From NCBI RefSeq assembly GCF_002845985.1, contig NZ_PDFK01000004.1, positions 124,001 to 188,000 of the forward strand: DNA of 64,000 nt, written 5' to 3'. This DNA is from Lysinibacillus fusiformis. GTDB lineage: Bacteria > Bacillota > Bacilli > Bacillales_A > Planococcaceae. Positions 1 through 64,000 of the stretch are shown here, one piece after another. Positions within the stretch are counted from its first letter, which is position 1; every line of letters begins with the position of its first letter. A program made the position numbers and the translations under genes. Under the pieces are notes generated by a model. The model was not told the DNA's origin, searched no databases, and saw nothing but the letters and a program-made list of their open reading frames with translations.

Positions 1-43
1 GGCACAAAAGAATTTTGTAACAGCTCGACGTGTTTTAAAATAA
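1..43 (+). CDS. C-terminal end of a gene that starts left of the window
   Basis: Reading frame 2 is open from the window edge to a TAA at 41-43 and ends in the residues AQKNFVTARRVLK. A strong terminator hairpin follows 8 bases later on the same strand, which is why I read this as a gene end rather than chance. Thirteen residues are too few to name a family. Confidence 0.35.
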   Translation, partial: AQKNFVTARRVLK

Positions 44-51
44 GAATGGTT

Positions 52-84
52 GGGTGTCTCAATGATGTTGAGACACCCTTTTTT
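52..84 (+). terminator. Intrinsic terminator
   Basis: A 10-bp perfect stem (GGGTGTCTCA / TGAGACACCC) is followed by six T on the plus strand. It would end the gene entering from the left. The stem can also form on the minus strand and back up the end of the Mur ligase gene that stops at 86, although the T-run is poorer there. Confidence 0.8.
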
Positions 85-85
85 G

Positions 86-1474
86 CTAGGATGAGTTTTT
101 AAGCGTATTGGCAAATTCAATCATTGATCTACTCGACATCGGTCCTTTTATTAGGACAATTGTGTCTGCATCGAGCTTTGGTTTCAATAATTCTAAAACG
201 CCTGTTACCTCTTTAAACGTATGAACCTCTGCGCTGGTTCCATCTTTTTGAGCTTGATCGGCAATCTTTTCCGCCCTTTTGCCGATGGTAATTAATGTAT
301 CAATCTTTCTTTCTGCTACCATGGAGCCAATTTCGCGATGGTATTTTTCTTCAAAATTACCTAATCGTTTAATATCCCCTAGAACGAGAATGACTTTCTT
401 CTCTTTTCCTACCGTATCTAGCACTTTTAGAGCTGCCTCTACAGATGTCGGGTTATTTGTCCACGTATCATCAATAATCGTACTGTCACCAAGCCCTGTC
501 GTAAATTCTAAATGTCTTGCCATCTGTTTAAACGTTCGTAACCCAGCTATAGCCTGACGAATTGTCAGCCCCATTTCACGACAAGCTGCAATCGCGGCTA
601 ATGCATTATAGACTTGATGCTCACCATAGCCAGGGACAAATACATTGTACGTGATAGCATCTACTTCTAAAGTAAACTTCATGCCCGTATTGGCAAACTC
701 TACATTCGACGCTTTAAAATCTGCCGTCTCATGTAAACCAAACTTAATAATTTTCCCCTTAAACTTTTTCAGCGAAATTTTTTTGATGTTGGTATCATCG
801 GCATTAATAATTAACGTACCATCTTCCTTAATGCCTTCCACAATTTCTGCCTTGGCCTTTATATAGCCTTCTAGGTTGAGACAGCCATCTAAATGATGCA
901 CACCAATATTTGTAATAATACCAATAGTCGGTTGATAGATCATACACTGATGTTTAATATTCCCTGTGTTGCCTAAACCTAATTCAAAGATAGCGGCTTG
1001 TGTTTTTTCTTCAATCCCCGTTAAATAAGGCAATGATTGCCTTGGCTCGTTTTTACTGCTAACGGATGCCTGCACTTGCCAATGCTTACTAGCGATATGT
1101 TTTAGCATCTCTTTTGTCGTTGTTTTACCACAAGTTCCTGTTAAAGCCACAACAGGAATTTGAAAAAGACCACGATAATACTCGATAAATGTCCAGTAGG
1201 CCTGTGCAACACTTTTCACTTGTAAAACGGTTGTATTAGCTAAAGCGCTTTTCAATTCTGTAGACGGTTTATCGGAGATGATTAAAGACGGTCCCTTCCG
1301 ATCAACCTCTTGCCAGTTGATTTTATCGTTTCGACTAACAAACATGAGGGAATGACTTTTTGTTAGGTCATGCCGATTATAGTAAATGGCCTGCTGCACA
1401 GACCATTGTTCTGATCCATGAATGAGCTTTCCTTGTAGAACGGTTCTAAGTTTTTGCACACTAATGGGTTGCAA
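86..1474 (-). CDS. MurF-like Mur ligase (paralogue A), non-canonical
   Basis: ATP-dependent amino acid or peptide ligase of the Mur ligase superfamily. I chose the TTG at 1474 (462 aa): GGAGG sits 10 bases upstream, and this start aligns with the paralogue (QPISVQKL against KPLSVKNL). Residues 1-100 resemble the MurF N-domain. The P-loop is TGTCGKTTTKE; a central domain follows with the ITNIGVHHL motif and KAKAE, the usual carbamylated-lysine region. The C-terminal ligase domain starts around IDDTWTNNPTS, equivalent to the MurF DxxYNANP motif. It lies beside a second Mur ligase and two ATP-grasp enzymes and not in a dcw or ddl-murF context, so cell-wall MurF activity is unlikely. The true substrate is unknown. 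Confidence 0.75.
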   Translation of the reverse strand: MQPISVQKLRTVLQGKLIHGSEQWSVQQAIYYNRHDLTKSHSLMFVSRNDKINWQEVDRKGPSLIISDKPSTELKSALANTTVLQVKSVAQAYWTFIEYYRGLFQIPVVALTGTCGKTTTKEMLKHIASKHWQVQASVSSKNEPRQSLPYLTGIEEKTQAAIFELGLGNTGNIKHQCMIYQPTIGIITNIGVHHLDGCLNLEGYIKAKAEIVEGIKEDGTLIINADDTNIKKISLKKFKGKIIKFGLHETADFKASNVEFANTGMKFTLEVDAITYNVFVPGYGEHQVYNALAAIAACREMGLTIRQAIAGLRTFKQMARHLEFTTGLGDSTIIDDTWTNNPTSVEAALKVLDTVGKEKKVILVLGDIKRLGNFEEKYHREIGSMVAERKIDTLITIGKRAEKIADQAQKDGTSAEVHTFKEVTGVLELLKPKLDADTIVLIKGPMSSRSMIEFANTLKNSS

Positions 1475-1620
1475 GTGTACTGCGCCTCCTCTCTTTATCA
1501 ATCTTGTATATGACTTACTCCTTCTCTTGATTCAGCGTGTTATATTCTGATCAATTACTATACCTTATTAGAATGTTCTTCTATGTGGCACAGTCAATAT
1601 CCTATATAGAAAGAAGCTGA
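1475..1620. other. Spacer between the two Mur ligase genes
   Basis: This 146-base AT-rich spacer separates two same-strand Mur ligase genes. It holds the ribosome binding site of the downstream gene (GGAGG near 1485). I see no clear hairpin terminator, so the two genes may be cotranscribed. Confidence 0.4.
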
Positions 1621-3015
1621 CTAATCAGCAGGTGGGGTAGGTTTCAGCTTTAGCTCCGCTGCTAGTTTAGAAATCTGTTTGCTATACATATCTCCCTTTA
1701 TGAGCACAATCGTATTGTCATCGACAATCTTCTGCAATAACGGATAGACGAGTGTACTATTTTTAAATGTATAGACAGACTCGCTAAATCCTAACTTGAC
1801 TGCATGATCAGCCATAATCCTTGCATGCTCCCCTATGGTAATCAAGACATCCACGCCAATGCGTTTTATTAATTCCCCCGCTTGCTCGTGAATAATATAA
1901 CCCCATGAACCTAAGTCGGTAATCGTACCAATGACAGCAATCTTTTTCTTGCCATCTCCTAGCTCATTCAACACTTTTAAGGCTGCCTCCAAGGAAGTGG
2001 TTGTAATACTCCAGGTATCATCCAATAGCATGGAATGATTGATGCCCTCAAAAAGTTGTAATTGTTTTTTCAATTGACGGAATGATTGGAGTAGTTTGGC
2101 TGCGACTGGAATGGGCATTCCCATGTCATAGACGGCTGCGATGGCAGCAAGCGCATTATAGACCTGGTGTTCTCCAAATCCTGGCACAAGAATGTCATAG
2201 TTTTTTTTATTGTGCTGAAGAACGAATTTCATCCCTTTTTGATAGTAGTGGATATGACTTGCTCGAAAATCACAGGACTCATGCTTCCCTACTTTAAGCA
2301 AACGACCACGGAATCTAGAAATATCTAGCTTCTGCGTATTGCTATCTTCCGCATTAATAATTAATGTACCTTTGGGGTGAATGATATCTAGCATTTCTCC
2401 CTTTGCTTGTATATAGCCTTCTAATGTTTTGCAATAGTTTAAGTGGTGAGCTCCGATATTAGTAATAATCCCTATGGTCGGTTTAAAATATTTTCCCGCA
2501 TTCGTGACATCTCCTGGCGAGCCAACTGCTGTTTCAAAGACGGCTGCCTCTGTTTCTTCCTCAATGCCCAATAAATATTGCAATGAAGCGGTTCTAGAAT
2601 TACTGCTTAATGTCGTTGCTGTCACTTTCCGATCAGCAGAAAGAAGATGTTTAATCATCTCTTTTGTCGTTGTTTTACCTGAAGTACCTGTAATCGCTAC
2701 AATCGGAATATGAAACTGATTGCGATAAAAATGAACAAATTTCCAATAGGCCTCTTCTGCATTCGCTACCTGTATCATAATGACTTGGTTTGGAATGTCA
2801 TTTGGCCGATAAGCTCTATCGGTCACTAGCACTAGAGGAGAAAGCGGCTCAAGACTTTTCCAATTCACAATACGTTTACTTGTAAATAGTGCCGTATTGG
2901 ACTTTTTCACTTGTTTTAATCGATAAGCCCCATGCTGAATCAGTACATCCTCTGACCCTTGCACTAGATAGCCTGCCGTAATCATTGCTAAATTTTTCAC
3001 CGAAAGAGGCTTCAT
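1621..3015 (-). CDS. MurF-like Mur ligase (paralogue B), non-canonical
   Basis: Paralogue of the neighbouring ligase. The ATG at 3015 (464 aa) follows AAAGGAGGGAG at good spacing; an upstream in-frame extension contains that ribosome binding site and is not coding. The P-loop is TGTSGKTTTKE, the central motif ITNIGAHHL is kept, and AKGEM marks the lysine region. The nucleotide-contact motif reads LDDTWSITTTS, so the Asn-Pro seen in MurF and in paralogue A (TNNPTS) is lost. The paralogues align from end to end, which suggests a local duplication followed by divergence. Divergent from the ATP-grasp gene at 3165. Likely joins an amino acid or peptide to a carboxylate; substrate unknown. Confidence 0.72.
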   Translation of the reverse strand: MKPLSVKNLAMITAGYLVQGSEDVLIQHGAYRLKQVKKSNTALFTSKRIVNWKSLEPLSPLVLVTDRAYRPNDIPNQVIMIQVANAEEAYWKFVHFYRNQFHIPIVAITGTSGKTTTKEMIKHLLSADRKVTATTLSSNSRTASLQYLLGIEEETEAAVFETAVGSPGDVTNAGKYFKPTIGIITNIGAHHLNYCKTLEGYIQAKGEMLDIIHPKGTLIINAEDSNTQKLDISRFRGRLLKVGKHESCDFRASHIHYYQKGMKFVLQHNKKNYDILVPGFGEHQVYNALAAIAAVYDMGMPIPVAAKLLQSFRQLKKQLQLFEGINHSMLLDDTWSITTTSLEAALKVLNELGDGKKKIAVIGTITDLGSWGYIIHEQAGELIKRIGVDVLITIGEHARIMADHAVKLGFSESVYTFKNSTLVYPLLQKIVDDNTIVLIKGDMYSKQISKLAAELKLKPTPPAD

Positions 3016-3039
3016 ATCTTTTCTCCCTCCTTTCTTTTC

Positions 3040-3048
3040 TAGTATATG
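3040..3048 (-). promoter_or_regulatory. Possible mother-cell sporulation -10 element
   Basis: The minus strand reads CATATACTA, which fits the SigK -10 pattern CATANNNTA and most of the SigE -10. A start site about 7 bases on would leave a short leader that still holds the GGAGGG of the ligase gene at 3015. I could not find a convincing -35, so this is a motif match only. Confidence 0.3.
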
Positions 3049-3164
3049 TAACCTCTTAAAAGTTGCTTGGATGTAGACAAGATACATAACTAGAAGAAAA
3101 CTATTTCACTGCATATATATAAAGGTGATTAAGTATCTAAGTACCAATAGAAGGAGTGATATAC

Positions 3165-4367
3165 CTGAAAGCCATTGTATTTATCGGTACAAACAAATCC
3201 GGGTCTAGTCGTGAAGCAACAAGAGCAGCAGAAAAACTAGGCTACTTCACAGTACTTTTCACAAATAATGAAAAACAACTTCAGCAGCGACGTGCCTACC
3301 CCGACATCCACAAAATGATACTCATTGATACTTTGAATATAGAGAGAATGAAAGAGGAAATTGATAAACTAGGGAAAACCGGATTAGAGATTAAAAGTAT
3401 CGTTAGTTTTGTTGATCCATTTGTCCATGTTGCTTCTATGCTATGTGATGAATTTTGTCATAACTATGCATCCTCCACTGCTATTGAAATGATGGAGGAT
3501 AAAGAGAAAACAAGAAATTTTTTAAAAGACCAACCATACTCACCAAAGTTTTCGCTTCTGAAGCCCCAGGAACCTATTGCTAAAAATTTGACCTTCCCAT
3601 TAATCGTAAAATCACCAAAATCAACAGGTTCAAAAGATGTATTATTAGCAACAGATGCAGAGCAACTTAATCATCACCTCAAAGCATTACGCAGTAAAAA
3701 TCCCTACGAATCCATCATGATTGAAGAATATTTGGATGGTCCACAATATTTAGTAGAAGCGGTTGTGTACCAACAACAACCACATGTCATTGGCATTATT
3801 GAACAGGAAATTACGCAAGGAAAACGATTTATTATTACAGGCTACGGTGTTTTAGTGAAAGCTCCGCAAGACATCCAATCAGGAATCGAAGAGGTACTCC
3901 ATTCCATTGTGAAGGCCTTTGATATCGAAAATGGAGCACTCCATTTAGAGCTTCGATTAACGCAAAATGGATGGAAGCTTATCGAAATCAATCCACGGAT
4001 TTCTGGTGGTGCCATGAACAATATGCTACAGGCAGCACTAGGATTTAGTTTAGTGGAAGAAACATTGAAACTATTACTTGGTGAACAGCCTAATCTCGAG
4101 CCAAGACATAAAAAATTTGTTTATACAAAATATGTTATTGTGGAAAGTAAAGGCATTTTAGAGAAGGTGATTGGCAAGGCAAGAGCGACAAGATCAACAG
4201 GTGTCGTAGAAGTGTATGTCAAACCGAGAAAAGGGACACTGCTAATGCCACCTTTATCGATGGGACATCGTTATGCTTATGTAATTGCAGAAGGGTCAAC
4301 ATTGAGGGAAGCTAGAAATCATGCAACAAATGCAGCAAAAGAAATTAAATTTATTTTGAGAGTTTGA
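3165..4367 (+). CDS. ATP-grasp carboxylate-amine ligase
   Basis: ATP-grasp enzyme of the carbamoyl-phosphate-synthetase / L-amino-acid ligase type, 400 aa. It has a pre-ATP-grasp Rossmann-like start (KAIVFIGTNKSG), the ATP-binding core (FPLIVKSPKSTGSKDV, IMIEEYLDGPQYLVE) and the metal-site motif LIEINPRISGGAMN. Such enzymes form an acyl phosphate and couple it to an amine, often making dipeptides. The start is unusual: AAGGAG lies 8 bases before a CTG that gives the natural N-terminus (M)KAIVFIG. The only alternative nearby is a GTG at 3156 that overlaps the ribosome binding site. It lies between two Mur ligase units, which suggests a shared pathway. Confidence 0.75.
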   Translation: MKAIVFIGTNKSGSSREATRAAEKLGYFTVLFTNNEKQLQQRRAYPDIHKMILIDTLNIERMKEEIDKLGKTGLEIKSIVSFVDPFVHVASMLCDEFCHNYASSTAIEMMEDKEKTRNFLKDQPYSPKFSLLKPQEPIAKNLTFPLIVKSPKSTGSKDVLLATDAEQLNHHLKALRSKNPYESIMIEEYLDGPQYLVEAVVYQQQPHVIGIIEQEITQGKRFIITGYGVLVKAPQDIQSGIEEVLHSIVKAFDIENGALHLELRLTQNGWKLIEINPRISGGAMNNMLQAALGFSLVEETLKLLLGEQPNLEPRHKKFVYTKYVIVESKGILEKVIGKARATRSTGVVEVYVKPRKGTLLMPPLSMGHRYAYVIAEGSTLREARNHATNAAKEIKFILRV

Positions 4368-4376
4368 AAAAAATAT

Positions 4377-4422
4377 CCCGAATAATTGCCGCTTGCCAGT
4401 GGACAGTTACTCGGGCTTTTTT
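4377..4422 (+). terminator. Intrinsic terminator of the ATP-grasp gene
   Basis: A 12-bp stem with one mismatch (CCCGA...TCGGG at its base) is followed by CTTTTTT, 10 bases after the ATP-grasp stop codon. Confidence 0.75.
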
Positions 4423-4452
4423 ATCTTGATTTGACAGATATCATGAAAGAGA

Positions 4453-4471
4453 GACCTGCACGATGCAGGTC
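4453..4471. other. Stem-loop in the convergent intergenic region
   Basis: A perfect stem with arms GACCTGCA / TGCAGGTC and a 3-base loop lies between two converging genes. There is only a weak T-rich tract on either side. It may help terminate the minus-strand fusion gene ending at 4556. Confidence 0.4.
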
Positions 4472-4555
4472 TGTTCATTATTCAATATGAAGTTGGACGC
4501 ATTATTGTATCTGCACGGAAGCGAAGCGTCAGCCGCAATTACATCAGAGCATACT

Positions 4556-6730
4556 TCATTCTTCCTTAAACGTTTCGTCTAAAAATTTCACAGTTTCAAA
4601 CATATTCGTTTTACTAGCACCTTTTACAAGAATGGTATCATGAGGCTCTACCAATGTTTCTAGTAGGACATGCAATTCGTCTTTATTGATAAAATGATGT
4701 ACCTTGGATGGGTCCATGCCCTTCGCAATGGCGGCATTGCTCATTTCTTCCGTCCTAAAGCCATAGGTAATGAATTCATCAATGCCTACCTCGTAAATGT
4801 ACTCCCCAACCTTTTTATATTCTTCCTCCCTCAAGACGCCGAGCTCTCGCATTTGTCCAATAATCGCTACTTTCCGTTCCTTCGCGATATTCGTTAGTAC
4901 ATCAATCGCAGCTCGAACCCCTTGTGGATGAGAGTGAACCGTATCATCAATGACCGTAATATCATCACGCAAGTTATAGATCGTTAAACGTCTTGGTGGT
5001 TTTTTAAAGTTGAGCCCCGCCTGAATTTCAAAGGGCGTGAACCCTAAAAGATCTGCCACTGCCACTGCATTGAGCGCATTGTAAACATGATGTTCCCCTA
5101 AAATTGGAATATACATTTCGATTTCTTCCCCATGTAGCTTCATTTTAAAGGACATGCCAATATCCTTATACTGCAAATCATAGGCACGATAATCGGCTTC
5201 TTTTTTAATACCCACCGTCAAGATTTTCCCTTTAAATTGCTCTGTCTCTAAGTATCTGGAATTGTCATCATCTTGATTGACAATGAGTAAGCCCTGCTGA
5301 TCCATACCATGAATCAATTCGGATTTCGCCTTGGCAACGCCTCTTACATCCCCATCAAAGTTCCCCACATGCGCTAAGCCAATATTCGTTACAATACTAA
5401 TATTCGGCTGAATTATACTACAGTGGTTGGTAATAATACCTGGGTAGGCCATACCATACTCTAATACGACAGCCTGATGTGTATCATTGATTTCTTCCTT
5501 ATGCTTTTTCGTATGCTCAGTCGTATTCCAATAATCCTTCGACTCAAAAACATTCCACTTTTTCGATAAAATCGAGCCGACAAATGCCTTTGTTGTTGTT
5601 TTGCCTGCACTTCCCGTAATGGCAATAATCGGCAAGTTTTTCTTGTCAGCCTGTTGCTTACTTTTTTGTTGGACAATTTTCTTTTTTAGAGGTTTTTGAT
5701 TTTTCGCAAGATACATCGCATAGCGGATGGAATGAATGACCACATCTAGCTCCAAGTAAAAGGCAGGAGGACAGCCTGGTCGCCAATTGACCTCATACAT
5801 CCAAATTTTTTGCTGCTGATCTAGGCCAACATCAATCCCAATTTCATCAATCACTTCCCCAAACTTCACCATTTGAATTTCATCCAGGTGATGAGCTAGC
5901 GCTAAGGAGAAATGCTCCAGCATTCGCCGAATATTATAAGCCTCTTCCTTAAATTCCTGTTCTAAAAATGGATCTAAATAATTCGTATAGCCCCCATTAT
6001 TAATATTCGGTATGATGGAACCATTTGGTGCAATTCGTGGGTACACTGTCGTCACTACCCATTTGCCTTCTCCATTTTTCTGAACATGCAAACGGAAATC
6101 ATAAACCTGACCCGACTTTGTGACCGATTGAATATAGGGCTGCATAATAAACGTACCAGACGCAAGCTGCTCCTTTATCAATGCATCTAATTGAGGCTTT
6201 GAATAAACCGTATTGGTGCTATCCTTTCGAACCTCGAAATGCTTAGTTCCCGCCTTCGTAATAAAATAAATGCCCTTCCCCTTACGTCCATCAATCGGCT
6301 TGAAGACAACCCGTTTATAATAATTAATGAACTTGTGAAATAAATCGACATCCTTTACAATTTCCGATGGAATCAAATACTGTTCAAATTCCTTTGCTTC
6401 CTTCAATCGCTTCATGACATTCCATTTATTCCCTATCGAATGGGTCGTAAATGGAATCTCTTCTTTTAAACGATCGATAATATCTTTAGAAACAGATAAT
6501 TTCTCTGGGCTCCCCGCATTATAGATCACATCAGGAAAGGGCATCGTTTTTTCCTGCCACTCGCCATTCTCATAGATCTTTGCTTGAATGGAGCGTTTGG
6601 CAAAGTCAACACTTTTAGGGGTGAAGTAAAAAAACTGTGCCCCTTCTGCTTTCGCAACTGCTGCATAGGCATATGACTTGAGAACTGTAGTTGGATCAAG
6701 TCGATGATGCAGCATACCAATAATCGTCAT
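4556..6730 (-). CDS. YheC/YheD-type ATP-grasp fused to a Mur ligase
   Basis: A two-enzyme fusion of 724 aa. The ATG at 6730 follows GAAAGGAAG; an in-frame ATG 18 bases upstream lacks spacing. Residues 1 to about 370 match the YheC/YheD endospore-coat-associated ATP-grasp family (VVFKPIDGRKGKGIYF, FIMQPYI, DIGLD-like metal region, MYEVNWRPGCPP). After a short Lys/Gln-rich linker, residues of about 390-724 form a complete Mur ligase: P-loop TGSAGKTTTK, VLEYGMAYPG, IVTNIGLAHVGNF, KAKSE, VIDDTVHSHPQG. ATP-grasp followed by Mur ligase is also the order in cyanophycin synthetase, which adds two amino acids alternately. Non-ribosomal peptide or polymer synthesis is the inference; the product is unknown. 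Confidence 0.75.
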   Translation of the reverse strand: MTIIGMLHHRLDPTTVLKSYAYAAVAKAEGAQFFYFTPKSVDFAKRSIQAKIYENGEWQEKTMPFPDVIYNAGSPEKLSVSKDIIDRLKEEIPFTTHSIGNKWNVMKRLKEAKEFEQYLIPSEIVKDVDLFHKFINYYKRVVFKPIDGRKGKGIYFITKAGTKHFEVRKDSTNTVYSKPQLDALIKEQLASGTFIMQPYIQSVTKSGQVYDFRLHVQKNGEGKWVVTTVYPRIAPNGSIIPNINNGGYTNYLDPFLEQEFKEEAYNIRRMLEHFSLALAHHLDEIQMVKFGEVIDEIGIDVGLDQQQKIWMYEVNWRPGCPPAFYLELDVVIHSIRYAMYLAKNQKPLKKKIVQQKSKQQADKKNLPIIAITGSAGKTTTKAFVGSILSKKWNVFESKDYWNTTEHTKKHKEEINDTHQAVVLEYGMAYPGIITNHCSIIQPNISIVTNIGLAHVGNFDGDVRGVAKAKSELIHGMDQQGLLIVNQDDDNSRYLETEQFKGKILTVGIKKEADYRAYDLQYKDIGMSFKMKLHGEEIEMYIPILGEHHVYNALNAVAVADLLGFTPFEIQAGLNFKKPPRRLTIYNLRDDITVIDDTVHSHPQGVRAAIDVLTNIAKERKVAIIGQMRELGVLREEEYKKVGEYIYEVGIDEFITYGFRTEEMSNAAIAKGMDPSKVHHFINKDELHVLLETLVEPHDTILVKGASKTNMFETVKFLDETFKEE

Positions 6731-6827
6731 AGTTAAACTTCCTTTCATTAGATTCTCTCTCTATTACATTCACTTTGTATCCCTCACATATAGACAGATG
6801 CTCTAGCTTTAGTAGTTTAATATGGCG

Positions 6828-7259
6828 CTACCATTTAGGCTCAATGATAAATTTCCCCTTCAACATGTCTGGCTTTAAGAGCTGAATCGCCGATATCCCA
6901 CTAAGTTCAATCGATTTGTGCGTACTTGTTTTTTCTAACCTCACCACGTCAGCAATCGAATTAGTATCATTTCCTTCATAATCAAAAGCGCGCAACAACG
7001 ACACTGTGCCACGGCAACGCTCTTTATCAATCGCCTCGATACGGAAATACTCCGTTTCAAATTGTTTCACTGTATCCATTAACCTTAAATGAGCGCCACT
7101 ATGTGTAATTAAAAAAAATGGAATCGTATCACTACCGACTATTTTGACAAGTAGCTGACCGAAATATTTAGAATGAAAATTCATCATAATATCCTGAAGA
7201 TCCTTCAAATCACTTAAAGCTTCGCATAAAAAGTGATTTCTTTTCTTCTCACTGTTCAA
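6828..7259 (-). CDS. CotY/CotZ/ExsY-like spore coat protein, cysteine-poor
   Basis: A 143-aa protein that follows the CotY/CotZ pattern: an N-terminal LSDLKDLQD segment, then SDTIPFFLIT, a YFRIEAIDKERC region, GTVSLLRAFD, VVRLEKT and ISAIQLLKPDML. In B. subtilis CotZ the same blocks hold many cysteines that cross-link the coat crust; this protein has only two, so it probably does not build a disulfide lattice. The TTG start at 7259 has GAGGGGG seven bases upstream. It lies 97 bases before the ATP-grasp/Mur-ligase start on the same strand with no obvious terminator between, which ties that enzyme to sporulation. Confidence 0.7.
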   Translation of the reverse strand: MNSEKKRNHFLCEALSDLKDLQDIMMNFHSKYFGQLLVKIVGSDTIPFFLITHSGAHLRLMDTVKQFETEYFRIEAIDKERCRGTVSLLRAFDYEGNDTNSIADVVRLEKTSTHKSIELSGISAIQLLKPDMLKGKFIIEPKW

Positions 7260-7318
7260 ATTGTAGCCCCCTCTCTAGTTTGAATATGTCTGTTGGTCCA
7301 TGTAAGTTGCCCTCTCGT

Positions 7319-7327
7319 TATAATATG
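7319..7327 (-). promoter_or_regulatory. Possible mother-cell sporulation -10 element
   Basis: The minus strand reads CATATTATA, matching the SigK -10 pattern CATANNNTA and most of the SigE -10 pattern, about 60 bases before the CotY/CotZ-like start. An ATATT lies upstream but at shorter than ideal spacing for SigE. Confidence 0.35.
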
Positions 7328-7365
7328 TAGCGACAAAAAATATGACGACTTTTTCACACAGAAAC

Positions 7366-7395
7366 TAAAAAAACCTCTACCATAGAATGGAGAGG
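7366..7395 (-). terminator. Intrinsic terminator of the HAD gene
   Basis: On the minus strand a CCTCT / AGAGG stem with an inner CCA / TGG pairing is followed by a run of seven T, 15 bases after the HAD phosphatase stop. Confidence 0.8.
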
Positions 7396-7409
7396 CTTTC
7401 TTCATGAGA

Positions 7410-8069
7410 TCATTGAGAGAAACATGTCAGCAGTTCTTGTACATTATTCGGTTCTAATGTATCCATTGTATGATGCCCTGTGCCGAATGGTAATTGCTTC
7501 GTAATAGCATTTGGGATAACCACTGTATAAAGGCCCGCCGCCACAGCTGCTTGTGCGCCATTCGGTGAATCCTCAATCGCTATCGCTTCCTTGCCCTTTA
7601 CACCTAATTGTTTAAGCGCCTGCAAGTATAGCTCTGGATCAGGCTTAACATTTGTCACGGTGTCCGCGGTACAATAGCAATCAAAAAAATCTTGAATGCC
7701 AAGCTTATCAACATACTGATCAATCCATTGACGACTCGAGCTACTAGCAAGACCAATTTGTAAACTCGCTTCCTTTGCTTGCTGCAGCAGTGTTAATATA
7801 CCCGGTCTGAGCGTTTCCTTTTCCATTAATTGTGCATGACTTTGTTGAATAGATGCTCGAAATGCCTCCACATCTAATTTGATGTGATGATGTGTAACAA
7901 GATATGTATAAGGATTAAAGGCTTGAAGATTTGTACCAAGGCATTTTGCATACATTTCTAAGGATAACGCAACACCATAATGAGCATAGGCCTCCTTGAA
8001 AACGGTATACCACGCCGTTTCTGTATCAATAATCGTACCATCAAAATCAAAAACAATCGCTTTCAACAT
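7410..8069 (-). CDS. HAD-superfamily phosphatase, YhcW / beta-phosphoglucomutase-like
   Basis: A 219-aa soluble HAD hydrolase with a C1 cap. Motif I is DFDGTIIDTE (nucleophile and acid Asp), motif II is LASSS, the lysine is in NVKPDPELY and motif IV is IEDSPNGAQAA. Length and sequence resemble B. subtilis YhcW (for example KPxPELYL and EDSxNG). These proteins dephosphorylate small phosphometabolites or isomerise sugar phosphates; the substrate cannot be read from sequence. Single-gene unit with its own terminator; its start lies just beside the 21-bp repeat array. Confidence 0.85.
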   Translation of the reverse strand: MLKAIVFDFDGTIIDTETAWYTVFKEAYAHYGVALSLEMYAKCLGTNLQAFNPYTYLVTHHHIKLDVEAFRASIQQSHAQLMEKETLRPGILTLLQQAKEASLQIGLASSSSRQWIDQYVDKLGIQDFFDCYCTADTVTNVKPDPELYLQALKQLGVKGKEAIAIEDSPNGAQAAVAAGLYTVVIPNAITKQLPFGTGHHTMDTLEPNNVQELLTCFSQ

Positions 8070-8124
8070 CCTACTTTCCCCCTTTGAACTAATCCAACGC
8101 TATCGTACTTCTATACAGCATGTT

Positions 8125-8403
8125 ATCCTCTGCTTTTACTGTTCTATCCGTTGCTTTTGTTGTTCTATCCGTTGCTTTTGTTGTTCTATCCGTTGCTTTT
8201 GCATTTCTATCCACCGCTTTTGTTGTTCTATCCGTTGCTTTTGCGTTTCTATCCATCACTTTTGTTGTTCTATCCATTACTTTTGCATTTCTATCCACCG
8301 CTTTCACTGTTCTATCCACCTTTTTTGCAACTCTATCCTTCTTTTCCTGCTATCCAGTACTTTTACAACTCTATCCACCTACTCCTGCAAACTATCCATC
8401 ACC
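8125..8403. repeat. 21-bp imperfect tandem repeat array (about 13 units)
   Basis: About 13 consecutive units begin with TATCC, most exactly 21 bases long with the core TATCC-NNYR-CTTTTG and a TTC or CTC end; one unit is 17 bases. As 21 is a multiple of three, both strands stay open in several frames (minus: DRTTKAT-like heptads). There is no ribosome binding site or plausible protein, so I do not call a gene. The array runs into the 3' end of the SMR gene that stops at 8379. A related array lies at 45606-45907. Confidence 0.9.
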
Positions 8404-8729
8404 TTGTCACGTTTATCCCCTTGATTTAACAAAATCACGCCGCCAATGATGAGGGCTATGCCAAGTGCCGAGTAGAGATTAAACATGTCGTGCCAAATAA
8501 TCATACCTACGAGAACGGTTAAAGCTGTCCCAACACCTGACCAAATAGCGTAGGCTAGGCTTAATGGCAATGTTTTTAGGCATAAGGATAAGCTATAAAA
8601 TGAAATGCCATAGCCAAGTGCCACCGCTAAAGAGGGACCCAGCACGGTGAAGCCTTCAGAAAGCTTGAGCATAGTTGTCGCAAAAACCTCACTTATAATC
8701 GATAATGTTAAAAATAAATAGCCCTTCAT
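8379..8729 (-). CDS. ebrB: SMR-family multidrug exporter subunit, EbrB-like
   Basis: Small multidrug resistance protein of 116 aa with four membrane helices, second gene of an SMR pair. The ATG at 8729 has TAGGAGG nine bases upstream. Family marks are the membrane Glu in the first helix (SIISEVFATTMLKLSEGF), YAIWSGVGTALT, and the VILLNQG end. Sequence is closer to EbrB than to YkkC/D. It exports cationic compounds by proton antiport, probably as a heterodimer with its neighbour. The C-terminal tail (DKRDKVMDSLQE) is encoded by the tandem repeat array, so the array seems to have replaced or extended the original gene end. Confidence 0.75.
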   Translation of the reverse strand: MKGYLFLTLSIISEVFATTMLKLSEGFTVLGPSLAVALGYGISFYSLSLCLKTLPLSLAYAIWSGVGTALTVLVGMIIWHDMFNLYSALGIALIIGGVILLNQGDKRDKVMDSLQE

Positions 8730-8742
8730 GCTGTTCAGCCTC

Positions 8743-9066
8743 CTAATGTCCACCTGCAAGATTGAGTACTACGACACCCAAAATAATACATAGTATCCCT
8801 ATGACCTTCTTGCGATTAAATTGTTCCTTATAAAGGACAACCCCGACAATAGCCGTTAACGCTGTCCCTAAACCTGCCCATATGGCATAGGCTGTGCCGA
8901 TAGGGATAACCTGTAATGTCAAGGCTAAACAATAAAATGCCGCTGCGTAGCCAACCACCACACCAACAGATGGCCAAATGCGCGTGAAACCTTCTGTGCG
9001 CTTTAGCATGGAGCTTGCAAAAACCTCTGCTACAATGGCGATCAATAAAAAACTAAAAACCATCAT
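8743..9066 (-). CDS. ebrA: SMR-family multidrug exporter subunit, EbrA-like
   Basis: Small multidrug resistance protein of 107 aa with four membrane helices, first gene of the pair, 13 bases before the partner's start. It has the conserved membrane Glu (IAIVAEVFASSMLKRTEGF), YAIWAGLGTALTAIVG and a GVVVLNLAG end. A GAAAGGA lies upstream of two adjacent ATG codons (9066 and 9063). Paired SMR genes normally act as one heterodimeric antiporter in the cytoplasmic membrane. Substrate not predictable; EbrA/EbrB assignment is by resemblance. Confidence 0.75.
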   Translation of the reverse strand: MMVFSFLLIAIVAEVFASSMLKRTEGFTRIWPSVGVVVGYAAAFYCLALTLQVIPIGTAYAIWAGLGTALTAIVGVVLYKEQFNRKKVIGILCIILGVVVLNLAGGH

Positions 9067-9092
9067 TCTTGAAAATCCTTTCTAGTTCACTT

Positions 9093-9243
9093 CTATCTGT
9101 CATCTTCTTCCTCAACATACTCCAATAGATTGCGCTTTACCAATCGTATTACCTTACCCGTTTTTAAATTAGAGAGATTGACCATCACCTAGCTGCATTT
9201 TACGATCCGCTTGCATACAATCTAAGCGAATCATTATGGTCAT
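9093..9243 (-). pseudogene. Frameshifted remnant of a small gene
   Basis: An ATG at 9243 with AGGAAGTGAG upstream opens a frame (MTIMIRLDCMQADRKMQLGD) that stops after a few more codons. A one-base shift at that point continues into a natural-looking charged sequence ending KRNLLEYVEEEDDR and a TAG at 9093. Total would be about 49 aa. No family recognised. It could instead be two overlapping tiny ORFs. Confidence 0.35.
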
Positions 9244-9386
9244 GTTCTCACTTCCTAAGCTGTTGCATCATCAGATAGGGGAAATAGGTATGGAATGCAT
9301 TAGCTATCAAGCTCAACACGATCACACAGCATGAAATTATTTCCATTTTCACTATTAGCTAACGAAAATAGGATACCTTTTGTAAA

Positions 9387-9616
9387 TTAGACAACAATCA
9401 ATAAGACAATAGCTATGTATATTGTAGCAGTAAATAAAAGGGTCATGACATCTTTTTTGCATAATGCATATCCTTGCCTACCTAATCGGACAACAGCATT
9501 TCCAACCCTTTAAAATGAATAGAAGCCGCCATACTCCCCTTGGCTACTAATTGTTCTGATACCTTCATTGTTCCTACCAAAAGAATCACAAGCATCGTCA
9601 AGCCAAAAATCAGCAT
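9387..9616 (-). pseudogene. Frameshifted small membrane protein gene
   Basis: An ATG at 9616 behind AAGGAAGG opens MLIFGLTMLVILLVGTMKVS, a clear membrane helix, and continues through SIHFK before a stop at 9482. Shifting by one base at the TTTTAAAGGG run joins it to a second open stretch (VGNAVVRLGRQGYA, then LLFTATIYIAIVLLIVV) that ends with TAA at 9387. The combined product would be about 75 aa with a helix at each end. A one-base indel, real or from sequencing, explains it. No family recognised. Confidence 0.45.
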
Positions 9617-9659
9617 CCCCTTTCCTTCCTTTTTTATCCCTATCAATAATTATCGATAA

Positions 9660-9686
9660 AAATAAAACCCTCTAATGCTAGAGGGC
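9660..9686 (-). terminator. Intrinsic terminator of the opuF operon
   Basis: A CCCTCT / AGAGGG stem on the minus strand is followed by TTTTATTTTT, a few bases after the OpuFB stop. Confidence 0.75.
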
Positions 9687-9693
9687 CTGGCTT

Positions 9694-11211
9694 TTATTTT
9701 AATAATCCTGTCTCTACTAAAAATGCTTTTGCTACGTCTGCTGCGAGCTTTCCTTCCACATTTACTTGATAATTCATTTCTCGCATTTCATCGTCTGTAA
9801 TATGGTTTGCTAGTTGATTTAATGCCTTTTCAATCTCTGGATAGTTTGTTAGCGTTTCTTTTCTTAGCAATGGTGCTCCTTGATAGGGTGGAAACAATGC
9901 TTGATCGTCCTCCAATACATGTAGCTTGTATTGACGAATTTCACTATCCGTTGAATAGGCATCCAGTAAATTGATATCGCCCGATTGTATCGCCTGATAG
10001 CGAAGCTTTGGCTCCATCGTTGCAAGTGTTGGAAACACAATCCCATAACGTTTTTGAATGCCAACATAGCCATCTTCACGGTCATTAAATTCTAATGTAA
10101 AGCCTGCCTTCACCTTCTGCTCTATCGCTTGCAGATCAGAAATTTTTTGCAATTGATACGTCTCCGCCAAATCCTGTGATACGGCCAATGCATACGTATT
10201 GTTATAGTTCATGGGGCTTAGCATGACCATATCAAATTGCGCCAGCATGCCATCTTTTGCCTGATGGTAGACATCGGCTTGGTTATGATTGATCGCTTCC
10301 TCTTTTAAAAATTCCGTAATAGCTGTGCCCGTAAATTCAGGGTAAATATCAATACTCCCCGATTTTAACGCATTGAATACAAACGAGGTTTTACCAAGCC
10401 CTGGCTTTAGCTGCACAGTTAAGTCCGTTTCCTGTTCAATCAATAATTTATACATATTGATGAGTATCTCAGGTTCAGAGCCTAGCTTTCCTGCTATCAC
10501 GATTTCATCTTGTGGTTTATTACTAAATAGCGGGAAGAAAATAATGATGAATGCCGTCAAACTAACGAGACTCAATGTAGTCAATGTTTTTTTAAAGGAC
10601 AGGGATTCTAATTTTTTGAGCAACACATCAAAAATCAATGCTAACATGGCTGCCGGTATAGCTCCTATTAAAATGAGGGCTGTATTATTACGGTCAATTC
10701 CAAGTAAAATGATGTCTCCTAATCCCCCAGCTCCAATTAAAGCAGCTAATGTGGCGGTCCCCACAATTAACACCATCGCTGTTCGAATACCTGCCATCAT
10801 GACAGGCATGGCCAGTGGTAATTCTACTTTCAATAAACGCTTCGGTCTATTCATCCCCATGGCTAATGCCGCTTCCTTTAATGATGGATCGACTTCATTA
10901 ATGCCCGTATAGGTGTTTCGCAAAATAGGCAATAGCGCATAGACGACTAACGCAATAATGGCGGGAACTTTCCCAATACCAAATAGAGGTATTAATAAGC
11001 CCAGTAAAGCTAAAGAAGGAATCGTTTGCAAAACGGCACTGATGCCGATGATACTTTCAGCTATTTTCTTTTTATTGGTTAAATAGATACCTAGAGGAAT
11101 GGCAATGAGAACAGCAAAAAATAAAGCGATGAAGGATAGTTGGATATGTTCTAGCAATGCCGCTAGCAGTTGTGCCTTCCGTTCTTGAAACATCTCCATC
11201 ACATTAGTCAT
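9694..11211 (-). CDS. opuFB: OpuFB-like betaine ABC importer: permease fused to substrate-binding domain
   Basis: A 505-aa membrane protein. Residues 1 to about 210 form a BPD-type permease with six helices and the EAA loop (EAALAMGMNRPKRLLKVELP). Residues of about 230-505 are an OpuAC/OpuCC-type binding domain (IVIAGKLGSEPEILINMYK, YPEFTGTAITEFL, LEDDQALFPPYQ). Fusing the binding protein to the permease means the solute receptor is tethered outside the membrane; this is the OpuF architecture described in Bacillus. Likely substrates are glycine betaine and related osmoprotectants. The ATG at 11211 overlaps the ATPase stop by 8 bases (ATGACTAA), so translation is coupled. Confidence 0.8.
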   Translation of the reverse strand: MTNVMEMFQERKAQLLAALLEHIQLSFIALFFAVLIAIPLGIYLTNKKKIAESIIGISAVLQTIPSLALLGLLIPLFGIGKVPAIIALVVYALLPILRNTYTGINEVDPSLKEAALAMGMNRPKRLLKVELPLAMPVMMAGIRTAMVLIVGTATLAALIGAGGLGDIILLGIDRNNTALILIGAIPAAMLALIFDVLLKKLESLSFKKTLTTLSLVSLTAFIIIFFPLFSNKPQDEIVIAGKLGSEPEILINMYKLLIEQETDLTVQLKPGLGKTSFVFNALKSGSIDIYPEFTGTAITEFLKEEAINHNQADVYHQAKDGMLAQFDMVMLSPMNYNNTYALAVSQDLAETYQLQKISDLQAIEQKVKAGFTLEFNDREDGYVGIQKRYGIVFPTLATMEPKLRYQAIQSGDINLLDAYSTDSEIRQYKLHVLEDDQALFPPYQGAPLLRKETLTNYPEIEKALNQLANHITDDEMREMNYQVNVEGKLAADVAKAFLVETGLLK

Positions 11212-12160
11212 GCGCAAGACCTCTTTCCTTTGAATCCTTTGCTAAATAGTGCAGCATAGAGGCTCTTGTCACCATACCGATGAGCTTGCCATCCTCCTCG
11301 ACACCTAATAAGTCATGCTGGGCTAGCTTGTCAAAAATTGTCGCAAGTGAAGCATCCACAAGTATCGTATCCTGGAACTCGCTTGTTGTCATGATTGGTT
11401 GCATGATGGCATGGATAGTAAACGCATGCTCTACCTGATGCTTGCTACCAATAAACTGTTGTACAAAGTCATTGGCAGGGTTTTGTATCAATTCTTGTGG
11501 CGTACCTATTTGGACAATTTCGCCATCTTTCATAATACAGAGGCGATCCCCTAACTTCAGTGCCTCCTGCATATCATGTGAGACAAATACAATGGTTTTC
11601 CTTATCGTACGTTGCATCTCCAGTAAATCATCCTGGAGTTTTGTACGACTGATGGGGTCTAAGGCACTGAACGGCTCATCCATTAAGATAATCGATGGGT
11701 CAGCCGCTAAGGCACGAATAACGCCCACTCTTTGTTGTTCGCCACCTGATAACTCCTGTGGCTTACGCTGGCGATATTTTTCTGGTTCAAGCCCAACCAT
11801 CTCCAGCAGTTCCTCCACACGCTTTTGAATTTTTGTTTTATGCCAATGTTTCAATTCTGGCACAATCGCAATATTTTCTTCAATCGTCATATGTGGAAAC
11901 AGGGCGATCTGCTGTAATACATAACCGATACTCCAACGTAACTCATGGATATTATAGTCACTGATTCTTTTACCATTGATCCAAATCGTTCCTTCTGTTA
12001 ATGGAATTAATCGATTAATCATCTTCAATAAAGTAGTTTTGCCACATCCACTAGGGCCGATAATGACAAAAAATTCACCCTTTTTAATTTCGACATTTAG
12101 AGCTTTGACAGCTGTATGGTCGTTATCATATTTTTTTGAGACATTGTCAAATGTAATCAT
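11204..12160 (-). CDS. opuFA: OpuFA-like ABC ATPase with CBS domains
   Basis: Cytoplasmic ATPase of 318 aa for the compatible-solute importer. It carries Walker A (GPSGCGKTTL), the signature motif LSGGEQQRVGVIRAL, Walker B (IILMDEPFSALD) and the switch His (VFVSHD). The C-terminal part from about residue 250 looks like a CBS-domain module (LVDASLATIFDKLAQHDLLG, GKLIGMVTRASML), the part that senses ionic strength in OpuA/OpuC ATPases. First gene of a two-gene operon with OpuFB. Confidence 0.85.
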   Translation of the reverse strand: MITFDNVSKKYDNDHTAVKALNVEIKKGEFFVIIGPSGCGKTTLLKMINRLIPLTEGTIWINGKRISDYNIHELRWSIGYVLQQIALFPHMTIEENIAIVPELKHWHKTKIQKRVEELLEMVGLEPEKYRQRKPQELSGGEQQRVGVIRALAADPSIILMDEPFSALDPISRTKLQDDLLEMQRTIRKTIVFVSHDMQEALKLGDRLCIMKDGEIVQIGTPQELIQNPANDFVQQFIGSKHQVEHAFTIHAIMQPIMTTSEFQDTILVDASLATIFDKLAQHDLLGVEEDGKLIGMVTRASMLHYLAKDSKERGLAHD

Positions 12161-12257
12161 CTGTCATCTCCTTTTAAATTTGCGAATGAAATGAGAATAA
12201 GTTCACTTCTATATTTCACCAACAACAGTTCTTTCAAACATGTGCAGGTAGGTTTGG

Positions 12258-14054
12258 CTATTTCATTCTAAATACTTCGCCTTTTGGCACAAACGGTAGC
12301 TTGGCCCCTTGTGGCAATACGAAGGCGTGCTCTCTTTTTATGGTTAAACGATCACATTGACCATCCGTAATAATAAGGATAGGACCATCCTTTGGAAAAT
12401 CCTGCGCTTCTTCTAGTAAACGGACACCAGGCTGTAGCACCGTGCCTCCTCTGCCTCTTACTTTCACTTTAGACAATAGCTCTTCAGGTGCTAGATAGCC
12501 TGCATCATAGGCAACGGCATCACAAAATATCACTCGTACAAGGGGAACATCTCTGGCAATACTATAGCTCGCGATTGTGCCGAGTGCTTTTCCTAGTAAG
12601 AGACGATCCATAGAGCCTGAGGTATCAATAAGGACTGCGAAAGTACGCCCATCTTCCTCTCCGCTTTGATGAACCCATCTTGGTCTAGCTATATCAGGTG
12701 TCGATGCTTGCCTTCTACTTGGTCGTGCATACGTTCTGACCTTTTCTATTGGCTGAAACATGCGATCAAACCATTTGGCTAAGGCCACATCCCAAGCAAT
12801 AGGTGGCTGTGCTAGACTACGAATTTCCTCAATGAGTCCTTGTGGTAAGTATCCTCTCTCCTGTGCCATATGATAGCTTAATCCTTGACTCAATGCTCTT
12901 CTATAAAAAGCATCCAAATCCACACCTGCCTTACCTTCCCAAAAGTCTGGTGGATTCGTTTCAATCATATCTACTGTGCCTTGCCCTCGAAAGGTTCTTA
13001 ATTTGCGATACATCCTGATATCCGTAACAATGCGATCATAAATAGATTCTGCCGAGAGCCCTTTTAAGGCTGGATCATATAGCCCACCAAATGCTGGCAT
13101 CTCGCCAATTTTCATATCGATGAGCCAGCCATTGATGACATAATCACAAGCAACATTCCATAGATAGGGATCACGTCCTTGTCTGCGCGTAGCATGGCTT
13201 AATCCCGCATGCAGCAGTTCGTGTGCCATTAAAAAGCGCATTTCCTCATCGGTCATCCCTACAGCCGTATTCAAATAAATCTCCTTCGTTTCCACTGCGA
13301 TGGCGGCAACAGAGATATCCATTCTTGTACAAACAAGTGGGTCTTCAATTATGGTAAAATCCGCAGCTAAAGCACCAAATAAGGGATATGAGCTCATAAA
13401 CCAAGCCTTTGCGCGTTGTGCTTGTGTTACCCTCGTTGTTCCTCCAAATGTGGTCTCTACCCCACCTGCTACAAGAATGGCGCTTTGCACTGCTTTCGAT
13501 AAACCTTCTGCAAATAACGCAGCGTAATTGCTAGCGCCTCTATAAAGAACATTCGTTTTATTTTGTGAAATAATAAAATCCACTTGTCCTGGCATTGTAC
13601 TATAGCCTTTCAAATCGTCTGGCACACCTTCGCGTAAAAATCTGTCATACAATTTTTCCTCTGAGCTAAAAGCTTCAAAAAGCGGATTACTCATGTCTTT
13701 AGGTGCTTGACCAAATTTTAGCTCTGCTAAAAACTTTGTAATATAGCAGTCACAGGCGATATTCCACAGTTCCTGCTGCTCTTTTGGTTGATGATGATGT
13801 AAGCCAAGGTGTAGCAAACAATGCGCTATGACATAGGCCCATTCGTTGGGCTGTCCTTTTTTATCTTGATTAACACAGATGACACCCGCGCTTGTGACGT
13901 AAGCCCAATCCTTTTGTGGCATACTTTCATATTGCATGTACACAGCATGACATAACGCCTCGAACAAGGGATGTGTACAAACAATCTCATGCCCACGCGC
14001 GATCGCTTTCTCATTTTTCTGCTCCTGCTGTGATGCTTTCTTTTTTTTGGCCAT
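12258..14054 (-). CDS. DUF2201 putative metallopeptidase / VWA-like partner of a MoxR ATPase
   Basis: A 598-aa soluble protein of the DUF2201 family: a metallopeptidase-like part and a C-terminal VWA-like metal-binding part. The sequence shows two related zinc-peptidase-like helices, AHCLLHLGLHH near residue 90 and AHELLHAGLSHATR near 280, each followed by a 'WNxACDyxi' block (WNIACDCYI and WNVACDYVI), so the first half is internally duplicated. Near residue 490 the MIDAS-like DTSGSMDRLL begins the VWA-like domain and ITDGQCD follows. The gene starts 3 bases after the MoxR ATPase stop. MoxR-VWA pairs act as chaperones or metal-insertion machines; the client is unknown. Confidence 0.75.
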   Translation of the reverse strand: MAKKKKASQQEQKNEKAIARGHEIVCTHPLFEALCHAVYMQYESMPQKDWAYVTSAGVICVNQDKKGQPNEWAYVIAHCLLHLGLHHHQPKEQQELWNIACDCYITKFLAELKFGQAPKDMSNPLFEAFSSEEKLYDRFLREGVPDDLKGYSTMPGQVDFIISQNKTNVLYRGASNYAALFAEGLSKAVQSAILVAGGVETTFGGTTRVTQAQRAKAWFMSSYPLFGALAADFTIIEDPLVCTRMDISVAAIAVETKEIYLNTAVGMTDEEMRFLMAHELLHAGLSHATRRQGRDPYLWNVACDYVINGWLIDMKIGEMPAFGGLYDPALKGLSAESIYDRIVTDIRMYRKLRTFRGQGTVDMIETNPPDFWEGKAGVDLDAFYRRALSQGLSYHMAQERGYLPQGLIEEIRSLAQPPIAWDVALAKWFDRMFQPIEKVRTYARPSRRQASTPDIARPRWVHQSGEEDGRTFAVLIDTSGSMDRLLLGKALGTIASYSIARDVPLVRVIFCDAVAYDAGYLAPEELLSKVKVRGRGGTVLQPGVRLLEEAQDFPKDGPILIITDGQCDRLTIKREHAFVLPQGAKLPFVPKGEVFRMK

Positions 14055-14057
14055 ATG

Positions 14058-15116
14058 TTAACCGTCCTTTTTGGCTACTAAACGTGGTAAATCCCGAATA
14101 ACCTCCAGCATAAACCAAGCGGGTAAAGCTTCACCCTTTTGCTCTGACACAACCATCTGTGCAATTTCTAAGCTAATGGACGCTAAGTCCTTGATCAAAT
14201 CTTTGGCACGAAAGGCTAATTGTCGTTGATTCCCCTTCAATGTCGTATGCTCGTTTGGAAGCTCCTTCAGTAACTGCGCACGGAAGGATTGCGCCATGAA
14301 ATAAAGCAAATCTCTTTCTTCCGGTCGATCTGGCCAACGCAATTCACCATTGATAATTTTGGCTAGATCATATTTACTTTGCACTTGTTTGATAAAGGCT
14401 TTAAATTGACTGGCAATATGTGCAGATAGGCAGCTGCTTGCTAATAGATCGATTGTTTGTTCTGGCAAGCTATTGCCGTATGCATACAAGCAATCACTTA
14501 GCATATGCCATGAACGTGGTGTAGAGAATGGTTCCTCTGTTTTCGGCGGTTCGCTCCATAAATGGTCGGGACGCATTTGAATATACTCAATCACATAGGG
14601 ATGTATTTCATGTGCATAGGCCCATTCAAGCCAATCTTTGTGCGATGCCCTTAGCTGAACATGGACCATACGATTGATTAATGCTGAGGACATCGGTTTA
14701 ACAATCGCATTATCCTGAGCACGATTGCCTGCGCCAATGACAATCGTGCCCTCTGGCAACGTAAACTCTCCAATTCTGCGTTCATGAATGAGACTATAAA
14801 AAGCTTTTTGTACTTCCTGTGAGCAAGCATTTAATTCATCTAAAAAAAGGCAATAAGGCTCATTTCGCGCAATCATTTTGGGTGGACAAAAAACACTGTA
14901 GCCATCCTTAATTTGCGGAACGCCAATGATATCCTCGGGTGCTAGCTGACTGCCCAATAACGAAACACAGGGCAAGCCTAATTCGCTAGCAAAATTTTCA
15001 ACAATCGCTGATTTCCCTATGCCAGGCGCTCCCCAAATAAAGACAGGTCGTATCGTCGCTACATTCAGTAGAAAATCGTATAGTTGTTTTTGTGTAACAC
15101 TAAAAATCGTATTCAA
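14058..15116 (-). CDS. MoxR-family AAA ATPase
   Basis: A 352-aa AAA+ ATPase. Walker A is WGAPGIGKSAIVENF, Walker B is CLFLDELNACSQEVQKAF, and sensor-like residues lie in VIGAGNRAQDNAIVKPMSSALINRM. The TTG start at 15116 is supported by GAAAGGAAG seven bases upstream. It forms a two-gene operon with the DUF2201/VWA protein directly downstream. Such pairs couple ATP-driven remodelling to a VWA adaptor. No terminator is visible after the operon. Confidence 0.85.
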   Translation of the reverse strand: MNTIFSVTQKQLYDFLLNVATIRPVFIWGAPGIGKSAIVENFASELGLPCVSLLGSQLAPEDIIGVPQIKDGYSVFCPPKMIARNEPYCLFLDELNACSQEVQKAFYSLIHERRIGEFTLPEGTIVIGAGNRAQDNAIVKPMSSALINRMVHVQLRASHKDWLEWAYAHEIHPYVIEYIQMRPDHLWSEPPKTEEPFSTPRSWHMLSDCLYAYGNSLPEQTIDLLASSCLSAHIASQFKAFIKQVQSKYDLAKIINGELRWPDRPEERDLLYFMAQSFRAQLLKELPNEHTTLKGNQRQLAFRAKDLIKDLASISLEIAQMVVSEQKGEALPAWFMLEVIRDLPRLVAKKDG

Positions 15117-15262
15117 TCAAAACTTCCTTTCAACTAATCATTTTAAAGGTTCATAATACCATTTTCTATTAAATTGTGCTTGTCTCTACCAATCTATGAA
15201 ATTGACTGCCAATTACTCGCTGTGAGAAGATAAAAAAAATAGCAATAGAGAGGTCGTGACGT

Positions 15263-16642
15263 ATGCACAATGTCTATCAATTCATGGCGATTTCCCAACT
15301 AGCTGAAAGATTTCCAGCAGACTCTTGGTGGGCAAAGTTTTACAAGGATTTTAGTGAGGATGATCTAGTAGCGTACTATGAGGGCGATTTGACACTTCCC
15401 TCTCTTGATTTGGATTGGGGTATGCCTTTTCCACAGCAAGATAAGACCATTCTTATTTTCATCAATGGCCATTTAACCGTTGACAACCTATACAATTTAG
15501 AAACAGATGGTGCAATTGGGCTGATGGTGATGGGCAATTTAATGGCTAAAAATATAGCGGTCGGTGGTCAGGAAATCTATGTAAATGGAAATCTGACGGT
15601 CGAGAATATTTTATGTGGCTCATACAATCATGGAGAAGCTATTGTTAACGGCAATCTTCAAGCAGCAACATTAGTTCAGGATGACGAGTATCGCATCAAT
15701 GTAAATGGCCAGAGGTCGCTTCAGTGTATCGTAAATATTTGGCACGGAGACGGTATTTTTCAAGAACTCCCCATTCGTATTCAGGACATATTAATCGATG
15801 AAGTATTTTTAGACGAGGATGAAGATGAGGATGAGGTCGGCTTTTCATTCGCTTCACTGGTGCAAATTTTTAAAGAAGGACGTTCCGCACTCACTCATTT
15901 TACAAGCGTTCCTCAAAGGACGATAGCATCTTCTGTTTATTTCACGCACCATTCGATTAATGCGGAAAACATACTGAAACTGACTACATGTATTTTGATG
16001 ACACCAGACAAGCCTTCTTTTGATTTGACGGAACAGGATGTTTATTTCATGATCCAGCGCGCACATACCAATGCTGATGGAGACAAACGCAATGATAGTG
16101 TTTATATGAAGACTTCTCAGTATCACTATTTTATTTGGCTTAATGAGGATCAATCCGTCTCCCTCTTGAGAAAAACACTAGAGGAAGAAGCTGAATGGTG
16201 GGATATTACAGAATCATCGCAGGCGCATTTAGTGGATATTCACGATCACTGGCTCATGCTTTTAACGTGCATCAATGTAGCAGAGCTTTACTTGCATACT
16301 ATCGAGATACAATATGTACGACAAATTTTCCAGCAGTCAGCAATCCAAGAATTAGAAGAAGACCATGATGGTTTCTGGGATGGTTCCAAATGCTATAGTT
16401 TCCGTCAAGCCTATCTGGATGAGGATGGTGATAGGATACATGCTCGCATTGAAATTCAGACGCCTGACGAAGCGTATTATTTTTATACACTTGAAAATCA
16501 ATCCTATGTTTCCCGTTATTATCAGCCTCCTCATTATTATGGTCTTCAAGAGCTATCTTATTTGAACACTAGACAATGGGAAGCCTCCGAGCAATATTTT
16601 GAGAGATTCAAACAATTTATGTCCCAAAATTTTAAAGTATAA
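15263..16642 (+). CDS. Hypothetical protein with beta-helix-like repeats
   Basis: A 459-aa soluble protein that I do not recognise. Residues of about 60-160 hold short repeats of the bactofilin/polymer-forming type (IFINGHLTVDNL, VMGNLMAKNI, IYVNGNLTVENI, AIVNGNLQAATL), each a probable beta-helix rung. A run of alternating Asp/Glu near residue 187 ends this part, and a mixed 270-residue C-terminal region rich in aromatic and acidic residues follows. No signal peptide or membrane helix. GAGAGGTCGTG precedes the ATG. It is divergent from the MoxR operon. It could be a contact-dependent immunity-like or a scaffold protein; neither is shown by the sequence. Confidence 0.6.
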   Translation: MHNVYQFMAISQLAERFPADSWWAKFYKDFSEDDLVAYYEGDLTLPSLDLDWGMPFPQQDKTILIFINGHLTVDNLYNLETDGAIGLMVMGNLMAKNIAVGGQEIYVNGNLTVENILCGSYNHGEAIVNGNLQAATLVQDDEYRINVNGQRSLQCIVNIWHGDGIFQELPIRIQDILIDEVFLDEDEDEDEVGFSFASLVQIFKEGRSALTHFTSVPQRTIASSVYFTHHSINAENILKLTTCILMTPDKPSFDLTEQDVYFMIQRAHTNADGDKRNDSVYMKTSQYHYFIWLNEDQSVSLLRKTLEEEAEWWDITESSQAHLVDIHDHWLMLLTCINVAELYLHTIEIQYVRQIFQQSAIQELEEDHDGFWDGSKCYSFRQAYLDEDGDRIHARIEIQTPDEAYYFYTLENQSYVSRYYQPPHYYGLQELSYLNTRQWEASEQYFERFKQFMSQNFKV

Positions 16643-16780
16643 GTGAGCAATAACGAGGAACTAATTAGCACTGGTAGCGTTCTATTAATGATGAAATCTA
16701 TTTATTTAGACTGCTCTTTATTTCTTTTAAACTCTCTGTAATAATGAGAGATAGCTAAACTTTTAATAGAAGGGAGGGAG

Positions 16781-16834
16781 ATGTGGTCACGACCAACATC
16801 CAGCTACAATGAAATACGTGCTAAACTTTTTTAA
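16781..16834 (+). CDS. Possible 17-codon leader peptide overlapping the GH73-LysM start
   Basis: The only strong ribosome binding site here (AAGGGAGGGAG) directly precedes an ATG at 16781 that opens MWSRPTSSYNEIRAKLF and stops at 16834. This overlaps the first 26 bases of the cell-wall enzyme gene in another frame. The larger gene's own ATG at 16809 has no adjacent Shine-Dalgarno, so its translation may be coupled to this short ORF. The close SD-ATG spacing weakens the case. Confidence 0.35.
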   Translation: MWSRPTSSYNEIRAKLF

Positions 16835-17567
16835 AGGACTTATGATTACCATTGTTGTTATTTGTATTTCGTTTTATATGGTAACACAGTTATTGAATAC
16901 GACTGACAGAGAAGAGCCTGTCGTCATTGATAATGGCCCAAGTGTGGAGGAGTTTATTGGTGAAATCGCCGAAACTGCTCGGGACCTTGGTGCTGATAAT
17001 GACCTATACGCATCCGTCATGATTGCCCAAGCGATTCTAGAAAGTGAGCATGGTCAAAGTGGACTAGGTTCTGCACCCAATTATAATTTATTTGGCATGA
17101 AAGGCAGCTACCAAAATGATTCCGTAACACTCGAAACATCAGAGGATGATGGTTCTGGTAATCTTTCCACAATCATGGCTGCCTTCCGCAAATACCCTTC
17201 CTATGAGGCATCCATGCAAGATTATGTAAAGTTAATGCGTAATGGCGTTTCATGGAACAAGGATTTTTACGCGGGCGTTTTCAAAAGCAACACAAAGGTC
17301 TATACAGATGCGACGGCGTTTTTAACAGGCTCCTATGCTACTGATTCATCATACAGTGAAAAATTAAATGCACTAATTGCAAAATATGATCTACAACAAT
17401 ATGACACCCCTGTGAAAGATAAGAAAACGATTACGGTGGCTGATGGGGATTCACTTATGAAGATTGCAGAGGTCTATAATGTAAAGGTGACATCAATTAA
17501 ACAATGGAATCAGCTGCGATCAGATCGCCTTGAAGCAGGCCAACAACTTAATATCTATCATTATTAA
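16809..17567 (+). CDS. Membrane-anchored GH73 glucosaminidase-like wall hydrolase with LysM
   Basis: A 252-aa exported protein. Residues 10-29 form an N-terminal membrane anchor (GLMITIVVICISFYMVTQL). Residues of about 50-195 match the mannosyl-glycoprotein endo-N-acetylglucosaminidase-like (GH73) domain: IAQAILESEHGQSGLG with the catalytic Glu, and NYNLFGMKG. A C-terminal LysM (ITVADGDSLMKIAEVYNVKV...LEAGQQLNIY) binds peptidoglycan. It should cut glycan strands at the outer membrane face. A terminator follows at once, so it is likely a single gene. Confidence 0.85.
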   Translation: MKYVLNFFKGLMITIVVICISFYMVTQLLNTTDREEPVVIDNGPSVEEFIGEIAETARDLGADNDLYASVMIAQAILESEHGQSGLGSAPNYNLFGMKGSYQNDSVTLETSEDDGSGNLSTIMAAFRKYPSYEASMQDYVKLMRNGVSWNKDFYAGVFKSNTKVYTDATAFLTGSYATDSSYSEKLNALIAKYDLQQYDTPVKDKKTITVADGDSLMKIAEVYNVKVTSIKQWNQLRSDRLEAGQQLNIYHY

Positions 17568-17571
17568 TCCA

Positions 17572-17617
17572 AAACCCTCCGTACTCAGCCAACAAACAAG
17601 CGTATGGAGGGTTTCTT
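17572..17617 (+). terminator. Intrinsic terminator after the GH73-LysM gene
   Basis: Arms AAACCCTCCGTAC and GTATGGAGGGTTT, with G-U pairing at the top, follow the stop codon by a few bases and end in TTTCTTAT. Confidence 0.75.
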
Positions 17618-17685
17618 ATAGTGGACGAAACCCTTTCTTTTGTCAAAACGTCTTTATGTAAAAATACGGAAAGGGTAGACATATC

Positions 17686-18123
17686 ATGACGCGCATACAA
17701 CTGCTCAGTGTTATCACCGTCAACTTAATCCTTTTGCCAGTCATTCAGCTAAGCTATAACCTATTTTTCATTACGACCATAGCTGAAAGTATGTTTCAAC
17801 TGTTGCTGTTTCCGCTACTTATCCTTTTGCTAAATTTAGCGCTTTGGTGTTGTCGACTCAAAATAGCATCCTCTATCCATTGGATCTTTATCTATGTCGG
17901 TCAAGGAACAGCTTTAGCCTGTTATTTTGTGTTGCATTATTGGCAATTAGAGCCCTATCCAGACATGCCCCCAGGTGAAGCAGCCTTTGATTTATGTATG
18001 ATTACTTTTTTTATCGGTGTGTGGCAGCTAATAGCGTTACTGCTTGTGAATGTTAGTACATTAGTTATCACCAAAATTGGGATGTCCTTAAAAAAACTGG
18101 ATCGACTTAAATCTCATTGTTGA
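17686..18123 (+). CDS. Integral membrane protein of unknown function
   Basis: A 145-aa protein with four predicted membrane helices (about residues 8-28, 34-58, 66-86 and 105-130). The ATG has GGAAAGGG upstream. I see no catalytic or family motif. It converges with the NlpC/P60 gene. Real gene by ribosome binding site, helix pattern and codon use, but function unknown. Confidence 0.65.
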   Translation: MTRIQLLSVITVNLILLPVIQLSYNLFFITTIAESMFQLLLFPLLILLLNLALWCCRLKIASSIHWIFIYVGQGTALACYFVLHYWQLEPYPDMPPGEAAFDLCMITFFIGVWQLIALLLVNVSTLVITKIGMSLKKLDRLKSHC

Positions 18124-18166
18124 TTGGACAGACATGCCATCGATTTTTCTCTTATAAAAACTCAAA

Positions 18167-18191
18167 GAGAAGCCTAAATATTTGGCTTCTC
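18167..18191 (-). terminator. Terminator that contains the NlpC/P60 stop codon
   Basis: On the minus strand GAGAAGCC and GGCTTCTC form a perfect stem whose loop includes the TAG stop of the YkfC-like gene; TTTGAGTTTTT follows. It ends the long murein-peptide operon. Confidence 0.75.
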
Positions 18192-19004
18192 CTGAAAAAA
18201 AGTACCTACTGCTACTATCGTCGTAGCTAAATCCTGTCGAAAGAGCGGATGTTTTTCATCTAGACTATTAATGGTCACTTCATTGCCTCCTAGTGATGAG
18301 TGGATATAAAGCTGATCGCCCATATATAAAGCAATATGACCAGGGAAATAGATTAAATCACCCTTTTGCATCTGGTCTTGGTCTATTTTGACAATCGGAA
18401 AGCCCTCTACTATTTTGGCATCTCGAAAAATATAAACGCCATTGAACAGATAGGCCATTGAACATAAGCCAGAGCAATCAATCCCTAAAGGCGATTTACC
18501 ACCCCATCGATAGGGTGCTGTTAAATAGCTAAGTGCCGTTTCCACAACGTTTTCTCGAAACTGTGCCTCCGATAATGCCTGAACTGAAATTTTCGGCTGC
18601 AGCCATTTTGTCCGAACATATCCTGTTTGTCCCGATACGAGTTGAATGGCCGACCATTCTTCTGGTACATCCTTTAAAGACATGACTTTGACGAACGAGC
18701 CCTTTACAAGCGTGAGTCGTTTGGTACTTTGGATACGTGGTTGCTGCAAAACATCTGCAAAGCTTTGACGAATGACATGCTGTGCTTCCCGTTGCCACGT
18801 GGAGGCGATTGCTGCATCTAACAGTAAATCTGTCTTCTGACAATAGCCTTCATAGCGATAGGCTGTTTGGACATATACCCAAGCTTCATTCACCTCTTTG
18901 ACAATATCTACTGTCATCCCATAAAGTACCTCATCGACTAATTCAGAAGCTGCATCTGGCTTGGCCTGTAAATTGGCAACCATTGCTGTCACGATAGCCT
19001 TCAA
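18174..19004 (-). CDS. ykfC: NlpC/P60 endopeptidase with SH3 domains, YkfC-like
   Basis: A 276-aa cysteine peptidase without signal peptide, hence cytoplasmic. Two SH3b-like domains (about 1-65 and 80-140) precede the NlpC/P60 domain with catalytic Cys in GIDCSGLCSMAY, His in GHIALYMG and a third polar residue in YIHSS. B. subtilis YkfC cleaves the gamma-D-Glu-L-diamino acid bond of imported wall peptides that have a free N-terminal L-Ala, and this gene sits last in an equivalent operon. The TTG start overlaps the upstream stop by 4 bases and has GGAGG at good spacing inside the upstream gene. Confidence 0.85.
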   Translation of the reverse strand: MKAIVTAMVANLQAKPDAASELVDEVLYGMTVDIVKEVNEAWVYVQTAYRYEGYCQKTDLLLDAAIASTWQREAQHVIRQSFADVLQQPRIQSTKRLTLVKGSFVKVMSLKDVPEEWSAIQLVSGQTGYVRTKWLQPKISVQALSEAQFRENVVETALSYLTAPYRWGGKSPLGIDCSGLCSMAYLFNGVYIFRDAKIVEGFPIVKIDQDQMQKGDLIYFPGHIALYMGDQLYIHSSLGGNEVTINSLDEKHPLFRQDLATTIVAVGTFFQEKPNI

Positions 19005-19786
19005 CTGTGTCCCTCCTTTCCCTCCACCAACTGCGCATAAACAACCTTTGATAGACGACCGATTAGTTGGCGAGCCTGCTCATTATCCATCACGTTTGTC
19101 ATAAAAACACCGATACTATAATCGATTGTGCTACTATAAACAATCCCGACATCATGATCGACCGTATCAAGCCCGCCTGTTTTATGTGCCAGCTTCACAT
19201 CCTCCACAAGATAACGCTTTAAGGAGTCGTGCACACGCTGACGGCTTAAGATATCAATGACCAGTTGACTGTAAGGGGCTGTTAGTAGCTCTTGCCGATA
19301 GATACGCGTAAAAAGATGCGCCATATCCCGTGCTGACGTGCGATTGTCTATGCCCTGAGCTAGCCGTTCTACATCCATCATTTTTCGCTGTAACACCGTG
19401 TCCTGTAACCCAATATGCCGAAAATAGTCATTCAAAAAGCTCATCCCTACTTCATCAATTAAGACATTCGTAGCTGTATTATCACTCGTAATAATCATCC
19501 ATACAAGAAGGTCATATAAAGTGCTTTGGGTAAGCCGTTGCTCACTTATCACGCTAAAACCCACCCAATCGTCTGGTGAAATCGGCAGCGTAGTATCAAG
19601 TGATAATTTGTTATGCTCTATATATGAGAGCAAGGCTATTAGAATTGGAACTTTTATGACACTGGCACTAGAAAATGCAGTCTCTAGCTGATGACTCGTA
19701 AGCAATTGATTGGTTGTGAGATTATGAACAAATAGATGTACGTTGTAAGGGGATTCCTGAACCATTTTTTCAATAATCTGCTCCAT
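19001..19786 (-). CDS. Class-A beta-lactamase-like serine hydrolase, cytoplasmic
   Basis: A 261-aa hydrolase with the three penicillin-recognising motifs: SVIK (SxxK, in SSASVIKVPILIALL), SDN (ITSDNTATNVLID) and KTG (LAHKTGGLDTVDHD). There is no signal peptide or lipobox, unlike secreted beta-lactamases, and it lies inside a murein-peptide operon, so it more likely acts on imported muropeptides or D-amino acid peptides than on antibiotics. I prefer the ATG at 19786; a TTG at 19801 overlaps the upstream stop. Both neighbours overlap or abut it, so expression is coupled. Confidence 0.75.
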   Translation of the reverse strand: MEQIIEKMVQESPYNVHLFVHNLTTNQLLTSHQLETAFSSASVIKVPILIALLSYIEHNKLSLDTTLPISPDDWVGFSVISEQRLTQSTLYDLLVWMIITSDNTATNVLIDEVGMSFLNDYFRHIGLQDTVLQRKMMDVERLAQGIDNRTSARDMAHLFTRIYRQELLTAPYSQLVIDILSRQRVHDSLKRYLVEDVKLAHKTGGLDTVDHDVGIVYSSTIDYSIGVFMTNVMDNEQARQLIGRLSKVVYAQLVEGKEGHS

Positions 19787-19793
19787 ATAATAC

Positions 19794-20726
19794 CTACTCA
19801 ATCACATGGATTCGCTGGTTGTCCGCATCCATTGAGATCGTTCTTCCTAAAGGCAGCGACATCGTTGGTAAGCAATGACCACATGCCATTTCGGCTATAA
19901 TTGGCTTACCTAGAGGCACTAGTATTTCTTGGAAAATCATGTGTAGTGATAAGCTATGCTCTGGCCTTTGCAGATTTTCAGGCCCACAATTAGTCCATGC
20001 TCCTAACAAAATACCTGCCGCGTCATCCAACTTCCCCGCCAGTTTTAATTGTGTAAACATACGATCGACCCGTTGTTGCGTTTCATCGACATCTTCTAAA
20101 AACAGAATTTTACCTCTTGTATCAATTTCATAGGGTGTGCCAAGTGACGCTGTAATCAATGTTAAATTACCACCAATTAGCTGACCTGTAGCATTCCCGC
20201 TGACAAGTGTTGACATGGGCTGGTTAGAGGGATTTTCTAAGTAGAACGACGTTTTGTCATTGTCCATAATCTGCTGCCTGAAGGATTGCCATGTGTAGTC
20301 GTCCATTTCCTGTCTAATAAATTCTGTGGATGGCATCGGGGTATGATACGTAACAAAGCCACATAGCTGTTGAAAGGCTATATGTAAGGCAGTCACATCA
20401 CTATAGCCTGCAAATACTTTAGGATTTGCTCGAATCAGCTCAAAATCTAATTGTGCTAAAATCTTCGTCGCCCCATAGCCTCCACGTATACAAAAAATGC
20501 CGTCAATGGTCGGATCACCAAACATGCGATGGACATCTGCCGCCCGCACATCATCAGCACCTGCTAAATAACCATGCCTTGCGTGACAGGTCTCCCCAAC
20601 GACCACCTTGAGCCCTAGCTTCTCAATACTCGCAATAGCAGGCTGCAGCTTTTCTGGTGGTGTTGCCCCAGAAGCACTAATAAGACCAATAGTGTCACCT
20701 TTTTTCAATGCCTTTGGACGAATCAT
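19794..20726 (-). CDS. ykfA: LD-carboxypeptidase (S66), YkfA-like
   Basis: A 310-aa S66 serine peptidase that removes the terminal D-Ala from murein tetrapeptides, bond L-diamino acid to D-Ala. The nucleophile Ser lies in GYSDVTALH, with the [13 protein letters not shown] and GGNLTLI blocks typical of the family; the Glu is in LFLEDVDE and the His near CGHCLPT. No signal peptide, as expected for recycling. Its ATG overlaps the DppF-like stop by 4 bases (ATGA). Confidence 0.88.
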
Positions 20727-21670
20727 GTTTTTCCCTCCATTTTCAGTGAAGTACGATAATGCGTTAGTTCCTCTTCATTGGCCAAAATAAAATGACCTTT
20801 CTCTACTTCAACAAATGAAGGAGGATTTTCCTCATAACGATGCTGTGACGGATCATACACTTCAACGATTTTCCCTCGTTCCTTATAGGGATTCGGCTCT
20901 GGTACTGCAGATAACAGTGCCTTTGTATAAGGATGCAGCGGATGAGTAAATAGCTTTTCTGTGTCTGCCAGCTCAACCATTTTCCCTTTATAAATGACCG
21001 CTGTCCGATCGGTAATAAAACGGACAATTGATAAATCATGGGCAATAAACAAATACGTTAAATGATTACGCTGTTGCAGACTAGCTAATAAATTCAATAC
21101 TTGTGCTCGGATGGACACATCTAGGGCAGAGATAGGCTCATCTGCAATAATAAACTCGGGGTCCATCACTAAAGCACGAGCAATGCCAATACGCTGCCGT
21201 TGTCCTCCTGAAAACTCATGAGGAAAGCGGCTAGAGAACTCTGGCAGCAAGCCTACATTTAATAAAGCATTGCGAACCTTTTGCTGACGGTCAGCCTCAT
21301 CCTTATATTTCTTTGAAGAGTATAATCCTTCGGAAATAATATAATCTACTTTTGCTCGCTCATTGAGGGAGGCCATCGGGTCCTGAAAAATCATTTGGAT
21401 TTTCTGCGTAATTTCTCTATCCCACTCTTTCGAAATTTTGCCCTGTATACTTTTGCCATGATACAAAATTTGTCCTTCTGTCACCTCATTAATGCGCATA
21501 ATAGCCCGACCAATCGTTGTTTTCCCAGATCCTGATTCACCTACAATGCCAAATGTTTCACCTTTAAAAATATGAAAGCTGACATCATCAATCGCTGTAA
21601 ATTTATGTTTCCCTTTACCAAATACGACGGATACATTTTGCACTTCTACTAGCACTTCTTTATCGGTCAT
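20723..21670 (-). CDS. Oligo/dipeptide ABC importer ATPase, DppF/OppF-like
   Basis: A roughly 315-aa ATPase with Walker [12 protein letters not shown], signature [16 protein letters not shown], Walker [13 protein letters not shown] and the C-terminal peptide-transporter extension ([19 protein letters not shown]). Two ATG codons (21676 and 21670) follow GGGAGG; the second has better spacing. It overlaps the DppD-like gene upstream and the LD-carboxypeptidase downstream. It powers uptake of peptides delivered by the lipoprotein encoded upstream. Confidence 0.85.
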
Positions 21671-22715
21671 TAGCATACTGCCTCCCTTCTACAAAAAATG
21701 CTTGTAAAGCGGCTGGCGGCTCTACTTTTGGTGCAAGTGGATCTAATAACCATGTGCGCGCATAGTGGGTGTCACTGACCTGAAAAAAAGGTGGACGCTC
21801 TACAAAGTCAATTTTTAATGCATATGGATTGCGTGGTGCAAAGGCATCACCCTTTATTTCCTGAAAAAGATTCGGTGGCGTGCCCTTAATTGAATATAAT
21901 TGTTCCCCCTTTGAGCCAAGCTGAGGTAAGGAGGAAATGAGTGCCCACGTATAAGGATGCTTACTATTAAAGAAAATTTCATGCGTTTCCCCGACCTCAA
22001 TGACATCACCCGCATACATCACGGCAATACGATCAGCCACCTTTGCGACAACGCCTAAATCATGCGTAATATAGACAATGGATAAGCCATATTTCTGCTG
22101 AAGATTCTTTAATAGTTGTAATATCTGAGCTTGAATGGTCACATCTAAAGCGGTTGTTGGTTCATCACAAATTAAAATATTCGGTTTACAGGCAATCGCA
22201 ATAGCGATGACAATACGTTGGCGCATGCCTCCCGAAAATTCATGTGGGTATTGCTTATAGCGTTTTTTCACATCTGTAATACCTACATCTGTTAGCAACT
22301 TTAATGTTTCTTCATAGGCTTCCTTGCCTCTTAAGCCTTGATGCATGACGACACATTCCTCAATTTGCTTCCCAATGGTTTTGAGCGGATTCAACGATGT
22401 CATTGGGTCCTGCGTTACCATCGCAATTTCCTTACCTCGAATACGCAACCATTCTTGCTCTGTCGTAAACTGAGTTACATCCTGTGCATTGTAAATGATT
22501 CGTCCTTGCTGAATGCTGCCATTTTTATCTAGCAAGCCCATAATGGATTTCATCAGCACCGATTTTCCCGAACCTGATTCACCAACAATGGCTAAGCTTT
22601 CTCCCTTGTAAAGGTCGAGTGAAATATCGCGGATAGCTGTTAAGACACGACCCCGTAGCGTAAACTGAATGATTAAATTTTGTATGACTAATATGCGCGA
22701 TTTTTTCAATGTCAC
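21660..22715 (-). CDS. Oligo/dipeptide ABC importer ATPase, DppD/OppD-like
   Basis: A 351-aa ATPase with Walker [15 protein letters not shown], signature [16 protein letters not shown], Walker [13 protein letters not shown] and the OppD-type C-terminus ([34 protein letters not shown]). In related proteins this tail carries an iron-sulfur-like cysteine motif; here cysteines are absent. GTG start with AAGGAG nine bases upstream. It pairs with the DppF-like ATPase. Confidence 0.85.
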
Positions 22716-22728
22716 TTATTTCCTCTCC

Positions 22729-23703
22729 TTACACATGGTTTTTCGGATCTGCTGCATCTGCAAAAGAATTACCAATAATATAGAATGCTATCGTGATGAC
22801 ACTTAACACAATACTTGGAAAAATCAGCTGATAACGTAAATCTGGTGACATCATGAGTACGCGTCCTTCATTAATTAAATTTCCTAAGGACGGCTCGCTG
22901 ATTGGTAGCCCTAAACCGATATATGTTAGAAATACTTCGGCTCCTATCGCAAAGGGAATAGCGAGGCTCATACGCAACATAATCACTGAAATTAAATAAG
23001 GTAATAAATTTTTTAAGATAATACGGTAATCAGGAGTGCCTAAACATTTTGAGGCTAGGTTGTATTCACGGTCACGTAAAATAACAATTTGATTGCGAAT
23101 AAATCTCGCCATTTCCACCCATCCCGTTATACACATAGCTATAATGATCGTCGAAATACTTGGGCGTAAAATATAAGACATTAAAATGAGCACAATGGTT
23201 GTGGGGATATTATCGACAACATTATATAGCTGCGTTATCGATGCTTCTAATTTTCGTGAAAAGCCCCACAGTGTACCGATTGTAATACCGACTACTGCCT
23301 CTACCAAGGCTACGACACAGCCAATAAAGAGAGATGTTCTTGTGCCCGCCCAAATACGAGACCATAAATCCTGACCAATGGAATTCGTGCCAAACCAAAA
23401 CTCTGCATTGGGGGTAATATTGCGTGCCTGCATCCCTGTTTGTTCATCCAAGTAAATTTCAGTTGGTGATTTTTGCGCTGGTAAATAAGGCTGGAGAATG
23501 GTGAAGCTGACAATAATAATCACTCCCACTAATAAAAAAACAGCTAGTCTATTTTTTAAAAAGGATTGCCATGTAGACCGCCAATAAGAGTAATTGGAAT
23601 AGCCAGTTTCCTCTGCCTGTCTTGCGTCAACTTCAGCAAATTCAAACAATGTTTGACGGGACTTATTCGAAATATTATTGATTTCATCTGTATACATACC
23701 CAT
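22729..23703 (-). CDS. Oligo/dipeptide ABC importer permease, DppC/OppC-like
   Basis: A 324-aa permease: an N-terminal cytoplasmic tail of about 50 residues, a first helix (LAVFLLVGVIIIVSFTIL), an outer loop with WFGTNSIGQDLWSRIWAGTRTSL typical of OppC N-domains, then five helices with the EAA loop (LASKCLGTPDYRIILKNLLP). Its ATG shares one base with the DppB-like stop (TAATG), giving coupled translation. Confidence 0.85.
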   Translation of the reverse strand: MGMYTDEINNISNKSRQTLFEFAEVDARQAEETGYSNYSYWRSTWQSFLKNRLAVFLLVGVIIIVSFTILQPYLPAQKSPTEIYLDEQTGMQARNITPNAEFWFGTNSIGQDLWSRIWAGTRTSLFIGCVVALVEAVVGITIGTLWGFSRKLEASITQLYNVVDNIPTTIVLILMSYILRPSISTIIIAMCITGWVEMARFIRNQIVILRDREYNLASKCLGTPDYRIILKNLLPYLISVIMLRMSLAIPFAIGAEVFLTYIGLGLPISEPSLGNLINEGRVLMMSPDLRYQLIFPSIVLSVITIAFYIIGNSFADAADPKNHV

Positions 23704-24647
23704 TAGCGCACACCCCCTCCCTTGCCTAATTTAATGCGTGGATCGACAAGTGCCATGGCAATGTCCCCTAAAATAAGTCCGATGATGCCAAGAGAAGAGA
23801 ACACTAGCACTAAACCTTGCACAATCGTATTATCCTGACGCTGAATGGCATCCACGAGCAAGCCCCCCATCCCTGGAATGGAATAGAGCGATTCGATATA
23901 AATAGAGCCTGTAATCGTAAATAGAATGGTGGCAGGTAAGTATTGTGCCATTGGAATAAAGGCATTTCGCAGTACATGCTGGAACATCAATGTCCGCTCC
24001 TTCACACCCTTCGCCCTTGCTAGCTTAATATAGTCCTTGTTCAGTTCATCTACCATATATCGTCGCATCCACATCGCATAGGAGGCTGTCGGCGCCAACG
24101 CCATGGAGGTAAGTGGCAAAATCCAAGTAATCGGCCTGTACGCATCAAACAGCATCGGTAATTGAAAGAGTTCCGTAATATACATTTGAATGACTAAGTA
24201 GTAGACTGCTGCAGGGACAGCAACGACAAAGACGATATAGCCTGTCCCTAGCCGATCTAGCCAACGCCCCTTACGATAGGCCATCAAAATCCCTAACGGC
24301 ACACCAATGAGTAGCGATAAAGCTACTGCCCCCAAACCAAAGAGCAGAGAATACATAATTTTATCCGCAATAATCGTCACAACCGGTACATCCGTACGAT
24401 AAGTGACCGATTTGCCTAAATCCCCTTGCAACAAATTTTTATAAAAATTTCCTAACTGAACAAGCAATGGATCACGCAAGCCAAGATTTGTTAAATAAAC
24501 TTCTTGCTGAGCCGGTGACATTTTATCGGCTGCCGCTCCTAAATATCCTTCCTCCGGCATTAATCGTAATAATGAAAAGACGATCGTGATGATAATAAAA
24601 AGGGTGAACACGGATTGTAAGAGACGTTTTCCTATATACTGCAACAT
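23703..24647 (-). CDS. Oligo/dipeptide ABC importer permease, DppB/OppB-like
   Basis: A 314-aa permease with six helices, the OppB-type start (YIGKRLLQSVFTLFIIITIVF) and EAA loop (KLARAKGVKERTLMFQHVLRNA). It forms the membrane channel with the DppC-like subunit. The gene lies 81 bases after the binding-protein gene, with a stem-loop between. Confidence 0.85.
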   Translation of the reverse strand: MLQYIGKRLLQSVFTLFIIITIVFSLLRLMPEEGYLGAAADKMSPAQQEVYLTNLGLRDPLLVQLGNFYKNLLQGDLGKSVTYRTDVPVVTIIADKIMYSLLFGLGAVALSLLIGVPLGILMAYRKGRWLDRLGTGYIVFVVAVPAAVYYLVIQMYITELFQLPMLFDAYRPITWILPLTSMALAPTASYAMWMRRYMVDELNKDYIKLARAKGVKERTLMFQHVLRNAFIPMAQYLPATILFTITGSIYIESLYSIPGMGGLLVDAIQRQDNTIVQGLVLVFSSLGIIGLILGDIAMALVDPRIKLGKGGGVR

Positions 24648-24675
24648 GGCGCTATCCTCCTTTATCCAAAAGACT

Positions 24676-24712
24676 AAAGGAGATGCCGACTATTCTTTCG
24701 GTATCTCCTTTT
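24676..24712 (-). other. Stem-loop between binding-protein and permease genes
   Basis: Arms AAAGGAGATACCGA and TCGGCATCTCCTTT pair with one mismatch around a short loop; TAGTCTTTTGG follows on the minus strand. The lack of a clean T-run suggests partial termination or RNA 3'-end protection, which would keep binding protein in excess over the permeases. Confidence 0.6.
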
Positions 24713-24728
24713 CCTCTACGAAGCCATA

Positions 24729-26552
24729 CTACTTTTCAGCATTCGCTAACGCTTCCGCACGTTCTTGCTCCCACTGCGCGAGCGCCTTTTTAAATTCTTC
24801 ATTACTCATTGGCTTCTCCAGCACTTGCTGTCCTTTAAATTTCTCTGCCGTTACACCGAATGGCGAATATTGCGCCTCAAATGGATTTAATTTAGACGCC
24901 ACATAGCCACTCCCCCCTACTGAATAAGGGATCACAAAGGCTTCATCAATTAAAAAGGCCTCTGCCTTTGCAAATAGCTCATAGCGTTTTGCGGCATCAA
25001 TCGTTTCTTTCGCTTGATCCACAAGGTTTTGGTACGTCGTTTTGCCATTTGCCTCTTTATAGCCTTCTGCTAATTCTGGTTTATTGTAAGTACCGTCCAC
25101 TGTGAATGGATCTGTATACGTAGAGGGATCTGCAAAGTCAGGACCCCAGTTCGCTTCTAAAAGCGCAAACTTGCCAGGACGACGCACCTCTGATAAGAAG
25201 CCTGTCGATGGGCCAGCCTCTACAATAATGTCGACATAATCTGTCCCTAGTAATTTTTCAATCTGCTGTTCCACTACTTGAGAACGATTGGCCCAATCTG
25301 GACTGCCTGCATTATAGGGCATTAATACTTTTACAGGGAACGTGGCTTTACCTGCTAATGCTGTTTTCGCTTTTTCTTTGTACTCTAGAGCGAGCTCTTT
25401 ATTGAAGGAATCTTCATTGGAAATGGTCGTAAGTGGCGCTAATTGGGTATAATCCACCCCTTCCACATCGACAAAGTTTTTCGGTGTAATAGTATTGCTC
25501 AGCAAATCTGCTGGATTATAAGGCTCAACCGTCAGCATTGCGGACACCCGATCCAGTGCATGGAATAAGGATTTACGGAAATCTTTATTATTGACTGCAA
25601 CCTTCCAGTTATCTGGCTCATATTGGGCGTCAAATTGTGGATTAAAGTTAAGTGCATAGAAGTAGGTATAGAAGTTATTTTGTGTTTGACGAACCTGGGA
25701 TTTTTTCTTCTCGTCTTTAAACCATTCATCAATAATAGAGGTTGGAATACTAGCAGAATCAATTTCTCCACGTAAAAACAGCTCTGGTGCCACTGTTGCC
25801 GCTTCTTTATTGTATTTATAGCGAATGCGATCAATCAGCACCTTGTCTTTATCCCAATACGACTCATTTTTCACAAGAACACGCTCATTTTGCGGTTCAA
25901 ATTTATCTAAAAGATAAGCGCCATTATAAAGGAAATTTTCACGCGTCGTACCAAAATCCTTCCCTTTCTCGGCAATGAACTTGCCATTCACCGGGAAGAA
26001 ACAAACATAGTTCAACATAGAAAGGAAATAGGGTGTCGGGGCTTCTAAAGTATATTCTACTGTATGTTCATCTAGCGCCTTTATGCCAACCTCCTTGAAA
26101 TCAGCCAACTCGCCGTTATAGAAGGCCTCCCCATTTTTTACGACCGTCGCAATCCAAGACGTCGATGATTCATTTTTAGCATCAAGCACATAATGTAAGC
26201 CATCCACAAAGTCTTGTGCCACAACATCTGCATAGTCCTTCCCCTCATGTGTGACCCATTTAGCATCATCACGTAGCTTGAACGTCCAAACAGTAGCATC
26301 CTCATTAGCAGACCATTCCTTCGCCAATCCTGGCTGAACGACTCCATATTGATCGTATTCTATGAGTCCATCCACCATATTTGCGGCCACCGCAAATTCA
26401 TTTGTTTCAGACGTCTTTAAATAATTTAACGTTTTAATTTCTCCCGAATACACAACACGATATTCCGATGCCTTTTCACTCGATGATTCATCATTGCAGG
26501 CTACACAAAACAATACGACCAGACATATGAACAGCAACCAAGACTTTCTCAC
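24729..26552 (-). CDS. Peptide-binding lipoprotein (SBP family 5), DppE/OppA-like
   Basis: A 607-aa lipoprotein. The GTG at 26552 behind AGGGGG gives the signal peptide MRKSWLLFICLVVLFCVAC with the lipidated Cys at residue 19; the in-frame ATG upstream overlaps the ribosome binding site. The mature part is an SBP_bac_5 protein (GLIEYDQYGVVQPGLAKEW, WTFKLRDDAKWVTHEGK, NGAYLLDKFEPQNERVLVKN). It captures peptides outside the membrane for the Dpp-like permease. Context suggests murein peptides. The lipobox has Cys at -3, unusual but tolerated. Confidence 0.85.
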   Translation of the reverse strand: MRKSWLLFICLVVLFCVACNDESSSEKASEYRVVYSGEIKTLNYLKTSETNEFAVAANMVDGLIEYDQYGVVQPGLAKEWSANEDATVWTFKLRDDAKWVTHEGKDYADVVAQDFVDGLHYVLDAKNESSTSWIATVVKNGEAFYNGELADFKEVGIKALDEHTVEYTLEAPTPYFLSMLNYVCFFPVNGKFIAEKGKDFGTTRENFLYNGAYLLDKFEPQNERVLVKNESYWDKDKVLIDRIRYKYNKEAATVAPELFLRGEIDSASIPTSIIDEWFKDEKKKSQVRQTQNNFYTYFYALNFNPQFDAQYEPDNWKVAVNNKDFRKSLFHALDRVSAMLTVEPYNPADLLSNTITPKNFVDVEGVDYTQLAPLTTISNEDSFNKELALEYKEKAKTALAGKATFPVKVLMPYNAGSPDWANRSQVVEQQIEKLLGTDYVDIIVEAGPSTGFLSEVRRPGKFALLEANWGPDFADPSTYTDPFTVDGTYNKPELAEGYKEANGKTTYQNLVDQAKETIDAAKRYELFAKAEAFLIDEAFVIPYSVGGSGYVASKLNPFEAQYSPFGVTAEKFKGQQVLEKPMSNEEFKKALAQWEQERAEALANAEK

Positions 26553-26585
26553 AAGCATCCCCCTAATCATCTTTTTATAATGAAA

Positions 26586-26621
26586 ATCCTATTGCAAGGA
26601 CGGATGCACCTTCAATAGGAT
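26586..26621 (-). other. Stem-loop upstream of the binding-protein gene
   Basis: Arms ATCCTATTG-AAGG and CCTT-GCAATAGGAT pair with one bulged base; TTTCATTATAAAAA follows on the minus strand. It may terminate transcription coming from dppA or protect the 5' end of the transporter mRNA. Confidence 0.5.
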
Positions 26622-26645
26622 CTTTCAAACATAAGCTAGGTCCTT

Positions 26646-26829
26646 CTAAATCGACCCACTATCGATGAAATGCACAACGATTCCATGCTCGTTGTCACGG
26701 TAATGAGATAAATTTGTAGGTTCTATCAAATCAAACATATTGGACAGCGTGTCCCACTGCTTTTTGACTACATCTTTGAGTGGTGGCTTCGCTGGAATGA
26801 GCGATTTTGCCTTGTTGTGATCGGGGCAA
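26646..26829 (-). pseudogene. 3' fragment of a lost gene
   Basis: A minus-strand frame without a usable start codon ends in a natural-looking protein tail (KDVVKKQWDTLSNMFD, then LSHYRDNEHGIVVHFIDSGS) and a TAG at 26646. Its 5' side dissolves into the degenerate GATGAGC repeats. Likely the end of a decayed gene; family not recognised. Confidence 0.35.
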
Positions 26830-26945
26830 GCGCTTTACTGAGCAAATTCTTCACTCGGGTGAGCGCCTCTCCTCTTTCTGAGCGAGCTCATCGCTTCGAT
26901 GAGCACTTTGTAAGTATTTTCCTGGATGAGCACTCTATTCCTATT
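26795..26945. repeat. Degenerate GATGAGC / GTGAGCGC repeat tract
   Basis: The motif (G)ATGAGC or GTGAGC followed by a short T-rich stretch recurs at least six times at 25-40 base spacing (for example CGATGAGCACTTT, TGGATGAGCACTC, GGGTGAGCGCC), including small inverted pairs such as GAGCGAGCTC. It fills the gap between dppA and the binding-protein gene. Confidence 0.5.
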
Positions 26946-26999
26946 TTGGAACGAAGCTATCACTATTGATCATTCATTGATAAAGCAAGCTCAGTAGCA

Positions 27000-27794
27000 T
27001 CATGTTAAAAATTGTAAAATACGAAGCACCTCATAAAAATCATCGGTGATAAACTCTACGGTATTATGTGGTTTGAATGTGGCATTTGGATAGAAAGAAT
27101 TGCGATAAGCTCGTGTATGGTCTCGATAAATAATCTCCACCACAAAGCGTTCTGGTAACGCTACCTGCAAATCAGCACGTGGCACTTTCATTGCAGACTC
27201 TACCAGACGTTTGGTTTCCATAATGGTTAGCTGTGGGCTGACACTAATCGTTGCATTTCCGATGCCTTCCTTTGTGGCAAATGTAATCATGTGTTCATTC
27301 AAGGCCTGTATTTCCTCTGTTAGCCCCACATCCCCACTAACGAAGGATACAGGAACATCATGTAAAGCCGCCGCATACGTATTGATTAAAAATTCGCTTG
27401 CATAATGACCATTAATTTTGACGTCGGCATATGTGCAAAGTGTATGGGCAAGTGGATTGCGCTCACTTCCTCCTTTACTGTGGTAGCCAATAAAAATGGC
27501 ACGGTCAAAGCTTTGATCGAGACCTGCCACCATACACATTGGATCATATGTCCAGCCACGGATGACTTTACAATTGATGGGTAAATTGGAAATGTCGAGA
27601 TTGCGAGCAGAATCGTGGGCATCCTTTAATAAAATTTCTGTGGCGCCTCCTGCTATCGCTCCTTCAATGGCTGCTTCTACTTCTCGTGTCATTTGTCTTT
27701 GGAAAAACAGATAGTCCGGTGCGTTTAACTCGGTCTCACTCCATGATGTTGTACCTGTAATCCCTTCAATATCTGCGCTAATATAAACCTTCAT
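27000..27794 (-). CDS. dppA: D-aminopeptidase DppA (M55)
   Basis: A 264-aa zinc-dependent D-aminopeptidase. The M55 N-terminus MKVYISADIEGITGT carries metal ligands (Asp, Glu), with more in LLKDAHDSARN, the IGYHSKGG block, and the FVSGDVGLTEE segment. B. subtilis DppA releases D-Ala from the N-terminus of D-Ala-D-Ala and related peptides. The ATG overlaps the D-Ala-D-Ala dipeptidase stop by 4 bases and has AAAGGAG upstream, so the two enzymes are made together. Confidence 0.9.
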   Translation of the reverse strand: MKVYISADIEGITGTTSWSETELNAPDYLFFQRQMTREVEAAIEGAIAGGATEILLKDAHDSARNLDISNLPINCKVIRGWTYDPMCMVAGLDQSFDRAIFIGYHSKGGSERNPLAHTLCTYADVKINGHYASEFLINTYAAALHDVPVSFVSGDVGLTEEIQALNEHMITFATKEGIGNATISVSPQLTIMETKRLVESAMKVPRADLQVALPERFVVEIIYRDHTRAYRNSFYPNATFKPHNTVEFITDDFYEVLRILQFLT

Positions 27795-28525
27795 AGAAAT
27801 CGCAACTCCTTTACATTATGATTTTGTATTGTTGCGTGTACTGCTCCATAATGGGCTACCTGCGCTTGCACACGTCTTGCCCATGCCACATTGTGATAAT
27901 CGTAATGCCACCATTCTTCTGCATAATTCGTGAATCCAGCAAGTGACAAGCAGTTGTACAGCAGACGCCGATGCTGACAGGCCAGCGGATTTTCCTTCAA
28001 GTGCTGTTCAAAATAACGTGTCGCAGATTTTTCATGCATTTCGTCAAAAGCTGTACCAAGATCCAACGCTTTACCATGGACATCAGCCAGTGTGACATCA
28101 ATTGCACCACCTGTTAAATGTGGGGCTAAATGGGCGAATTCTTCACTTGGCAAAGCTACATATTTTTTCGTAGCCTGCACAAGCTCCTGTGGTGTTGCCT
28201 GTGGCATTTGTTGTGCTAATTGCTTTGAAAAATGGGTAAACAAATATTGCTGTACTTGAAACGGACGATACCCATCATAAAGTAAGAGACTATATTCTTG
28301 TGGTAATAACGTTAACGCCTGCTGCAAACGCTTATAGACCCCTTCTCGCACATAAATAACTTGCAAACTATCAGGAATCTGTTGCTGATAGTAGATAGGC
28401 TCCATGAATAGTCTCGGATGTGTAGCTGTGACCTGGATAAGCGGCTCACCGTTTTCACGAACAAACGGAGATAGAGGTGGATTCCTATTTATAGCTGCCG
28501 CTATTGGTTGAAATAGGTTGATGAT
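27791..28525 (-). CDS. D-Ala-D-Ala dipeptidase, VanX/DdpX-like (M15D)
   Basis: Zinc dipeptidase that splits D-Ala-D-Ala. Ligand motifs are clear: HLTGGAIDVTL (HxxGxAxD) and EEWWHYDY (catalytic Glu and third ligand His), with YDGYRP upstream. The first in-frame ATG, at 28405, would give 204 aa, but 40 codons before it remain open, look coding (NLFQPIAAAINRNPP, GEPLIQVTATHPRLF) and align with the DdpX N-terminus. AAGGAGG sits 9 bases before an ATC at 28525, with no NTG codon between, so I infer an unusual ATC start (244 aa) or a mutated ATG. First gene of the dpp-like operon. Confidence 0.75.
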   Translation of the reverse strand: MINLFQPIAAAINRNPPLSPFVRENGEPLIQVTATHPRLFMEPIYYQQQIPDSLQVIYVREGVYKRLQQALTLLPQEYSLLLYDGYRPFQVQQYLFTHFSKQLAQQMPQATPQELVQATKKYVALPSEEFAHLAPHLTGGAIDVTLADVHGKALDLGTAFDEMHEKSATRYFEQHLKENPLACQHRRLLYNCLSLAGFTNYAEEWWHYDYHNVAWARRVQAQVAHYGAVHATIQNHNVKELRFL

Positions 28526-28541
28526 ATTGGCACACCTCCTT

Positions 28542-28556
28542 AATTTTTAGATAATT
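28542..28556 (-). promoter_or_regulatory. CodY box candidate at the 5' end of the dpp-like operon
   Basis: The minus strand reads AATTATCTAAAAATT, 13 of 15 matches to the CodY consensus AATTTTCWGAAAATT, immediately before the AAGGAGG of the dipeptidase gene. In B. subtilis CodY represses the dpp operon, so regulation by branched-chain amino acids and GTP is expected. Confidence 0.5.
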
Positions 28557-28741
28557 CAGTTTTTTAAAATGAATGTTATCATATCTCCCTAGCATTGACT
28601 AGATAAAAAAGGAATAATTACAATATAATAGTTTTTCTCCTATAATGATTCATATTCCAGCAAAACACTGTCGAAAAATCACTTTTGTCCTCTAGTTAAG
28701 GATTTTATTCATCGCATTGCTCGCTCATGCTAACGAAGTAC
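28557..28741 (-). promoter_or_regulatory. Leader region of the dpp-like operon
   Basis: This AT-rich stretch between the P1-peptidase terminator and the CodY box must hold the operon promoter. Several TATAAT-like hexamers occur near 28620-28650 but none has a convincing -35 at 17 bases, so I do not place the promoter more precisely. Confidence 0.3.
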
Positions 28742-28782
28742 AAAAAAAGCTATCGAAACATGGATGATGTCTCAATAGCTTT
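28742..28782 (-). terminator. Intrinsic terminator of the racemase / P1-peptidase unit
   Basis: Arms AAAGCTATTGAGAC and GTTTCGATAGCTTT pair with a few G-U or mismatched positions and are followed by seven T on the minus strand, just after the P1 peptidase stop. Confidence 0.75.
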
Positions 28783-28787
28783 AATCG

Positions 28788-29846
28788 TTATGCCTTATGA
28801 AAAGCGTAAGCTTCCACTGTATGGCCATTGCGCCCCGTTGTAGTCTGGGCCTGAGATAATGAATTGAGTATCGCTTCCTCTGTCGCTTCAGCTGCGGCGG
28901 CAAACAACTGATTCATGATGGGGTGATCCTCACGTAGCTGTGTTCTTGTTTCCATCAGCTGATCTGTCGTATGAGGAATACTGTGTGCCGTTGTAAAACC
29001 AATGACTACATCCCCACTACCATGTGAAAAGTGACTACCTGTCCGACCGAGACCGATACCACAGCGTTTAATGACACGCAGCAATTGGCGGCTACTCAAC
29101 GGGGCATCCGTTGCAAGAATAATAAGTATTGAACCATCTGTAGGAGATAATGTTGATTGGCTTTGCCTATTGGAAGCGTTGTAACGCTCGGCTAAAAACT
29201 CAGTGCTTTGACCAAAATTACTGAGAACTAGACAACCTACTGTATAGCTAATTTCCTGTTGTTCAACTTTAACAAGGCGAGAAGACGAACCAATCCCCCC
29301 TTTATAGCCAAAACACATCATACCTTTCCCTGCTCCAACGGCTCCTTCCTGTACTATATCCGTAGAGGCTTGACGAATGGCTGCTATTGCATGTTCTGGT
29401 GTCACGGGACACGCTCGAATCGAATTTAAATAACTATCATTACATTCGCCTACCACAAGATTAATCGTTCCTGTTATGAGCCCAATATCTTCATTCAAGT
29501 CCAACATATAGCTTAATGTTCCTTGTGTAACGGCTGGCACGCCAAAGGTATTCGTTAACATAATAGGTGATTCGATCACACCAAGCTCATTGACTTGCAC
29601 AAGTCCCGTTGTTTTTCCGAAACCATTTAACACATAGCTTGCCGCCGTTACCTTTTGCTGAAATAAATTACCACCATGCGGTAAAATGGCTGTGACTCCT
29701 GTACACGCATAAGCACCGTCCTGATCTAATGGCTCATCCAATGTGACATGTCCCACCTGAACTCCCGCTACATCGGTCATACAGTTTTTTGGTCCAACTG
29801 GTAACTTGCCAATCTTGATGCCCATTTGTCGTACCTTGCCTGGCAT
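28788..29846 (-). CDS. P1-family aminopeptidase / D-esterase (DmpA-BapA type)
   Basis: A 352-aa Ntn-type hydrolase. The ATG at 29846 follows GAGGAG and starts one base after the racemase stop; a longer upstream frame only reads the racemase gene out of frame. The self-cleavage and nucleophile site is the Ser in GGIGSSSRLV after KGMMCFGYKGG. The start (IKIGKLPVGPKNCMTDVAGVQVGHV) is typical of the family, which cleaves N-terminal amino acids, sometimes D- or beta-amino acids, from small peptides. Pairing with a racemase fits D-amino acid use. Confidence 0.85.
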   Translation of the reverse strand: MPGKVRQMGIKIGKLPVGPKNCMTDVAGVQVGHVTLDEPLDQDGAYACTGVTAILPHGGNLFQQKVTAASYVLNGFGKTTGLVQVNELGVIESPIMLTNTFGVPAVTQGTLSYMLDLNEDIGLITGTINLVVGECNDSYLNSIRACPVTPEHAIAAIRQASTDIVQEGAVGAGKGMMCFGYKGGIGSSSRLVKVEQQEISYTVGCLVLSNFGQSTEFLAERYNASNRQSQSTLSPTDGSILIILATDAPLSSRQLLRVIKRCGIGLGRTGSHFSHGSGDVVIGFTTAHSIPHTTDQLMETRTQLREDHPIMNQLFAAAAEATEEAILNSLSQAQTTTGRNGHTVEAYAFHKA

Positions 29847-29847
29847 A

Positions 29848-30546
29848 TTACAACTCCTCCTGAATCGCCATGGACACCGCAGTTTGTGCATGAATGGCTG
29901 CTGTATCAAACACTGGCACACTAATATCCTCCTGCTGAATCAATAAACCAATCTCCGTACAGCCTAAAATCACTCCTTGTGCCCCCGCTTGCACAAGCTC
30001 CTCAACAACTTGGATATAGTACGATTTGGCGTCTTGCTTAATGATACCTAAACACAGTTCTTCATAAATAATGCGATTTACTTCCATTCGTTCGTGGCTG
30101 TCTGGCACAATAACCTCAATACCGAAACCCTCCACTCTTGCTTTATAAAACGCCTGCTCCATCGTATACTTCGTGCCAAGAAGGGCTATTTTCTGTAGAT
30201 CTGCTTCTTTAATTTGTCTAGCTGTTGCATCCGCAATATGTAAAATCGGGATGGTAATCGCTGCCTCTATAATATCAATGACCTTATGCATCGTATTCGT
30301 ACAAATAATAACGAAATCTGCACCTGCACGCTCAAGTGATTGCGCTGCTTGTGCCAGAACATTCCCCGCTTTGTCCCACTCTCCTTTCGCTTGAAAATGC
30401 TCAATTTGTTGGAAATCCACACTATATAAAATACATTTGGCAGAATGTAAGCCTCCTAGTCGCTGTTTGACCTGCTCATTCATGAGCCTGTAATAGGCAG
30501 CGGAGGATTCCCAGCTCATCCCACCAATTAAGCCGATTGTTTTCAT
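29848..30546 (-). CDS. Aspartate/glutamate racemase-family protein, YgeA-like
   Basis: A 232-aa cofactor-independent racemase. Both catalytic cysteines are present, in VIICTNTMHKV and LGCTEIGLL, with the start TIGLIGGMSWESSAAYY. E. coli YgeA, the closest type I recognise, is a broad amino acid racemase. The ATG at 30546 has GGAG ten bases upstream; an ATG 6 bases earlier is also possible. First gene of a two-gene unit with the P1 peptidase. Confidence 0.85.
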   Translation of the reverse strand: MKTIGLIGGMSWESSAAYYRLMNEQVKQRLGGLHSAKCILYSVDFQQIEHFQAKGEWDKAGNVLAQAAQSLERAGADFVIICTNTMHKVIDIIEAAITIPILHIADATARQIKEADLQKIALLGTKYTMEQAFYKARVEGFGIEVIVPDSHERMEVNRIIYEELCLGIIKQDAKSYYIQVVEELVQAGAQGVILGCTEIGLLIQQEDISVPVFDTAAIHAQTAVSMAIQEEL

Positions 30547-30728
30547 CAACATCACACTCCTTTTCTATTATTATACGCATAACTCGCAATGAAATAAGAG
30601 AATTTTCCAAATTTAATGCTTTATCTCCCTATCGAATATGACAGAAAAATAGTATTTAAAGCAACTCTATCCATTTAAATATTTTAAAATCACAAAATAT
30701 TATGATTATTTTCATTATTTTAGAAATG

Positions 30729-30758
30729 TTGATTTTTTATAAAAAAACAGTGTAGACT
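30729..30758 (+). promoter_or_regulatory. SigA-type promoter candidate for the symporter
   Basis: TTGATT and TAGACT are separated by 18 bases, 28 bases before the AGCS symporter start. An inverted repeat (AATATTTT...AAAATATT) lies some 40 bases upstream and could be an operator. Confidence 0.4.
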
Positions 30759-30786
30759 AAAGCGTATTGTAAAAGGAGGACAACTT

Positions 30787-32181
30787 ATGGAATGGATTTC
30801 AAGTATTGTAAATAGTGGAAATAATGTTTTATGGACATATATCCTAATTATCTTATTAATCGTAGCAGGACTATATTTTTCATTTGGTACGAAGTTTGTA
30901 CAAATTCGTCTGTTTCCTGAAATGTTTCGTTTAATTGTAGAAAAAAGAGAGGGCGAATCAGGTGTATCACCGTTCCAGGCTTTTACTATTAGTGCTGCTT
31001 CACGTGTCGGCACAGGAAATATTACAGGTGTTGCCTTAGCCATTGGTGTAGGAGGACCAGGTGCTGTTTTTTGGATGTGGATCATCGCTATTTTAGGGAT
31101 GGCTACTGCCTTCATTGAAAGTACCTTAGCACAGGTTTATAAAGTGAAGGATGGTAATACCTTCCGGGGTGGACCTGCCTACTACATGGAAAAAGCGTTA
31201 GGTCAACGAAAGCTAGGAATTATTTTTAGTATTTTATTAACATTTAGCTTTGGGTTTATTTTTAATGCTGTACAGTCCAATACAATTGCCACGTCAGTTG
31301 GAGAAGCATTTGATATCAAACCAGCGATCATTGGGATAATACTTGTCGCCTTAACAGCCTTAATTATTTTTGGCGGTGTTCATAGAATTGTGAAGGTGAC
31401 GCAAATTCTTGTACCTGTCATGGCGATTTTCTATTTACTTGTAGCCCTTTTTGTTGTAGTGACAAATTTCTCGGAAATCCCGCATGTTTTTAACTTAATT
31501 TTCACACATGCATTTGGCCTACAGGAAGCTGCTGGTGGTGCAATTGGGGCGGCTATTATGCAAGGTGTCCGTCGTGGTTTATTTTCCAACGAGGCTGGTA
31601 TGGGGAGTGTACCTAATGCGGCGGCAACTGCCAATACCTCACACCCTGCCAAACAAGGGCTAGTACAAAGCTTAGGTGTCTTTTTTGATACGATCATGAT
31701 TTGTACAGCGACTGCCTTTATCATTATTTTAGCTGGCTTATATGATAAAGGCGAAAGTGACGGCATTATCTTGACGCAAAATTCTTTAGCTGTCCAAGTT
31801 GGGGACTGGGCTCCTTACTTTATTGCTATCGCCATCATCTTCTTTGCCTTCAGTTCGATCATTGGAAACTATTATTATGGTGAATCCAATATTGAGTTTA
31901 TGGATGCGCATAAAGGTTGGATGTTTAGCTATCGTATATTAGTGTTAGCTATGGTCATGTTTGGCTCTGTAGCTCAGGTACAGCTTGTATGGAATTTAGC
32001 TGACCTATTTATGGGTCTAATGGCGCTCATCAATATAGCCATTATTATTATTCTCGGTAAAATTGCCTTCCTTGTATTAGACGACTTTACACAGCAACGT
32101 AAAGCTGGTAAAAATCCTGTCTTTTATGCAAAATCAATTCCAACCTTAAAAAATACAGACTGTTGGGAAGAAGATCGATAA
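30787..32181 (+). CDS. AGCS-family alanine/glycine:cation symporter
   Basis: A 464-aa membrane protein with about 10-11 helices. Family marks are RVGTGNITGVALAIGVGGPGAVFWMW, RGGPAYYMEKALG and GVRRGLFSNEAGMGSVPNAAA. It imports alanine, glycine or related amino acids with Na+ or H+; some members accept D-Ala or glutamine. AAAGGAGG lies seven bases before the ATG. Being divergent from the D-amino acid enzymes it may handle D-Ala released by them; that link is inference. A terminator hairpin follows. Confidence 0.88.
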   Translation: MEWISSIVNSGNNVLWTYILIILLIVAGLYFSFGTKFVQIRLFPEMFRLIVEKREGESGVSPFQAFTISAASRVGTGNITGVALAIGVGGPGAVFWMWIIAILGMATAFIESTLAQVYKVKDGNTFRGGPAYYMEKALGQRKLGIIFSILLTFSFGFIFNAVQSNTIATSVGEAFDIKPAIIGIILVALTALIIFGGVHRIVKVTQILVPVMAIFYLLVALFVVVTNFSEIPHVFNLIFTHAFGLQEAAGGAIGAAIMQGVRRGLFSNEAGMGSVPNAAATANTSHPAKQGLVQSLGVFFDTIMICTATAFIIILAGLYDKGESDGIILTQNSLAVQVGDWAPYFIAIAIIFFAFSSIIGNYYYGESNIEFMDAHKGWMFSYRILVLAMVMFGSVAQVQLVWNLADLFMGLMALINIAIIIILGKIAFLVLDDFTQQRKAGKNPVFYAKSIPTLKNTDCWEEDR

Positions 32182-32189
32182 ACAGCTAA

Positions 32190-32215
32190 CGCCACTCCTT
32201 TTGATAGGAGTGGCG
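32190..32215 (+). terminator. Terminator hairpin, copy 1 of an identical set of three
   Basis: Arms GCCACTCC and GGAGTGGC with an 8-base loop follow the symporter stop by 8 bases, then TTTCATG. The same hairpin recurs at 34189-34213 and 35959-35983. Confidence 0.7.
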
Positions 32216-32422
32216 TTTCATGTTGTTGAAAAAAGGTAATGTCAACGGCATAATAAGCAATTTTGTAAGGCGAGGGGTTGATTTCCGTTCCGCCAGCGTC
32301 CTTTCCAGGGGGCGTCCGATGAGCCGCTTCACTCACTGCGTTCGCTCCAGGGTCTCCTCTGTGACGCTATGAGCTGCACCCAAAATATTGGACTTAAAAA
32401 TCTACTATAGGGGGTGCAGGTA

Positions 32423-32929
32423 GTGATTTCTGATGAACAAAAATTAGCCGCAGTTCTAGCTTACTTTGAAGAAAAAGAAAGTACGTATCAGATTGCCAAT
32501 CGATTACAGAGGGATCGACAGTACATTCGATTATGGATTGAATTATATCGCTATCATGGCATCGAAGGAATTATTCGTCCTCAAGGGTTCACGAATTACG
32601 AAGATTCTTTTAAAATAAAAGTAATTCAACACCTGATAGAGACGGGCGATTCGCTCCTTCAGACTGCTGCGAAGTTTAATATTCCTTCCCGTGAAACCGT
32701 TCGGAGATGGAAAAAACAATGGATGTCAACGGCTGGTGAGGTGCTCTATCAAGTAGAAAAGGAGCGCCAATCAATGCCAAAAAAACAACCACCTTCGTCC
32801 GATTTAAATGGAAAAACAACGGATGAGTTAAAAGCCGAAATTGAGTATTTACGGATGGAAAATGCCTATTTAAAAAAGTTGAAAGCCTTAGTTCAAGAAA
32901 AGGATGCCTTCAAATCCAAGAAAAAGTAA
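32423..32929 (+). CDS. IS3-family transposase OrfA
   Basis: About 168 aa, with helix-turn-helix segments (TYQIANRLQRDRQYIRLWIE, SLLQTAAKFNIPSRETVRRW) and a C-terminal leucine-zipper-like stretch (ELKAEIEYLRMENAYLKKL). GTG start at 32423 with GGGGGT upstream; a GTG at 32414 is also in frame. The gene ends AAAAAG-TAA (32921-32929), and the -1 frame there runs straight into OrfB (VRAVYELRLDFPLQ), so an OrfAB fusion by -1 frameshift is expected. Confidence 0.85.
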   Translation: MISDEQKLAAVLAYFEEKESTYQIANRLQRDRQYIRLWIELYRYHGIEGIIRPQGFTNYEDSFKIKVIQHLIETGDSLLQTAAKFNIPSRETVRRWKKQWMSTAGEVLYQVEKERQSMPKKQPPSSDLNGKTTDELKAEIEYLRMENAYLKKLKALVQEKDAFKSKKK

Positions 32930-32949
32930 GAGCTGTCTATGAGCTAAGG

Positions 32950-33768
32950 TTGGATTTTCCTCTTCAAGCTCTATTAAAAGTCGCGAAACTTAAGAAAAGT
33001 ACGTATTATTATCATCTCCAAAAATGGGTAAAACCAGATAAATATCAGGCGATCAAAGAACGAATTCAGACGCTTTTTCATTACCATAAGGGGCGTTATG
33101 GCTATCGTCGTATTTGTTTAGCCCTCCGAAATGAAGGGTTTTTCATCAACCATAAAACGGTCCAACGATTGATGCAAGAATTGGGCTTAAAAGGGACGGT
33201 ACGCCCTAAAAAATACCGTTCGTATAAAGGGACAGTCGGCTATGTCGCAGAGAATGTCATCCAACGTGATTTTGAAGCCACTGCACCCAATCAGAAATGG
33301 GTAACCGATGTAACGGAGTTTAAAATAAACGGTCAAAAAATCTATATATCCGCTGTATTAGATTTATTCAATCGAGAAATCGTTGGGTATGAGGTATCAA
33401 AATCACCTAATTTTGAGTTAGTTCAACAGTCTTTTAAGAAGGCGTTTACGTATACAAAGTTATCGAAAAAGAGTGGCTTAATCGTCCATTCTGATCAAGG
33501 ATGGTTATATCAAATACCACGTTTTAAAGCGTTATTGGCAACACATGAAATCAAGCAAAGTATGTCACGGAAAGGAAATTGTTTAGATAATGCCGTGATA
33601 GAAAGCTTTTTTGGCATTATGAAATCAGAATTTCTATACGCAACAACGTTTAAGAACTACGAAGCATTCAAAAAAGCGTTAGTAGACTTTATCCACTACT
33701 ACAATCATGAGCGGATAAAAATAAAACTCAACGGAAAAAGTCCAGTTGAGTTTCGAAGAGTTTCTTAA
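32950..33768 (+). CDS. IS3-family transposase OrfB (DDE integrase core)
   Basis: The catalytic part of the transposase, with an HTH_21-like start (HYHKGRYGYRRICLAL) and the DDE triad in KWVTDVTEF, IVHSDQGW and NAVIESFFGIMKSE. All three residues are kept, so the element may be active. The first NTG codon is a TTG at 32950, but there is no ribosome binding site; the protein is probably made only as an OrfAB frameshift product whose reading frame is open from the AAAAAG run at 32921. Confidence 0.85.
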   Translation: MDFPLQALLKVAKLKKSTYYYHLQKWVKPDKYQAIKERIQTLFHYHKGRYGYRRICLALRNEGFFINHKTVQRLMQELGLKGTVRPKKYRSYKGTVGYVAENVIQRDFEATAPNQKWVTDVTEFKINGQKIYISAVLDLFNREIVGYEVSKSPNFELVQQSFKKAFTYTKLSKKSGLIVHSDQGWLYQIPRFKALLATHEIKQSMSRKGNCLDNAVIESFFGIMKSEFLYATTFKNYEAFKKALVDFIHYYNHERIKIKLNGKSPVEFRRVS

Positions 33769-33834
33769 AAGTTCAAATTTTTGGGGTCAGTTCACTAAAT
33801 CCCCTAGGAGTGACACTGGCTCCACTCCAATCAA

Positions 33835-34002
33835 CCATTCTGCCAAAGTGTCTTTTCCTGAACAAAATAGCCCATTATTTATAGTATAAGAGAGGATAGC
33901 TTCTTACTTTCAATGTGGAGAAGTGATGTGTGACAACACCCCTCCATAAAAGAGTAGTGAGTATGTTCACTTTTTTGCTAAAAAGTGAACATTTTTATTT
34001 TA
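33835..34002 (+). other. Gene-free stretch with a terminator-like hairpin
   Basis: No coding frame is convincing here. A hairpin with arms ATGTTCACTTTTT and AAAAAGTGAACAT (33963-33992) is followed by TTTTATTTT and looks like a terminator, perhaps left from a lost gene. Confidence 0.5.
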
Positions 34003-34132
34003 TGGATTGGAGTGGAAGGCTACTTGACTCCCGTGGGAATAGCGAGACAGGCGAGCCCCTGCACGGAGCGGTAGCGGAGGAAGCGGCTCGGCGCTCGGCC
34101 ACAGGAAAGCAAGTAGCCTGCAACGGAAATCC
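34003..34132. repeat. Palindromic intergenic repeat, copy 2
   Basis: It begins TGGATTGGAGTGGAAGGC and ends GCAACGGAAATCC, so the ends are inverse copies; the inside contains GACTCCCGTGGGAATAGCGAG and GC-rich arms. It is the same family as the repeat split by the IS3 copy, in opposite orientation. Confidence 0.7.
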
Positions 34133-34188
34133 TTTTTCACCTTTCACATAAATTCTATGGATGGTTTTGTTTTTCAACACTATGAAAA

Positions 34189-34213
34189 GCCACTCCTTTT
34201 GATAGGAGTGGCG
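34189..34213. repeat. Terminator-like hairpin, copy 2 of three
   Basis: Identical to the hairpins at 32191-32215 and 35959-35983. It abuts the left end of the IS1182-type element. The 20 or so bases on its left are an inverted, imperfect copy of those on the right of copy 1 (TTTTCATAGTGTTGAAAAA against TTTCATGTTGTTGAAAAA). Confidence 0.75.
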
Positions 34214-34289
34214 CAGACTGTAGACAAACTCGCTGAATTTTGAGTTTGCCTACAGTCTTTTTTCTTTTACAATAAAATAAAGTAAAGCC

Positions 34290-34416
34290 GTTGATTTCCA
34301 CTACGGGCGGACGCTTTCCGCGGGCGGGGTCGAGCTGCTTCCCTCGCTTCGCTCAGTCCAGGATCTCGACTTTCCCGCTTTTCCCGCAGGAGTCGCCGCC
34401 CTTCGTTCCAATCAAC
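34290..34416. repeat. Palindromic intergenic repeat, copy 3, inside the IS1182 copy
   Basis: It begins GTTGATTTCCACTACGGG and ends CGTTCCAATCAAC, with GC-rich inner arms, the same family as the two other copies. It lies between the IS left end and the transposase ribosome binding site, so it either inserted into the IS or is carried by it. Confidence 0.65.
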
Positions 34417-34478
34417 TTCTATATAAAATACTCTATCTACATAGGGTGTTGAAAAGTAAACTTTTGAGGTGATCAACC

Positions 34479-35828
34479 ATGATGACGAAGAATCAAACCA
34501 ATGAACGTGAACAATTAGAAATGTTAACGATTGATCAATTAGTTCCCAACGATCATTTAGTGCGAAAACTAGAGGCTGCTATTGATTTTTCATTTATCTA
34601 TCCTTTAGTAGAAAATCTTTATTCACCTAATGGGCGTCCAAGTATTGATCCTGTCGTTCTCTTCAAAATGACGTTTATTCAATATGTTTTTGGCATTCGC
34701 TCCATGCGTCAAACGATCAAAGAAATTGAAACGAATATGGCGTATCGTTGGTTTTTAGGATTTGGCTTCCATACAGAAGTCCCGCATTTCTCTACCTTCG
34801 GTAAAAATTATGTCCGTCGCTTTCAAGACACCGATATATTTGAACAGATATTCTATCGTATTTTAAAAGAGATTATGCATCAAGGACTCCTCCATGCAGA
34901 CCATTTATTTATCGATTCTACGCATGTGAAAGCGAGTGCGAATAAACGGAAGTATGATAAAAAGGTCGTGCGAAAAGAAACACGGGCTTATGAAGAGAAG
35001 CTTCAATTAGAGTTAAATATGGATCGTGAAGAACACGGAAAAAAGCCCTTTCCCCCGGAGAAATTTGAAAAGGAAGAATGGAAAGAAATAAAGGAAAGCA
35101 CGACAGATCCTGAAAGTGGCTATTACGTGAAGGATGAACGTACGAAACAGTTTGCGTATTCTTTCCATGCAGCCACAGACGAAAAAGGCTTTGTCTTAGG
35201 TGCCATTGTGACTCCGGGAAATGTGCACGATAGCCATGTATTACAGCCACTTGTGGAAAGGGTCATTCAAAATGTTCAAAAACCAATCGCTGTTGCGGCA
35301 GATGCAGCCTATAAAACACCAGCGATTACGAACTTTTTGTTAGAGAATCAAATGTTGCCTGTTCTTCCGTATACACGTCCTAAAACGAAAGATGGATTCT
35401 TCCGAAAGCACGAGTATACATATGACGAGCACTATAATTGTTATCTTTGCCCACAAGGGCAGATATTGAAGTATGCGACAACGACGAAGGAAGGATATCG
35501 CCAATATAAATCGAATCCTTTGATTTGTGCGAAGTGTCCAAGCCTTTCCCAATGTACAGAAAGTAAGCATCATCAAAAACTCATTCAACGCCATATTTGG
35601 GAGTCGTATGTGGAGGAAGCTGAACATTTACGCCATTCCTATGACATCAAACAAATTTATGCAAAGCGTAAAGAAACGATTGAGCGTGTCTTTGCCGATG
35701 CAAAAGAAAAGCATGGTATGCGATGGACAACCTTAAGAGGTCTAAAAAAATTGTCCATGCAGGCGATGCTTACTTTTGCTGCCATGAATTTGAAGAAACT
35801 GGCTACTTGGACGTGGCAAGTAGCTTAA
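34479..35828 (+). CDS. IS1182-family DDE transposase
   Basis: A 449-aa intact transposase. The N-domain is typical (RPSIDPVVLFKMTFIQYVFGIRSMRQT, VPHFSTFGKN). DDE residues lie in LFIDSTHVKASANKRK, VAADAAYKTPAI and ERVFADAKEKHGMRWTTLRG. A cysteine cluster between the last two (YLCPQG, CAKCPSLSQC) is also typical of the family. TTTTGAGGTGATC precedes the ATG. Confidence 0.88.
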   Translation: MMTKNQTNEREQLEMLTIDQLVPNDHLVRKLEAAIDFSFIYPLVENLYSPNGRPSIDPVVLFKMTFIQYVFGIRSMRQTIKEIETNMAYRWFLGFGFHTEVPHFSTFGKNYVRRFQDTDIFEQIFYRILKEIMHQGLLHADHLFIDSTHVKASANKRKYDKKVVRKETRAYEEKLQLELNMDREEHGKKPFPPEKFEKEEWKEIKESTTDPESGYYVKDERTKQFAYSFHAATDEKGFVLGAIVTPGNVHDSHVLQPLVERVIQNVQKPIAVAADAAYKTPAITNFLLENQMLPVLPYTRPKTKDGFFRKHEYTYDEHYNCYLCPQGQILKYATTTKEGYRQYKSNPLICAKCPSLSQCTESKHHQKLIQRHIWESYVEEAEHLRHSYDIKQIYAKRKETIERVFADAKEKHGMRWTTLRGLKKLSMQAMLTFAAMNLKKLATWTWQVA

Positions 35829-35914
35829 GAGAGCAACTAAGCTCGAAGAGTATGTTGAATTTGGTAGTATATTACCAAATGTTAAAAATAAAATAGGAAG
35901 AAAAATGACAAAAA

Positions 35915-35945
35915 CCATCGAGAGTGAACTTCTCGATGGGCTTTT
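35915..35945 (+). terminator. Terminator at the right end of the IS1182 element
   Basis: A stem with arms CCATCGAGA and TCTCGATGG is followed by GCTTTTG, downstream of the transposase. Confidence 0.65.
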
Positions 35946-35958
35946 GTCTACAGTCTCA

Positions 35959-35983
35959 GCCACTCCTTTTGATAGGAGTGGCG
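35959..35983 (-). terminator. Terminator hairpin, copy 3 of three
   Basis: The same 25-base hairpin as copies 1 and 2. It lies 9 bases after the stop of the chemoreceptor gene ending at 35992, so it probably ends that minus-strand gene. Confidence 0.65.
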
Positions 35984-35991
35984 TTTGTGCT

Positions 35992-37953
35992 TTAATATTT
36001 AAATTGACTAATCAGTTGCTTTAATTCATCCGCCATATGTGCGAGTGCTTGTGCCGAGGCATTGATTTCTTCCATTGAGGCTAATTGTTCCTCTGTTGAT
36101 GCCGCTACATCCTCGGATGCAGAAGCATTGCCTTTTGCAGAGAATGCCAAATCTTCTGTTACGGCTGCCACCTCTTGAACACCTGCTGACATTTGCTCAG
36201 AGGCTGAAGAGACTTCCTCCATTTTAGGTGTAATTTCATTCATGCTTGCCATAATGACTTGGAATTTTGCAATGGCTTCATCCGAAATATGCAAACCACT
36301 TTGCACATCCTCCGTTACCTTCGCCATAATACTGACAGATTGCTCCGTCTCTTGCTGAATACCTCGAATAAGCTCAAATATTTGTTTGGCCGATTCTTGT
36401 GATTGTTCTGCTAACTTGCGAACCTCATCTGCCACAACGGCAAACCCTTTCCCATGCTCACCTGCTCTTGCCGCCTCAATAGCTGCATTTAATGCAAGTA
36501 AGTTCGTTTGATCGGCAATGCTCGTAATGACATCTAAGATGGACGTAATTTGCTGAGATCGTTCATGCAAGGTTTGGATTTTCGCATTGGAATCTGCTAC
36601 AGATAAATGAATGGATTGCATTTGATCCTTCGTATTCTGCACAGCTTGTCCACCCTCATCTGCTTGTGATGTTGCATGCTGCGAAAGGTCTGTCACAGCA
36701 GAGGATATTTCGGCAATATGCAAAATAGCTGTTGAAAGCTCATGCAGTGATTCTGCATTTTTATTGGCACTGATCGTTTGCGAATCAGCACTTGAGGCAA
36801 CATCCTGAATAGAAATCGCCACTTTTTCCGTTGCAATGCTTGTTTGATTCGCGTTGGCTGTTAGCTCCTCTGCTGACGAAGCCACTTCCTCTGCATTTTG
36901 CTCAATTTTTTGAATAAGTGTCCGTAAGCTTTCTTGCATATCATTAAAGGCTTGTCCTAATTGACCAATCTCATCCTTCGACGTAACCGTCACCGTTTCT
37001 GTCAAATCGCCTTTACTGATCGTCACAGCACTATCCTTTAAAGCTTTAATTGGCTTTAACACAGCCCTCATAACAAAATAAAAGACAATCGTACTAATAA
37101 CAATAGCCGCAATCAGCACTAAAATCGTATGGTATAAAATTTTAGATGCCGATTCATCAATTTCTTTGGCAAAAATGGTCCCTGTGATTTTCCAATCAGT
37201 CAGTTCATTTGTTGTATAGAACAGGATTCGGTTATCACCGTCAAAGACATATTTATAGGTACCAGAAGGATTTTCGTACATTTGATCGAGGAAGCTTTCT
37301 TTTAGTTTTCCTCCAGCTTCAAGCGTAGGATGTGAGATAACCATATTTTCTTCACCAAAAATAGAAGGATAACCATTTTTCCCGATTCGAATGGAATCTG
37401 CAATTTTTTGAAGGTCTGTCAGTTTAATATCAATAGCCACAACCCCAGCATGATCCTTAATCTGTTTGGCAACTGTCACAACCATATCGCCAGTTCCTGC
37501 ATCTTTATAAGGATTTGTGATTAACGTTTCTCCTTTGAGGGCTGTTGCCTCTTTATACCAATCTCGATCTAGTGGATTATAGTCTGCATCATTTAATTTT
37601 GGCTCTTGTGTAAAGGAGCCATCGTTCATGCCAATATAAATACTTAGCACATCTGGATTTAGCTCTACATACTGATGCAAATTCGTCTCAATAGAGGCTT
37701 GGGATTGCTGATATTTTCCTGCATCTAATTCACTGCTAAATACATTGATATCATCCATTTTTTCGCTAATGGTTTTATCAATAAGCTTATTTAAAATGCC
37801 CACACTTTCATTGGCACTAAATAATATTTCTTCTTCTATTGAGTCTTTTGCAGATAAATAAGATAAACTCCCAACAGAAATGACAGGAATTAGTAATACT
37901 AGCGCAAATAAAGTATAAAGCTTGCCCTTAAAACTGCTAAATAGTTTCTTCAT
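35992..37953 (-). CDS. Methyl-accepting chemotaxis protein with dCache-like sensor
   Basis: A 653-aa chemoreceptor. Membrane helix 1 lies at about 11-31, an outer Cache-type sensor at about 35-275 ([42 protein letters not shown]), helix 2 at about 280-302, HAMP to about 355, then the signalling domain with the hairpin tip [19 protein letters not shown] and [12 protein letters not shown]. dCache domains usually bind amino acids or organic acids directly. Single gene; the shared 25-base hairpin follows it. Confidence 0.88.
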
Positions 37954-38120
37954 ATATCAATCTCCTTTTGATTCTTGTCGTGAAAAAATAGCAAGCTATT
38001 TTCCACAGTATTTCCCTCTCTTTATCTGCTTCACATTTCTCCCAAAGCTTTTATCGGATGAAATATTATTTTTCAAACATATTTTTGAATTTCTTATTAT
38101 TCAGGCTTTGCAGACAACTA

Positions 38121-38146
38121 GAAAACCCCTGTAAATATACAGAGGT
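38121..38146 (-). terminator. Intrinsic terminator of the second chemoreceptor gene
   Basis: On the minus strand ACCTCTGTA and TTACAGGGG(T) pair with one G-U and are followed by TTTTC, just after the stop at 38156. Confidence 0.65.
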
Positions 38147-38155
38147 AGTGTTTCG

Positions 38156-39835
38156 TTAGTATTTAAATGACTGTATAGACTCTTGCAAATCTATCGCCAT
38201 TTTCGCTAGATGTGTAGAGGAAGCTGCTACCTCCTCCATTGCTGCATTTTGTTCTTCTGAAGAGGCTGCAACACTTTGTACATGGCGACTCGATTTCATT
38301 GAGACTTCACTAATATAATCAATTTCTTTGACTAACTTTTCTACATCCTGATGAATAGTCCGAATGGCTGTTGTCACTATCTCAGTTTGTGCTTGTACAT
38401 CATTAATGGCATCATCAATCTGTATAAAATTATCTCTTGCCACATTGACCTTTTCACGTCCTACATGGACCGAATCATTGCTATTGACCATATCCTCTTC
38501 AATGACTCTCGTGCTATCGGTAATTTGTGCCACTACTTTTTCAATGTCCCCTGCTGCAAGATTGGACTCATCTGCTAGCTTACGTACTTCCTCTGCAACA
38601 ACCGCAAAGCCTTTGCCATGTTCGCCGCTTCTTGCCGCTTCAATTGAGGCATTGATTGCCAGTAAATTGGTTTGTGTCGCAATACTTTTAATGACATTCA
38701 CGGCTTTTACAATCGCCGCTGTATTGTCATCTAAATCTTGCACACGGGTATTTAACTCGCTTGTATTGGCAGAAATTTCATTCATTTGTTCCGTCACATC
38801 ATGCACAGAAGAACGCCCTATACTCGCCATATTTTTCGTTTCGACGGTTGCATGATTCACGTTATGGATACTTGTAGAAATTTCATTCATTTTCTTTAAA
38901 ATATGAGCTGATAAATTCCGTACATCGCTTGTTAAAGTGTCCTGCTGGTCAATTCCTTGTGCAATATCGTGAATAGATGCCGTCACCACTTCTGTCGCCT
39001 GTGTAACCTCCATGCTACTAGCCGTCAGTTGTTCTGATGTGGCTGCAACTTGTTCGGAGGAGTTGCCTACTTGTTTCATCATCTGTCGAAGCTTTTGTGA
39101 CATACTATTAAAGGATTCGGCTAAATGGGCGAATTCATCCTTGGTTTTAAATTGTAAATGCGTGTGCAAATTCCCTTCAGAGAATTTATCCATTTCTATT
39201 ACTGTTTGCTGAATGTTTTTAGCGATTCGTCTCCCAAATACTGTGGCAATGATGATACTAACAATCAAAGAAATAACGGCTAGTATTGTAATTTCTACCC
39301 CGCTTCTTTCCCCTTCTTGCTTGGTTGCTTCAATATGAGCTTGCATCTCTTCCTGTTGAGCCGTTGCCATCGTCTTGCCAAAGACAACTAACTTCAGAGA
39401 ACCTTCACCTAAAATTGGCAATGCTTGCTGTTGGGCTTGTTGATGATCTCCTCGTTGATAAAGTGGCACTATCTGCCCATCTATCGCCTTTTCCCAATCG
39501 GCTAGTTGCTGTAAAAACTGCTCAAACTCTTCATTGCTATCGCCTTTTTCTTGGAGACGATTAATCGACGTATGTAAGGTCTCGCGGATTTCATGGTGGT
39601 TGTTAAGCATTTCTTCCTTGCCATATAATATATACCCACGAATAGCTGCATTTGCTCGAACTGTTTGGAACGAGATATCTTGATATAAATGAATAAATTC
39701 TGTCTTGTCTTCAATTTCTGCTAGAGTCTGATTATTATGATTCAAGTAGTATAATGCAATACCTGAAATAAGCAGTAGGAAGACGAGTACAATGCCAAAA
39801 GCAATTTGTAGTTTTCGTTCCACAGTTAGTCTCAT
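38156..39835 (-). CDS. Methyl-accepting chemotaxis protein with four-helix-bundle sensor
   Basis: A 559-aa chemoreceptor. Helix 1 is at about 10-29, then a helical outer domain of about 150 residues of the 4HB_MCP kind ([20 protein letters not shown]), helix 2 at about 178-200, HAMP, and a signalling domain with [19 protein letters not shown] and [12 protein letters not shown]. It shares the tip with the receptor next door but has a different sensor, so the two detect different stimuli. The ATG is followed by a basic N-terminus ([13 protein letters not shown]). Confidence 0.88.
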
Positions 39836-39990
39836 ATGATTCCCTCAATTCTACTATAATCATATTGAGTATAGCCTACCTAAACCTATTAACCTATATA
39901 ATATGTATCTATCCTCATAAATTATCGCTAAAATTTAACAAAAATAAGAACTCCACGCTCAATCTATTGACAATAATATCCACTATATCG

Positions 39991-40824
39991 CTAGTTTAAA
40001 TAGGTAGAAAGCATTTGGAAACCGTAGAGGTAAACCCAAAAGAGAGGGAGCAACAGAACCATTTTAAGAAAAAGCCCTCTTTTTTCAACATATTCTCGAA
40101 TGCCTGAAGTAAGCATAATAGCACTTAGTAACAATAAGCTATGCTGAGCCCCATAGATCTGCAAAGAAAATGTAATAACGAATGGCAAGGCGGCTGGAAA
40201 AATAAAATCTGCTAACGGTCTCTTGCTCTTCGCTTTGTTTAAATATATGGGAGGAGCCGTTTCTTTTTCTATCGATTTAGCCCCTGTAAGTTTCTTTGCT
40301 AGCATAAAGGCTAGACTGAAAAATATAATTGTATACACAATAAATAATAGAAACGGCATTCTACTTTCTTCATTCAACAAATGAAAATAATCCACCATAT
40401 CTTGTGCCTTTAGTTCATAATACTGCATCGTTTTCTGATCCATTAGGAATAATCGTTCATCCTTGCTAATCACCTTCACGGCCATTTCCTTGCCATTATA
40501 AAGACGTATATATAAGTCGCTTACCGTAGTAGCATTAGCTGGTCGACTAACCGGATTTTTTGGGGACTGTAATGCTTGTTGGAGATGTTCCTTGTCTTTC
40601 ACCTCATAACGGTTGATGTAGAACACTTGCTTTAATGGATACAAATATTGCTCCTTGCTATCACTTCCAGACAAATACCAAGCCTCTTGAATTGTTTGAA
40701 ATTCACTATGATGCAGGGATACTAGCTCCTCTCGCTGCCTTTCATTGTAACTGAAAAGTAGAAGTGTACTTATACTAAGAATAATGCCTAGTAACAGTGT
40801 ATAAATATGGCCTCCCTTGTGCAT
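39991..40824 (-). CDS. Membrane protein of unknown function
   Basis: A 277-aa protein: one N-terminal helix (about 7-25), an outer domain of about 130 residues (YIRLYNGKEMAVKVISKDERLF), then about four helices from residue 158 to the end. No family recognised. The divergent CHAT-like gene starts about 100 bases away, and the two promoters share that spacer. Confidence 0.6.
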   Translation of the reverse strand: MHKGGHIYTLLLGIILSISTLLLFSYNERQREELVSLHHSEFQTIQEAWYLSGSDSKEQYLYPLKQVFYINRYEVKDKEHLQQALQSPKNPVSRPANATTVSDLYIRLYNGKEMAVKVISKDERLFLMDQKTMQYYELKAQDMVDYFHLLNEESRMPFLLFIVYTIIFFSLAFMLAKKLTGAKSIEKETAPPIYLNKAKSKRPLADFIFPAALPFVITFSLQIYGAQHSLLLLSAIMLTSGIREYVEKRGLFLKMVLLLPLFWVYLYGFQMLSTYLN

Positions 40825-40927
40825 CCCTACGCCTCCTTTACAGACTTTTATATATAGTAATTATTGTAATATACGGTTTACACTCCCAATAAGTTTCATC
40901 TATACTAATAATAGAGGTGAAGCAAAT

Positions 40928-41482
40928 ATGAGTAAACCAGCATTATACGTACATTTAGTCATTGGACCTGATTGTGATTTCGAATCCATGGCCATCAGAG
41001 CGGCACTAGAATCCTTTGATGCACGGGTGACAATTCATTTAATCGGAAGACCAAATGACTTGATTGATGTCTTGTCTGGAGAGGATCTGCCAAGCAAAAT
41101 GGACTATCTTATTTTAAACTTCCACGGTAATGAGGGACGCTTTTGTTTACCCGAGTTAGGCGAAGATGTATATGAAGACAATGAACCTAAAAGTATCTAC
41201 TTTGAACGACAGGATGTCCTATCCTATTGTCAGCTACAGGATGTCAAGGTGATAGCAGCTGGCTGTACATTAGGCTGGCAACAGCTAGCGACAGCCTTTT
41301 TAGAAAGTGGCTGTCACTCCTATTTAGCACCCGATGATTATATAGAAGGTAACGCGAATCTCATGTTTCTTATTCGCTTTTTCTATGAGATCATCACGAA
41401 TCAAAGAAATCAGCAGGAAGCATTCGAACTCGCCCAAGCTATTGATGCAGAAACGGCCATGTACAAGCTATATTTAACATAA
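40928..41482 (+). CDS. Small protein with CHAT/caspase-like His-Cys pattern
   Basis: A 184-aa cytoplasmic protein. The ATG at 40928 follows AGAGGTGAAG. The layout resembles CHAT/caspase-fold peptidases: YLILNFHGNEGRF supplies a His, VKVIAAGCTLGWQQLATAFLE supplies a Cys after a hydrophobic strand, followed by ESGCHSYLAPDDY and a helix ending FLIRFFYEIITN, much like the 'A.C.tG....La..fl.aGa.....' pattern. It is close to the minimal size of that fold and has no partner domain. Fold assignment is by eye; activity is unproved. Confidence 0.5.
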   Translation: MSKPALYVHLVIGPDCDFESMAIRAALESFDARVTIHLIGRPNDLIDVLSGEDLPSKMDYLILNFHGNEGRFCLPELGEDVYEDNEPKSIYFERQDVLSYCQLQDVKVIAAGCTLGWQQLATAFLESGCHSYLAPDDYIEGNANLMFLIRFFYEIITNQRNQQEAFELAQAIDAETAMYKLYLT

Positions 41483-41518
41483 AAAGATCGTAGCACATGT
41501 TATTGGCTACGATCTTTC
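41483..41518. terminator. Bidirectional terminator
   Basis: Arms AAAGATCGTAGC and GCTACGATCTTT lie between two converging genes, with A- and T-rich flanks on both sides. Confidence 0.8.
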
Positions 41519-41522
41519 TTTA

Positions 41523-42059
41523 TTAACGTTGCTGTTTATCTAGCATGGATTCTGTAAAAGCCTGTGACTGTCCTTTTGGAATACTAAGCGTTTGCCAAGC
41601 AGAGCCCTTAACTTGTTTCGCAATATAAATAATTTGACCGACATGCTGTGCATAATGCGCCATCTGTCTTTCAATGGCATCAATGACTGCTAGCTGCTCT
41701 CCTCTAATTGTGACATATCGCTGCAAATCAGATTCTGTTAAACTCGCTAAGGCGTCTAAAAACACTTGCCAACCCTTTTCCCAAGCTACGAGCATGGCCT
41801 CTTTCGTGTGAAGACTATCCATAAACTCATCATCTCGATTACGCGTAGACTTCTCACCATCCGTCGTTAAAAAATCTGTCCAGCGTGAAATCATATTGCC
41901 ACTAACATGCTTCACAATAACTGCGATACTATTGGATTCCTCATTATACGCCCAATGTAACTGTGCCTCTTCTAATTGGGCAAGCGCCTTATCCCCTTGC
42001 TCTTTCACATTGTTAAATCTTTTTTGAACAACTTGTAAATAAGTGTGTGCGATTGTCAT
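41523..42059 (-). CDS. DUF1572 / DinB-like protein
   Basis: A 178-aa four-helix-bundle protein of the DUF1572/DinB type. Putative metal-binding His residues lie in AVIVKHVSGNM and QMAHYAQHVGQIIY. Such proteins are often stress-induced or act in thiol transfer, but the role of this one is unknown. Of two in-frame ATG codons I prefer 42059, since GAGGGG touches the upstream one. Confidence 0.78.
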   Translation of the reverse strand: MTIAHTYLQVVQKRFNNVKEQGDKALAQLEEAQLHWAYNEESNSIAVIVKHVSGNMISRWTDFLTTDGEKSTRNRDDEFMDSLHTKEAMLVAWEKGWQVFLDALASLTESDLQRYVTIRGEQLAVIDAIERQMAHYAQHVGQIIYIAKQVKGSAWQTLSIPKGQSQAFTESMLDKQQR

Positions 42060-42127
42060 GATTGTACCCATCCCCTCTTTTCTATCATTCTATAATAGTT
42101 CAAAGGGATTGTCTCATCTGTGCTTTA

Positions 42128-43015
42128 CTAATCGCCAAGAATAAACGCTCTTACGATGGTCGCCATTTTTTCTTGGACTTCTTGTGGGTCGCCATCTAAT
42201 TGATAACCAATATGATAGACATAGCCGTTATAGTACGTATAAAATTCATTGGCATTTGTAGTCATTTGAAAGATGCGCTTATCTGTTTCATCGTAATTAT
42301 AGTAAATGTAAACAAAACCTCGATCTGGTGTCATCTCCCGATAATATAAAGGATTCATAAAATTTAAACCTACATTTGAAACTTTAATCCCTAAAGTTTC
42401 CTCAATATCTTTCGATTTAATATATGTTGATAAGGGATTACGATTTACATTTGTCACTGAGAAATTAATGTATTGTAGATCCCTGCCAGTGGAGGATTTT
42501 TCTTTATAGCTAAATTGAAATTGCGTTTGTTGACTGCCATCATCCATTTTGGATGATACCGCATAGACCTCCTGAATATTTGGTTGAAATGGCAACTCTT
42601 CCGGTGTAGTAAGATGAACGACATTGCCCAGTGAGGTTGCTACTGATTGCATAGCCACGAAACCCTGAAGTGGTGCATAATATTTGATATTTTTTGCCTG
42701 ACTTAAAAAATTGGCTAGCGGGAAAAACTGACTGTATGTTGTATCTGTTCCTTCCACTTCTGTTTGAAACAAATCCGTAAAAGGAGGTTTTTCTTCTTCA
42801 TTCATTACCTGTGTCGTCAGTTGATTAGACGGTTTGGCTGCTTGCCAGGCAATGAAAAATAAAATAGAGCATGTCATCATGATGGTAACTGCACGATACG
42901 TCCACTTTGGTTTGGACGGATAAGGCTCTTGCTGAATTTGTTGGCGAACCTTATGTATGATTGCTTCTTTATGTGCTGAAACATCTTGTAACGCCTGCAT
43001 TGTATGCTTATCCAT
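42128..43015 (-). CDS. Membrane-anchored anti-sigma-like protein
   Basis: A 295-aa protein with a cytoplasmic N-terminus of about 45 residues, one membrane helix (RAVTIMMTCSILFFIAWQA), and a large outer domain of about 230 residues (VSNVGLNFMNPLYYREM, FYTYYNGYVYHIGYQLDG). The gene overlaps the ECF sigma stop by 8 bases (ATGGATAA) and has GGGAGG upstream, the usual arrangement for a sigma factor and its anti-sigma. No zinc-binding HxxxCxxC motif is present. The stimulus is unknown. Confidence 0.7.
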   Translation of the reverse strand: MDKHTMQALQDVSAHKEAIIHKVRQQIQQEPYPSKPKWTYRAVTIMMTCSILFFIAWQAAKPSNQLTTQVMNEEEKPPFTDLFQTEVEGTDTTYSQFFPLANFLSQAKNIKYYAPLQGFVAMQSVATSLGNVVHLTTPEELPFQPNIQEVYAVSSKMDDGSQQTQFQFSYKEKSSTGRDLQYINFSVTNVNRNPLSTYIKSKDIEETLGIKVSNVGLNFMNPLYYREMTPDRGFVYIYYNYDETDKRIFQMTTNANEFYTYYNGYVYHIGYQLDGDPQEVQEKMATIVRAFILGD

Positions 43016-43523
43016 GGAAAAGTACCTCCCATTCAATATGTTGCAAATCTATTTTTAATAGCTCCTTCCCCTTCTTTAAACGAGATTTCACAGTACCTTC
43101 AGGAATTGTAAGTAATTCCGCAATCTCTTTAATCGTCATCTCCTCTAAATAAAAATAAACGATTGCTTCGCGTTGCTTGATTGGTAAGCGTAAAATCGCT
43201 TCATCTAGTAAGGCTTGCTCATCTTGACGAATCAGTGTGTCCTGTAAGACCATTTTTTGCTTTGTAAAAAATCTATGCTGCAATGTAATTTTTCTGTATG
43301 CCCAGCTTTTTAAGTAATCCTTACATTTATTGATTGTCATGCGGGCAAGATATGCTTTCATCTCCCCTCTCTCTTCATAATCCTTTTGATGATAAAATTT
43401 AATAAATACGTCCTGCACAATATCTTCGGCTATTTGTAAATCCTTCGTATAGTAATAAGCAATTCGAAACATTTGCTCCGTATGTATAGCCATTAGCTGC
43501 TCTAATTTTTCGTTATCTGACAT
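43008..43523 (-). CDS. ECF RNA polymerase sigma factor
   Basis: A 171-aa sigma-70 family protein with region 2 (YYYTKDLQIAEDIVQDVFIKF) and region 4 (LPIKQREAIVYFYLEEMTIKEIAELL, then PEGTVKSRLKKGKELL). The ATG at 43523 follows AAGGAGGG. It is coupled to the anti-sigma-like gene downstream. The target regulon is unknown; I found no clear autoregulatory ECF promoter upstream. Confidence 0.88.
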   Translation of the reverse strand: MSDNEKLEQLMAIHTEQMFRIAYYYTKDLQIAEDIVQDVFIKFYHQKDYEERGEMKAYLARMTINKCKDYLKSWAYRKITLQHRFFTKQKMVLQDTLIRQDEQALLDEAILRLPIKQREAIVYFYLEEMTIKEIAELLTIPEGTVKSRLKKGKELLKIDLQHIEWEVLFHG

Positions 43524-43594
43524 GTGATTTCCCTCCTTCCACACTATAAACGATTCCCAACCAGAAAAAGATTATTTTTCCAGCTTAAAATGAC

Positions 43595-43628
43595 ATAAAA
43601 AAACCGCCTCTAAAATTCGAGACGGTTT
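43595..43628 (-). terminator. Intrinsic terminator of the Sco gene
   Basis: Arms AAACCGTCTC and GAGGCGGTTT pair on the minus strand and are followed by a T-run, directly after the Sco stop. Confidence 0.8.
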
Positions 43629-43637
43629 ATTGCTTCT

Positions 43638-44246
43638 TTATAAATTTTCATCAATATATGTTTCGATATCGGAAGCTATCGTATCAATTGGTACATCTTC
43701 AATATTTTCAGCAAAGCCATTATACATTTTGACCATTACACCATCTTTGTCCACTAAGAAAAATTGATTGCCATGAATGACTTGGTCACTGTTAGGGTCG
43801 TTTTTCACTAATATCTTTGTATTTTTCACTGCAAACTGTTCAATATATTTTTGTGAATAGCCTGTCAGAAGATTCCACTTAGATTCATCTGGCACATTGT
43901 ATTTACTGATATAATTAGCTAACACTTCTGGTTTATCAACGTCTGGATCTACTGAAAAGGCAACGATGTGATAATCCTCTACTCCTTTTTTCTGGAGCTT
44001 TTCCTGCACTTGTGCCATGTTCAATGACATCGGCGGGCAAATCGATATACAGTTCGTGAAAATATACATGCCGATCCAAGGCTTACCTTTTAAACTTTCG
44101 AGCGAAACGGTTTCACCACGTTGATTAATATGTTCAAAATCGGGTATTTCGAGGCTGTAGTCTGCTTTAAATTTTGAATTTCCACATGCGCCAAGCACAG
44201 ATGCACAGGCTAAAAGTAGAACTAGCCCTATTAACTTACGTTTCAT
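43638..44246 (-). CDS. ypmQ: Sco1/SenC-type copper chaperone lipoprotein
   Basis: A 202-aa lipoprotein with lipobox VLGAC (Cys 20). The copper-binding CxxxC is in FTNCISICPPM, with the third ligand His in VIHGNQFFLV. It is a thioredoxin-fold protein that helps load the CuA site of cytochrome c oxidase at the outer membrane face; the B. subtilis counterpart is YpmQ (BsSco). A few kb away lie the ccd genes for cytochrome c maturation, a related function. Confidence 0.85.
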   Translation of the reverse strand: MKRKLIGLVLLLACASVLGACGNSKFKADYSLEIPDFEHINQRGETVSLESLKGKPWIGMYIFTNCISICPPMSLNMAQVQEKLQKKGVEDYHIVAFSVDPDVDKPEVLANYISKYNVPDESKWNLLTGYSQKYIEQFAVKNTKILVKNDPNSDQVIHGNQFFLVDKDGVMVKMYNGFAENIEDVPIDTIASDIETYIDENL

Positions 44247-44350
44247 GTCAACACTCTCCCTAACCTACACTACCCTCATCCTACCGTAGGTTGTAAACGT
44301 TGACAAGAACTTCTACGTGACAGCTTTCGTACATCTTTGTGAAATAAATT

Positions 44351-44473
44351 TCATTTTAACGAAACGAGCGCCGCATGAATCGCATCAAGCTTTACTTCGA
44401 CACGGTGCAATAAATAAAATGACACTAAAATCGGAAAACCGATATCGGATATCATGTTCAGCCACGGTTCCAT
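44351..44473 (-). CDS. YvrJ-family small membrane protein
   Basis: A 40-aa protein below usual ORF cut-offs: it starts MEPWLNMISDIGFPILVSFY, continues with LLHRVEVKLDAIHAAL and stops at 44351. The single helix with 'GFPI.vsfyLLhRvE.kL' is the YvrJ family pattern. GGGGGAG precedes the ATG. It follows DUF1659 and DUF2922 genes on the same strand, a set that commonly occurs together in Bacillaceae. Function unknown. Confidence 0.75.
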   Translation of the reverse strand: MEPWLNMISDIGFPILVSFYLLHRVEVKLDAIHAALVSLK

Positions 44474-44498
44474 TTGTCTCCCCCTCTCTCCTACAGTA

Positions 44499-44536
44499 AA
44501 ACAGGTCTTTGCGGTTTCATTGCAAAGACCTGTTTT
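44499..44536 (-). terminator. Stem-loop after the DUF2922 gene
   Basis: Arms AAACAGGTCTTTGC and GCAAAGACCTGTTT form a perfect stem right after the DUF2922 stop. The T-run is short, so some read-through into the YvrJ gene is likely. Confidence 0.65.
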
Positions 44537-44539
44537 GAA

Positions 44540-44764
44540 TTATTCTGTTGCTACATCAAATTCTGTTACTTGGCGATCTACCATGCGTGCACCCTTGATG
44601 GAAGATAAAGCACCAGTCTGACCAGCAAAGACATTTTTAGCAAGGATCGTTGTCATAGCCTGCTGAATTTCAGCCGCTGTGATATGCGGCTTTGGTGCAT
44701 CAATTGTAAGTGTTGTCGTTTTCCCATCAGTCGTTGCAAAGAGTAACTCTAAAACTTGTGTCAT
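44540..44764 (-). CDS. DUF2922 family protein
   Basis: A 74-aa protein (MTQVLELLFATTDGKTTTLT, AAEIQQAMTTILAKNVF) that fits DUF2922. The ATG at 44764 follows AAGGAGG; the open frame upstream only crosses the DUF1659 gene. It lies 13 bases after the DUF1659 stop, so the two are cotranscribed. Function unknown. Confidence 0.8.
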   Translation of the reverse strand: MTQVLELLFATTDGKTTTLTIDAPKPHITAAEIQQAMTTILAKNVFAGQTGALSSIKGARMVDRQVTEFDVATE

Positions 44765-44777
44765 GTTTGATTCCTCC

Positions 44778-44993
44778 TTAAGATAACTCGTTTGTTTCTT
44801 GCTTGACAATACTAGCCAATGTCTGTGATGAAAGACTAGCAATGACGTGTGCAACCGCTACTAAGTCGCCCTCATTATGCGAGGGGCTAATATTTCGATA
44901 TGATTTTGTGATGAATATTGGTTCATTTTGTTCATCATAGCCCGTCACATACTTAAGACGCAGTGTTGCATTTAAAAAGTGAACGTCTACCAT
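44778..44993 (-). CDS. DUF1659 family protein
   Basis: A 71-aa protein (LNATLRLKYVTGYDEQNEPI, KSYRNISPS, then a helix VAVAHVIASLSSQTLASI) that fits DUF1659. GGGAGGTGAG precedes the ATG. First gene of the DUF1659-DUF2922-YvrJ set. Function unknown. Confidence 0.8.
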   Translation of the reverse strand: MVDVHFLNATLRLKYVTGYDEQNEPIFITKSYRNISPSHNEGDLVAVAHVIASLSSQTLASIVKQETNELS

Positions 44994-45115
44994 CGAGTCT
45001 CACCTCCCTTCTGCACACTATATAATGGCGAATTGCTAAAAAAGGGACATTATAGGATGAATTTTTTTTCGGAAGCTCTTATAATAGAATGAGAGAAGGC
45101 AAAGAGGTGAACGAT

Positions 45116-45544
45116 TTGTTACAAGGTTGGTTTTTATGGTTTATTTTATTTTGGGTTGTCGTCCTCATTTCATTGATGGCTATTGGCGGATTCTTCATGT
45201 TCCGAAAATTTTTAAAGGCACTCCCTAAACAAGATGGAAAATCAGATTTAGATTGGCAAGAATATTATTTAGATAGAACGATTCACTTATGGGGACAAGC
45301 TGAAAAAGACTTACTCTATGAGCTAGTAAGCCCTGTACCTGAGCTCTTTAGACAAGTAGCAAAGGAAAAAATTGCAGGAAAAATTGGCGAGCTCGCATTA
45401 GAAGAAAAAGCTGCTGCCATCAATAATGACCTTATTATTCGTGGATATATCCAGGCCACACCAAAACGCGATCACAAATTTTTACGCAAAAAATTAGAAC
45501 AAATGCACATTGACATCGCCCCCTACGAACATTTATTTGATTAA
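45116..45544 (+). CDS. yneK: DUF2621 membrane protein, YneK-like
   Basis: About 142 aa with an N-terminal helix (GWFLWFILFWVVVLISLMAIGGFFMF) and a cytoplasmic charged domain that includes DLDWQEYYLDRT and IIRGYIQATPKRDHKFLRKK. I prefer the TTG at 45116 since AGAGGTG lies just upstream; an ATG at 45089 is the alternative. B. subtilis yneK lies next to ccdC, and here ccdC is the next gene once the repeat array and IS200 copy are ignored, which supports the call. Confidence 0.7.
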   Translation: MLQGWFLWFILFWVVVLISLMAIGGFFMFRKFLKALPKQDGKSDLDWQEYYLDRTIHLWGQAEKDLLYELVSPVPELFRQVAKEKIAGKIGELALEEKAAAINNDLIIRGYIQATPKRDHKFLRKKLEQMHIDIAPYEHLFD

Positions 45545-45580
45545 AAAAACGCTGCACGAAGCTATGTGCAGCGTTTTTTC
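45545..45580 (+). terminator. Intrinsic terminator of the YneK-like gene
   Basis: Arms AAAACGCTGCAC and GTGCAGCGTTTT followed by TTC, directly after the stop codon. Confidence 0.8.
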
Positions 45581-45605
45581 TTATTTATAATGTGGGTGTT
45601 CGTGG

Positions 45606-45907
45606 CTATCCGCTGCTTTTGAAAGGCTATCCTTCGCTTTTGAGCTTCTATCCACGCTCTAGGTTCTATCCTCTTCTTTCGCAAAGCTATCCTTCGTTTT
45701 CCTCATTCTATCCGCTACTTTTGCTGTTTTATCCACCACTTCTGAGCTTCTATCCACGCTCTAGGTTCTATCCTCTTCTTTCGCAAAGCTATCCTTCGCT
45801 TTCCTCATTCTATCCGCTACTTTTGCTGTTTTATCCACCACTTCTGAGCTTCTATCCACGCTTCAAAATTCTATCCTCTTCTTTTAAGCTTCTATCCACA
45901 CTTTTGC
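45606..45907. repeat. Second 18-21-bp tandem repeat array with a 102-bp higher-order repeat
   Basis: Fifteen units begin CTATCC or TTATCC, most 21 bases long with some of 18-20, and share the CTATCC-NNNN-CTTTTG core with the array at 8125-8403. Five units (18+21+21+21+21 bases) form a block at 45648-45749 that is repeated at 45750-45851 with one base changed, so recent duplication is clear. The plus strand is open in one frame but has no start signal or sensible protein. Confidence 0.9.
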
Positions 45908-45909
45908 TG

Positions 45910-46645
45910 TTCAAGCACAATCAGAACCACCAGTATAACTGGTGGTTTGCTCTGCGCGTGAAACGCTGGGGTACTGGCCCATGTCTAAAGACATTCTGAA
46001 TGGTCTGCCAACCGCACTCCGTTTTCACACAAACCGCTAAAGCGGCTTACTTATTTTTTCTTTCTCTTGATTTCTTCTCCTGTGAATGGGTCAATGAATT
46101 CTTTCATCGTCATTTGATCTTGCAGGATATCTTCTTGTAATTGATTTTTTATATACTCTTGTATCTTTTTCTTATTTCGGCCGACTGTGTCCACATAGTA
46201 TCCTCGACACCAGAATTGACGATTACCGTATTTATACTTTAAATTTGCATGTCGGTCGAAAATCATTAGACTACTCTTCCCTTTTAAATAACCCATGAAC
46301 GCAGATACACTCAATTTCGGAGGAATACTTACCAACATATGAATATGGTCAGGACAGGCTGTTGCCTCTATGATTTCTACATCTTTTCTTTCACATAATT
46401 GGCGCAATATTCTTCCAACATCTGCTTTAATTTGACCATAAATAATCTGCCTTCTATACTTTGGCGCAAAGACGATATGATACTTACAATTCCACGTTGT
46501 ATGTGCTAAACTTTTATTATCCATTTATGGTGGCTCCTTTCGTACGAAGTCGGTTGACTAGACCTGACTTTATTGTACGTTTGGAGTTTTTTTATTGTCC
46601 ATAGCTAAAAGCTTTCCGGAACCCCCTGCATAGCAGGGGGTTTTC
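45910..46645 (-). mobile_element. IS200/IS605-family element with tnpA only
   Basis: The tnpA gene is flanked by subterminal hairpins typical of this family: AACCACCAG/CTGGTGGTT near 45922-45945 and AACCCCCTGC/GCAGGGGGTT near 46620-46643. These elements have no inverted repeats and move as single strands, so the exact ends are estimates. It lies directly at the right end of the repeat array. Confidence 0.6.
46051..46524 (-). CDS. tnpA: IS200/IS605 TnpA (Y1 HUH transposase)
   Basis: A 157-aa single-strand DNA transposase. It has the start CKYHIVFAPKYRRQ, the HUH metal motif in CPDHIHMLVSIPP and the catalytic Tyr in KIQEYIKNQ. Length and motifs are complete. No tnpB accompanies it. Codons and ribosome binding site (AAAGGAG upstream) are normal. 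Confidence 0.88.
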   Translation of the reverse strand: MDNKSLAHTTWNCKYHIVFAPKYRRQIIYGQIKADVGRILRQLCERKDVEIIEATACPDHIHMLVSIPPKLSVSAFMGYLKGKSSLMIFDRHANLKYKYGNRQFWCRGYYVDTVGRNKKKIQEYIKNQLQEDILQDQMTMKEFIDPFTGEEIKRKKK

Positions 46646-46654
46646 AAAGCACAC

Positions 46655-46690
46655 AAAAAAACTACACTAGCTTCTGCACTAGTGTAGTTT
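46655..46690 (-). terminator. Terminator overlapping the ccdC end
   Basis: Arms AACTACACTAG and CTAGTGTAGTT with a short loop are followed by TTTTTTTGTG on the minus strand. The ccdC stop at 46679 lies inside the stem-loop. Confidence 0.75.
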
Positions 46691-47173
46691 TGGGATTGTT
46701 TTTTTGACTCTTTTAAACTGGATCAGCATAGCGATTCGCCAAGGTAATAGCATGGCGAAGGCTAGTATCCAGAACATACCTGCTAATTCACCGACATCGA
46801 TGGAACTACTTAAAATCATTTTCGCTACGACTCGGAATATTAACAGACCGAATAAAATAAAAACGAAGGCTTTGGAACGTTTTAAATAGATGTCTCGTCC
46901 CTTTACTTCAAATTTCGAAGTAGCAATTAAGATTGTCGAGAACAACATGCCCACCGCGGCTGCTTCTAAAATTTGCATGGCTGGCACGCGGAATTGCTCA
47001 AATAAAAACATGAGTGCACCAGAAGACATGGCAATTGGTGGGATAATAATTTTCTTCTCATTTGTCGGCTTTTTGGAAGCTCTCATTCGTATGATCATCA
47101 CAAAGCCGCCCATAAGAATGGCCATGATAGTTGACCCTATAACATAATAGTGAGAAGGGATACTGCTCAACAT
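46679..47173 (-). CDS. ccdC: CcdC-family membrane protein
   Basis: A 164-aa protein with about five helices (IGSTIMAILMGGFVMIIRM, AAAVGMLFSTILIA, AFVFILFGLLIFRVV) that fits the CcdC family (DUF1453). TAGAGGAGG precedes the ATG. In B. subtilis it lies in the ccdA operon; its exact role in cytochrome c maturation is not settled. Last gene of a ccdA-ccdB-ccdC set. Confidence 0.8.
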   Translation of the reverse strand: MLSSIPSHYYVIGSTIMAILMGGFVMIIRMRASKKPTNEKKIIIPPIAMSSGALMFLFEQFRVPAMQILEAAAVGMLFSTILIATSKFEVKGRDIYLKRSKAFVFILFGLLIFRVVAKMILSSSIDVGELAGMFWILAFAMLLPWRIAMLIQFKRVKKTIPKLH

Positions 47174-47196
47174 AAAAATCCTCCTCTAATGTCTAA

Positions 47197-47565
47197 TTAG
47201 CAATTTTGACCAAGTAATTGATCGGCGACAGCCTTTAATCTTTCTGGCTCGAAAGGTTTTGTGATAAAATCCTTGGCGCCGCTTTCAATCGCTTCTACGA
47301 TTAATTTTTGCTGACCTAATGCTGTCACCATAATAATTTTTGCATTTGGAAATTCTGGGACGATTTTTTTTACTGCCGCAATACCGGTCATAACGGGCAT
47401 CGTTACATCCATTGTGACTAAATCTGGTTGTAAATCACGATACATCGCCACAGCTTCTTTGCCATTTGCTGCTTTACCGACTACCTCATAACCCCATTCT
47501 GAAAACATATTACTGATTGCAACACGCATGAATAGCGTATCATCCACTACTAAAACTGTAGGCAC
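47197..47565 (-). CDS. ccdB: Stand-alone CheY-like response regulator, CcdB/YneI type
   Basis: A 122-aa receiver domain without output domain. It has the acidic pair VVDDTLFMR, the phospho-acceptor Asp in LVTMDVTMPVMTG, the Thr in IMVTALG and the Lys in DFITKPFEPERL. It lies between ccdA and ccdC, as in B. subtilis (YneI). No histidine kinase is nearby, so its partner is unknown. GGAGGGAG lies upstream of the ATG. Confidence 0.85.
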   Translation of the reverse strand: MPTVLVVDDTLFMRVAISNMFSEWGYEVVGKAANGKEAVAMYRDLQPDLVTMDVTMPVMTGIAAVKKIVPEFPNAKIIMVTALGQQKLIVEAIESGAKDFITKPFEPERLKAVADQLLGQNC

Positions 47566-47616
47566 ATGTTCATCTCCCTCCGCGTTAAAGTTCGGTATGC
47601 CTTTTAGTTTAACAAA

Positions 47617-48327
47617 TTAAAAGCCTGTAAATCCACCGAAAATAGGCTGTAAAACGCGGGTAATATACGTTAAGCCGTCAAAGAATAATAAAATCCCCAC
47701 GGCAATCATGACATAACCACCGATTTTCACAATTTTTTGGCTGTGTGTACGAATCCATGTCATACGTGAAATAAAGAAAGATAGCACGAAGAATGGAATC
47801 GCAAATCCTAAATAATACGCAAGCATATAGCTAAAGCCCGCACCAGGATTTGTACTAGCTAACATAATAATAGACGCAAGGATTGGTCCCGTACATGGTG
47901 TCCAACCTGCCGCAAAGGCAATACCAATTAAGACAGATCCAAAATAGCCAGACGGTCTATTTTTAAATTGGAACTTTCGATCCTTCATTAAGAAGTCTAC
48001 TTGCAATAATCCGACAATCATTAAACCGAATACTACAATTAAAATAGCGCCAACCTGTCGTAATAAAGTTTGATAATTTAGGAAAAACTCCGCCGCAAAT
48101 GAAGCGCTTAGTCCAATAATGATAAAGATAATTGAAAATCCTAGTAAAAAGAATAATGTGTGGAAAATGGCACGTTTTTGAAGCATGCCTTTTTCTGATT
48201 TTAGCTCATCTAGTGTCATACCCGTTATGTACGATAAAAATGCTGGATATAGTGGAAGAGTACATGGTGAAATAAAACTTAAAAACCCTGCACCAAAAGC
48301 TAAAAATACGTTAATATCAGATCCCAT
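47617..48327 (-). CDS. ccdA: CcdA thiol-disulfide membrane transporter
   Basis: A 236-aa membrane protein with six helices. The two redox Cys lie in SFISPCTLPLYPAF and AAGWTPCTGPILAS, the pair that carries electrons from cytoplasmic thioredoxin across the membrane for cytochrome c maturation and endospore formation. AGGAGCG precedes the ATG. First gene of ccdA-ccdB-ccdC. Confidence 0.9.
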   Translation of the reverse strand: MGSDINVFLAFGAGFLSFISPCTLPLYPAFLSYITGMTLDELKSEKGMLQKRAIFHTLFFLLGFSIIFIIIGLSASFAAEFFLNYQTLLRQVGAILIVVFGLMIVGLLQVDFLMKDRKFQFKNRPSGYFGSVLIGIAFAAGWTPCTGPILASIIMLASTNPGAGFSYMLAYYLGFAIPFFVLSFFISRMTWIRTHSQKIVKIGGYVMIAVGILLFFDGLTYITRVLQPIFGGFTGF

Positions 48328-48826
48328 ATTTTTTAATCGCTCCTTACAGTTACTGCATTCATCGTACCAAAAAAAAGGCTAAAAAGCGTCCTTTCTGTTT
48401 GTGAACGTTTCATGGCAAAATAATGAGGTTTTTAAGAAGTTCCATCAAGCTCCTTCTGCATTATGCCCTCCTCTTGATTTTCTGTCAACATAATCCGTCA
48501 TTCTTCTACCCTATTATAGAAGTTATCGCTCACTCCTTTCCTCTAGCCTTGACATTGTCGATTGCTTGCCGTTATTGTTGAAAGAGGCTTTAGTAGTGAA
48601 ACCCTCTTAATTATTGTAAGAAACTATTCAGACGAACAGATTCATCATAACACCAATTCATCAGATGACCATATTATAAGGTAACATTAACAATATTATT
48701 ATCTTACATTTCGACAAGAATCCCCTACTCCACAAAGTGTTCATGTTAACCATGAGTATATGACTACTTTTCATGTATAATATTGATAACCGATGTGCAA
48801 TGGATCGAAAAAAAGAGGTGTAGCCC
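48328..48826. other. Intergenic region between ccdA and lutR
   Basis: About 500 AT-rich bases between divergent genes. I find the LutR-type site at 48658, a TATAAT near 48776 that may serve lutR, and short inverted repeats, but no open reading frame with a ribosome binding site. It should also hold the ccdA promoter near 48350-48450. Confidence 0.5.
48658..48671 (+). promoter_or_regulatory. LutR-type operator candidate upstream of lutR
   Basis: TCATCAGATGACCA, with the palindrome TCATC-A-GATGA. The same 14-mer with one change recurs at 49660 before lutA. Two copies flanking the regulator gene fit a GntR-family repressor site and autoregulation. Confidence 0.5.
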
Positions 48827-49555
48827 TTGAAATTAAGAAAAATTAAACCAAAAAAGATTTATGAAGAAGTATCCGAAATCCTGCATGAAAAAATCAGGGC
48901 TGGTGTCCTAAAACCAGGCGATCGACTGGACTCTGTAGAACAGCTTGCCGAACAATTACAAGTGAGTCGATCCGCCGTTCGAGAAGCGCTCTCTGCATTA
49001 AAAGCTATGGGGTTAATTGAAATCAAGCAAGGCTCTGGAACTTTTGTCAAAAGTGTACCAGCCAAGCAACTTGATTTTCCTTTATCCACTGCCATGTTAA
49101 CAAATAAACAGGATATTGCACATTTATTAGAGGTGCGTAAAATAATTGAAGTAGGAGCAGCAGCAAGTGCAGCAATCCATCGTTCAGAACAGGATGTACA
49201 AGCGATGTTACAAATTTTAGAGAACATGAAGCAAGCACATGGGGATGGTGAACTCGGTGAAAAAGTAGATTATCAATTCCATGCAGCTATTTCCACTGCC
49301 TCACAAAACCCTCTACTCGCTACAATCTTAGATCAAATTTCTGGCCTAATGATAGACACGATGAAAGAAACGCGACGAATATGGTTGTACTCCCAGAAAA
49401 CAACGAGCGAACAATTATATGACGAACATATGCAAATCTTCCTCGCAATTAAACAACAAAATGAGGAGCTAGCCAAACATGCCATGGCGTCTCATTTAAG
49501 CAATGTTGAAAAAGTGCTCTTACAATATTTTGAAACAACTGAGTCTCAATCATAG
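48827..49555 (+). CDS. lutR: LutR-like GntR/FadR regulator
   Basis: A 242-aa regulator. The winged HTH is at the N-terminus (IYEEVSEILHEKIRAGVLKP, LQVSRSAVREALSALKAMGL, EIKQGSGTFVK) and an all-helical FCD ligand domain follows from about residue 95, with metal-site type residues around QFHAAIS and HLSNVEK. TTG start with AGAGGTG upstream. In B. subtilis LutR represses lutABC; here it lies directly before lutABC with a terminator between. Confidence 0.85.
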   Translation: MKLRKIKPKKIYEEVSEILHEKIRAGVLKPGDRLDSVEQLAEQLQVSRSAVREALSALKAMGLIEIKQGSGTFVKSVPAKQLDFPLSTAMLTNKQDIAHLLEVRKIIEVGAAASAAIHRSEQDVQAMLQILENMKQAHGDGELGEKVDYQFHAAISTASQNPLLATILDQISGLMIDTMKETRRIWLYSQKTTSEQLYDEHMQIFLAIKQQNEELAKHAMASHLSNVEKVLLQYFETTESQS

Positions 49556-49558
49556 TAA

Positions 49559-49588
49559 ACTGCCTAGCACTCACTAGGTAGTTTTTTT
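49559..49588 (+). terminator. Intrinsic terminator of lutR
   Basis: Arms CTGCCTAG and CTAGGTAG followed by TTTTTTT, a few bases after the stop. Confidence 0.8.
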
Positions 49589-49602
49589 ATTTTCCGAAAA
49601 TT
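49588..49602 (+). promoter_or_regulatory. CodY box candidate upstream of lutA
   Basis: The plus strand reads TATTTTCCGAAAATT, 13 of 15 matches to AATTTTCWGAAAATT. It lies about 40 bases before a TATGAT -10 candidate (49639-49644), a position where CodY could repress or compete. Confidence 0.4.
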
Positions 49603-49659
49603 CATGAAAAATAGTTTTATTCTCTGTAAAATTTGTTGTATGATAAAATCACCGATAAG

Positions 49660-49673
49660 TCATCGGATGACCA
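49660..49673 (+). promoter_or_regulatory. LutR-type operator candidate upstream of lutA
   Basis: TCATCGGATGACCA, the same 14-mer as at 48658 with one base changed. It lies 15 bases downstream of a TATGAT -10 candidate, so a bound repressor would block the lutABC promoter. Confidence 0.55.
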
Positions 49674-49699
49674 GTTGTTTTTTAAAAGGAGCGATAAAG

Positions 49700-50416
49700 A
49701 TGAAAGTCACACTATTTGCCACTTGCCTAGTGGATTTGTTTCAAGGGGATGTAGGGAAAGCCGTTGTTGAGGTGTTAGAGAGACTTGGCTGTGAGATTGA
49801 TTTTCCAGAGGATCAAATTTGCTGTGGTCAGCCTGCCTACAATAGCGGCTATGTGAAGGAATCGAAAAATGCGATGAAAAAAATGATTACAGCCTTTGAG
49901 CATGCTGAATACGTCGTCTCCCCCTCAGGTTCTTGTGCTTATATGTTAAAAGAATATCCTGAGGTTTTTAAAGAAGACCTGATCTGGGCAACAAAGGCAC
50001 AAGCATTAGCAGATAAAACCTATGAATTTACAGAGTTTATTGTCAACGTTTTAAAGATAAACGATGTCGGAGCTCATTTAGAAGGCAAAGCTACTTATCA
50101 CACATCCTGTCATATGACACGATTGCTTGGTGTAACAGATGCACCTTTTCAATTATTAAAAAATGTCAAGGGCTTACACTATGTGGACCTCCCTGGCAAA
50201 GATCGATGCTGTGGGTTTGGTGGTACATTCTCAGTCAAAATGGGCAATATTTCTGGAGAAATGGTCAATGAAAAAGTACACAATGTGGAAGAAACAGGGG
50301 CAAATATTTTAATTGGGGCAGATGCTGGCTGTTTAATGAATATTGGTGGCCGCATTCACCGTCAAGGCAAGCCGATTAAAGTGATGCATATTGCAGAAGT
50401 CTTAAACTGCCGTTAA
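49700..50416 (+). CDS. lutA: L-lactate oxidation subunit LutA
   Basis: A 238-aa protein with two cysteine-rich CCG domains: [12 protein letters not shown] and SPSGSC in the first, [10 protein letters not shown] and [13 protein letters not shown] in the second. The ATG at 49700 has AAAGGAGCG upstream; the longer open frame before it crosses the operator. With LutB and LutC it oxidises L-lactate to pyruvate in the cytoplasm and passes electrons on through iron-sulfur centres. Confidence 0.9.
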
Positions 50417-50431
50417 GAGGGGGAAATTAGA

Positions 50432-51862
50432 ATGGCTATGAAAACAAGTGATGATCGCTTTCATCAACGTGTAACGAAAGAGCTGGAAAATCAATTTATG
50501 CGTCATGCTGTTTCGAGTGCCCAAGAACGTTTCCAAACACGCCGCCTTCAACAAACAAGAGAATTGGGACATTGGGAAGAATGGCGCTCGCATGGTGAGG
50601 AAATTCGCAAGCATGTTTTAGCTAATTTAGATTATTACCTCTATCAATTAAGTGAAAATGTTGCTAAAAGAGGTGGACATGTTTTCTTTGCCCAAACCGC
50701 ACAAGAAGCAACAGCGTACATTCAAAGTATTGCGAAACAAAAGAATGCGACAAAAATTGTGAAGTCAAAATCCATGGTGACAGAAGAAATTAACTTAAAC
50801 ACGGCTTTAGAGGCGCTTGGTTGTGAAGTGATTGAGACAGACTTAGGCGAATATATTTTGCAGGTCGCAGATCACGAGCCGCCATCCCATATTGTGGCGC
50901 CAGCCTTGCATAAAAATAAGGAACAAATTCGCGATGTTTTTAAAGAAAAACAAGGCTATCGTCAAACCGAGAAGCCTGAGGAGCTTGCTCTCTATGTGCG
51001 GGAAAAATTAAGACAGGAATATTTAACCGCAGATATCGGTATTACAGGCTGCAACTTTGCTATCGCAGAAAGTGGTTCGATTACACTCGTCACAAATGAG
51101 GGCAACGCGGATTTAGTAACAGCGCTGCCGAAAACGCAAATCACAGTCATGGGGATGGAAAGAATTGTTCCTACATTTGAAGATATGGAGGTCCTTGTTA
51201 GCTTACTAACTAGAAGTGCGGTTGGTCAAAAGCTAACAAGCTATATTACCACACTAACAGGGATTAAAGGCGAGGGCGAAACGGATGGACCTGAGGAATT
51301 CCATTTAGTCATAGTTGATAATGGGCGCTCTGCGATTTTAGGTGGCGAATTTCAACCTATTTTACAATGCATTCGCTGTGCTGCCTGTGTCAATGCTTGT
51401 CCAGTCTATCGACATGTTGGCGGGCATACGTATGGCTCTATCTATTCTGGTCCTGTTGGGGTTGTCCTGTCTCCGTTATTAGGAGGCTATGATGATTTTA
51501 AAGAACTGCCATACGCTTCTACATTGTGTGGTGCTTGCACGGATGCATGCCCTGTTAAAATTCCTTTACATCAGCTGATTCATCGACATCGTCAAGTTAT
51601 TGTAGAGAATGAAGGCAAAGCACCTGTGTCTGAAAAGCTTTTAATGAAGGCTTTCGGTTTAGGGGCTTCCTCCCCTACTCTCTATAAAATGGCAACAAAA
51701 ATAGCTGCTCCAGCTATGTCCCCTTTTACGAAGGACCATACCATTTCAAAGGGGCCAGGCCCATTAAAGGCTTGGACTGAAGCAAGGGATTTCCCAGCAC
51801 CAAATAAAGATAGTTTCCGAGATTGGATGAAGCAGCGTACAAAAGGAGGCAAGCATGAATGA
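50432..51862 (+). CDS. lutB: L-lactate oxidation iron-sulfur subunit LutB
   Basis: A 476-aa protein. A LUD domain (about 70-300) is followed by a ferredoxin-like domain with two 4Fe-4S motifs, [14 protein letters not shown] and [11 protein letters not shown]. The C-terminal DUF3390-type tail follows. It lies 15 bases after lutA with AGAGGGGG upstream. Confidence 0.9.
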
Positions 51863-52575
51863 CAAGTATGATTCAACACCGAGAGAGCTTTTTAGCTAAC
51901 ATTGCTAAACAGCTTGGCCGTTCTCCTAAAACAGAACTTCCACGCCCAACTTGGCAGTATCAGCCACAAGATCGTGTGCTCAAGGAGGGGACACAGGATG
52001 AATTAGTAGAGGTTTTAATCAAGCAATGTGCTAACATTCATACGGATATTAAAATATCTAGTACGTCCACACTTCCCCAGGATTTACAAGCTATTGTTGA
52101 CCATTATGGTGGTCAGTCCGTCATTACATGGAAGGACGAAAGATGGAAAGATTATGGACTATCTCCACTAATGACCGAACAATGGCCACAAGCCAATATC
52201 GAACTCTATGAATGGAATGCACAGCAACCTGAGGAAAATATTAGGCAAGCAGAAAAAGCAAATATTGGCATTACGATAAGTGAAATGACTTTGGCGGAAT
52301 CAGGAACTGCTGTGCTTTTTAGTAGTAAGAATCGAGGGAGAAGCGTTAGCTTTTTACCAGAAAAATCGATTATTTTAATCCCAAAAAGTACGATTGTCCC
52401 TCGTATGACACAAGCAGCACGTTGGATTAGCGAAAAAATCCGTCGTGGTGACAACATTCCTTCCTGCATTAACTTTATAACAGGTCCCAGCAACTCAGCA
52501 GATATTGAAATGATTCTCATCGTTGGTGTACATGGCCCTATTCAAGCTACTTATTTGGTTATTGAAGATCGTTGA
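51859..52575 (+). CDS. lutC: L-lactate oxidation subunit LutC
   Basis: A 238-aa LUD-domain protein ([54 protein letters not shown]). The ATG overlaps the lutB stop by 4 bases, with GGAGG nine bases upstream inside lutB. Third gene of the lactate-utilisation operon. Confidence 0.9.
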
Positions 52576-52587
52576 AATGGCTTCATC

Positions 52588-52641
52588 AAAAAACCCAAAC
52601 GATCTACAAAACGCTGAAGTGTTTTTGATCGTTTGGGTTTT
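52588..52641 (+). terminator. Terminator of lutABC, bidirectional
   Basis: Arms AAACCCAAACGATC and GATCGTTTGGGTTT form a perfect 14-bp stem with A- and T-rich flanks between converging genes. Confidence 0.8.
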
Positions 52642-52653
52642 CAATTCCTCGAG

Positions 52654-53949
52654 CTATGTTGTTGTATTTGGAACGTTTTCACTTGAGTTTTCTTTTTCAT
52701 AATACTCTGGATGTGCTTCCTTCAAGATAGATGGACGTAGCAGTGCTAGCGAAAGGATAATAATAATGATGCTTGTTACTGGTAAAATAATAGTTGCTGG
52801 TAATGTATCATATAACATTCCATAGACCACCATACCAATTGGCATCATGGACATCGCCATTGTCTCCATTAAGCCAAAGACACGCCCACGATACTCCTCT
52901 GCAATAATTTTTTGCATATACACCCCAATCGGCATATTAATGCCCATTTCGAAAATTGCGAAAATAAAGTAGATGATTAAATAAAAGATGATGATGGCTA
53001 TATAGGAAAAGCTTGTGAGTAATGGGATAATTGCTAAGGCAACACTTCCAGCCAATAGCAATAAGCTCATTTTCGAAAAGCGTAACGGCACCTTCACTTC
53101 TGGTCTTGTTGCGAAATAAAGGGATGCCACAAGCATACCCGCTGCTCCTGAAGCCTCAATAAAACCAAAATGCATGGATTTTACTTTTAGCAATTCAATA
53201 ATAATGTATGTTCCCCCTACAGCGATAGCAGAAAAGAACAAATTAATCCATAATGCCACCCACATAATGGTTTTAATAACTGTACGTTGCTTGATGTAAT
53301 GAAACCCATTTTTCAGTCCATCCCACATCTTTTCTTTTATCACATCTGCCCCTCTTGTACTATAAAGATTAAAATCCATCGTAGCCTCTAAACAAAAGGC
53401 AATCGTATAGGCCACCATATTGACCATTAAAAATACATCCATGTTAAAAAATCCATACATCATACCACCGATGACTGGTCCCCCAATCGCAGCCACAGAC
53501 ATCGACAATTGATTAAAGGACATCGCACGCTGTAAACGCTCTGGATTGACTAGCGTTGCAATGGCAGATGAGAACGTTACACCAGAAAATGCTGAGCAAA
53601 TCGTATTAAAAACAGTAGCTATGTAAATGGCATAAACAGACATTCCTACTGTTTCTGTATAGAGCAGCAACCCCCCTACGGTCAAAATAGTCCCTGCCTG
53701 TGCGATTAAAATCGTTCGTTTTTTCGAAAAGTTATCCGCAACATAGCCTGCTAAAGGGGCTACAAGTGCACGTGGTAATACAGAACAAATCATATTCGTT
53801 GCAAAGCTCATCGCCGATCCTGTCATCGCTAAAATATACAAGCTGAAGCCAAACGCCATGACATTCGCTCCTAGCATGGCAATCATTTTGCTTGCCGTGA
53901 ATGTCCATAAATGGTAGGTCGCCTTCTTTAATTTATCCGCTTCATTCAT
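52654..53949 (-). CDS. MFS exporter
   Basis: A 431-aa transporter with 12 helices of the enterobactin-exporter / macrolide-efflux-like MFS branch. It has the motif GYVADNFSKKRTIL in the first cytoplasmic loop and YRGRVFGLMETMAM later. The ATG at 53949 has CGGAGGG upstream. It is divergent from an XRE-TPR regulator, with a mirrored pair of operators between them, so it is probably the regulated target. Substrate unknown. Confidence 0.8.
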   Translation of the reverse strand: MNEADKLKKATYHLWTFTASKMIAMLGANVMAFGFSLYILAMTGSAMSFATNMICSVLPRALVAPLAGYVADNFSKKRTILIAQAGTILTVGGLLLYTETVGMSVYAIYIATVFNTICSAFSGVTFSSAIATLVNPERLQRAMSFNQLSMSVAAIGGPVIGGMMYGFFNMDVFLMVNMVAYTIAFCLEATMDFNLYSTRGADVIKEKMWDGLKNGFHYIKQRTVIKTIMWVALWINLFFSAIAVGGTYIIIELLKVKSMHFGFIEASGAAGMLVASLYFATRPEVKVPLRFSKMSLLLLAGSVALAIIPLLTSFSYIAIIIFYLIIYFIFAIFEMGINMPIGVYMQKIIAEEYRGRVFGLMETMAMSMMPIGMVVYGMLYDTLPATIILPVTSIIIIILSLALLRPSILKEAHPEYYEKENSSENVPNTTT

Positions 53950-53984
53950 CCATAAATCCCTCCGTTTTTTAACTAAATTAAAAA

Positions 53985-54001
53985 GTTTAATTATATTAAA
54001 C
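53985..54001. promoter_or_regulatory. Operator candidate 1 for the XRE-TPR regulator
   Basis: GTTTAATTATATTAAAC, a near-perfect 17-bp palindrome beside the MFS promoter side. The second site is its exact reverse complement. Confidence 0.6.
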
Positions 54002-54039
54002 AAAATATACCACAACTCCCCCTTTTCACGCAATAAAAA

Positions 54040-54056
54040 GTTTAATATAATTAAAC
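54040..54056. promoter_or_regulatory. Operator candidate 2 for the XRE-TPR regulator
   Basis: GTTTAATATAATTAAAC, the exact reverse complement of the site at 53985, 55 bases away centre to centre (about five helical turns) and directly before the AAAGGAGG of the regulator gene. This suggests autoregulation and joint control of the exporter. Confidence 0.6.
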
Positions 54057-54072
54057 AAAAGGAGGCGAGGTA

Positions 54073-55323
54073 ATGGACTCTTTAGGCACACGCATTCGCA
54101 AATTAAGGAAAGAACAAAAATTAACATTAGAAGCACTTGCTGGTGATCGTCTAACAAAAGGAATGCTAAGTCAAATAGAAAATGATAAGGCCAAGCCTTC
54201 AATGGAAAGCCTTGACTATATTGCTGAGCGTTTAGGTGTAAAGGCTAGTGAGTTACTGGAAGAAGTAACCTCATCCTCCATTCGCCAGCTTTTAGAGCAG
54301 GTTGAAATTTTATTTGCAGAAGTAAAACGTGGTGATGCAGACCATCATCAAAAAATTGTAGATTTGATTAGGCCGTCTATAGAGGGGCTTCCGCTTAGTT
54401 ATGAAGCAGGCCGTTTATTGTATATTTACGCTGATGCACAGTATGAAGCGGGATTAACGACATGGGAATCCCCACTTCAACAAGCACGTATCATCTTTAA
54501 AGAAATTAATTTACTGAGCCATTGGTTTAAAACCTTCGTTCTACAAATGACCATTTTCGCTGAAAAACGTCAATATAAATTGGCTTATAGCTGTATTTTA
54601 CAGGCAAAAGAAATCATTGAACAAGAGGACTATCAGCTTGATTCACGGGATGCCCTGTTAATGACTTATTATTCAAGCGTTTTACAGCTTGCCATTGGGG
54701 AGCATGAGGAAGGGAAAAAGTTAATAAACGAGACAATTGCCAACGCACATAAAAACCAACTGTTCTATAAAATTGATGATATGTATCGTATTGGTGCGTA
54801 TTGTGCCATGATTGACCATGACTTTGAACAAGCGGAGCATATGTTTATGAAGTTGGAACAGTATCGGGCATTTGCCGAACGTGTTCAAGTAGATGCTTTA
54901 ATTTTTATTTTACGAGCACATTATTATAATAATTACAAACTTAATTATGAGCAGGCTCTGATAGAAATAGAGCGTTTTAATGAGCTCATACATGAAGATT
55001 TTGAAATTTTGGATGCAAACTATTATTATGCTGAAAAAGGAAAGTCCTTCTATTTACTTGGTCATTATGAGGAAGCGAAGGCCGCATTTGAACACTTTAC
55101 AAAAAAACCGATCTTTATTAGCCATCCGTATGACATCCTAGCTTTAAATGAGTGCTTTTCCTATAAAGCCCTTTGCTATGCCCATTTTGGGGAGCTGACA
55201 ACAGCCTATGACATTGCGAAAATGGCCTACACGGATTCACTGGAATTAGTTGATTTACCCTATAAACACAAAATTGAGGAAGTCTATCGGACGATTAAGG
55301 CACAAATTGATTCCATATCCTAA
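54073..55323 (+). CDS. XRE-family regulator with TPR domain
   Basis: A 416-aa protein. An N-terminal Cro/C1-type HTH (GTRIRKLRKEQKLTLEALA, then TKGMLSQIENDKAKPS) is followed by about 330 residues of helical repeats of the tetratricopeptide type (for example ALIEIERFNELIHEDF, KGKSFYLLGHYEEAKAAFEH). This layout is shared with RRNPP-type regulators that bind secreted peptides, but no peptide gene is visible next to it. Divergent from the MFS exporter. It may sense a molecule exported by it. Confidence 0.8.
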   Translation: MDSLGTRIRKLRKEQKLTLEALAGDRLTKGMLSQIENDKAKPSMESLDYIAERLGVKASELLEEVTSSSIRQLLEQVEILFAEVKRGDADHHQKIVDLIRPSIEGLPLSYEAGRLLYIYADAQYEAGLTTWESPLQQARIIFKEINLLSHWFKTFVLQMTIFAEKRQYKLAYSCILQAKEIIEQEDYQLDSRDALLMTYYSSVLQLAIGEHEEGKKLINETIANAHKNQLFYKIDDMYRIGAYCAMIDHDFEQAEHMFMKLEQYRAFAERVQVDALIFILRAHYYNNYKLNYEQALIEIERFNELIHEDFEILDANYYYAEKGKSFYLLGHYEEAKAAFEHFTKKPIFISHPYDILALNECFSYKALCYAHFGELTTAYDIAKMAYTDSLELVDLPYKHKIEEVYRTIKAQIDSIS

Positions 55324-55324
55324 A

Positions 55325-55361
55325 ATAAAGGGATTGCACAGCCTCGTGCAATCCCTTATTT
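55325..55361. terminator. Bidirectional terminator
   Basis: Arms AAATAAGGGATTGCAC and GTGCAATCCCTTTATTT pair almost perfectly between converging genes, with T-rich tails both ways. Confidence 0.85.
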
Positions 55362-57266
55362 TTACTGCTGACGATCGTTCTTCATTTGTTTATGGATTTT
55401 ACGCAACGCCTTTTTGGAGCCTCTTTGGATATCATGCTGAAGCTTACGTTCATGATAGTCTACAAATAATGTCTCGAGATCATACCCCTCAGGATATAGC
55501 TCCTCTGCTGGTAATTCCAAGGTAAGTCGTTTGACATGCACCTCTAGCATTTGCCTCTTATAGAATACGCTGACATTATTGTATGGATTCATTTCTTCGT
55601 ATACAATGCCTACATCATCATAATCCAATAATTTTACACGGTCGCCTTTGGCAAAGGCATATGTCGCCCCCATGCTCGTTTTCTCTGCTTGTGGCTTACG
55701 AATTTTGCTGTCTTGAACAAGCATTAGCTGATAATCCTTATTATTCAAATAATCCTTTGCCCTTTGTAAAACCGTTTCACGGACATTCATTTTTTTAGAA
55801 ATCCATAGGGCATTACTCTCTCCAGACGTGCCAATTAGTAATTGATACAAAGGCTCTAGTGTTTCACTATTAAAGCGCATTGCCGCATTCATAAAATCAG
55901 GATGCATCTCTGAAAATCGTTTAATTTCGCCATAATGTGTTGTCGCTACGGTGATACAGCCCATCTGGTAAAATTCCTCTAGCATTGCAATTGCCAGTGC
56001 AGCTCCTTCATTTGGTTCTGTTCCACTGCCTATTTCATCGAACAGTAAAAGTGTATGATTATTTGCTGCGCTCATAATGTCGGACAGATTTTTCATATGG
56101 GACGAAAACGTACTTAAGGCATTTTCTATACTTTGATTGTCGCCAATATCAACAAAGATATGATCAAATATCGCCATTTCAGTTCCTTTATCCGCCACGA
56201 TATGAAAGCCTGACATCGTAGCTAATGTTAAGAGACCAATTGTTTTCAACACGACCGTTTTCCCTCCAGCATTTGGTCCTGTGATAATTAAGCTACGGTA
56301 GTCCCTCGCGATAGAAAACTGTAGAGGTACTGCATTTCCTGGTAGTAAAGGATGCTTGCCATTGATTAATTGGATAAAGCCATAATCATTAATATGTGGC
56401 TCCATACCACCAATTTGTCTACTGAACTTTGCCTTGGCAAAGACCATATCATACTGGCTAATTAACTCCATGTTAATATGGATGGCTTGTAGATGTTCCA
56501 TTAAAAGTCCAGATAAAGTTGCTAAAATTTGATACTCCTCTACCGCTTCCTCGGCTTTTAAGGTCGCCAATTCCACATTTAATTTAGCCACTACACTCGG
56601 CTCCATAAAAACGGTTGCCCCTTTTGAGGAAATTTCCACTACTGTCCCCTGTACATGGTTTTTATAAGAAGCCTTTATCGGAATCGTATAACGATCATCT
56701 TTTTGACTAATAAAAAACTCCTGAATGTATGTTTTATTGGCACTGTTATTCAAAAATTTCGTTAAGCGTTCTTTCATTTTTTCCTCTGTCGTCTCCATAT
56801 GATGGCGAATACGCTTTAATTCGCGACTAGCAGCCGAATCCACACGATTGGCTTTGATTGCAAAATTAATTTCTTCTTCAACGCTTTTAAATTCAGCCAT
56901 GGAATGGGCATAAGATGAAAGAACTGGTGCAAAAAATTCCTTATCCAGCATGAATTTTTTGATGTTACGACAGCCTCGTAAAAAGTCTGACATACTGACT
57001 AGCTCACTTGGATCTAAAATCATGCCCTTTTCAAGCTTCGTCATCAAATGCTCTATATTCGATACCCCTAAAAAGGGTACATGACCCTCTGCATCTAAAA
57101 TCGCACGAGCCTCTGTTGTTTCATTCAAGCGCGTTTTGACTACCTTTAAGCTTGAGCTGGGCATTAATTTATCTAAAAGTTGTTTTCCTAATCCGCTAAC
57201 ACAGTAGGATTTAACGATATCTTTTAATTCATCATATTGTAATTTATCAAGAGTCGTACTATTCAT
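55362..57266 (-). CDS. MutS2-like ATPase lacking the Smr nuclease domain
   Basis: A 634-aa MutS-family ATPase. The start at 57266 follows GAGGAG. The MutS2 core domain and coiled clamp (VDSAASRELKRIRHHMETTE, RYTIPIKASYKNHVQGTVVE) precede the ATPase: Walker A GPNAGGKTVVLKTIG, STFSSHMKNL, Walker B LLLFDEIGSGTEPNEGAAL, ATTHYGEIK. The end has a small SH3/KOW-like stretch (KGDRVKLLDYDDVGIVYEE) but no Smr domain, unlike B. subtilis MutS2/RqcU (785 aa). It is therefore likely a paralogue; a role in collided ribosomes or recombination is inference only. Confidence 0.8.
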   Translation of the reverse strand: MNSTTLDKLQYDELKDIVKSYCVSGLGKQLLDKLMPSSSLKVVKTRLNETTEARAILDAEGHVPFLGVSNIEHLMTKLEKGMILDPSELVSMSDFLRGCRNIKKFMLDKEFFAPVLSSYAHSMAEFKSVEEEINFAIKANRVDSAASRELKRIRHHMETTEEKMKERLTKFLNNSANKTYIQEFFISQKDDRYTIPIKASYKNHVQGTVVEISSKGATVFMEPSVVAKLNVELATLKAEEAVEEYQILATLSGLLMEHLQAIHINMELISQYDMVFAKAKFSRQIGGMEPHINDYGFIQLINGKHPLLPGNAVPLQFSIARDYRSLIITGPNAGGKTVVLKTIGLLTLATMSGFHIVADKGTEMAIFDHIFVDIGDNQSIENALSTFSSHMKNLSDIMSAANNHTLLLFDEIGSGTEPNEGAALAIAMLEEFYQMGCITVATTHYGEIKRFSEMHPDFMNAAMRFNSETLEPLYQLLIGTSGESNALWISKKMNVRETVLQRAKDYLNNKDYQLMLVQDSKIRKPQAEKTSMGATYAFAKGDRVKLLDYDDVGIVYEEMNPYNNVSVFYKRQMLEVHVKRLTLELPAEELYPEGYDLETLFVDYHERKLQHDIQRGSKKALRKIHKQMKNDRQQ

Positions 57267-57299
57267 TTGTTTATGCTCCTCATTGTAATGTTTTATCAT

Positions 57300-57828
57300 A
57301 CATGAAGATACCTACCCAATATTAGATAGCAATGATGGTTTTTTAAACATAGCAATTGCGTCTCTAAGTAATGGACGCTTCACTTTCGGCACAAAAGCAT
57401 ATGGGTACAGCAACATAAAAAAGCTGTGAGGATTCCCCACAGCTTCATCTTTAAAAGGCGAGTTTTTTAGCATCACAAATAAAACCTCATCTAATTGAAG
57501 TTCCAAGCATGTGTGCCACGCTTCATAAAGTATTGTAGGTATCTACATAGGTTTTTGAAATAAATCCATGACAAATTAAGGGGTGTGTTCATGACATATA
57601 TCCCCTGTCGTCATAGCCTTTATTTCATTCAATTTTTACCTAGTTAGAACCTACCGCACTCACAAACATGCACCTCGCATTAAATTATCATTGTTATCTA
57701 ATTATTGACATTTTACTATATGCTAGCATGGAAGTAAAGGTTGAAAAGGAAAAGTTCCTCCAATTTAAAACACCTCTTTTTCTACTTCTCCATTATTGTT
57801 ATCGTGGACGTCATAATTCCATCACAAA
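57300..57828. other. Gene-poor stretch with a stem-loop
   Basis: A minus-strand terminator-like hairpin (AAGCTGTG/CACAGCTT then T-run) lies at about 57417-57447, with no intact gene before it. A 64-codon minus frame (57312-57506) runs through it without a ribosome binding site, so it may be the remnant of a lost gene. The rest is AT-rich and shows nothing I can name. Confidence 0.4.
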
Positions 57829-57859
57829 AAAGACCTGTAGAAACTCTACAAGTCTTTTA
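57829..57859 (-). terminator. Terminator of the RarD gene
   Basis: Arms AAGACTTGTAGA and TCTACAGGTCTT with one G-U pair, followed by TTTTTTG on the minus strand; it overlaps the RarD stop. Confidence 0.75.
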
Positions 57860-58765
57860 CGAAACGGATTTATGATGGGCCTTCCTTGTTTCTATGATTT
57901 TAGACCCTGAGAATAGTAGTAAAGCCGCCCAAATAATGCTGAATGCGAGGAACTCTACTTGACTAAACGGCTCTTTGTATAGCACGATGCCTAAAATCAA
58001 GACAATGGTTGGCGCCACATATTGAATAAAGCCTAGTAAATATAAAGGAATATTTTGTGCGCCCTTCGCAAATAAAATAAGCGGCACAGCTGTGACTAAC
58101 CCACTGAAGATCATCAAAATGTCTGTTTTGACATCGACATGTAAAAATGAGGCTTGATGGGTTGTAAACAGATAAATGTAATAGCCTAATGCAAACGGTA
58201 AAATCAATAATGTTTCAATCGCTAATCCCCTTGTAGGGTCCAGTGTAATTTTCTTTTTCAGTACACCGTAAATAGCGAAAGATAGCGCGATCAACAATGC
58301 TACCCATGGCACAGAGCCATAATTAATCGTTAAAATAATTACCGCAATAAAAGCAATTCCCGTCGCTACCCATTGTGCACGACTTAGCGATTCTTTAAAG
58401 AAAATCACCCCAAAAATAACAGACAAGAGCGGATTAATATAATAGCCTAAGCTCGTTTCAATTAAATGGTTATGTGTGACTGCCCAAATATACAAATACC
58501 AGTTCATTGAAATAACAAAGGATGCACCCGCAAGCTGCCAAAAATGCTTTTGATGAGACCATAAATATTTTAAATCTGCAACAAGATCCTTCCGCATTCG
58601 AAAGACGATGACAGCCAGTACTGTAAAGACAAAAGACCAAATGACACGGGATAATAAAATTTCCATACTTGGTACATGTTCAAGTAGTTTCCAATATAAA
58701 GGGAATGCTCCCCAAAAGGCATAGGCTAAAATAGCAGCCAAAACCCCTTTTTTCTCATTTGACAT
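57857..58765 (-). CDS. rarD: RarD-type EamA transporter
   Basis: A 302-aa membrane protein with ten helices in two EamA halves. The RarD marks are clear: GVLAAILAYAFWGAFPLYWKLL, EILLSRVIWSF, NWYLYIWAV, LIETSLGYYINPLLS and FIQYVAPT. It exports an unknown metabolite. The ATG at 58765 and a TTG 6 bases upstream are both possible starts, with TAGGAGCG before them. Confidence 0.85.
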   Translation of the reverse strand: MSNEKKGVLAAILAYAFWGAFPLYWKLLEHVPSMEILLSRVIWSFVFTVLAVIVFRMRKDLVADLKYLWSHQKHFWQLAGASFVISMNWYLYIWAVTHNHLIETSLGYYINPLLSVIFGVIFFKESLSRAQWVATGIAFIAVIILTINYGSVPWVALLIALSFAIYGVLKKKITLDPTRGLAIETLLILPFALGYYIYLFTTHQASFLHVDVKTDILMIFSGLVTAVPLILFAKGAQNIPLYLLGFIQYVAPTIVLILGIVLYKEPFSQVEFLAFSIIWAALLLFSGSKIIETRKAHHKSVS

Positions 58766-58900
58766 GGCCAATAACGCTCCTACTCTTATTGAAATCGATG
58801 AACGACTTCACATACTCTTAAACTAGTTAAAGAATAGACCCATTATAGGACTTTGTGCGGCAACTGTAAATGCCAAATTTCAAGTGCCTGACAATAGCTG

Positions 58901-59437
58901 TTAGCCTTTTGGCTCAGATTCTAGCTCGGAAATGTATCTTCGCACGGTGCTATAGCTAATATCTGGATTGATCTGGCGTTTGATGCGAATATGGATTTCT
59001 TTAATTCCAACCCCTTGTTCACGCATATCTCGAATCATCGACTTCAAAGGACCCGTCAGTGACTCTCTAGACATAGCTGTATATTTACTTAATTCAATCA
59101 GTAGCTCCGTATTTTGTTGGCGGAGCACCTTCATCTCCTCTATCACACAATTGTATTCGGTTACCTTTTTCTGTAGCACCATATTTTGCTGCTTGACCTT
59201 TTGCAAATCCTCTGTAAGCTGAGCATTTTGTTTTTTTAGCATTTTTCGTTCTCGTTCTAAACTTGTTTGCTTGTTATCTAAATCTGTATGCATAGTATTG
59301 TACAGTTCTTCCATATGCAACAATTCTAAATAGCGGCTTTGCGGAACGATCATTAAGCTATCTGTCGTATAGAGAGCAATCGTGCCATCTTTAAAAGGCT
59401 CATACGACAATGTAGAGGGCTTTAGTTTATTTGGCAT
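58901..59437 (-). CDS. Coiled-coil protein with C-terminal helix-turn-helix-like end
   Basis: A 178-aa protein of unknown family. Residues 1-45 are globular, about 45-110 are a coiled coil (DLDNKQTSLERERKMLKKQN, VKQQNMVLQKKVTEYN), and the end contains MREQGVGIKEIHIRIKRQ, then ISYSTVRRYISELE, a resolvase/transposon-type HTH pattern. It may be a dimeric DNA-binding protein. The ATG follows GGAGGAGTG. Single gene. Confidence 0.6.
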   Translation of the reverse strand: MPNKLKPSTLSYEPFKDGTIALYTTDSLMIVPQSRYLELLHMEELYNTMHTDLDNKQTSLERERKMLKKQNAQLTEDLQKVKQQNMVLQKKVTEYNCVIEEMKVLRQQNTELLIELSKYTAMSRESLTGPLKSMIRDMREQGVGIKEIHIRIKRQINPDISYSTVRRYISELESEPKG

Positions 59438-59631
59438 TCGTTTTTCACTCCTCCACGAATCAATTCATGTAATCCTATTGCTTGAAGTAACATTTATCCG
59501 CTTCCTTTTTCATTTGATAATCATTCTCATTTAATTTTATCATAATCAGTATTTTGCTTTTTGTCAAAAAACAATTTTCACTTGGCGTAATACTTCCATT
59601 TGAGACAGAGTCACGTCATACATGGCATAGA

Positions 59632-59664
59632 AAAAGCTTCCTGCAAAATGATTGCAGGAAGCTT
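59632..59664 (-). terminator. Terminator of telA
   Basis: Arms AAAGCTTCCTGCAA and TTGCAGGAAGCTTT form a perfect stem, then TTTCTATG on the minus strand. Confidence 0.8.
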
Positions 59665-59669
59665 TAGAC

Positions 59670-60839
59670 TTACATTTTTTTCAGTTTTTCATATTCCAAT
59701 TGCAAACGTTCAATTCGTTTACGACCTTCTTCACGGTTTCTAGCTGTTTCTGCTTGTATTTGCTTCGTTTCTTGAATACCAGCCATAATCGTTTGCCATG
59801 TTGTTTCAATCGTTTCGATTTTAATGCTCGGGCTACCAGCTTGACGTGCAATATTCACACTGTTTTTACTAATATTTTCAGCATTGCGAACAAGCATTTC
59901 GTTTGTACGACGGTCCAGTTCAACCATCGAATCGGAAATTAGCTTTTGGCGTTTCAATGTGACTGCATGAATTAACCCTTGTTTAAAAATGGGAATCGTC
60001 GTTACAAAGGCAGAGTTAATCTTACCAATTAAATGGTTATTCCCCTGCTGCATTAAGCGAATTTGAGGTGCTGATTGGAATGATACTTGCTGTGCCATTT
60101 CTAAATCATAGCGACGTTGCTCTAATAATTCTACAGCGCGTAGCATTGTTTCATATTCCATTGCTGCCAGTTGATCACCTGTTTGTGCCTTTTGCTCAAG
60201 TGCAGGTAATGATGCGCGAACCTCTTCTGTTTTTACTTCAATCGCTGCAACAAATTTACTTAATGACTGGAAGTAGTTTAAATTTTGGTCATACAGATTT
60301 TCAAGGTCGATGGTATTACGCTTCATTTCACCTTCATACTTTTGAATTTCACGATAAATAACATCTACTTCTTTGTTCATGCTGTCATATTTAGATAAGA
60401 ACCTTTCCAATTGCTCTTTCCCTTTATTAAAGAGCTTGGAGATGAAACCGCCCTTTTTCTCTTCCGCAAAATCTTGTGGATCGAACTTATCCATAATTTT
60501 ATTAAGATTATTTAATAGCACACTCGACTCTTCCAGCTTACTGGCTTTCATCGTTGCGAGCATTTTATCTGAAAAGGTAGAAATGCCACTTGCTGTTTCT
60601 TTACCAAGCTCAAGCATAGCAATTTGATCTTTCACATCAATTTTTTGTGCCAGTGCATGAACCTCAGGATCTTGCTTTAACACCAGCTGATTTTGTGCAA
60701 TTTGCGATAACTCCTGCTCTGACACAAGTACCGGCTTTTGCTCAGATGCCTGTTGAACTAGTGGATTTGGCTGTAATAAAGGATTTTCTGAAGCGAATGG
60801 GTCCTTGGATTTTAAAAGATCATTGTTGAATTCAGACAT
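59670..60839 (-). CDS. telA: TelA-family toxic anion resistance protein
   Basis: A 389-aa cytoplasmic helical protein of the TelA/KlaA (YaaN) family. The ATG at 60839 follows GCAGGGGGT. Family blocks are ASKLEESSVLLNNLNKIMDK, FDPQDFAE, LFNKGKEQLERFLSKYDSMN and KQGLIHAVTLKRQKLISDSM. The family is linked to tellurite and other envelope or antibiotic stress resistance, without a known reaction. No ter genes lie nearby. Confidence 0.82.
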   Translation of the reverse strand: MSEFNNDLLKSKDPFASENPLLQPNPLVQQASEQKPVLVSEQELSQIAQNQLVLKQDPEVHALAQKIDVKDQIAMLELGKETASGISTFSDKMLATMKASKLEESSVLLNNLNKIMDKFDPQDFAEEKKGGFISKLFNKGKEQLERFLSKYDSMNKEVDVIYREIQKYEGEMKRNTIDLENLYDQNLNYFQSLSKFVAAIEVKTEEVRASLPALEQKAQTGDQLAAMEYETMLRAVELLEQRRYDLEMAQQVSFQSAPQIRLMQQGNNHLIGKINSAFVTTIPIFKQGLIHAVTLKRQKLISDSMVELDRRTNEMLVRNAENISKNSVNIARQAGSPSIKIETIETTWQTIMAGIQETKQIQAETARNREEGRKRIERLQLEYEKLKKM

Positions 60840-60907
60840 ACGTTTTACCCCCTGCAATTTATCTCTACTAAATTACTTACGATTACCATGTAAAAAAGTT
60901 TCATTTC

Positions 60908-61165
60908 CTACAGTATGAAAAAATACGAGTTTGTTACATTATAGTCATTCTGGTGAAGCCCATATTGTAAGCTATATTGGTTAGGGTGAGCATTATGAAT
61001 AAAAACCTCTATCTGGGCACGATGAAGGAGAATGTCTTCCATTTCTTTATTGATGGGACATCGCTGTTGAAGTTTTTGAAAGAACTGAGCTTTTTCCTCA
61101 GGTGTTGTTAAACGACACTTTGGCTTTAGGGCAAGAAGCGCGTCCACCTCTGATTTAGTTAACAT
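60908..61165 (-). CDS. Small hypothetical protein
   Basis: An 85-aa protein (MLTKSEVDALLALKPKCRLT, EEKAQFFQKLQQRCPINKEM) with AGGGGTGAG before the ATG. Helical and soluble; no family recognised. It lies 68 bases before telA on the same strand and may be cotranscribed. Confidence 0.55.
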   Translation of the reverse strand: MLTKSEVDALLALKPKCRLTTPEEKAQFFQKLQQRCPINKEMEDILLHRAQIEVFIHNAHPNQYSLQYGLHQNDYNVTNSYFFIL

Positions 61166-61267
61166 AGTCTCACCCCTTTTTTAAATTATAGCTTCTTTCT
61201 ATACAAAATTCGACTGATTCCGTAAATTCCTTTGCATTGTTTGCTAGCAATGGCATCTAATGACCAA

Positions 61268-61300
61268 AAAAACAGCTACATCATCCATGTAGCTGCTTTT
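61268..61300 (-). terminator. Terminator of the NatAB-like operon
   Basis: Arms CAGCTACAT and ATGTAGCTG followed by TTTTTTTGG on the minus strand, just after the permease stop. Confidence 0.8.
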
Positions 61301-61309
61301 GGTCTTGTG

Positions 61310-62554
61310 TTATGTTGTTACCTTTAATACCGTTTTAATTTTTTGAATGACACCACCAGAGCTATATGTCAATACACTGCGTTTATAGAACGATAAACTA
61401 AATAGGTACACGACAACAATCGTTGCGATTAAAATACCTAAGGATAATAGTGGAACAATACCTCCGATATCTGTAGCACCAATTCGCATTGGCATGATCA
61501 TACCAGAAGTTAACGGGATATAAGAGAAAATTTTAATGATTAATGTATCCGGATTCCCCATGCCTGTAAGCATGACATAGAAGCCAATGATCGTAATAAT
61601 CATCGCTGGCATTAAAACTTGACCCGCTTCTTCTACCTTTGATACCAATGAACCAAATAATGCACCAATGATTAAATACAGAATGACCGTTAACAACAGG
61701 AATACGATAGCATAGATTACATAGCCAATAGATAACTCCTTGATAATGCTAGCAGCCGCATCCCATACCATGCCACCTTTAATAAATTTCGCATAGATGA
61801 GGAAAACTGCTGCAATAATACCCATCTGTGTTAAAGCCAGCAATAATACACCAGCAATTTTCGCTTTAAAATGTGTCGCTGGTTTGACACTTACTAGGAG
61901 CATTTCCATTGCTCGTGAGCCTTTTTCAGAGGCAATTTCAGTCGTAATCATCGATAGGAATGTAGAAATGAAGAAATAGATTAAAATGCCGACAGCATAG
62001 GAAACAACTAACCCTGATTGCTTTTCTTCCTCACTTTTCCCACCTGCTGATTCCTCATTTAAGTTTTTCGTTGAAATCGTTGTTTGAGCTGCCATAATTT
62101 GTGCTGCTTGCTCAGGTGATAACGATAATTGCTGTACGGCATAATGCTGACCAGCATACTGCAATAAGGATGACAATGTGGATTGATCGTTCAATTTCAA
62201 TGGTGTGAACGTCGCTATTTCTGCTTGTAGCTGACCATCTTGATCGTTAATCGTCACAATCGCATCAAGCTTGCCATCCTTTACTTTTTTTTCAAGTTTT
62301 GAAACATCCTGTTCATCCTGAATAAAGGCCATATCCCCATTGGAGACAAAGATTCCACTTAAATCTGCAGAAGTTTCATTAATAATGGCGATTTGCTGTG
62401 CTTCATCATCACCCGTAAATAGCTCTTTAATTTCTGACCAGAATACAGCTACAGACATGACAAGGACATATAAACAGGTCATTAAGATAAACGATTTGGA
62501 CTTGATTTTAGATTTATATAATTGCTTCATTAGTAAACTAAACTTCGACAACAT
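61310..62554 (-). CDS. ABC-2 type exporter permease, NatB/YhaP-like
   Basis: A 414-aa membrane protein with one N-terminal helix (about 23-43), an outer domain of about 150 residues, then five or six helices with EIASEKGSRAMEMLLVSVKP before the third. This is the NatB/YhaP design for sodium or peptide/antibiotic export. Its start overlaps the ATPase gene by 17 bases (ATG at 62554; a GTG 6 bases earlier is possible), so the two are coupled. Confidence 0.82.
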   Translation of the reverse strand: MLSKFSLLMKQLYKSKIKSKSFILMTCLYVLVMSVAVFWSEIKELFTGDDEAQQIAIINETSADLSGIFVSNGDMAFIQDEQDVSKLEKKVKDGKLDAIVTINDQDGQLQAEIATFTPLKLNDQSTLSSLLQYAGQHYAVQQLSLSPEQAAQIMAAQTTISTKNLNEESAGGKSEEEKQSGLVVSYAVGILIYFFISTFLSMITTEIASEKGSRAMEMLLVSVKPATHFKAKIAGVLLLALTQMGIIAAVFLIYAKFIKGGMVWDAAASIIKELSIGYVIYAIVFLLLTVILYLIIGALFGSLVSKVEEAGQVLMPAMIITIIGFYVMLTGMGNPDTLIIKIFSYIPLTSGMIMPMRIGATDIGGIVPLLSLGILIATIVVVYLFSLSFYKRSVLTYSSGGVIQKIKTVLKVTT

Positions 62555-63443
62555 GGCCACCTACCTTGTCTTTAAAGATTTCATCTAACGATAAATAATC
62601 CAAGCTGAATTTTTCAATATATTTCCCATTGGACAGCTGCTCAAAAATACTTTGGGCAAAGCTTTCGTCTGCTAATGTAAGAACCGTTTGCTCCTTCTCT
62701 ACACGCACATCCTTGACGCCTTCTAGTGCCAATAGCTGTGTCGTTGACCAATCCGTACGAACTGCAAGCTTTGTTTTACCATATTGTTTCTTTAAATCTA
62801 GTAAGCTTCCAGAAAATAAAGAGACACCTCGTTTTAATAAGCACAAATGATCACAAAGCTCCTCGACATTATCCATTTGGTGACTGGAGAATAAAATGGT
62901 TGTACCCTGCTCTTTTAATAGTAAAATCGCATCCTTCAGTAAATCTTTATTAACTGGATCTAGTCCACTAAATGGTTCATCTAAAATTAAAAACGCTGGT
63001 TTATGAATAAAGCTTGCAATGAGCTGAACCTTTTGCTGGTTCCCCTTTGATAATGTTTCTGCCTTATCTTTGCGTTTTTCTTCCAGCTCAAAGCGTTGAA
63101 TCCAAAAATCTATTTCTTTTTTTAACTCTGCTTTTTTCATACCACGTAGCTCACCAAAAAAGTACAACTGCTCCTCTACCTTCATCGTTGGGAAAATACC
63201 TCGCTCCTCGGGTAAATAGCCAAGGATATCTCGGTTAATGGCATTGACTGGCTGACCACTCCAAGTAATTGTACCCGCCGTCGTTTCCTGTAAATCTAAA
63301 ATCATTCGGAATGTCGTTGTCTTCCCTGCACCGTTTTGTCCAATCAGACCAAAAATTTCACCTTTTTCAATGGTAAAATTCAAATCATCCACAGCTGTAA
63401 AATCCTTGTACTTCTTTGTAACACGCTGTAACTGTAATGTCAT
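62538..63443 (-). CDS. ABC exporter ATPase, NatA/YhaQ-like
   Basis: A 301-aa ATPase with Walker A GQNGAGKTTTFRMI, signature LSKGNQQKVQLIASF, Walker B FLILDEPFSGLDPVN and switch His FSSHQMD. The C-terminal DUF4162-type domain (KLAVRTDWSTTQLLALEG) follows. The ATG at 63443 has GGAGG at 8 bases. It partners the NatB-like permease. Confidence 0.88.
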   Translation of the reverse strand: MTLQLQRVTKKYKDFTAVDDLNFTIEKGEIFGLIGQNGAGKTTTFRMILDLQETTAGTITWSGQPVNAINRDILGYLPEERGIFPTMKVEEQLYFFGELRGMKKAELKKEIDFWIQRFELEEKRKDKAETLSKGNQQKVQLIASFIHKPAFLILDEPFSGLDPVNKDLLKDAILLLKEQGTTILFSSHQMDNVEELCDHLCLLKRGVSLFSGSLLDLKKQYGKTKLAVRTDWSTTQLLALEGVKDVRVEKEQTVLTLADESFAQSIFEQLSNGKYIEKFSLDYLSLDEIFKDKVGGHVVEV

Positions 63444-63456
63444 GTTGTCATCCTCC

Positions 63457-63987
63457 TTATCCTTCAAATATATGTAAGTCTTGTTTCAAGCCCTTTTTGC
63501 GGTTTTCATTTTTCACAATAGGAATGACCAGCAGCAAGGCTACGATCAAGCTCATGCATCCTACACTAGTATTCACTAGTCCTGCAGCAGATTCCCATAA
63601 ACCTAGCGCTATATTATAAATACCAGTCATTAAATTTAACAGTAACACGAGTATAAAAAAGCGATTCATTGATTTTATATAGTTAAATTTGGAAGTGGTA
63701 TCTGTAAATATTTCAAAGGGTCCCTCTGATTTTAGTTTTCGATAATAGGCCCATCCACCAAATTTGGACACACACTCAATATTCATCGCGTCTAGAAACT
63801 CAAAATAATCCTTTGATTTTCTATTCACAAATTCATTTCGATAAATATATAGTTCTGGTGTGCCTTTTTCAAATACAAAGTAACCTGCCACTGTTTTTTT
63901 TAGATTCCACCCCCGATCCGCCATATCATTGACCCATCGTTCTTCCTTTTCGTAATCCATAAAAAAACGATACATCCTTTTTTTCAT
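63457..63987 (-). CDS. DUF2812 family membrane protein
   Basis: A 176-aa protein. The soluble N-terminal half is the DUF2812 domain (DYEKEERWVNDMADRGWNLK, YRNEFVNRKSKDYFEFLD, FGGWAYYRK), followed by two helices (about 112-130 and 142-160). GAGGTGAG at the window edge is its ribosome binding site. DUF2812 genes usually follow a PadR regulator, which would lie just outside the window. It ends 13 bases before the NatA-like start, so the three genes form one operon. Confidence 0.82.
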   Translation of the reverse strand: MKKRMYRFFMDYEKEERWVNDMADRGWNLKKTVAGYFVFEKGTPELYIYRNEFVNRKSKDYFEFLDAMNIECVSKFGGWAYYRKLKSEGPFEIFTDTTSKFNYIKSMNRFFILVLLLNLMTGIYNIALGLWESAAGLVNTSVGCMSLIVALLLVIPIVKNENRKKGLKQDLHIFEG

Positions 63988-64000
63988 CTAATCTCACCTC

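Follow-up and report, generated by a model that had tools for sequence, protein, structure and literature searches.

Organisation of the ligase cluster

The window, a 64,000-nucleotide stretch of Lysinibacillus fusiformis DNA, carries a dense group of ligase genes at its start. An earlier note on this DNA described three Mur ligase modules and two ATP-grasp modules packed into about 7 kb, and open reading frames and Pfam matches placed all five between positions 86 and 7259, the Mur modules being MurF-type. The features are as follows.

86..1501, minus strand: Mur1, a ligase of MurF type whose N-terminal domain is degenerate and lacks the DTR motif (Pfam, TIGR01143, alignment)
1502..1620, no strand: the interval separating Mur2 from Mur1; many relatives encode P145 and a second YheCD enzyme at this place, the window neither
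1621..3087, minus strand: Mur2, a second MurF-type ligase with a probable true start at 3015 (Pfam, TIGR01143, alignment; 3015 is preceded by an RBS and a sigma-K type box)
3040..3048, minus strand: sigma-K type -10 box CATATACTA upstream of Mur2 (exact pattern match)
3156..4367, plus strand: LAL, an L-amino-acid-ligase-type ATP-grasp enzyme (LAL_C2 over cut-off, 3vot relative)
4556..6748, minus strand: the fusion, a YheC-type ATP-grasp (about residues 1-350) joined to a MurF-type ligase without the N-terminal UDP domain (about 371-730) (Pfam)
6828..7259, minus strand: CotZ-like small protein with two cysteines, at the head of the fusion operon
6831..6848, minus strand: codons for IIEPKW, the conserved tail at the C-terminus of the CotZ-like protein (conservation, pLDDT)
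7319..7327, minus strand: sigma-K type -10 box CATATTATA upstream of the CotZ-like gene (exact pattern match)

Mur2 probably begins at the ATG at 3015 rather than at 3087, since the -10 box falls between these positions and an RBS lies upstream of 3015. The earlier note saw none of the modules near wall-synthesis genes. The genome contains 10 Mur_ligase_M matches, three of them in the cluster, and MurC, MurD, MurE and MurF proper, each above its own NCBIfam cut-off, are encoded on other contigs.

Pfam also identified two flanking features. An NlpC/P60 wall-hydrolase-type gene adjoins Mur1, ending at window base 43, and 8379-9066 holds a pair of transporter genes of the small multidrug-resistance type. 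Seven further Lysinibacillus-type loci were mapped, and six of them have relatives of this pair near the cluster, with both genes present in L040-L043 and L045 and not in L046 or L044.

Relationships of the ligases and the CotZ-like protein

All three Mur modules have MurF as their nearest relative. Mur_ligase_M matched the three proteins at 118-135 bits (cut-off 24), and murF was the top-scoring profile for each module. Against TIGR01143 (murF) they scored 258, 247 and 258 bits (258 for Mur1), below the cut-off of 288.6, whilst the genome's own intact MurF scored 419. In the alignment, the N-terminal UDP-MurNAc domain, whose mark we take to be a D-[ST]-R motif, is missing from the fusion and the motif is missing from Mur1 and Mur2, whereas the genome's own MurF retains it as DTR. 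The substrate loop is also changed, and Mur2 reads DDTWSITTTS in place of DDAYNAAPTS. The P-loop and the conserved His, Lys and DD residues, presumably functional in MurF, are kept.

The ATP-grasp half of the fusion had been assigned to the YheC/YheD type, and PF14398 indeed matched residues 98-347 at 213 bits (cut-off 26.8), the only such match in the genome. Mean column identity of the fusion was 69% in an alignment of 14 sequences. Bacillus subtilis YheC and YheD belong to the same ATP-grasp family, but the window enzyme is fused to a Mur ligase, lies beside the LAL and CotZ-like genes and appears to be under promoters of sigma-K type, not of the two-part sigma-E type. An ATP-grasp-type and a Mur-type ligase also share one polypeptide in cyanophycin synthetase CphA, which carries both modules as the fusion does, but the ATP-grasp of the fusion is from another family, reaching only 59 bits against TIGR02068 (cut-off 850). 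When the fusion profile was compared with solved structures (E up to 1e-5), the chains listed aligned on the Mur half only, 4cvk and 1gg4 among them, and none on the YheC half.

Fusions in the reversed order, Mur followed by YheC, occur in four loci, all identified by Pfam. One pair of unfused YheC and Mur genes adjoin each other, and in a Clostridia MAG all cluster genes are separate, with no fusion. Because the YheC and Mur modules are fused in both orders and also occur as neighbouring genes, their arrangement indicates that they work as a pair. A Mur-module tree was built from 53 of 56 prepared rows; the other three, whose P-loop the search pattern missed, were left out. In it the fusion, short and opposite-order Murs cluster apart from Mur1 and Mur2. 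The four opposite-order fusions group together (100/96), and next to them lie both short Murs of L144 (100/99). As this group is placed away from the window-type fusion, the two fusion orders look to have arisen independently. The branches leading to MurF, MurD and MurC are long, and the deep root is unsure.

LAL exceeded the Pfam cut-offs for both ATP-grasp_4 (59.8 bits) and LAL_C2 (67 bits, cut-off 29.4). Its closest solved relative is the L-amino acid ligase BL00235 (3vot, E 2.3e-14), which shares both domains but is distant in sequence. In relatives, P145 is in 31 of 32 cases the gene directly upstream of the second YheCD enzyme. P145 matched no Pfam family, and a PDB comparison of its low-confidence all-beta model (10 sequences, mean pLDDT 63) yielded nothing at E <= 0.001.

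The earlier note placed a CotY/CotZ-like protein at the head of the strand that carries the fusion, and the gene heading the fusion operon is of a divergent CotZ type. Alone, the window protein matched PF10612 (CotZ) at 16.3 bits (E 0.011), below the cut-off of 24. However, 14 of 16 aligned members matched at E up to 1, the best at 1.1e-12, and by these relatives the protein appears to belong to the family of the CotZ/CotY crust proteins. The fusion directly follows the CotZ-like gene in 51 of 56 plus-strand copies. By contrast with true CotZ, represented by its best 30 matches, the CotZ-like proteins are low in cysteines (median 3, range 0-14, two in the window protein, against 15-19) and 56 of 62 end in a C-terminal E-x-K, found in none of the 30. 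E-x-K is present in 53 of 57 copies less than 1 kb from the fusion and in three of five farther away, and is absent from four of 14 Sporosarcina copies. The E-x-K-W tail is the best conserved part of the protein (conservation averages 0.81 there and 0.52 in the core) and is predicted to be disordered (pLDDT <50). CotZ-like, YheC and LAL genes stand side by side without the Mur fusion in nine of 11 loci of the host's family. Among the unfused loci of this family the tail reads G-x-K-W in four of nine, and in one it is neither E-x-K nor G-x-K-W.

Occurrence in spore formers and promoter type

The earlier note called for a search for the same gene set in other spore formers, and a genome scan yielded at least 77 loci that were kept. 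These span 13 named genera (labelled from record titles), unassigned Bacillus strains (each counted as one genus) and MAGs. Among the 77, LAL is on the opposite strand in 74, a full-length stand-alone Mur is present in 71 and the CotZ-like gene in 65; the counts are not independent because the genomes are related. The earlier note asked whether the CotZ-like gene always goes with the cluster; it is a usual rather than a constant companion. Some of the 12 loci missing it end at contig ends, and it is also absent from LAL-YheC pairs of two other families. Gene maps came from a longest-ORF caller, which missed the CotZ-like gene of L080, L084 and L101, later recovered by tblastn, so the operon heads of these three loci are probably misassigned.

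The complete fusion was confined to sampled genomes with the sporulation marker gene SpoIVA (78 of 78). In the host's family the fusion was found in 78 of 186 SpoIVA-positive genomes, and the complete fusion in none of 64 SpoIVA-negative genomes, contrary to homologous clusters being common in non-spore-formers. Class-wide, matches of at least 240 bits to either fusion half occurred in 56 of 210 SpoIVA-positive and 0 of 89 SpoIVA-negative genomes. Among the matches listed, five SpoIVA-negative genomes had a YheCD match of 170-196 bits, and the 19-kb stretches around these held no Mur, LAL or CotZ-like genes.

The sigma-K consensus has the letters of CATANNNTA at -10, with a -35 about 15 bp upstream. 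A passage of PMC517825 gives the -35/-10 spacing as 15 +/- 1. SigE/SigK-like -10 motifs had been reported at two genes; exact sigma-K type boxes do precede the CotZ-like gene and Mur2, but a search for two-part sigma-E promoters found no good one. Because the window holds 40 boxes on its two strands, one box by itself is weak evidence, and the weight lies in the comparison between gene classes. Boxes were present at 45 of 73 operon heads, compared with two of 85 genes inside operons and, among neighbouring ORFs, 31 of 543, these controls being all unlabelled ORFs of at least 150 residues, which may include false ones. An A-C at -19, not part of the selection, occurred at 20% of the non-redundant cluster sites (n = 85) and at 3% of the control sites (n = 30). 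In the window itself the -35 elements are poor matches, and boxes are rare at heads in Sporosarcina (4/14) and Domibacillus (1/4). Given the enrichment at operon heads, promoter sequence makes late mother-cell expression of the cluster likely.

Two-part sigma-E promoters showed no enrichment upstream of cluster genes relative to controls. Single CATACNNT boxes were enriched, for example at 11 of 40 plus-strand LAL genes against 24 of 543 controls. Whilst 34 of 57 such boxes also fit the sigma-K pattern, the remaining 23 do not, so there may be some sigma-E input.

A candidate pathway and its alternatives

Iyer et al. reportedly predicted a spore-wall role for YheC/D enzymes already in 2009, and the Pfam note on PF14398 presumably records the same prediction. 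Our search of the open-access literature (PMC) returned no paper recognisable as on the cluster, none treating ATP-grasp, Mur ligase and spore coat together, and no Lysinibacillus spore expression or proteome data. YheD is described in a passage of PMC7911427 as a known spore-shell protein of undetermined function.

Domains, gene order, conservation, SpoIVA occurrence in the two samples, promoter boxes and the residues kept in the P-loop and middle domain lead us to favour, tentatively and at somewhat below even chances, a late-sporulation mother-cell ligase pathway that modifies the CotZ-like protein. The order of reactions, the amino acids, the acceptor and the place of the product are what we infer from these. 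Sigma-K RNA polymerase would transcribe the CotZ-derived small protein together with the ATP-grasp and Mur-type amide ligases. LAL would make or supply an activated amino acid or a dipeptide. Further amino acids would be added at the cost of one ATP each, first by the fusion, whose YheC-type and MurF-type halves would act together, and afterwards by Mur1 and Mur2. The CotZ-like protein would serve as acceptor through its conserved, free tail at the C-terminus, as would P145 in relatives, giving a coat or crust protein bearing a short non-ribosomal peptide. The earlier note had proposed a ribosome-independent peptide or polymer in the spore envelope, and a modified coat protein would fit the anatomy of the locus at least as well. 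A bolder reading, at somewhat lower odds, is a carrier-protein assembly line in which the low-cysteine CotZ paralogue and its E-P-K-W tail would form the platform for a ligase-built non-ribosomal peptide late in sporulation, with a second unit on P145 in relatives. Since its gene is absent from 12 of the 77 loci and from the LAL-YheC pairs of two families, the CotZ-like protein could not be the acceptor everywhere unless supplied elsewhere. The conserved flexible tail may instead be a docking or coat-targeting motif.

The main rival, a serious minority possibility, is a free product, either a poly-amino acid or a branched oligopeptide, that would be deposited in the coat or crust. Its logic would be cyanophycin-like, with the ATP-grasp enzymes building the backbone, the Mur ligases the side chain, and the CotZ-like protein only an anchor. 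Two ligase sites on one polypeptide, as PMC9427784 describes for cyanophycin synthetase, would suit this, as would the two fusion orders and the non-universal CotZ-like gene. Yet the ATP-grasp half is PF14398, far below the cyanophycin synthetase cut-off, and a simple two-residue repeat would leave three further ligases without a task.

L-amino acid ligases are known makers of free dipeptides. The relationship of LAL to 3vot, and a transporter pair close enough to make export possible, would thus fit a small soluble spore peptide serving as protectant, germination modulator or pigment precursor. We consider this improbable, as the operon includes a coat-type gene and the timing is that of sigma-K, both of which suggest the mother cell, and that cell lyses. 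Spare wall enzymes altering cortex peptidoglycan precursors are very improbable: murF is the best profile for all three Mur modules and the NlpC/P60-type gene ends just before the end of Mur1, but the fusion lacks the UDP-binding domain, neither Mur1 nor Mur2 has the DTR motif seen in the genome's own MurF, and every module falls under the murF cut-off that true MurF passes. Chance grouping of paralogues with no shared role is hardly credible despite the opposite strand of LAL, given an order conserved in at least 77 loci, fusions in two orders and a common promoter type.

The locus ties the YheD family to Mur-type ligases, L-amino acid ligases, a modified CotZ and sigma-K type promoters in many spore formers, and hints at a new chemical step in building the spore surface. 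A carrier-protein assembly line, if real, would be a form of post-translational peptide synthesis of a new kind and would give YheC/D-type enzymes a function. If modification of the CotZ-like protein is correct, spore coats would carry non-ribosomal peptides made by the mother cell.

Composition and relatives of the cluster

Five cluster genes, each an open reading frame, occupy the window's first 7.3 kb:

86-1501, minus strand: Mur1, a MurF-type ligase gene
1621-3087, minus strand: Mur2, a MurF-type ligase gene
3156-4367, plus strand: LAL, an L-amino-acid-ligase-type ATP-grasp gene
4556-6748, minus strand: YheC-MurF fusion gene, 730 residues
6828-7259, minus strand: CotZ-like gene

Among named organisms, the fusion is closest to proteins of L. 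capsici and L. boronitolerans, at 94% identity, so the genome very probably belongs to Lysinibacillus. The genome's own MurF (419 bits, cut-off 288.6) was found off this contig, and MurE, MurD and MurC likewise sit on other contigs. Mur1 is faced by a gene (L039:6532-8043) that has three NlpC/P60 stretches and whose end lies at window base 43. Upstream of the cluster, at 8379-9066, are two small multidrug-resistance-type transporter genes (Pfam), both with relatives near the cluster in loci L040-L043 and L045. Two tandem arrays of 21-base units with a common core, TTCTATCCRYYRCTTTTG, lie at 8124-8379 and 45604-45903. With up to two mismatches this core gave 14 matches against 0.03 expected; the arrays are a dispersed repeat.

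One scan of the fusion alignment against genome contigs gave 115 relatives, and the best 80 were kept, representing 77 distinct loci. The presence of the fusion in them follows from this selection. Gene maps of these loci showed a single-frame fusion of more than 600 residues in 73, an opposite-strand LAL in 74 and a stand-alone Mur of at least 380 residues in 71 (Mur2-type 65, Mur1-type 57). The CotZ-like gene was found in 65, 62 as open reading frames and three by tblastn. A second YheCD (PF14398) enzyme of at least 240 residues (43/77), a second LAL encoded on the same strand as the fusion (38/77) and P145 (31/77), a small cysteine-containing protein matching no Pfam family, were less frequent. 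The typical order is LAL, CotZ-like, fusion, (LAL opposite), Mur2, P145, YheCD, Mur1. The window copy has no second LAL, P145 or second YheCD. Of the 17 Lysinibacillus loci, 17, 15 and 15, respectively, likewise lack these three. Among these best 80 relatives the locus occurs in Lysinibacillus, Psychrobacillus, Sporosarcina, Neobacillus, Lederbergia, Domibacillus, Metasolibacillus, Solibacillus, Heyndrickxia, Peribacillus, Cytobacillus, Jeotgalibacillus, Calidifontibacillus and unassigned Bacillus strains. At L126, from Sporosarcina thermotolerans, three genes (fusion, Mur2 and second YheCD) are seemingly split into several open frames, through sequencing errors or decay.

The YheC and Mur modules belong together. 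A reverse fusion of about 800 residues, with Mur first, was found in L058, L145, L146 and L147 (all by Pfam), and the Mur tree places the two fusion orders in different groups. The parts are adjoining separate genes in G342, a genome from another family, and one Clostridia MAG among the 77 loci carries separate genes for YheC (361), two Mur ligases (368 each) and LAL (406). Among 11 fetched unfused loci of the family, CotZ-like, YheC and LAL genes adjoin without a Mur fusion in nine, and YheC is followed by a Mur1-like gene in two. LAL adjoins YheC in two other families, where the CotZ-like gene is absent. Fusion-free mixed clusters in three other genomes (L153, L154, L155), with full-length Mur ligases and YheCD proteins of about 430-490 residues, are part of a wider YheCD-Mur world. 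Directly before a YheC gene, L203:2952-8204 is a 1750-residue open frame whose sole Pfam match is LAL_C2 at its extreme end. The cluster's parts are known families; in a literature search we recognised no paper on the assembly, its promoters, the two-order fusions or a tail-bearing modified CotZ.

Association with sporulation

The sporulation marker SpoIVA (PF09547) was scored on the same genomes as the cluster genes. A complete fusion was found in 78 of 250 family-sample genomes, comprising 78/186 SpoIVA-positive and 0/64 SpoIVA-negative genomes. In the class sample, 56 of 299 genomes had a match of at least 240 bits to either half (56/210 SpoIVA-positive, 0/89 SpoIVA-negative). Fisher tests gave 7e-13 and 2e-10, respectively, both overstated because the genomes are kin and the family's SpoIVA-free genomes are confined to six genera. 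The fusion is absent from 108 of the 186 SpoIVA-positive family genomes and so does not belong to a core sporulation system. Five SpoIVA-free genomes among the matches listed had a YheCD match of 170-196 bits, and the 19-kb stretches around it showed no Mur, LAL or CotZ-like gene. YheCD on its own thus also occurs outside spore formers. Loci L158-L162, in SpoIVA-free genomes, carry orphan YheCD genes that are 332-381 residues long.

The sigma-K -10 consensus, CATANNNTA, was counted from -150 to +60 of each gene start. It occurred at plus-strand LAL (23/40), Mur2 (37/68), Mur1 (27/57), CotZ-like (21/62), opposite LAL (24/76) and second YheCD genes (15/67), and was low at fusions (8/73), P145 (0/32) and unlabelled ORFs of the same loci (31/543). 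The box follows the head of the fusion operon, being found at 45/73 heads versus 2/85 internal genes (mean head fraction over 23 genus labels, 0.59). The head itself shifts by genus: it is the CotZ-like gene in Lysinibacillus (15/17), whereas in Psychrobacillus (7/9) and Neobacillus (3/4) the operon starts with LAL, and the CotZ-like gene behind that head has no box. With the -35 element not a selection criterion, A-C at -19 was present in 20% of 85 non-redundant cluster sites versus 3% of 30 control sites, a modest signal. For sigma-K promoters, a spacing of 15 ± 1 is optimal (PMC517825). Against a sigma-K reading, only 4/14 Sporosarcina and 1/4 Domibacillus heads carry the box, and both promoters in the window are weak in their -35 elements.

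The CotZ-like protein and the proposed product

The earlier note's CotY/CotZ-like call was right, in that PF10612 picks up 14 of the 16 aligned members (best 1.1e-12), but the window protein scores under the Pfam cut-off and the group is better described as a divergent branch. A true CotZ (163 bits) is encoded once elsewhere in the genome. When 61 genomes were searched with PF10612, five weak matches of 27-43 bits (G002, G004, G005, G017, G024) each adjoined the same genome's YheCD or fusion gene. True CotZ has 15-19 cysteines (30 best matches with loci, of 53 listed), whereas the median among the cluster proteins is 3 (range 0-14). None of those 30 has E-x-K near the C-terminus; 56 of 62 cluster proteins end in E-x-K or E-x-K-x. 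In a 50-row alignment, mean conservation was 0.81 in the last six columns versus 0.52 in the core, with E140 in 47 and K142 in 48 rows. AlphaFold predicted the core confidently and residues 138-143 at pLDDT <50. This free tail, better conserved than the fold, looks like a docking or ligation motif. The tails of unfused relatives carry E-x-K (4/9), G-x-K-W (4/9) or neither (1/9), so the Lys may matter more than the Glu.

The Mur modules retain the P-loop, the middle-domain His and Lys and the DD pair in alignment. With these residues in place, the modules are expected to make acyl phosphates and amides. Since UDP-substrate features are lost, a nucleotide-linked muropeptide is probably not what accepts the added residue. 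A layout of small protein, directly a YheCD enzyme, then Mur ligase recurs (CotZ-like before fusion, 51/56; P145 before YheCD, 31/32; YheCD before Mur1, 25/63), which suggests that each small protein is a partner of the ligases behind it. Because the small proteins look like ligase partners, a protein-bound peptide is, tentatively, slightly favoured as the product over a free polymer, itself a possibility of somewhat lower probability. YheD is reported to encircle the B. subtilis forespore and to self-associate (PMC7911427); on that account, a YheCD-family protein can sit on the spore itself.
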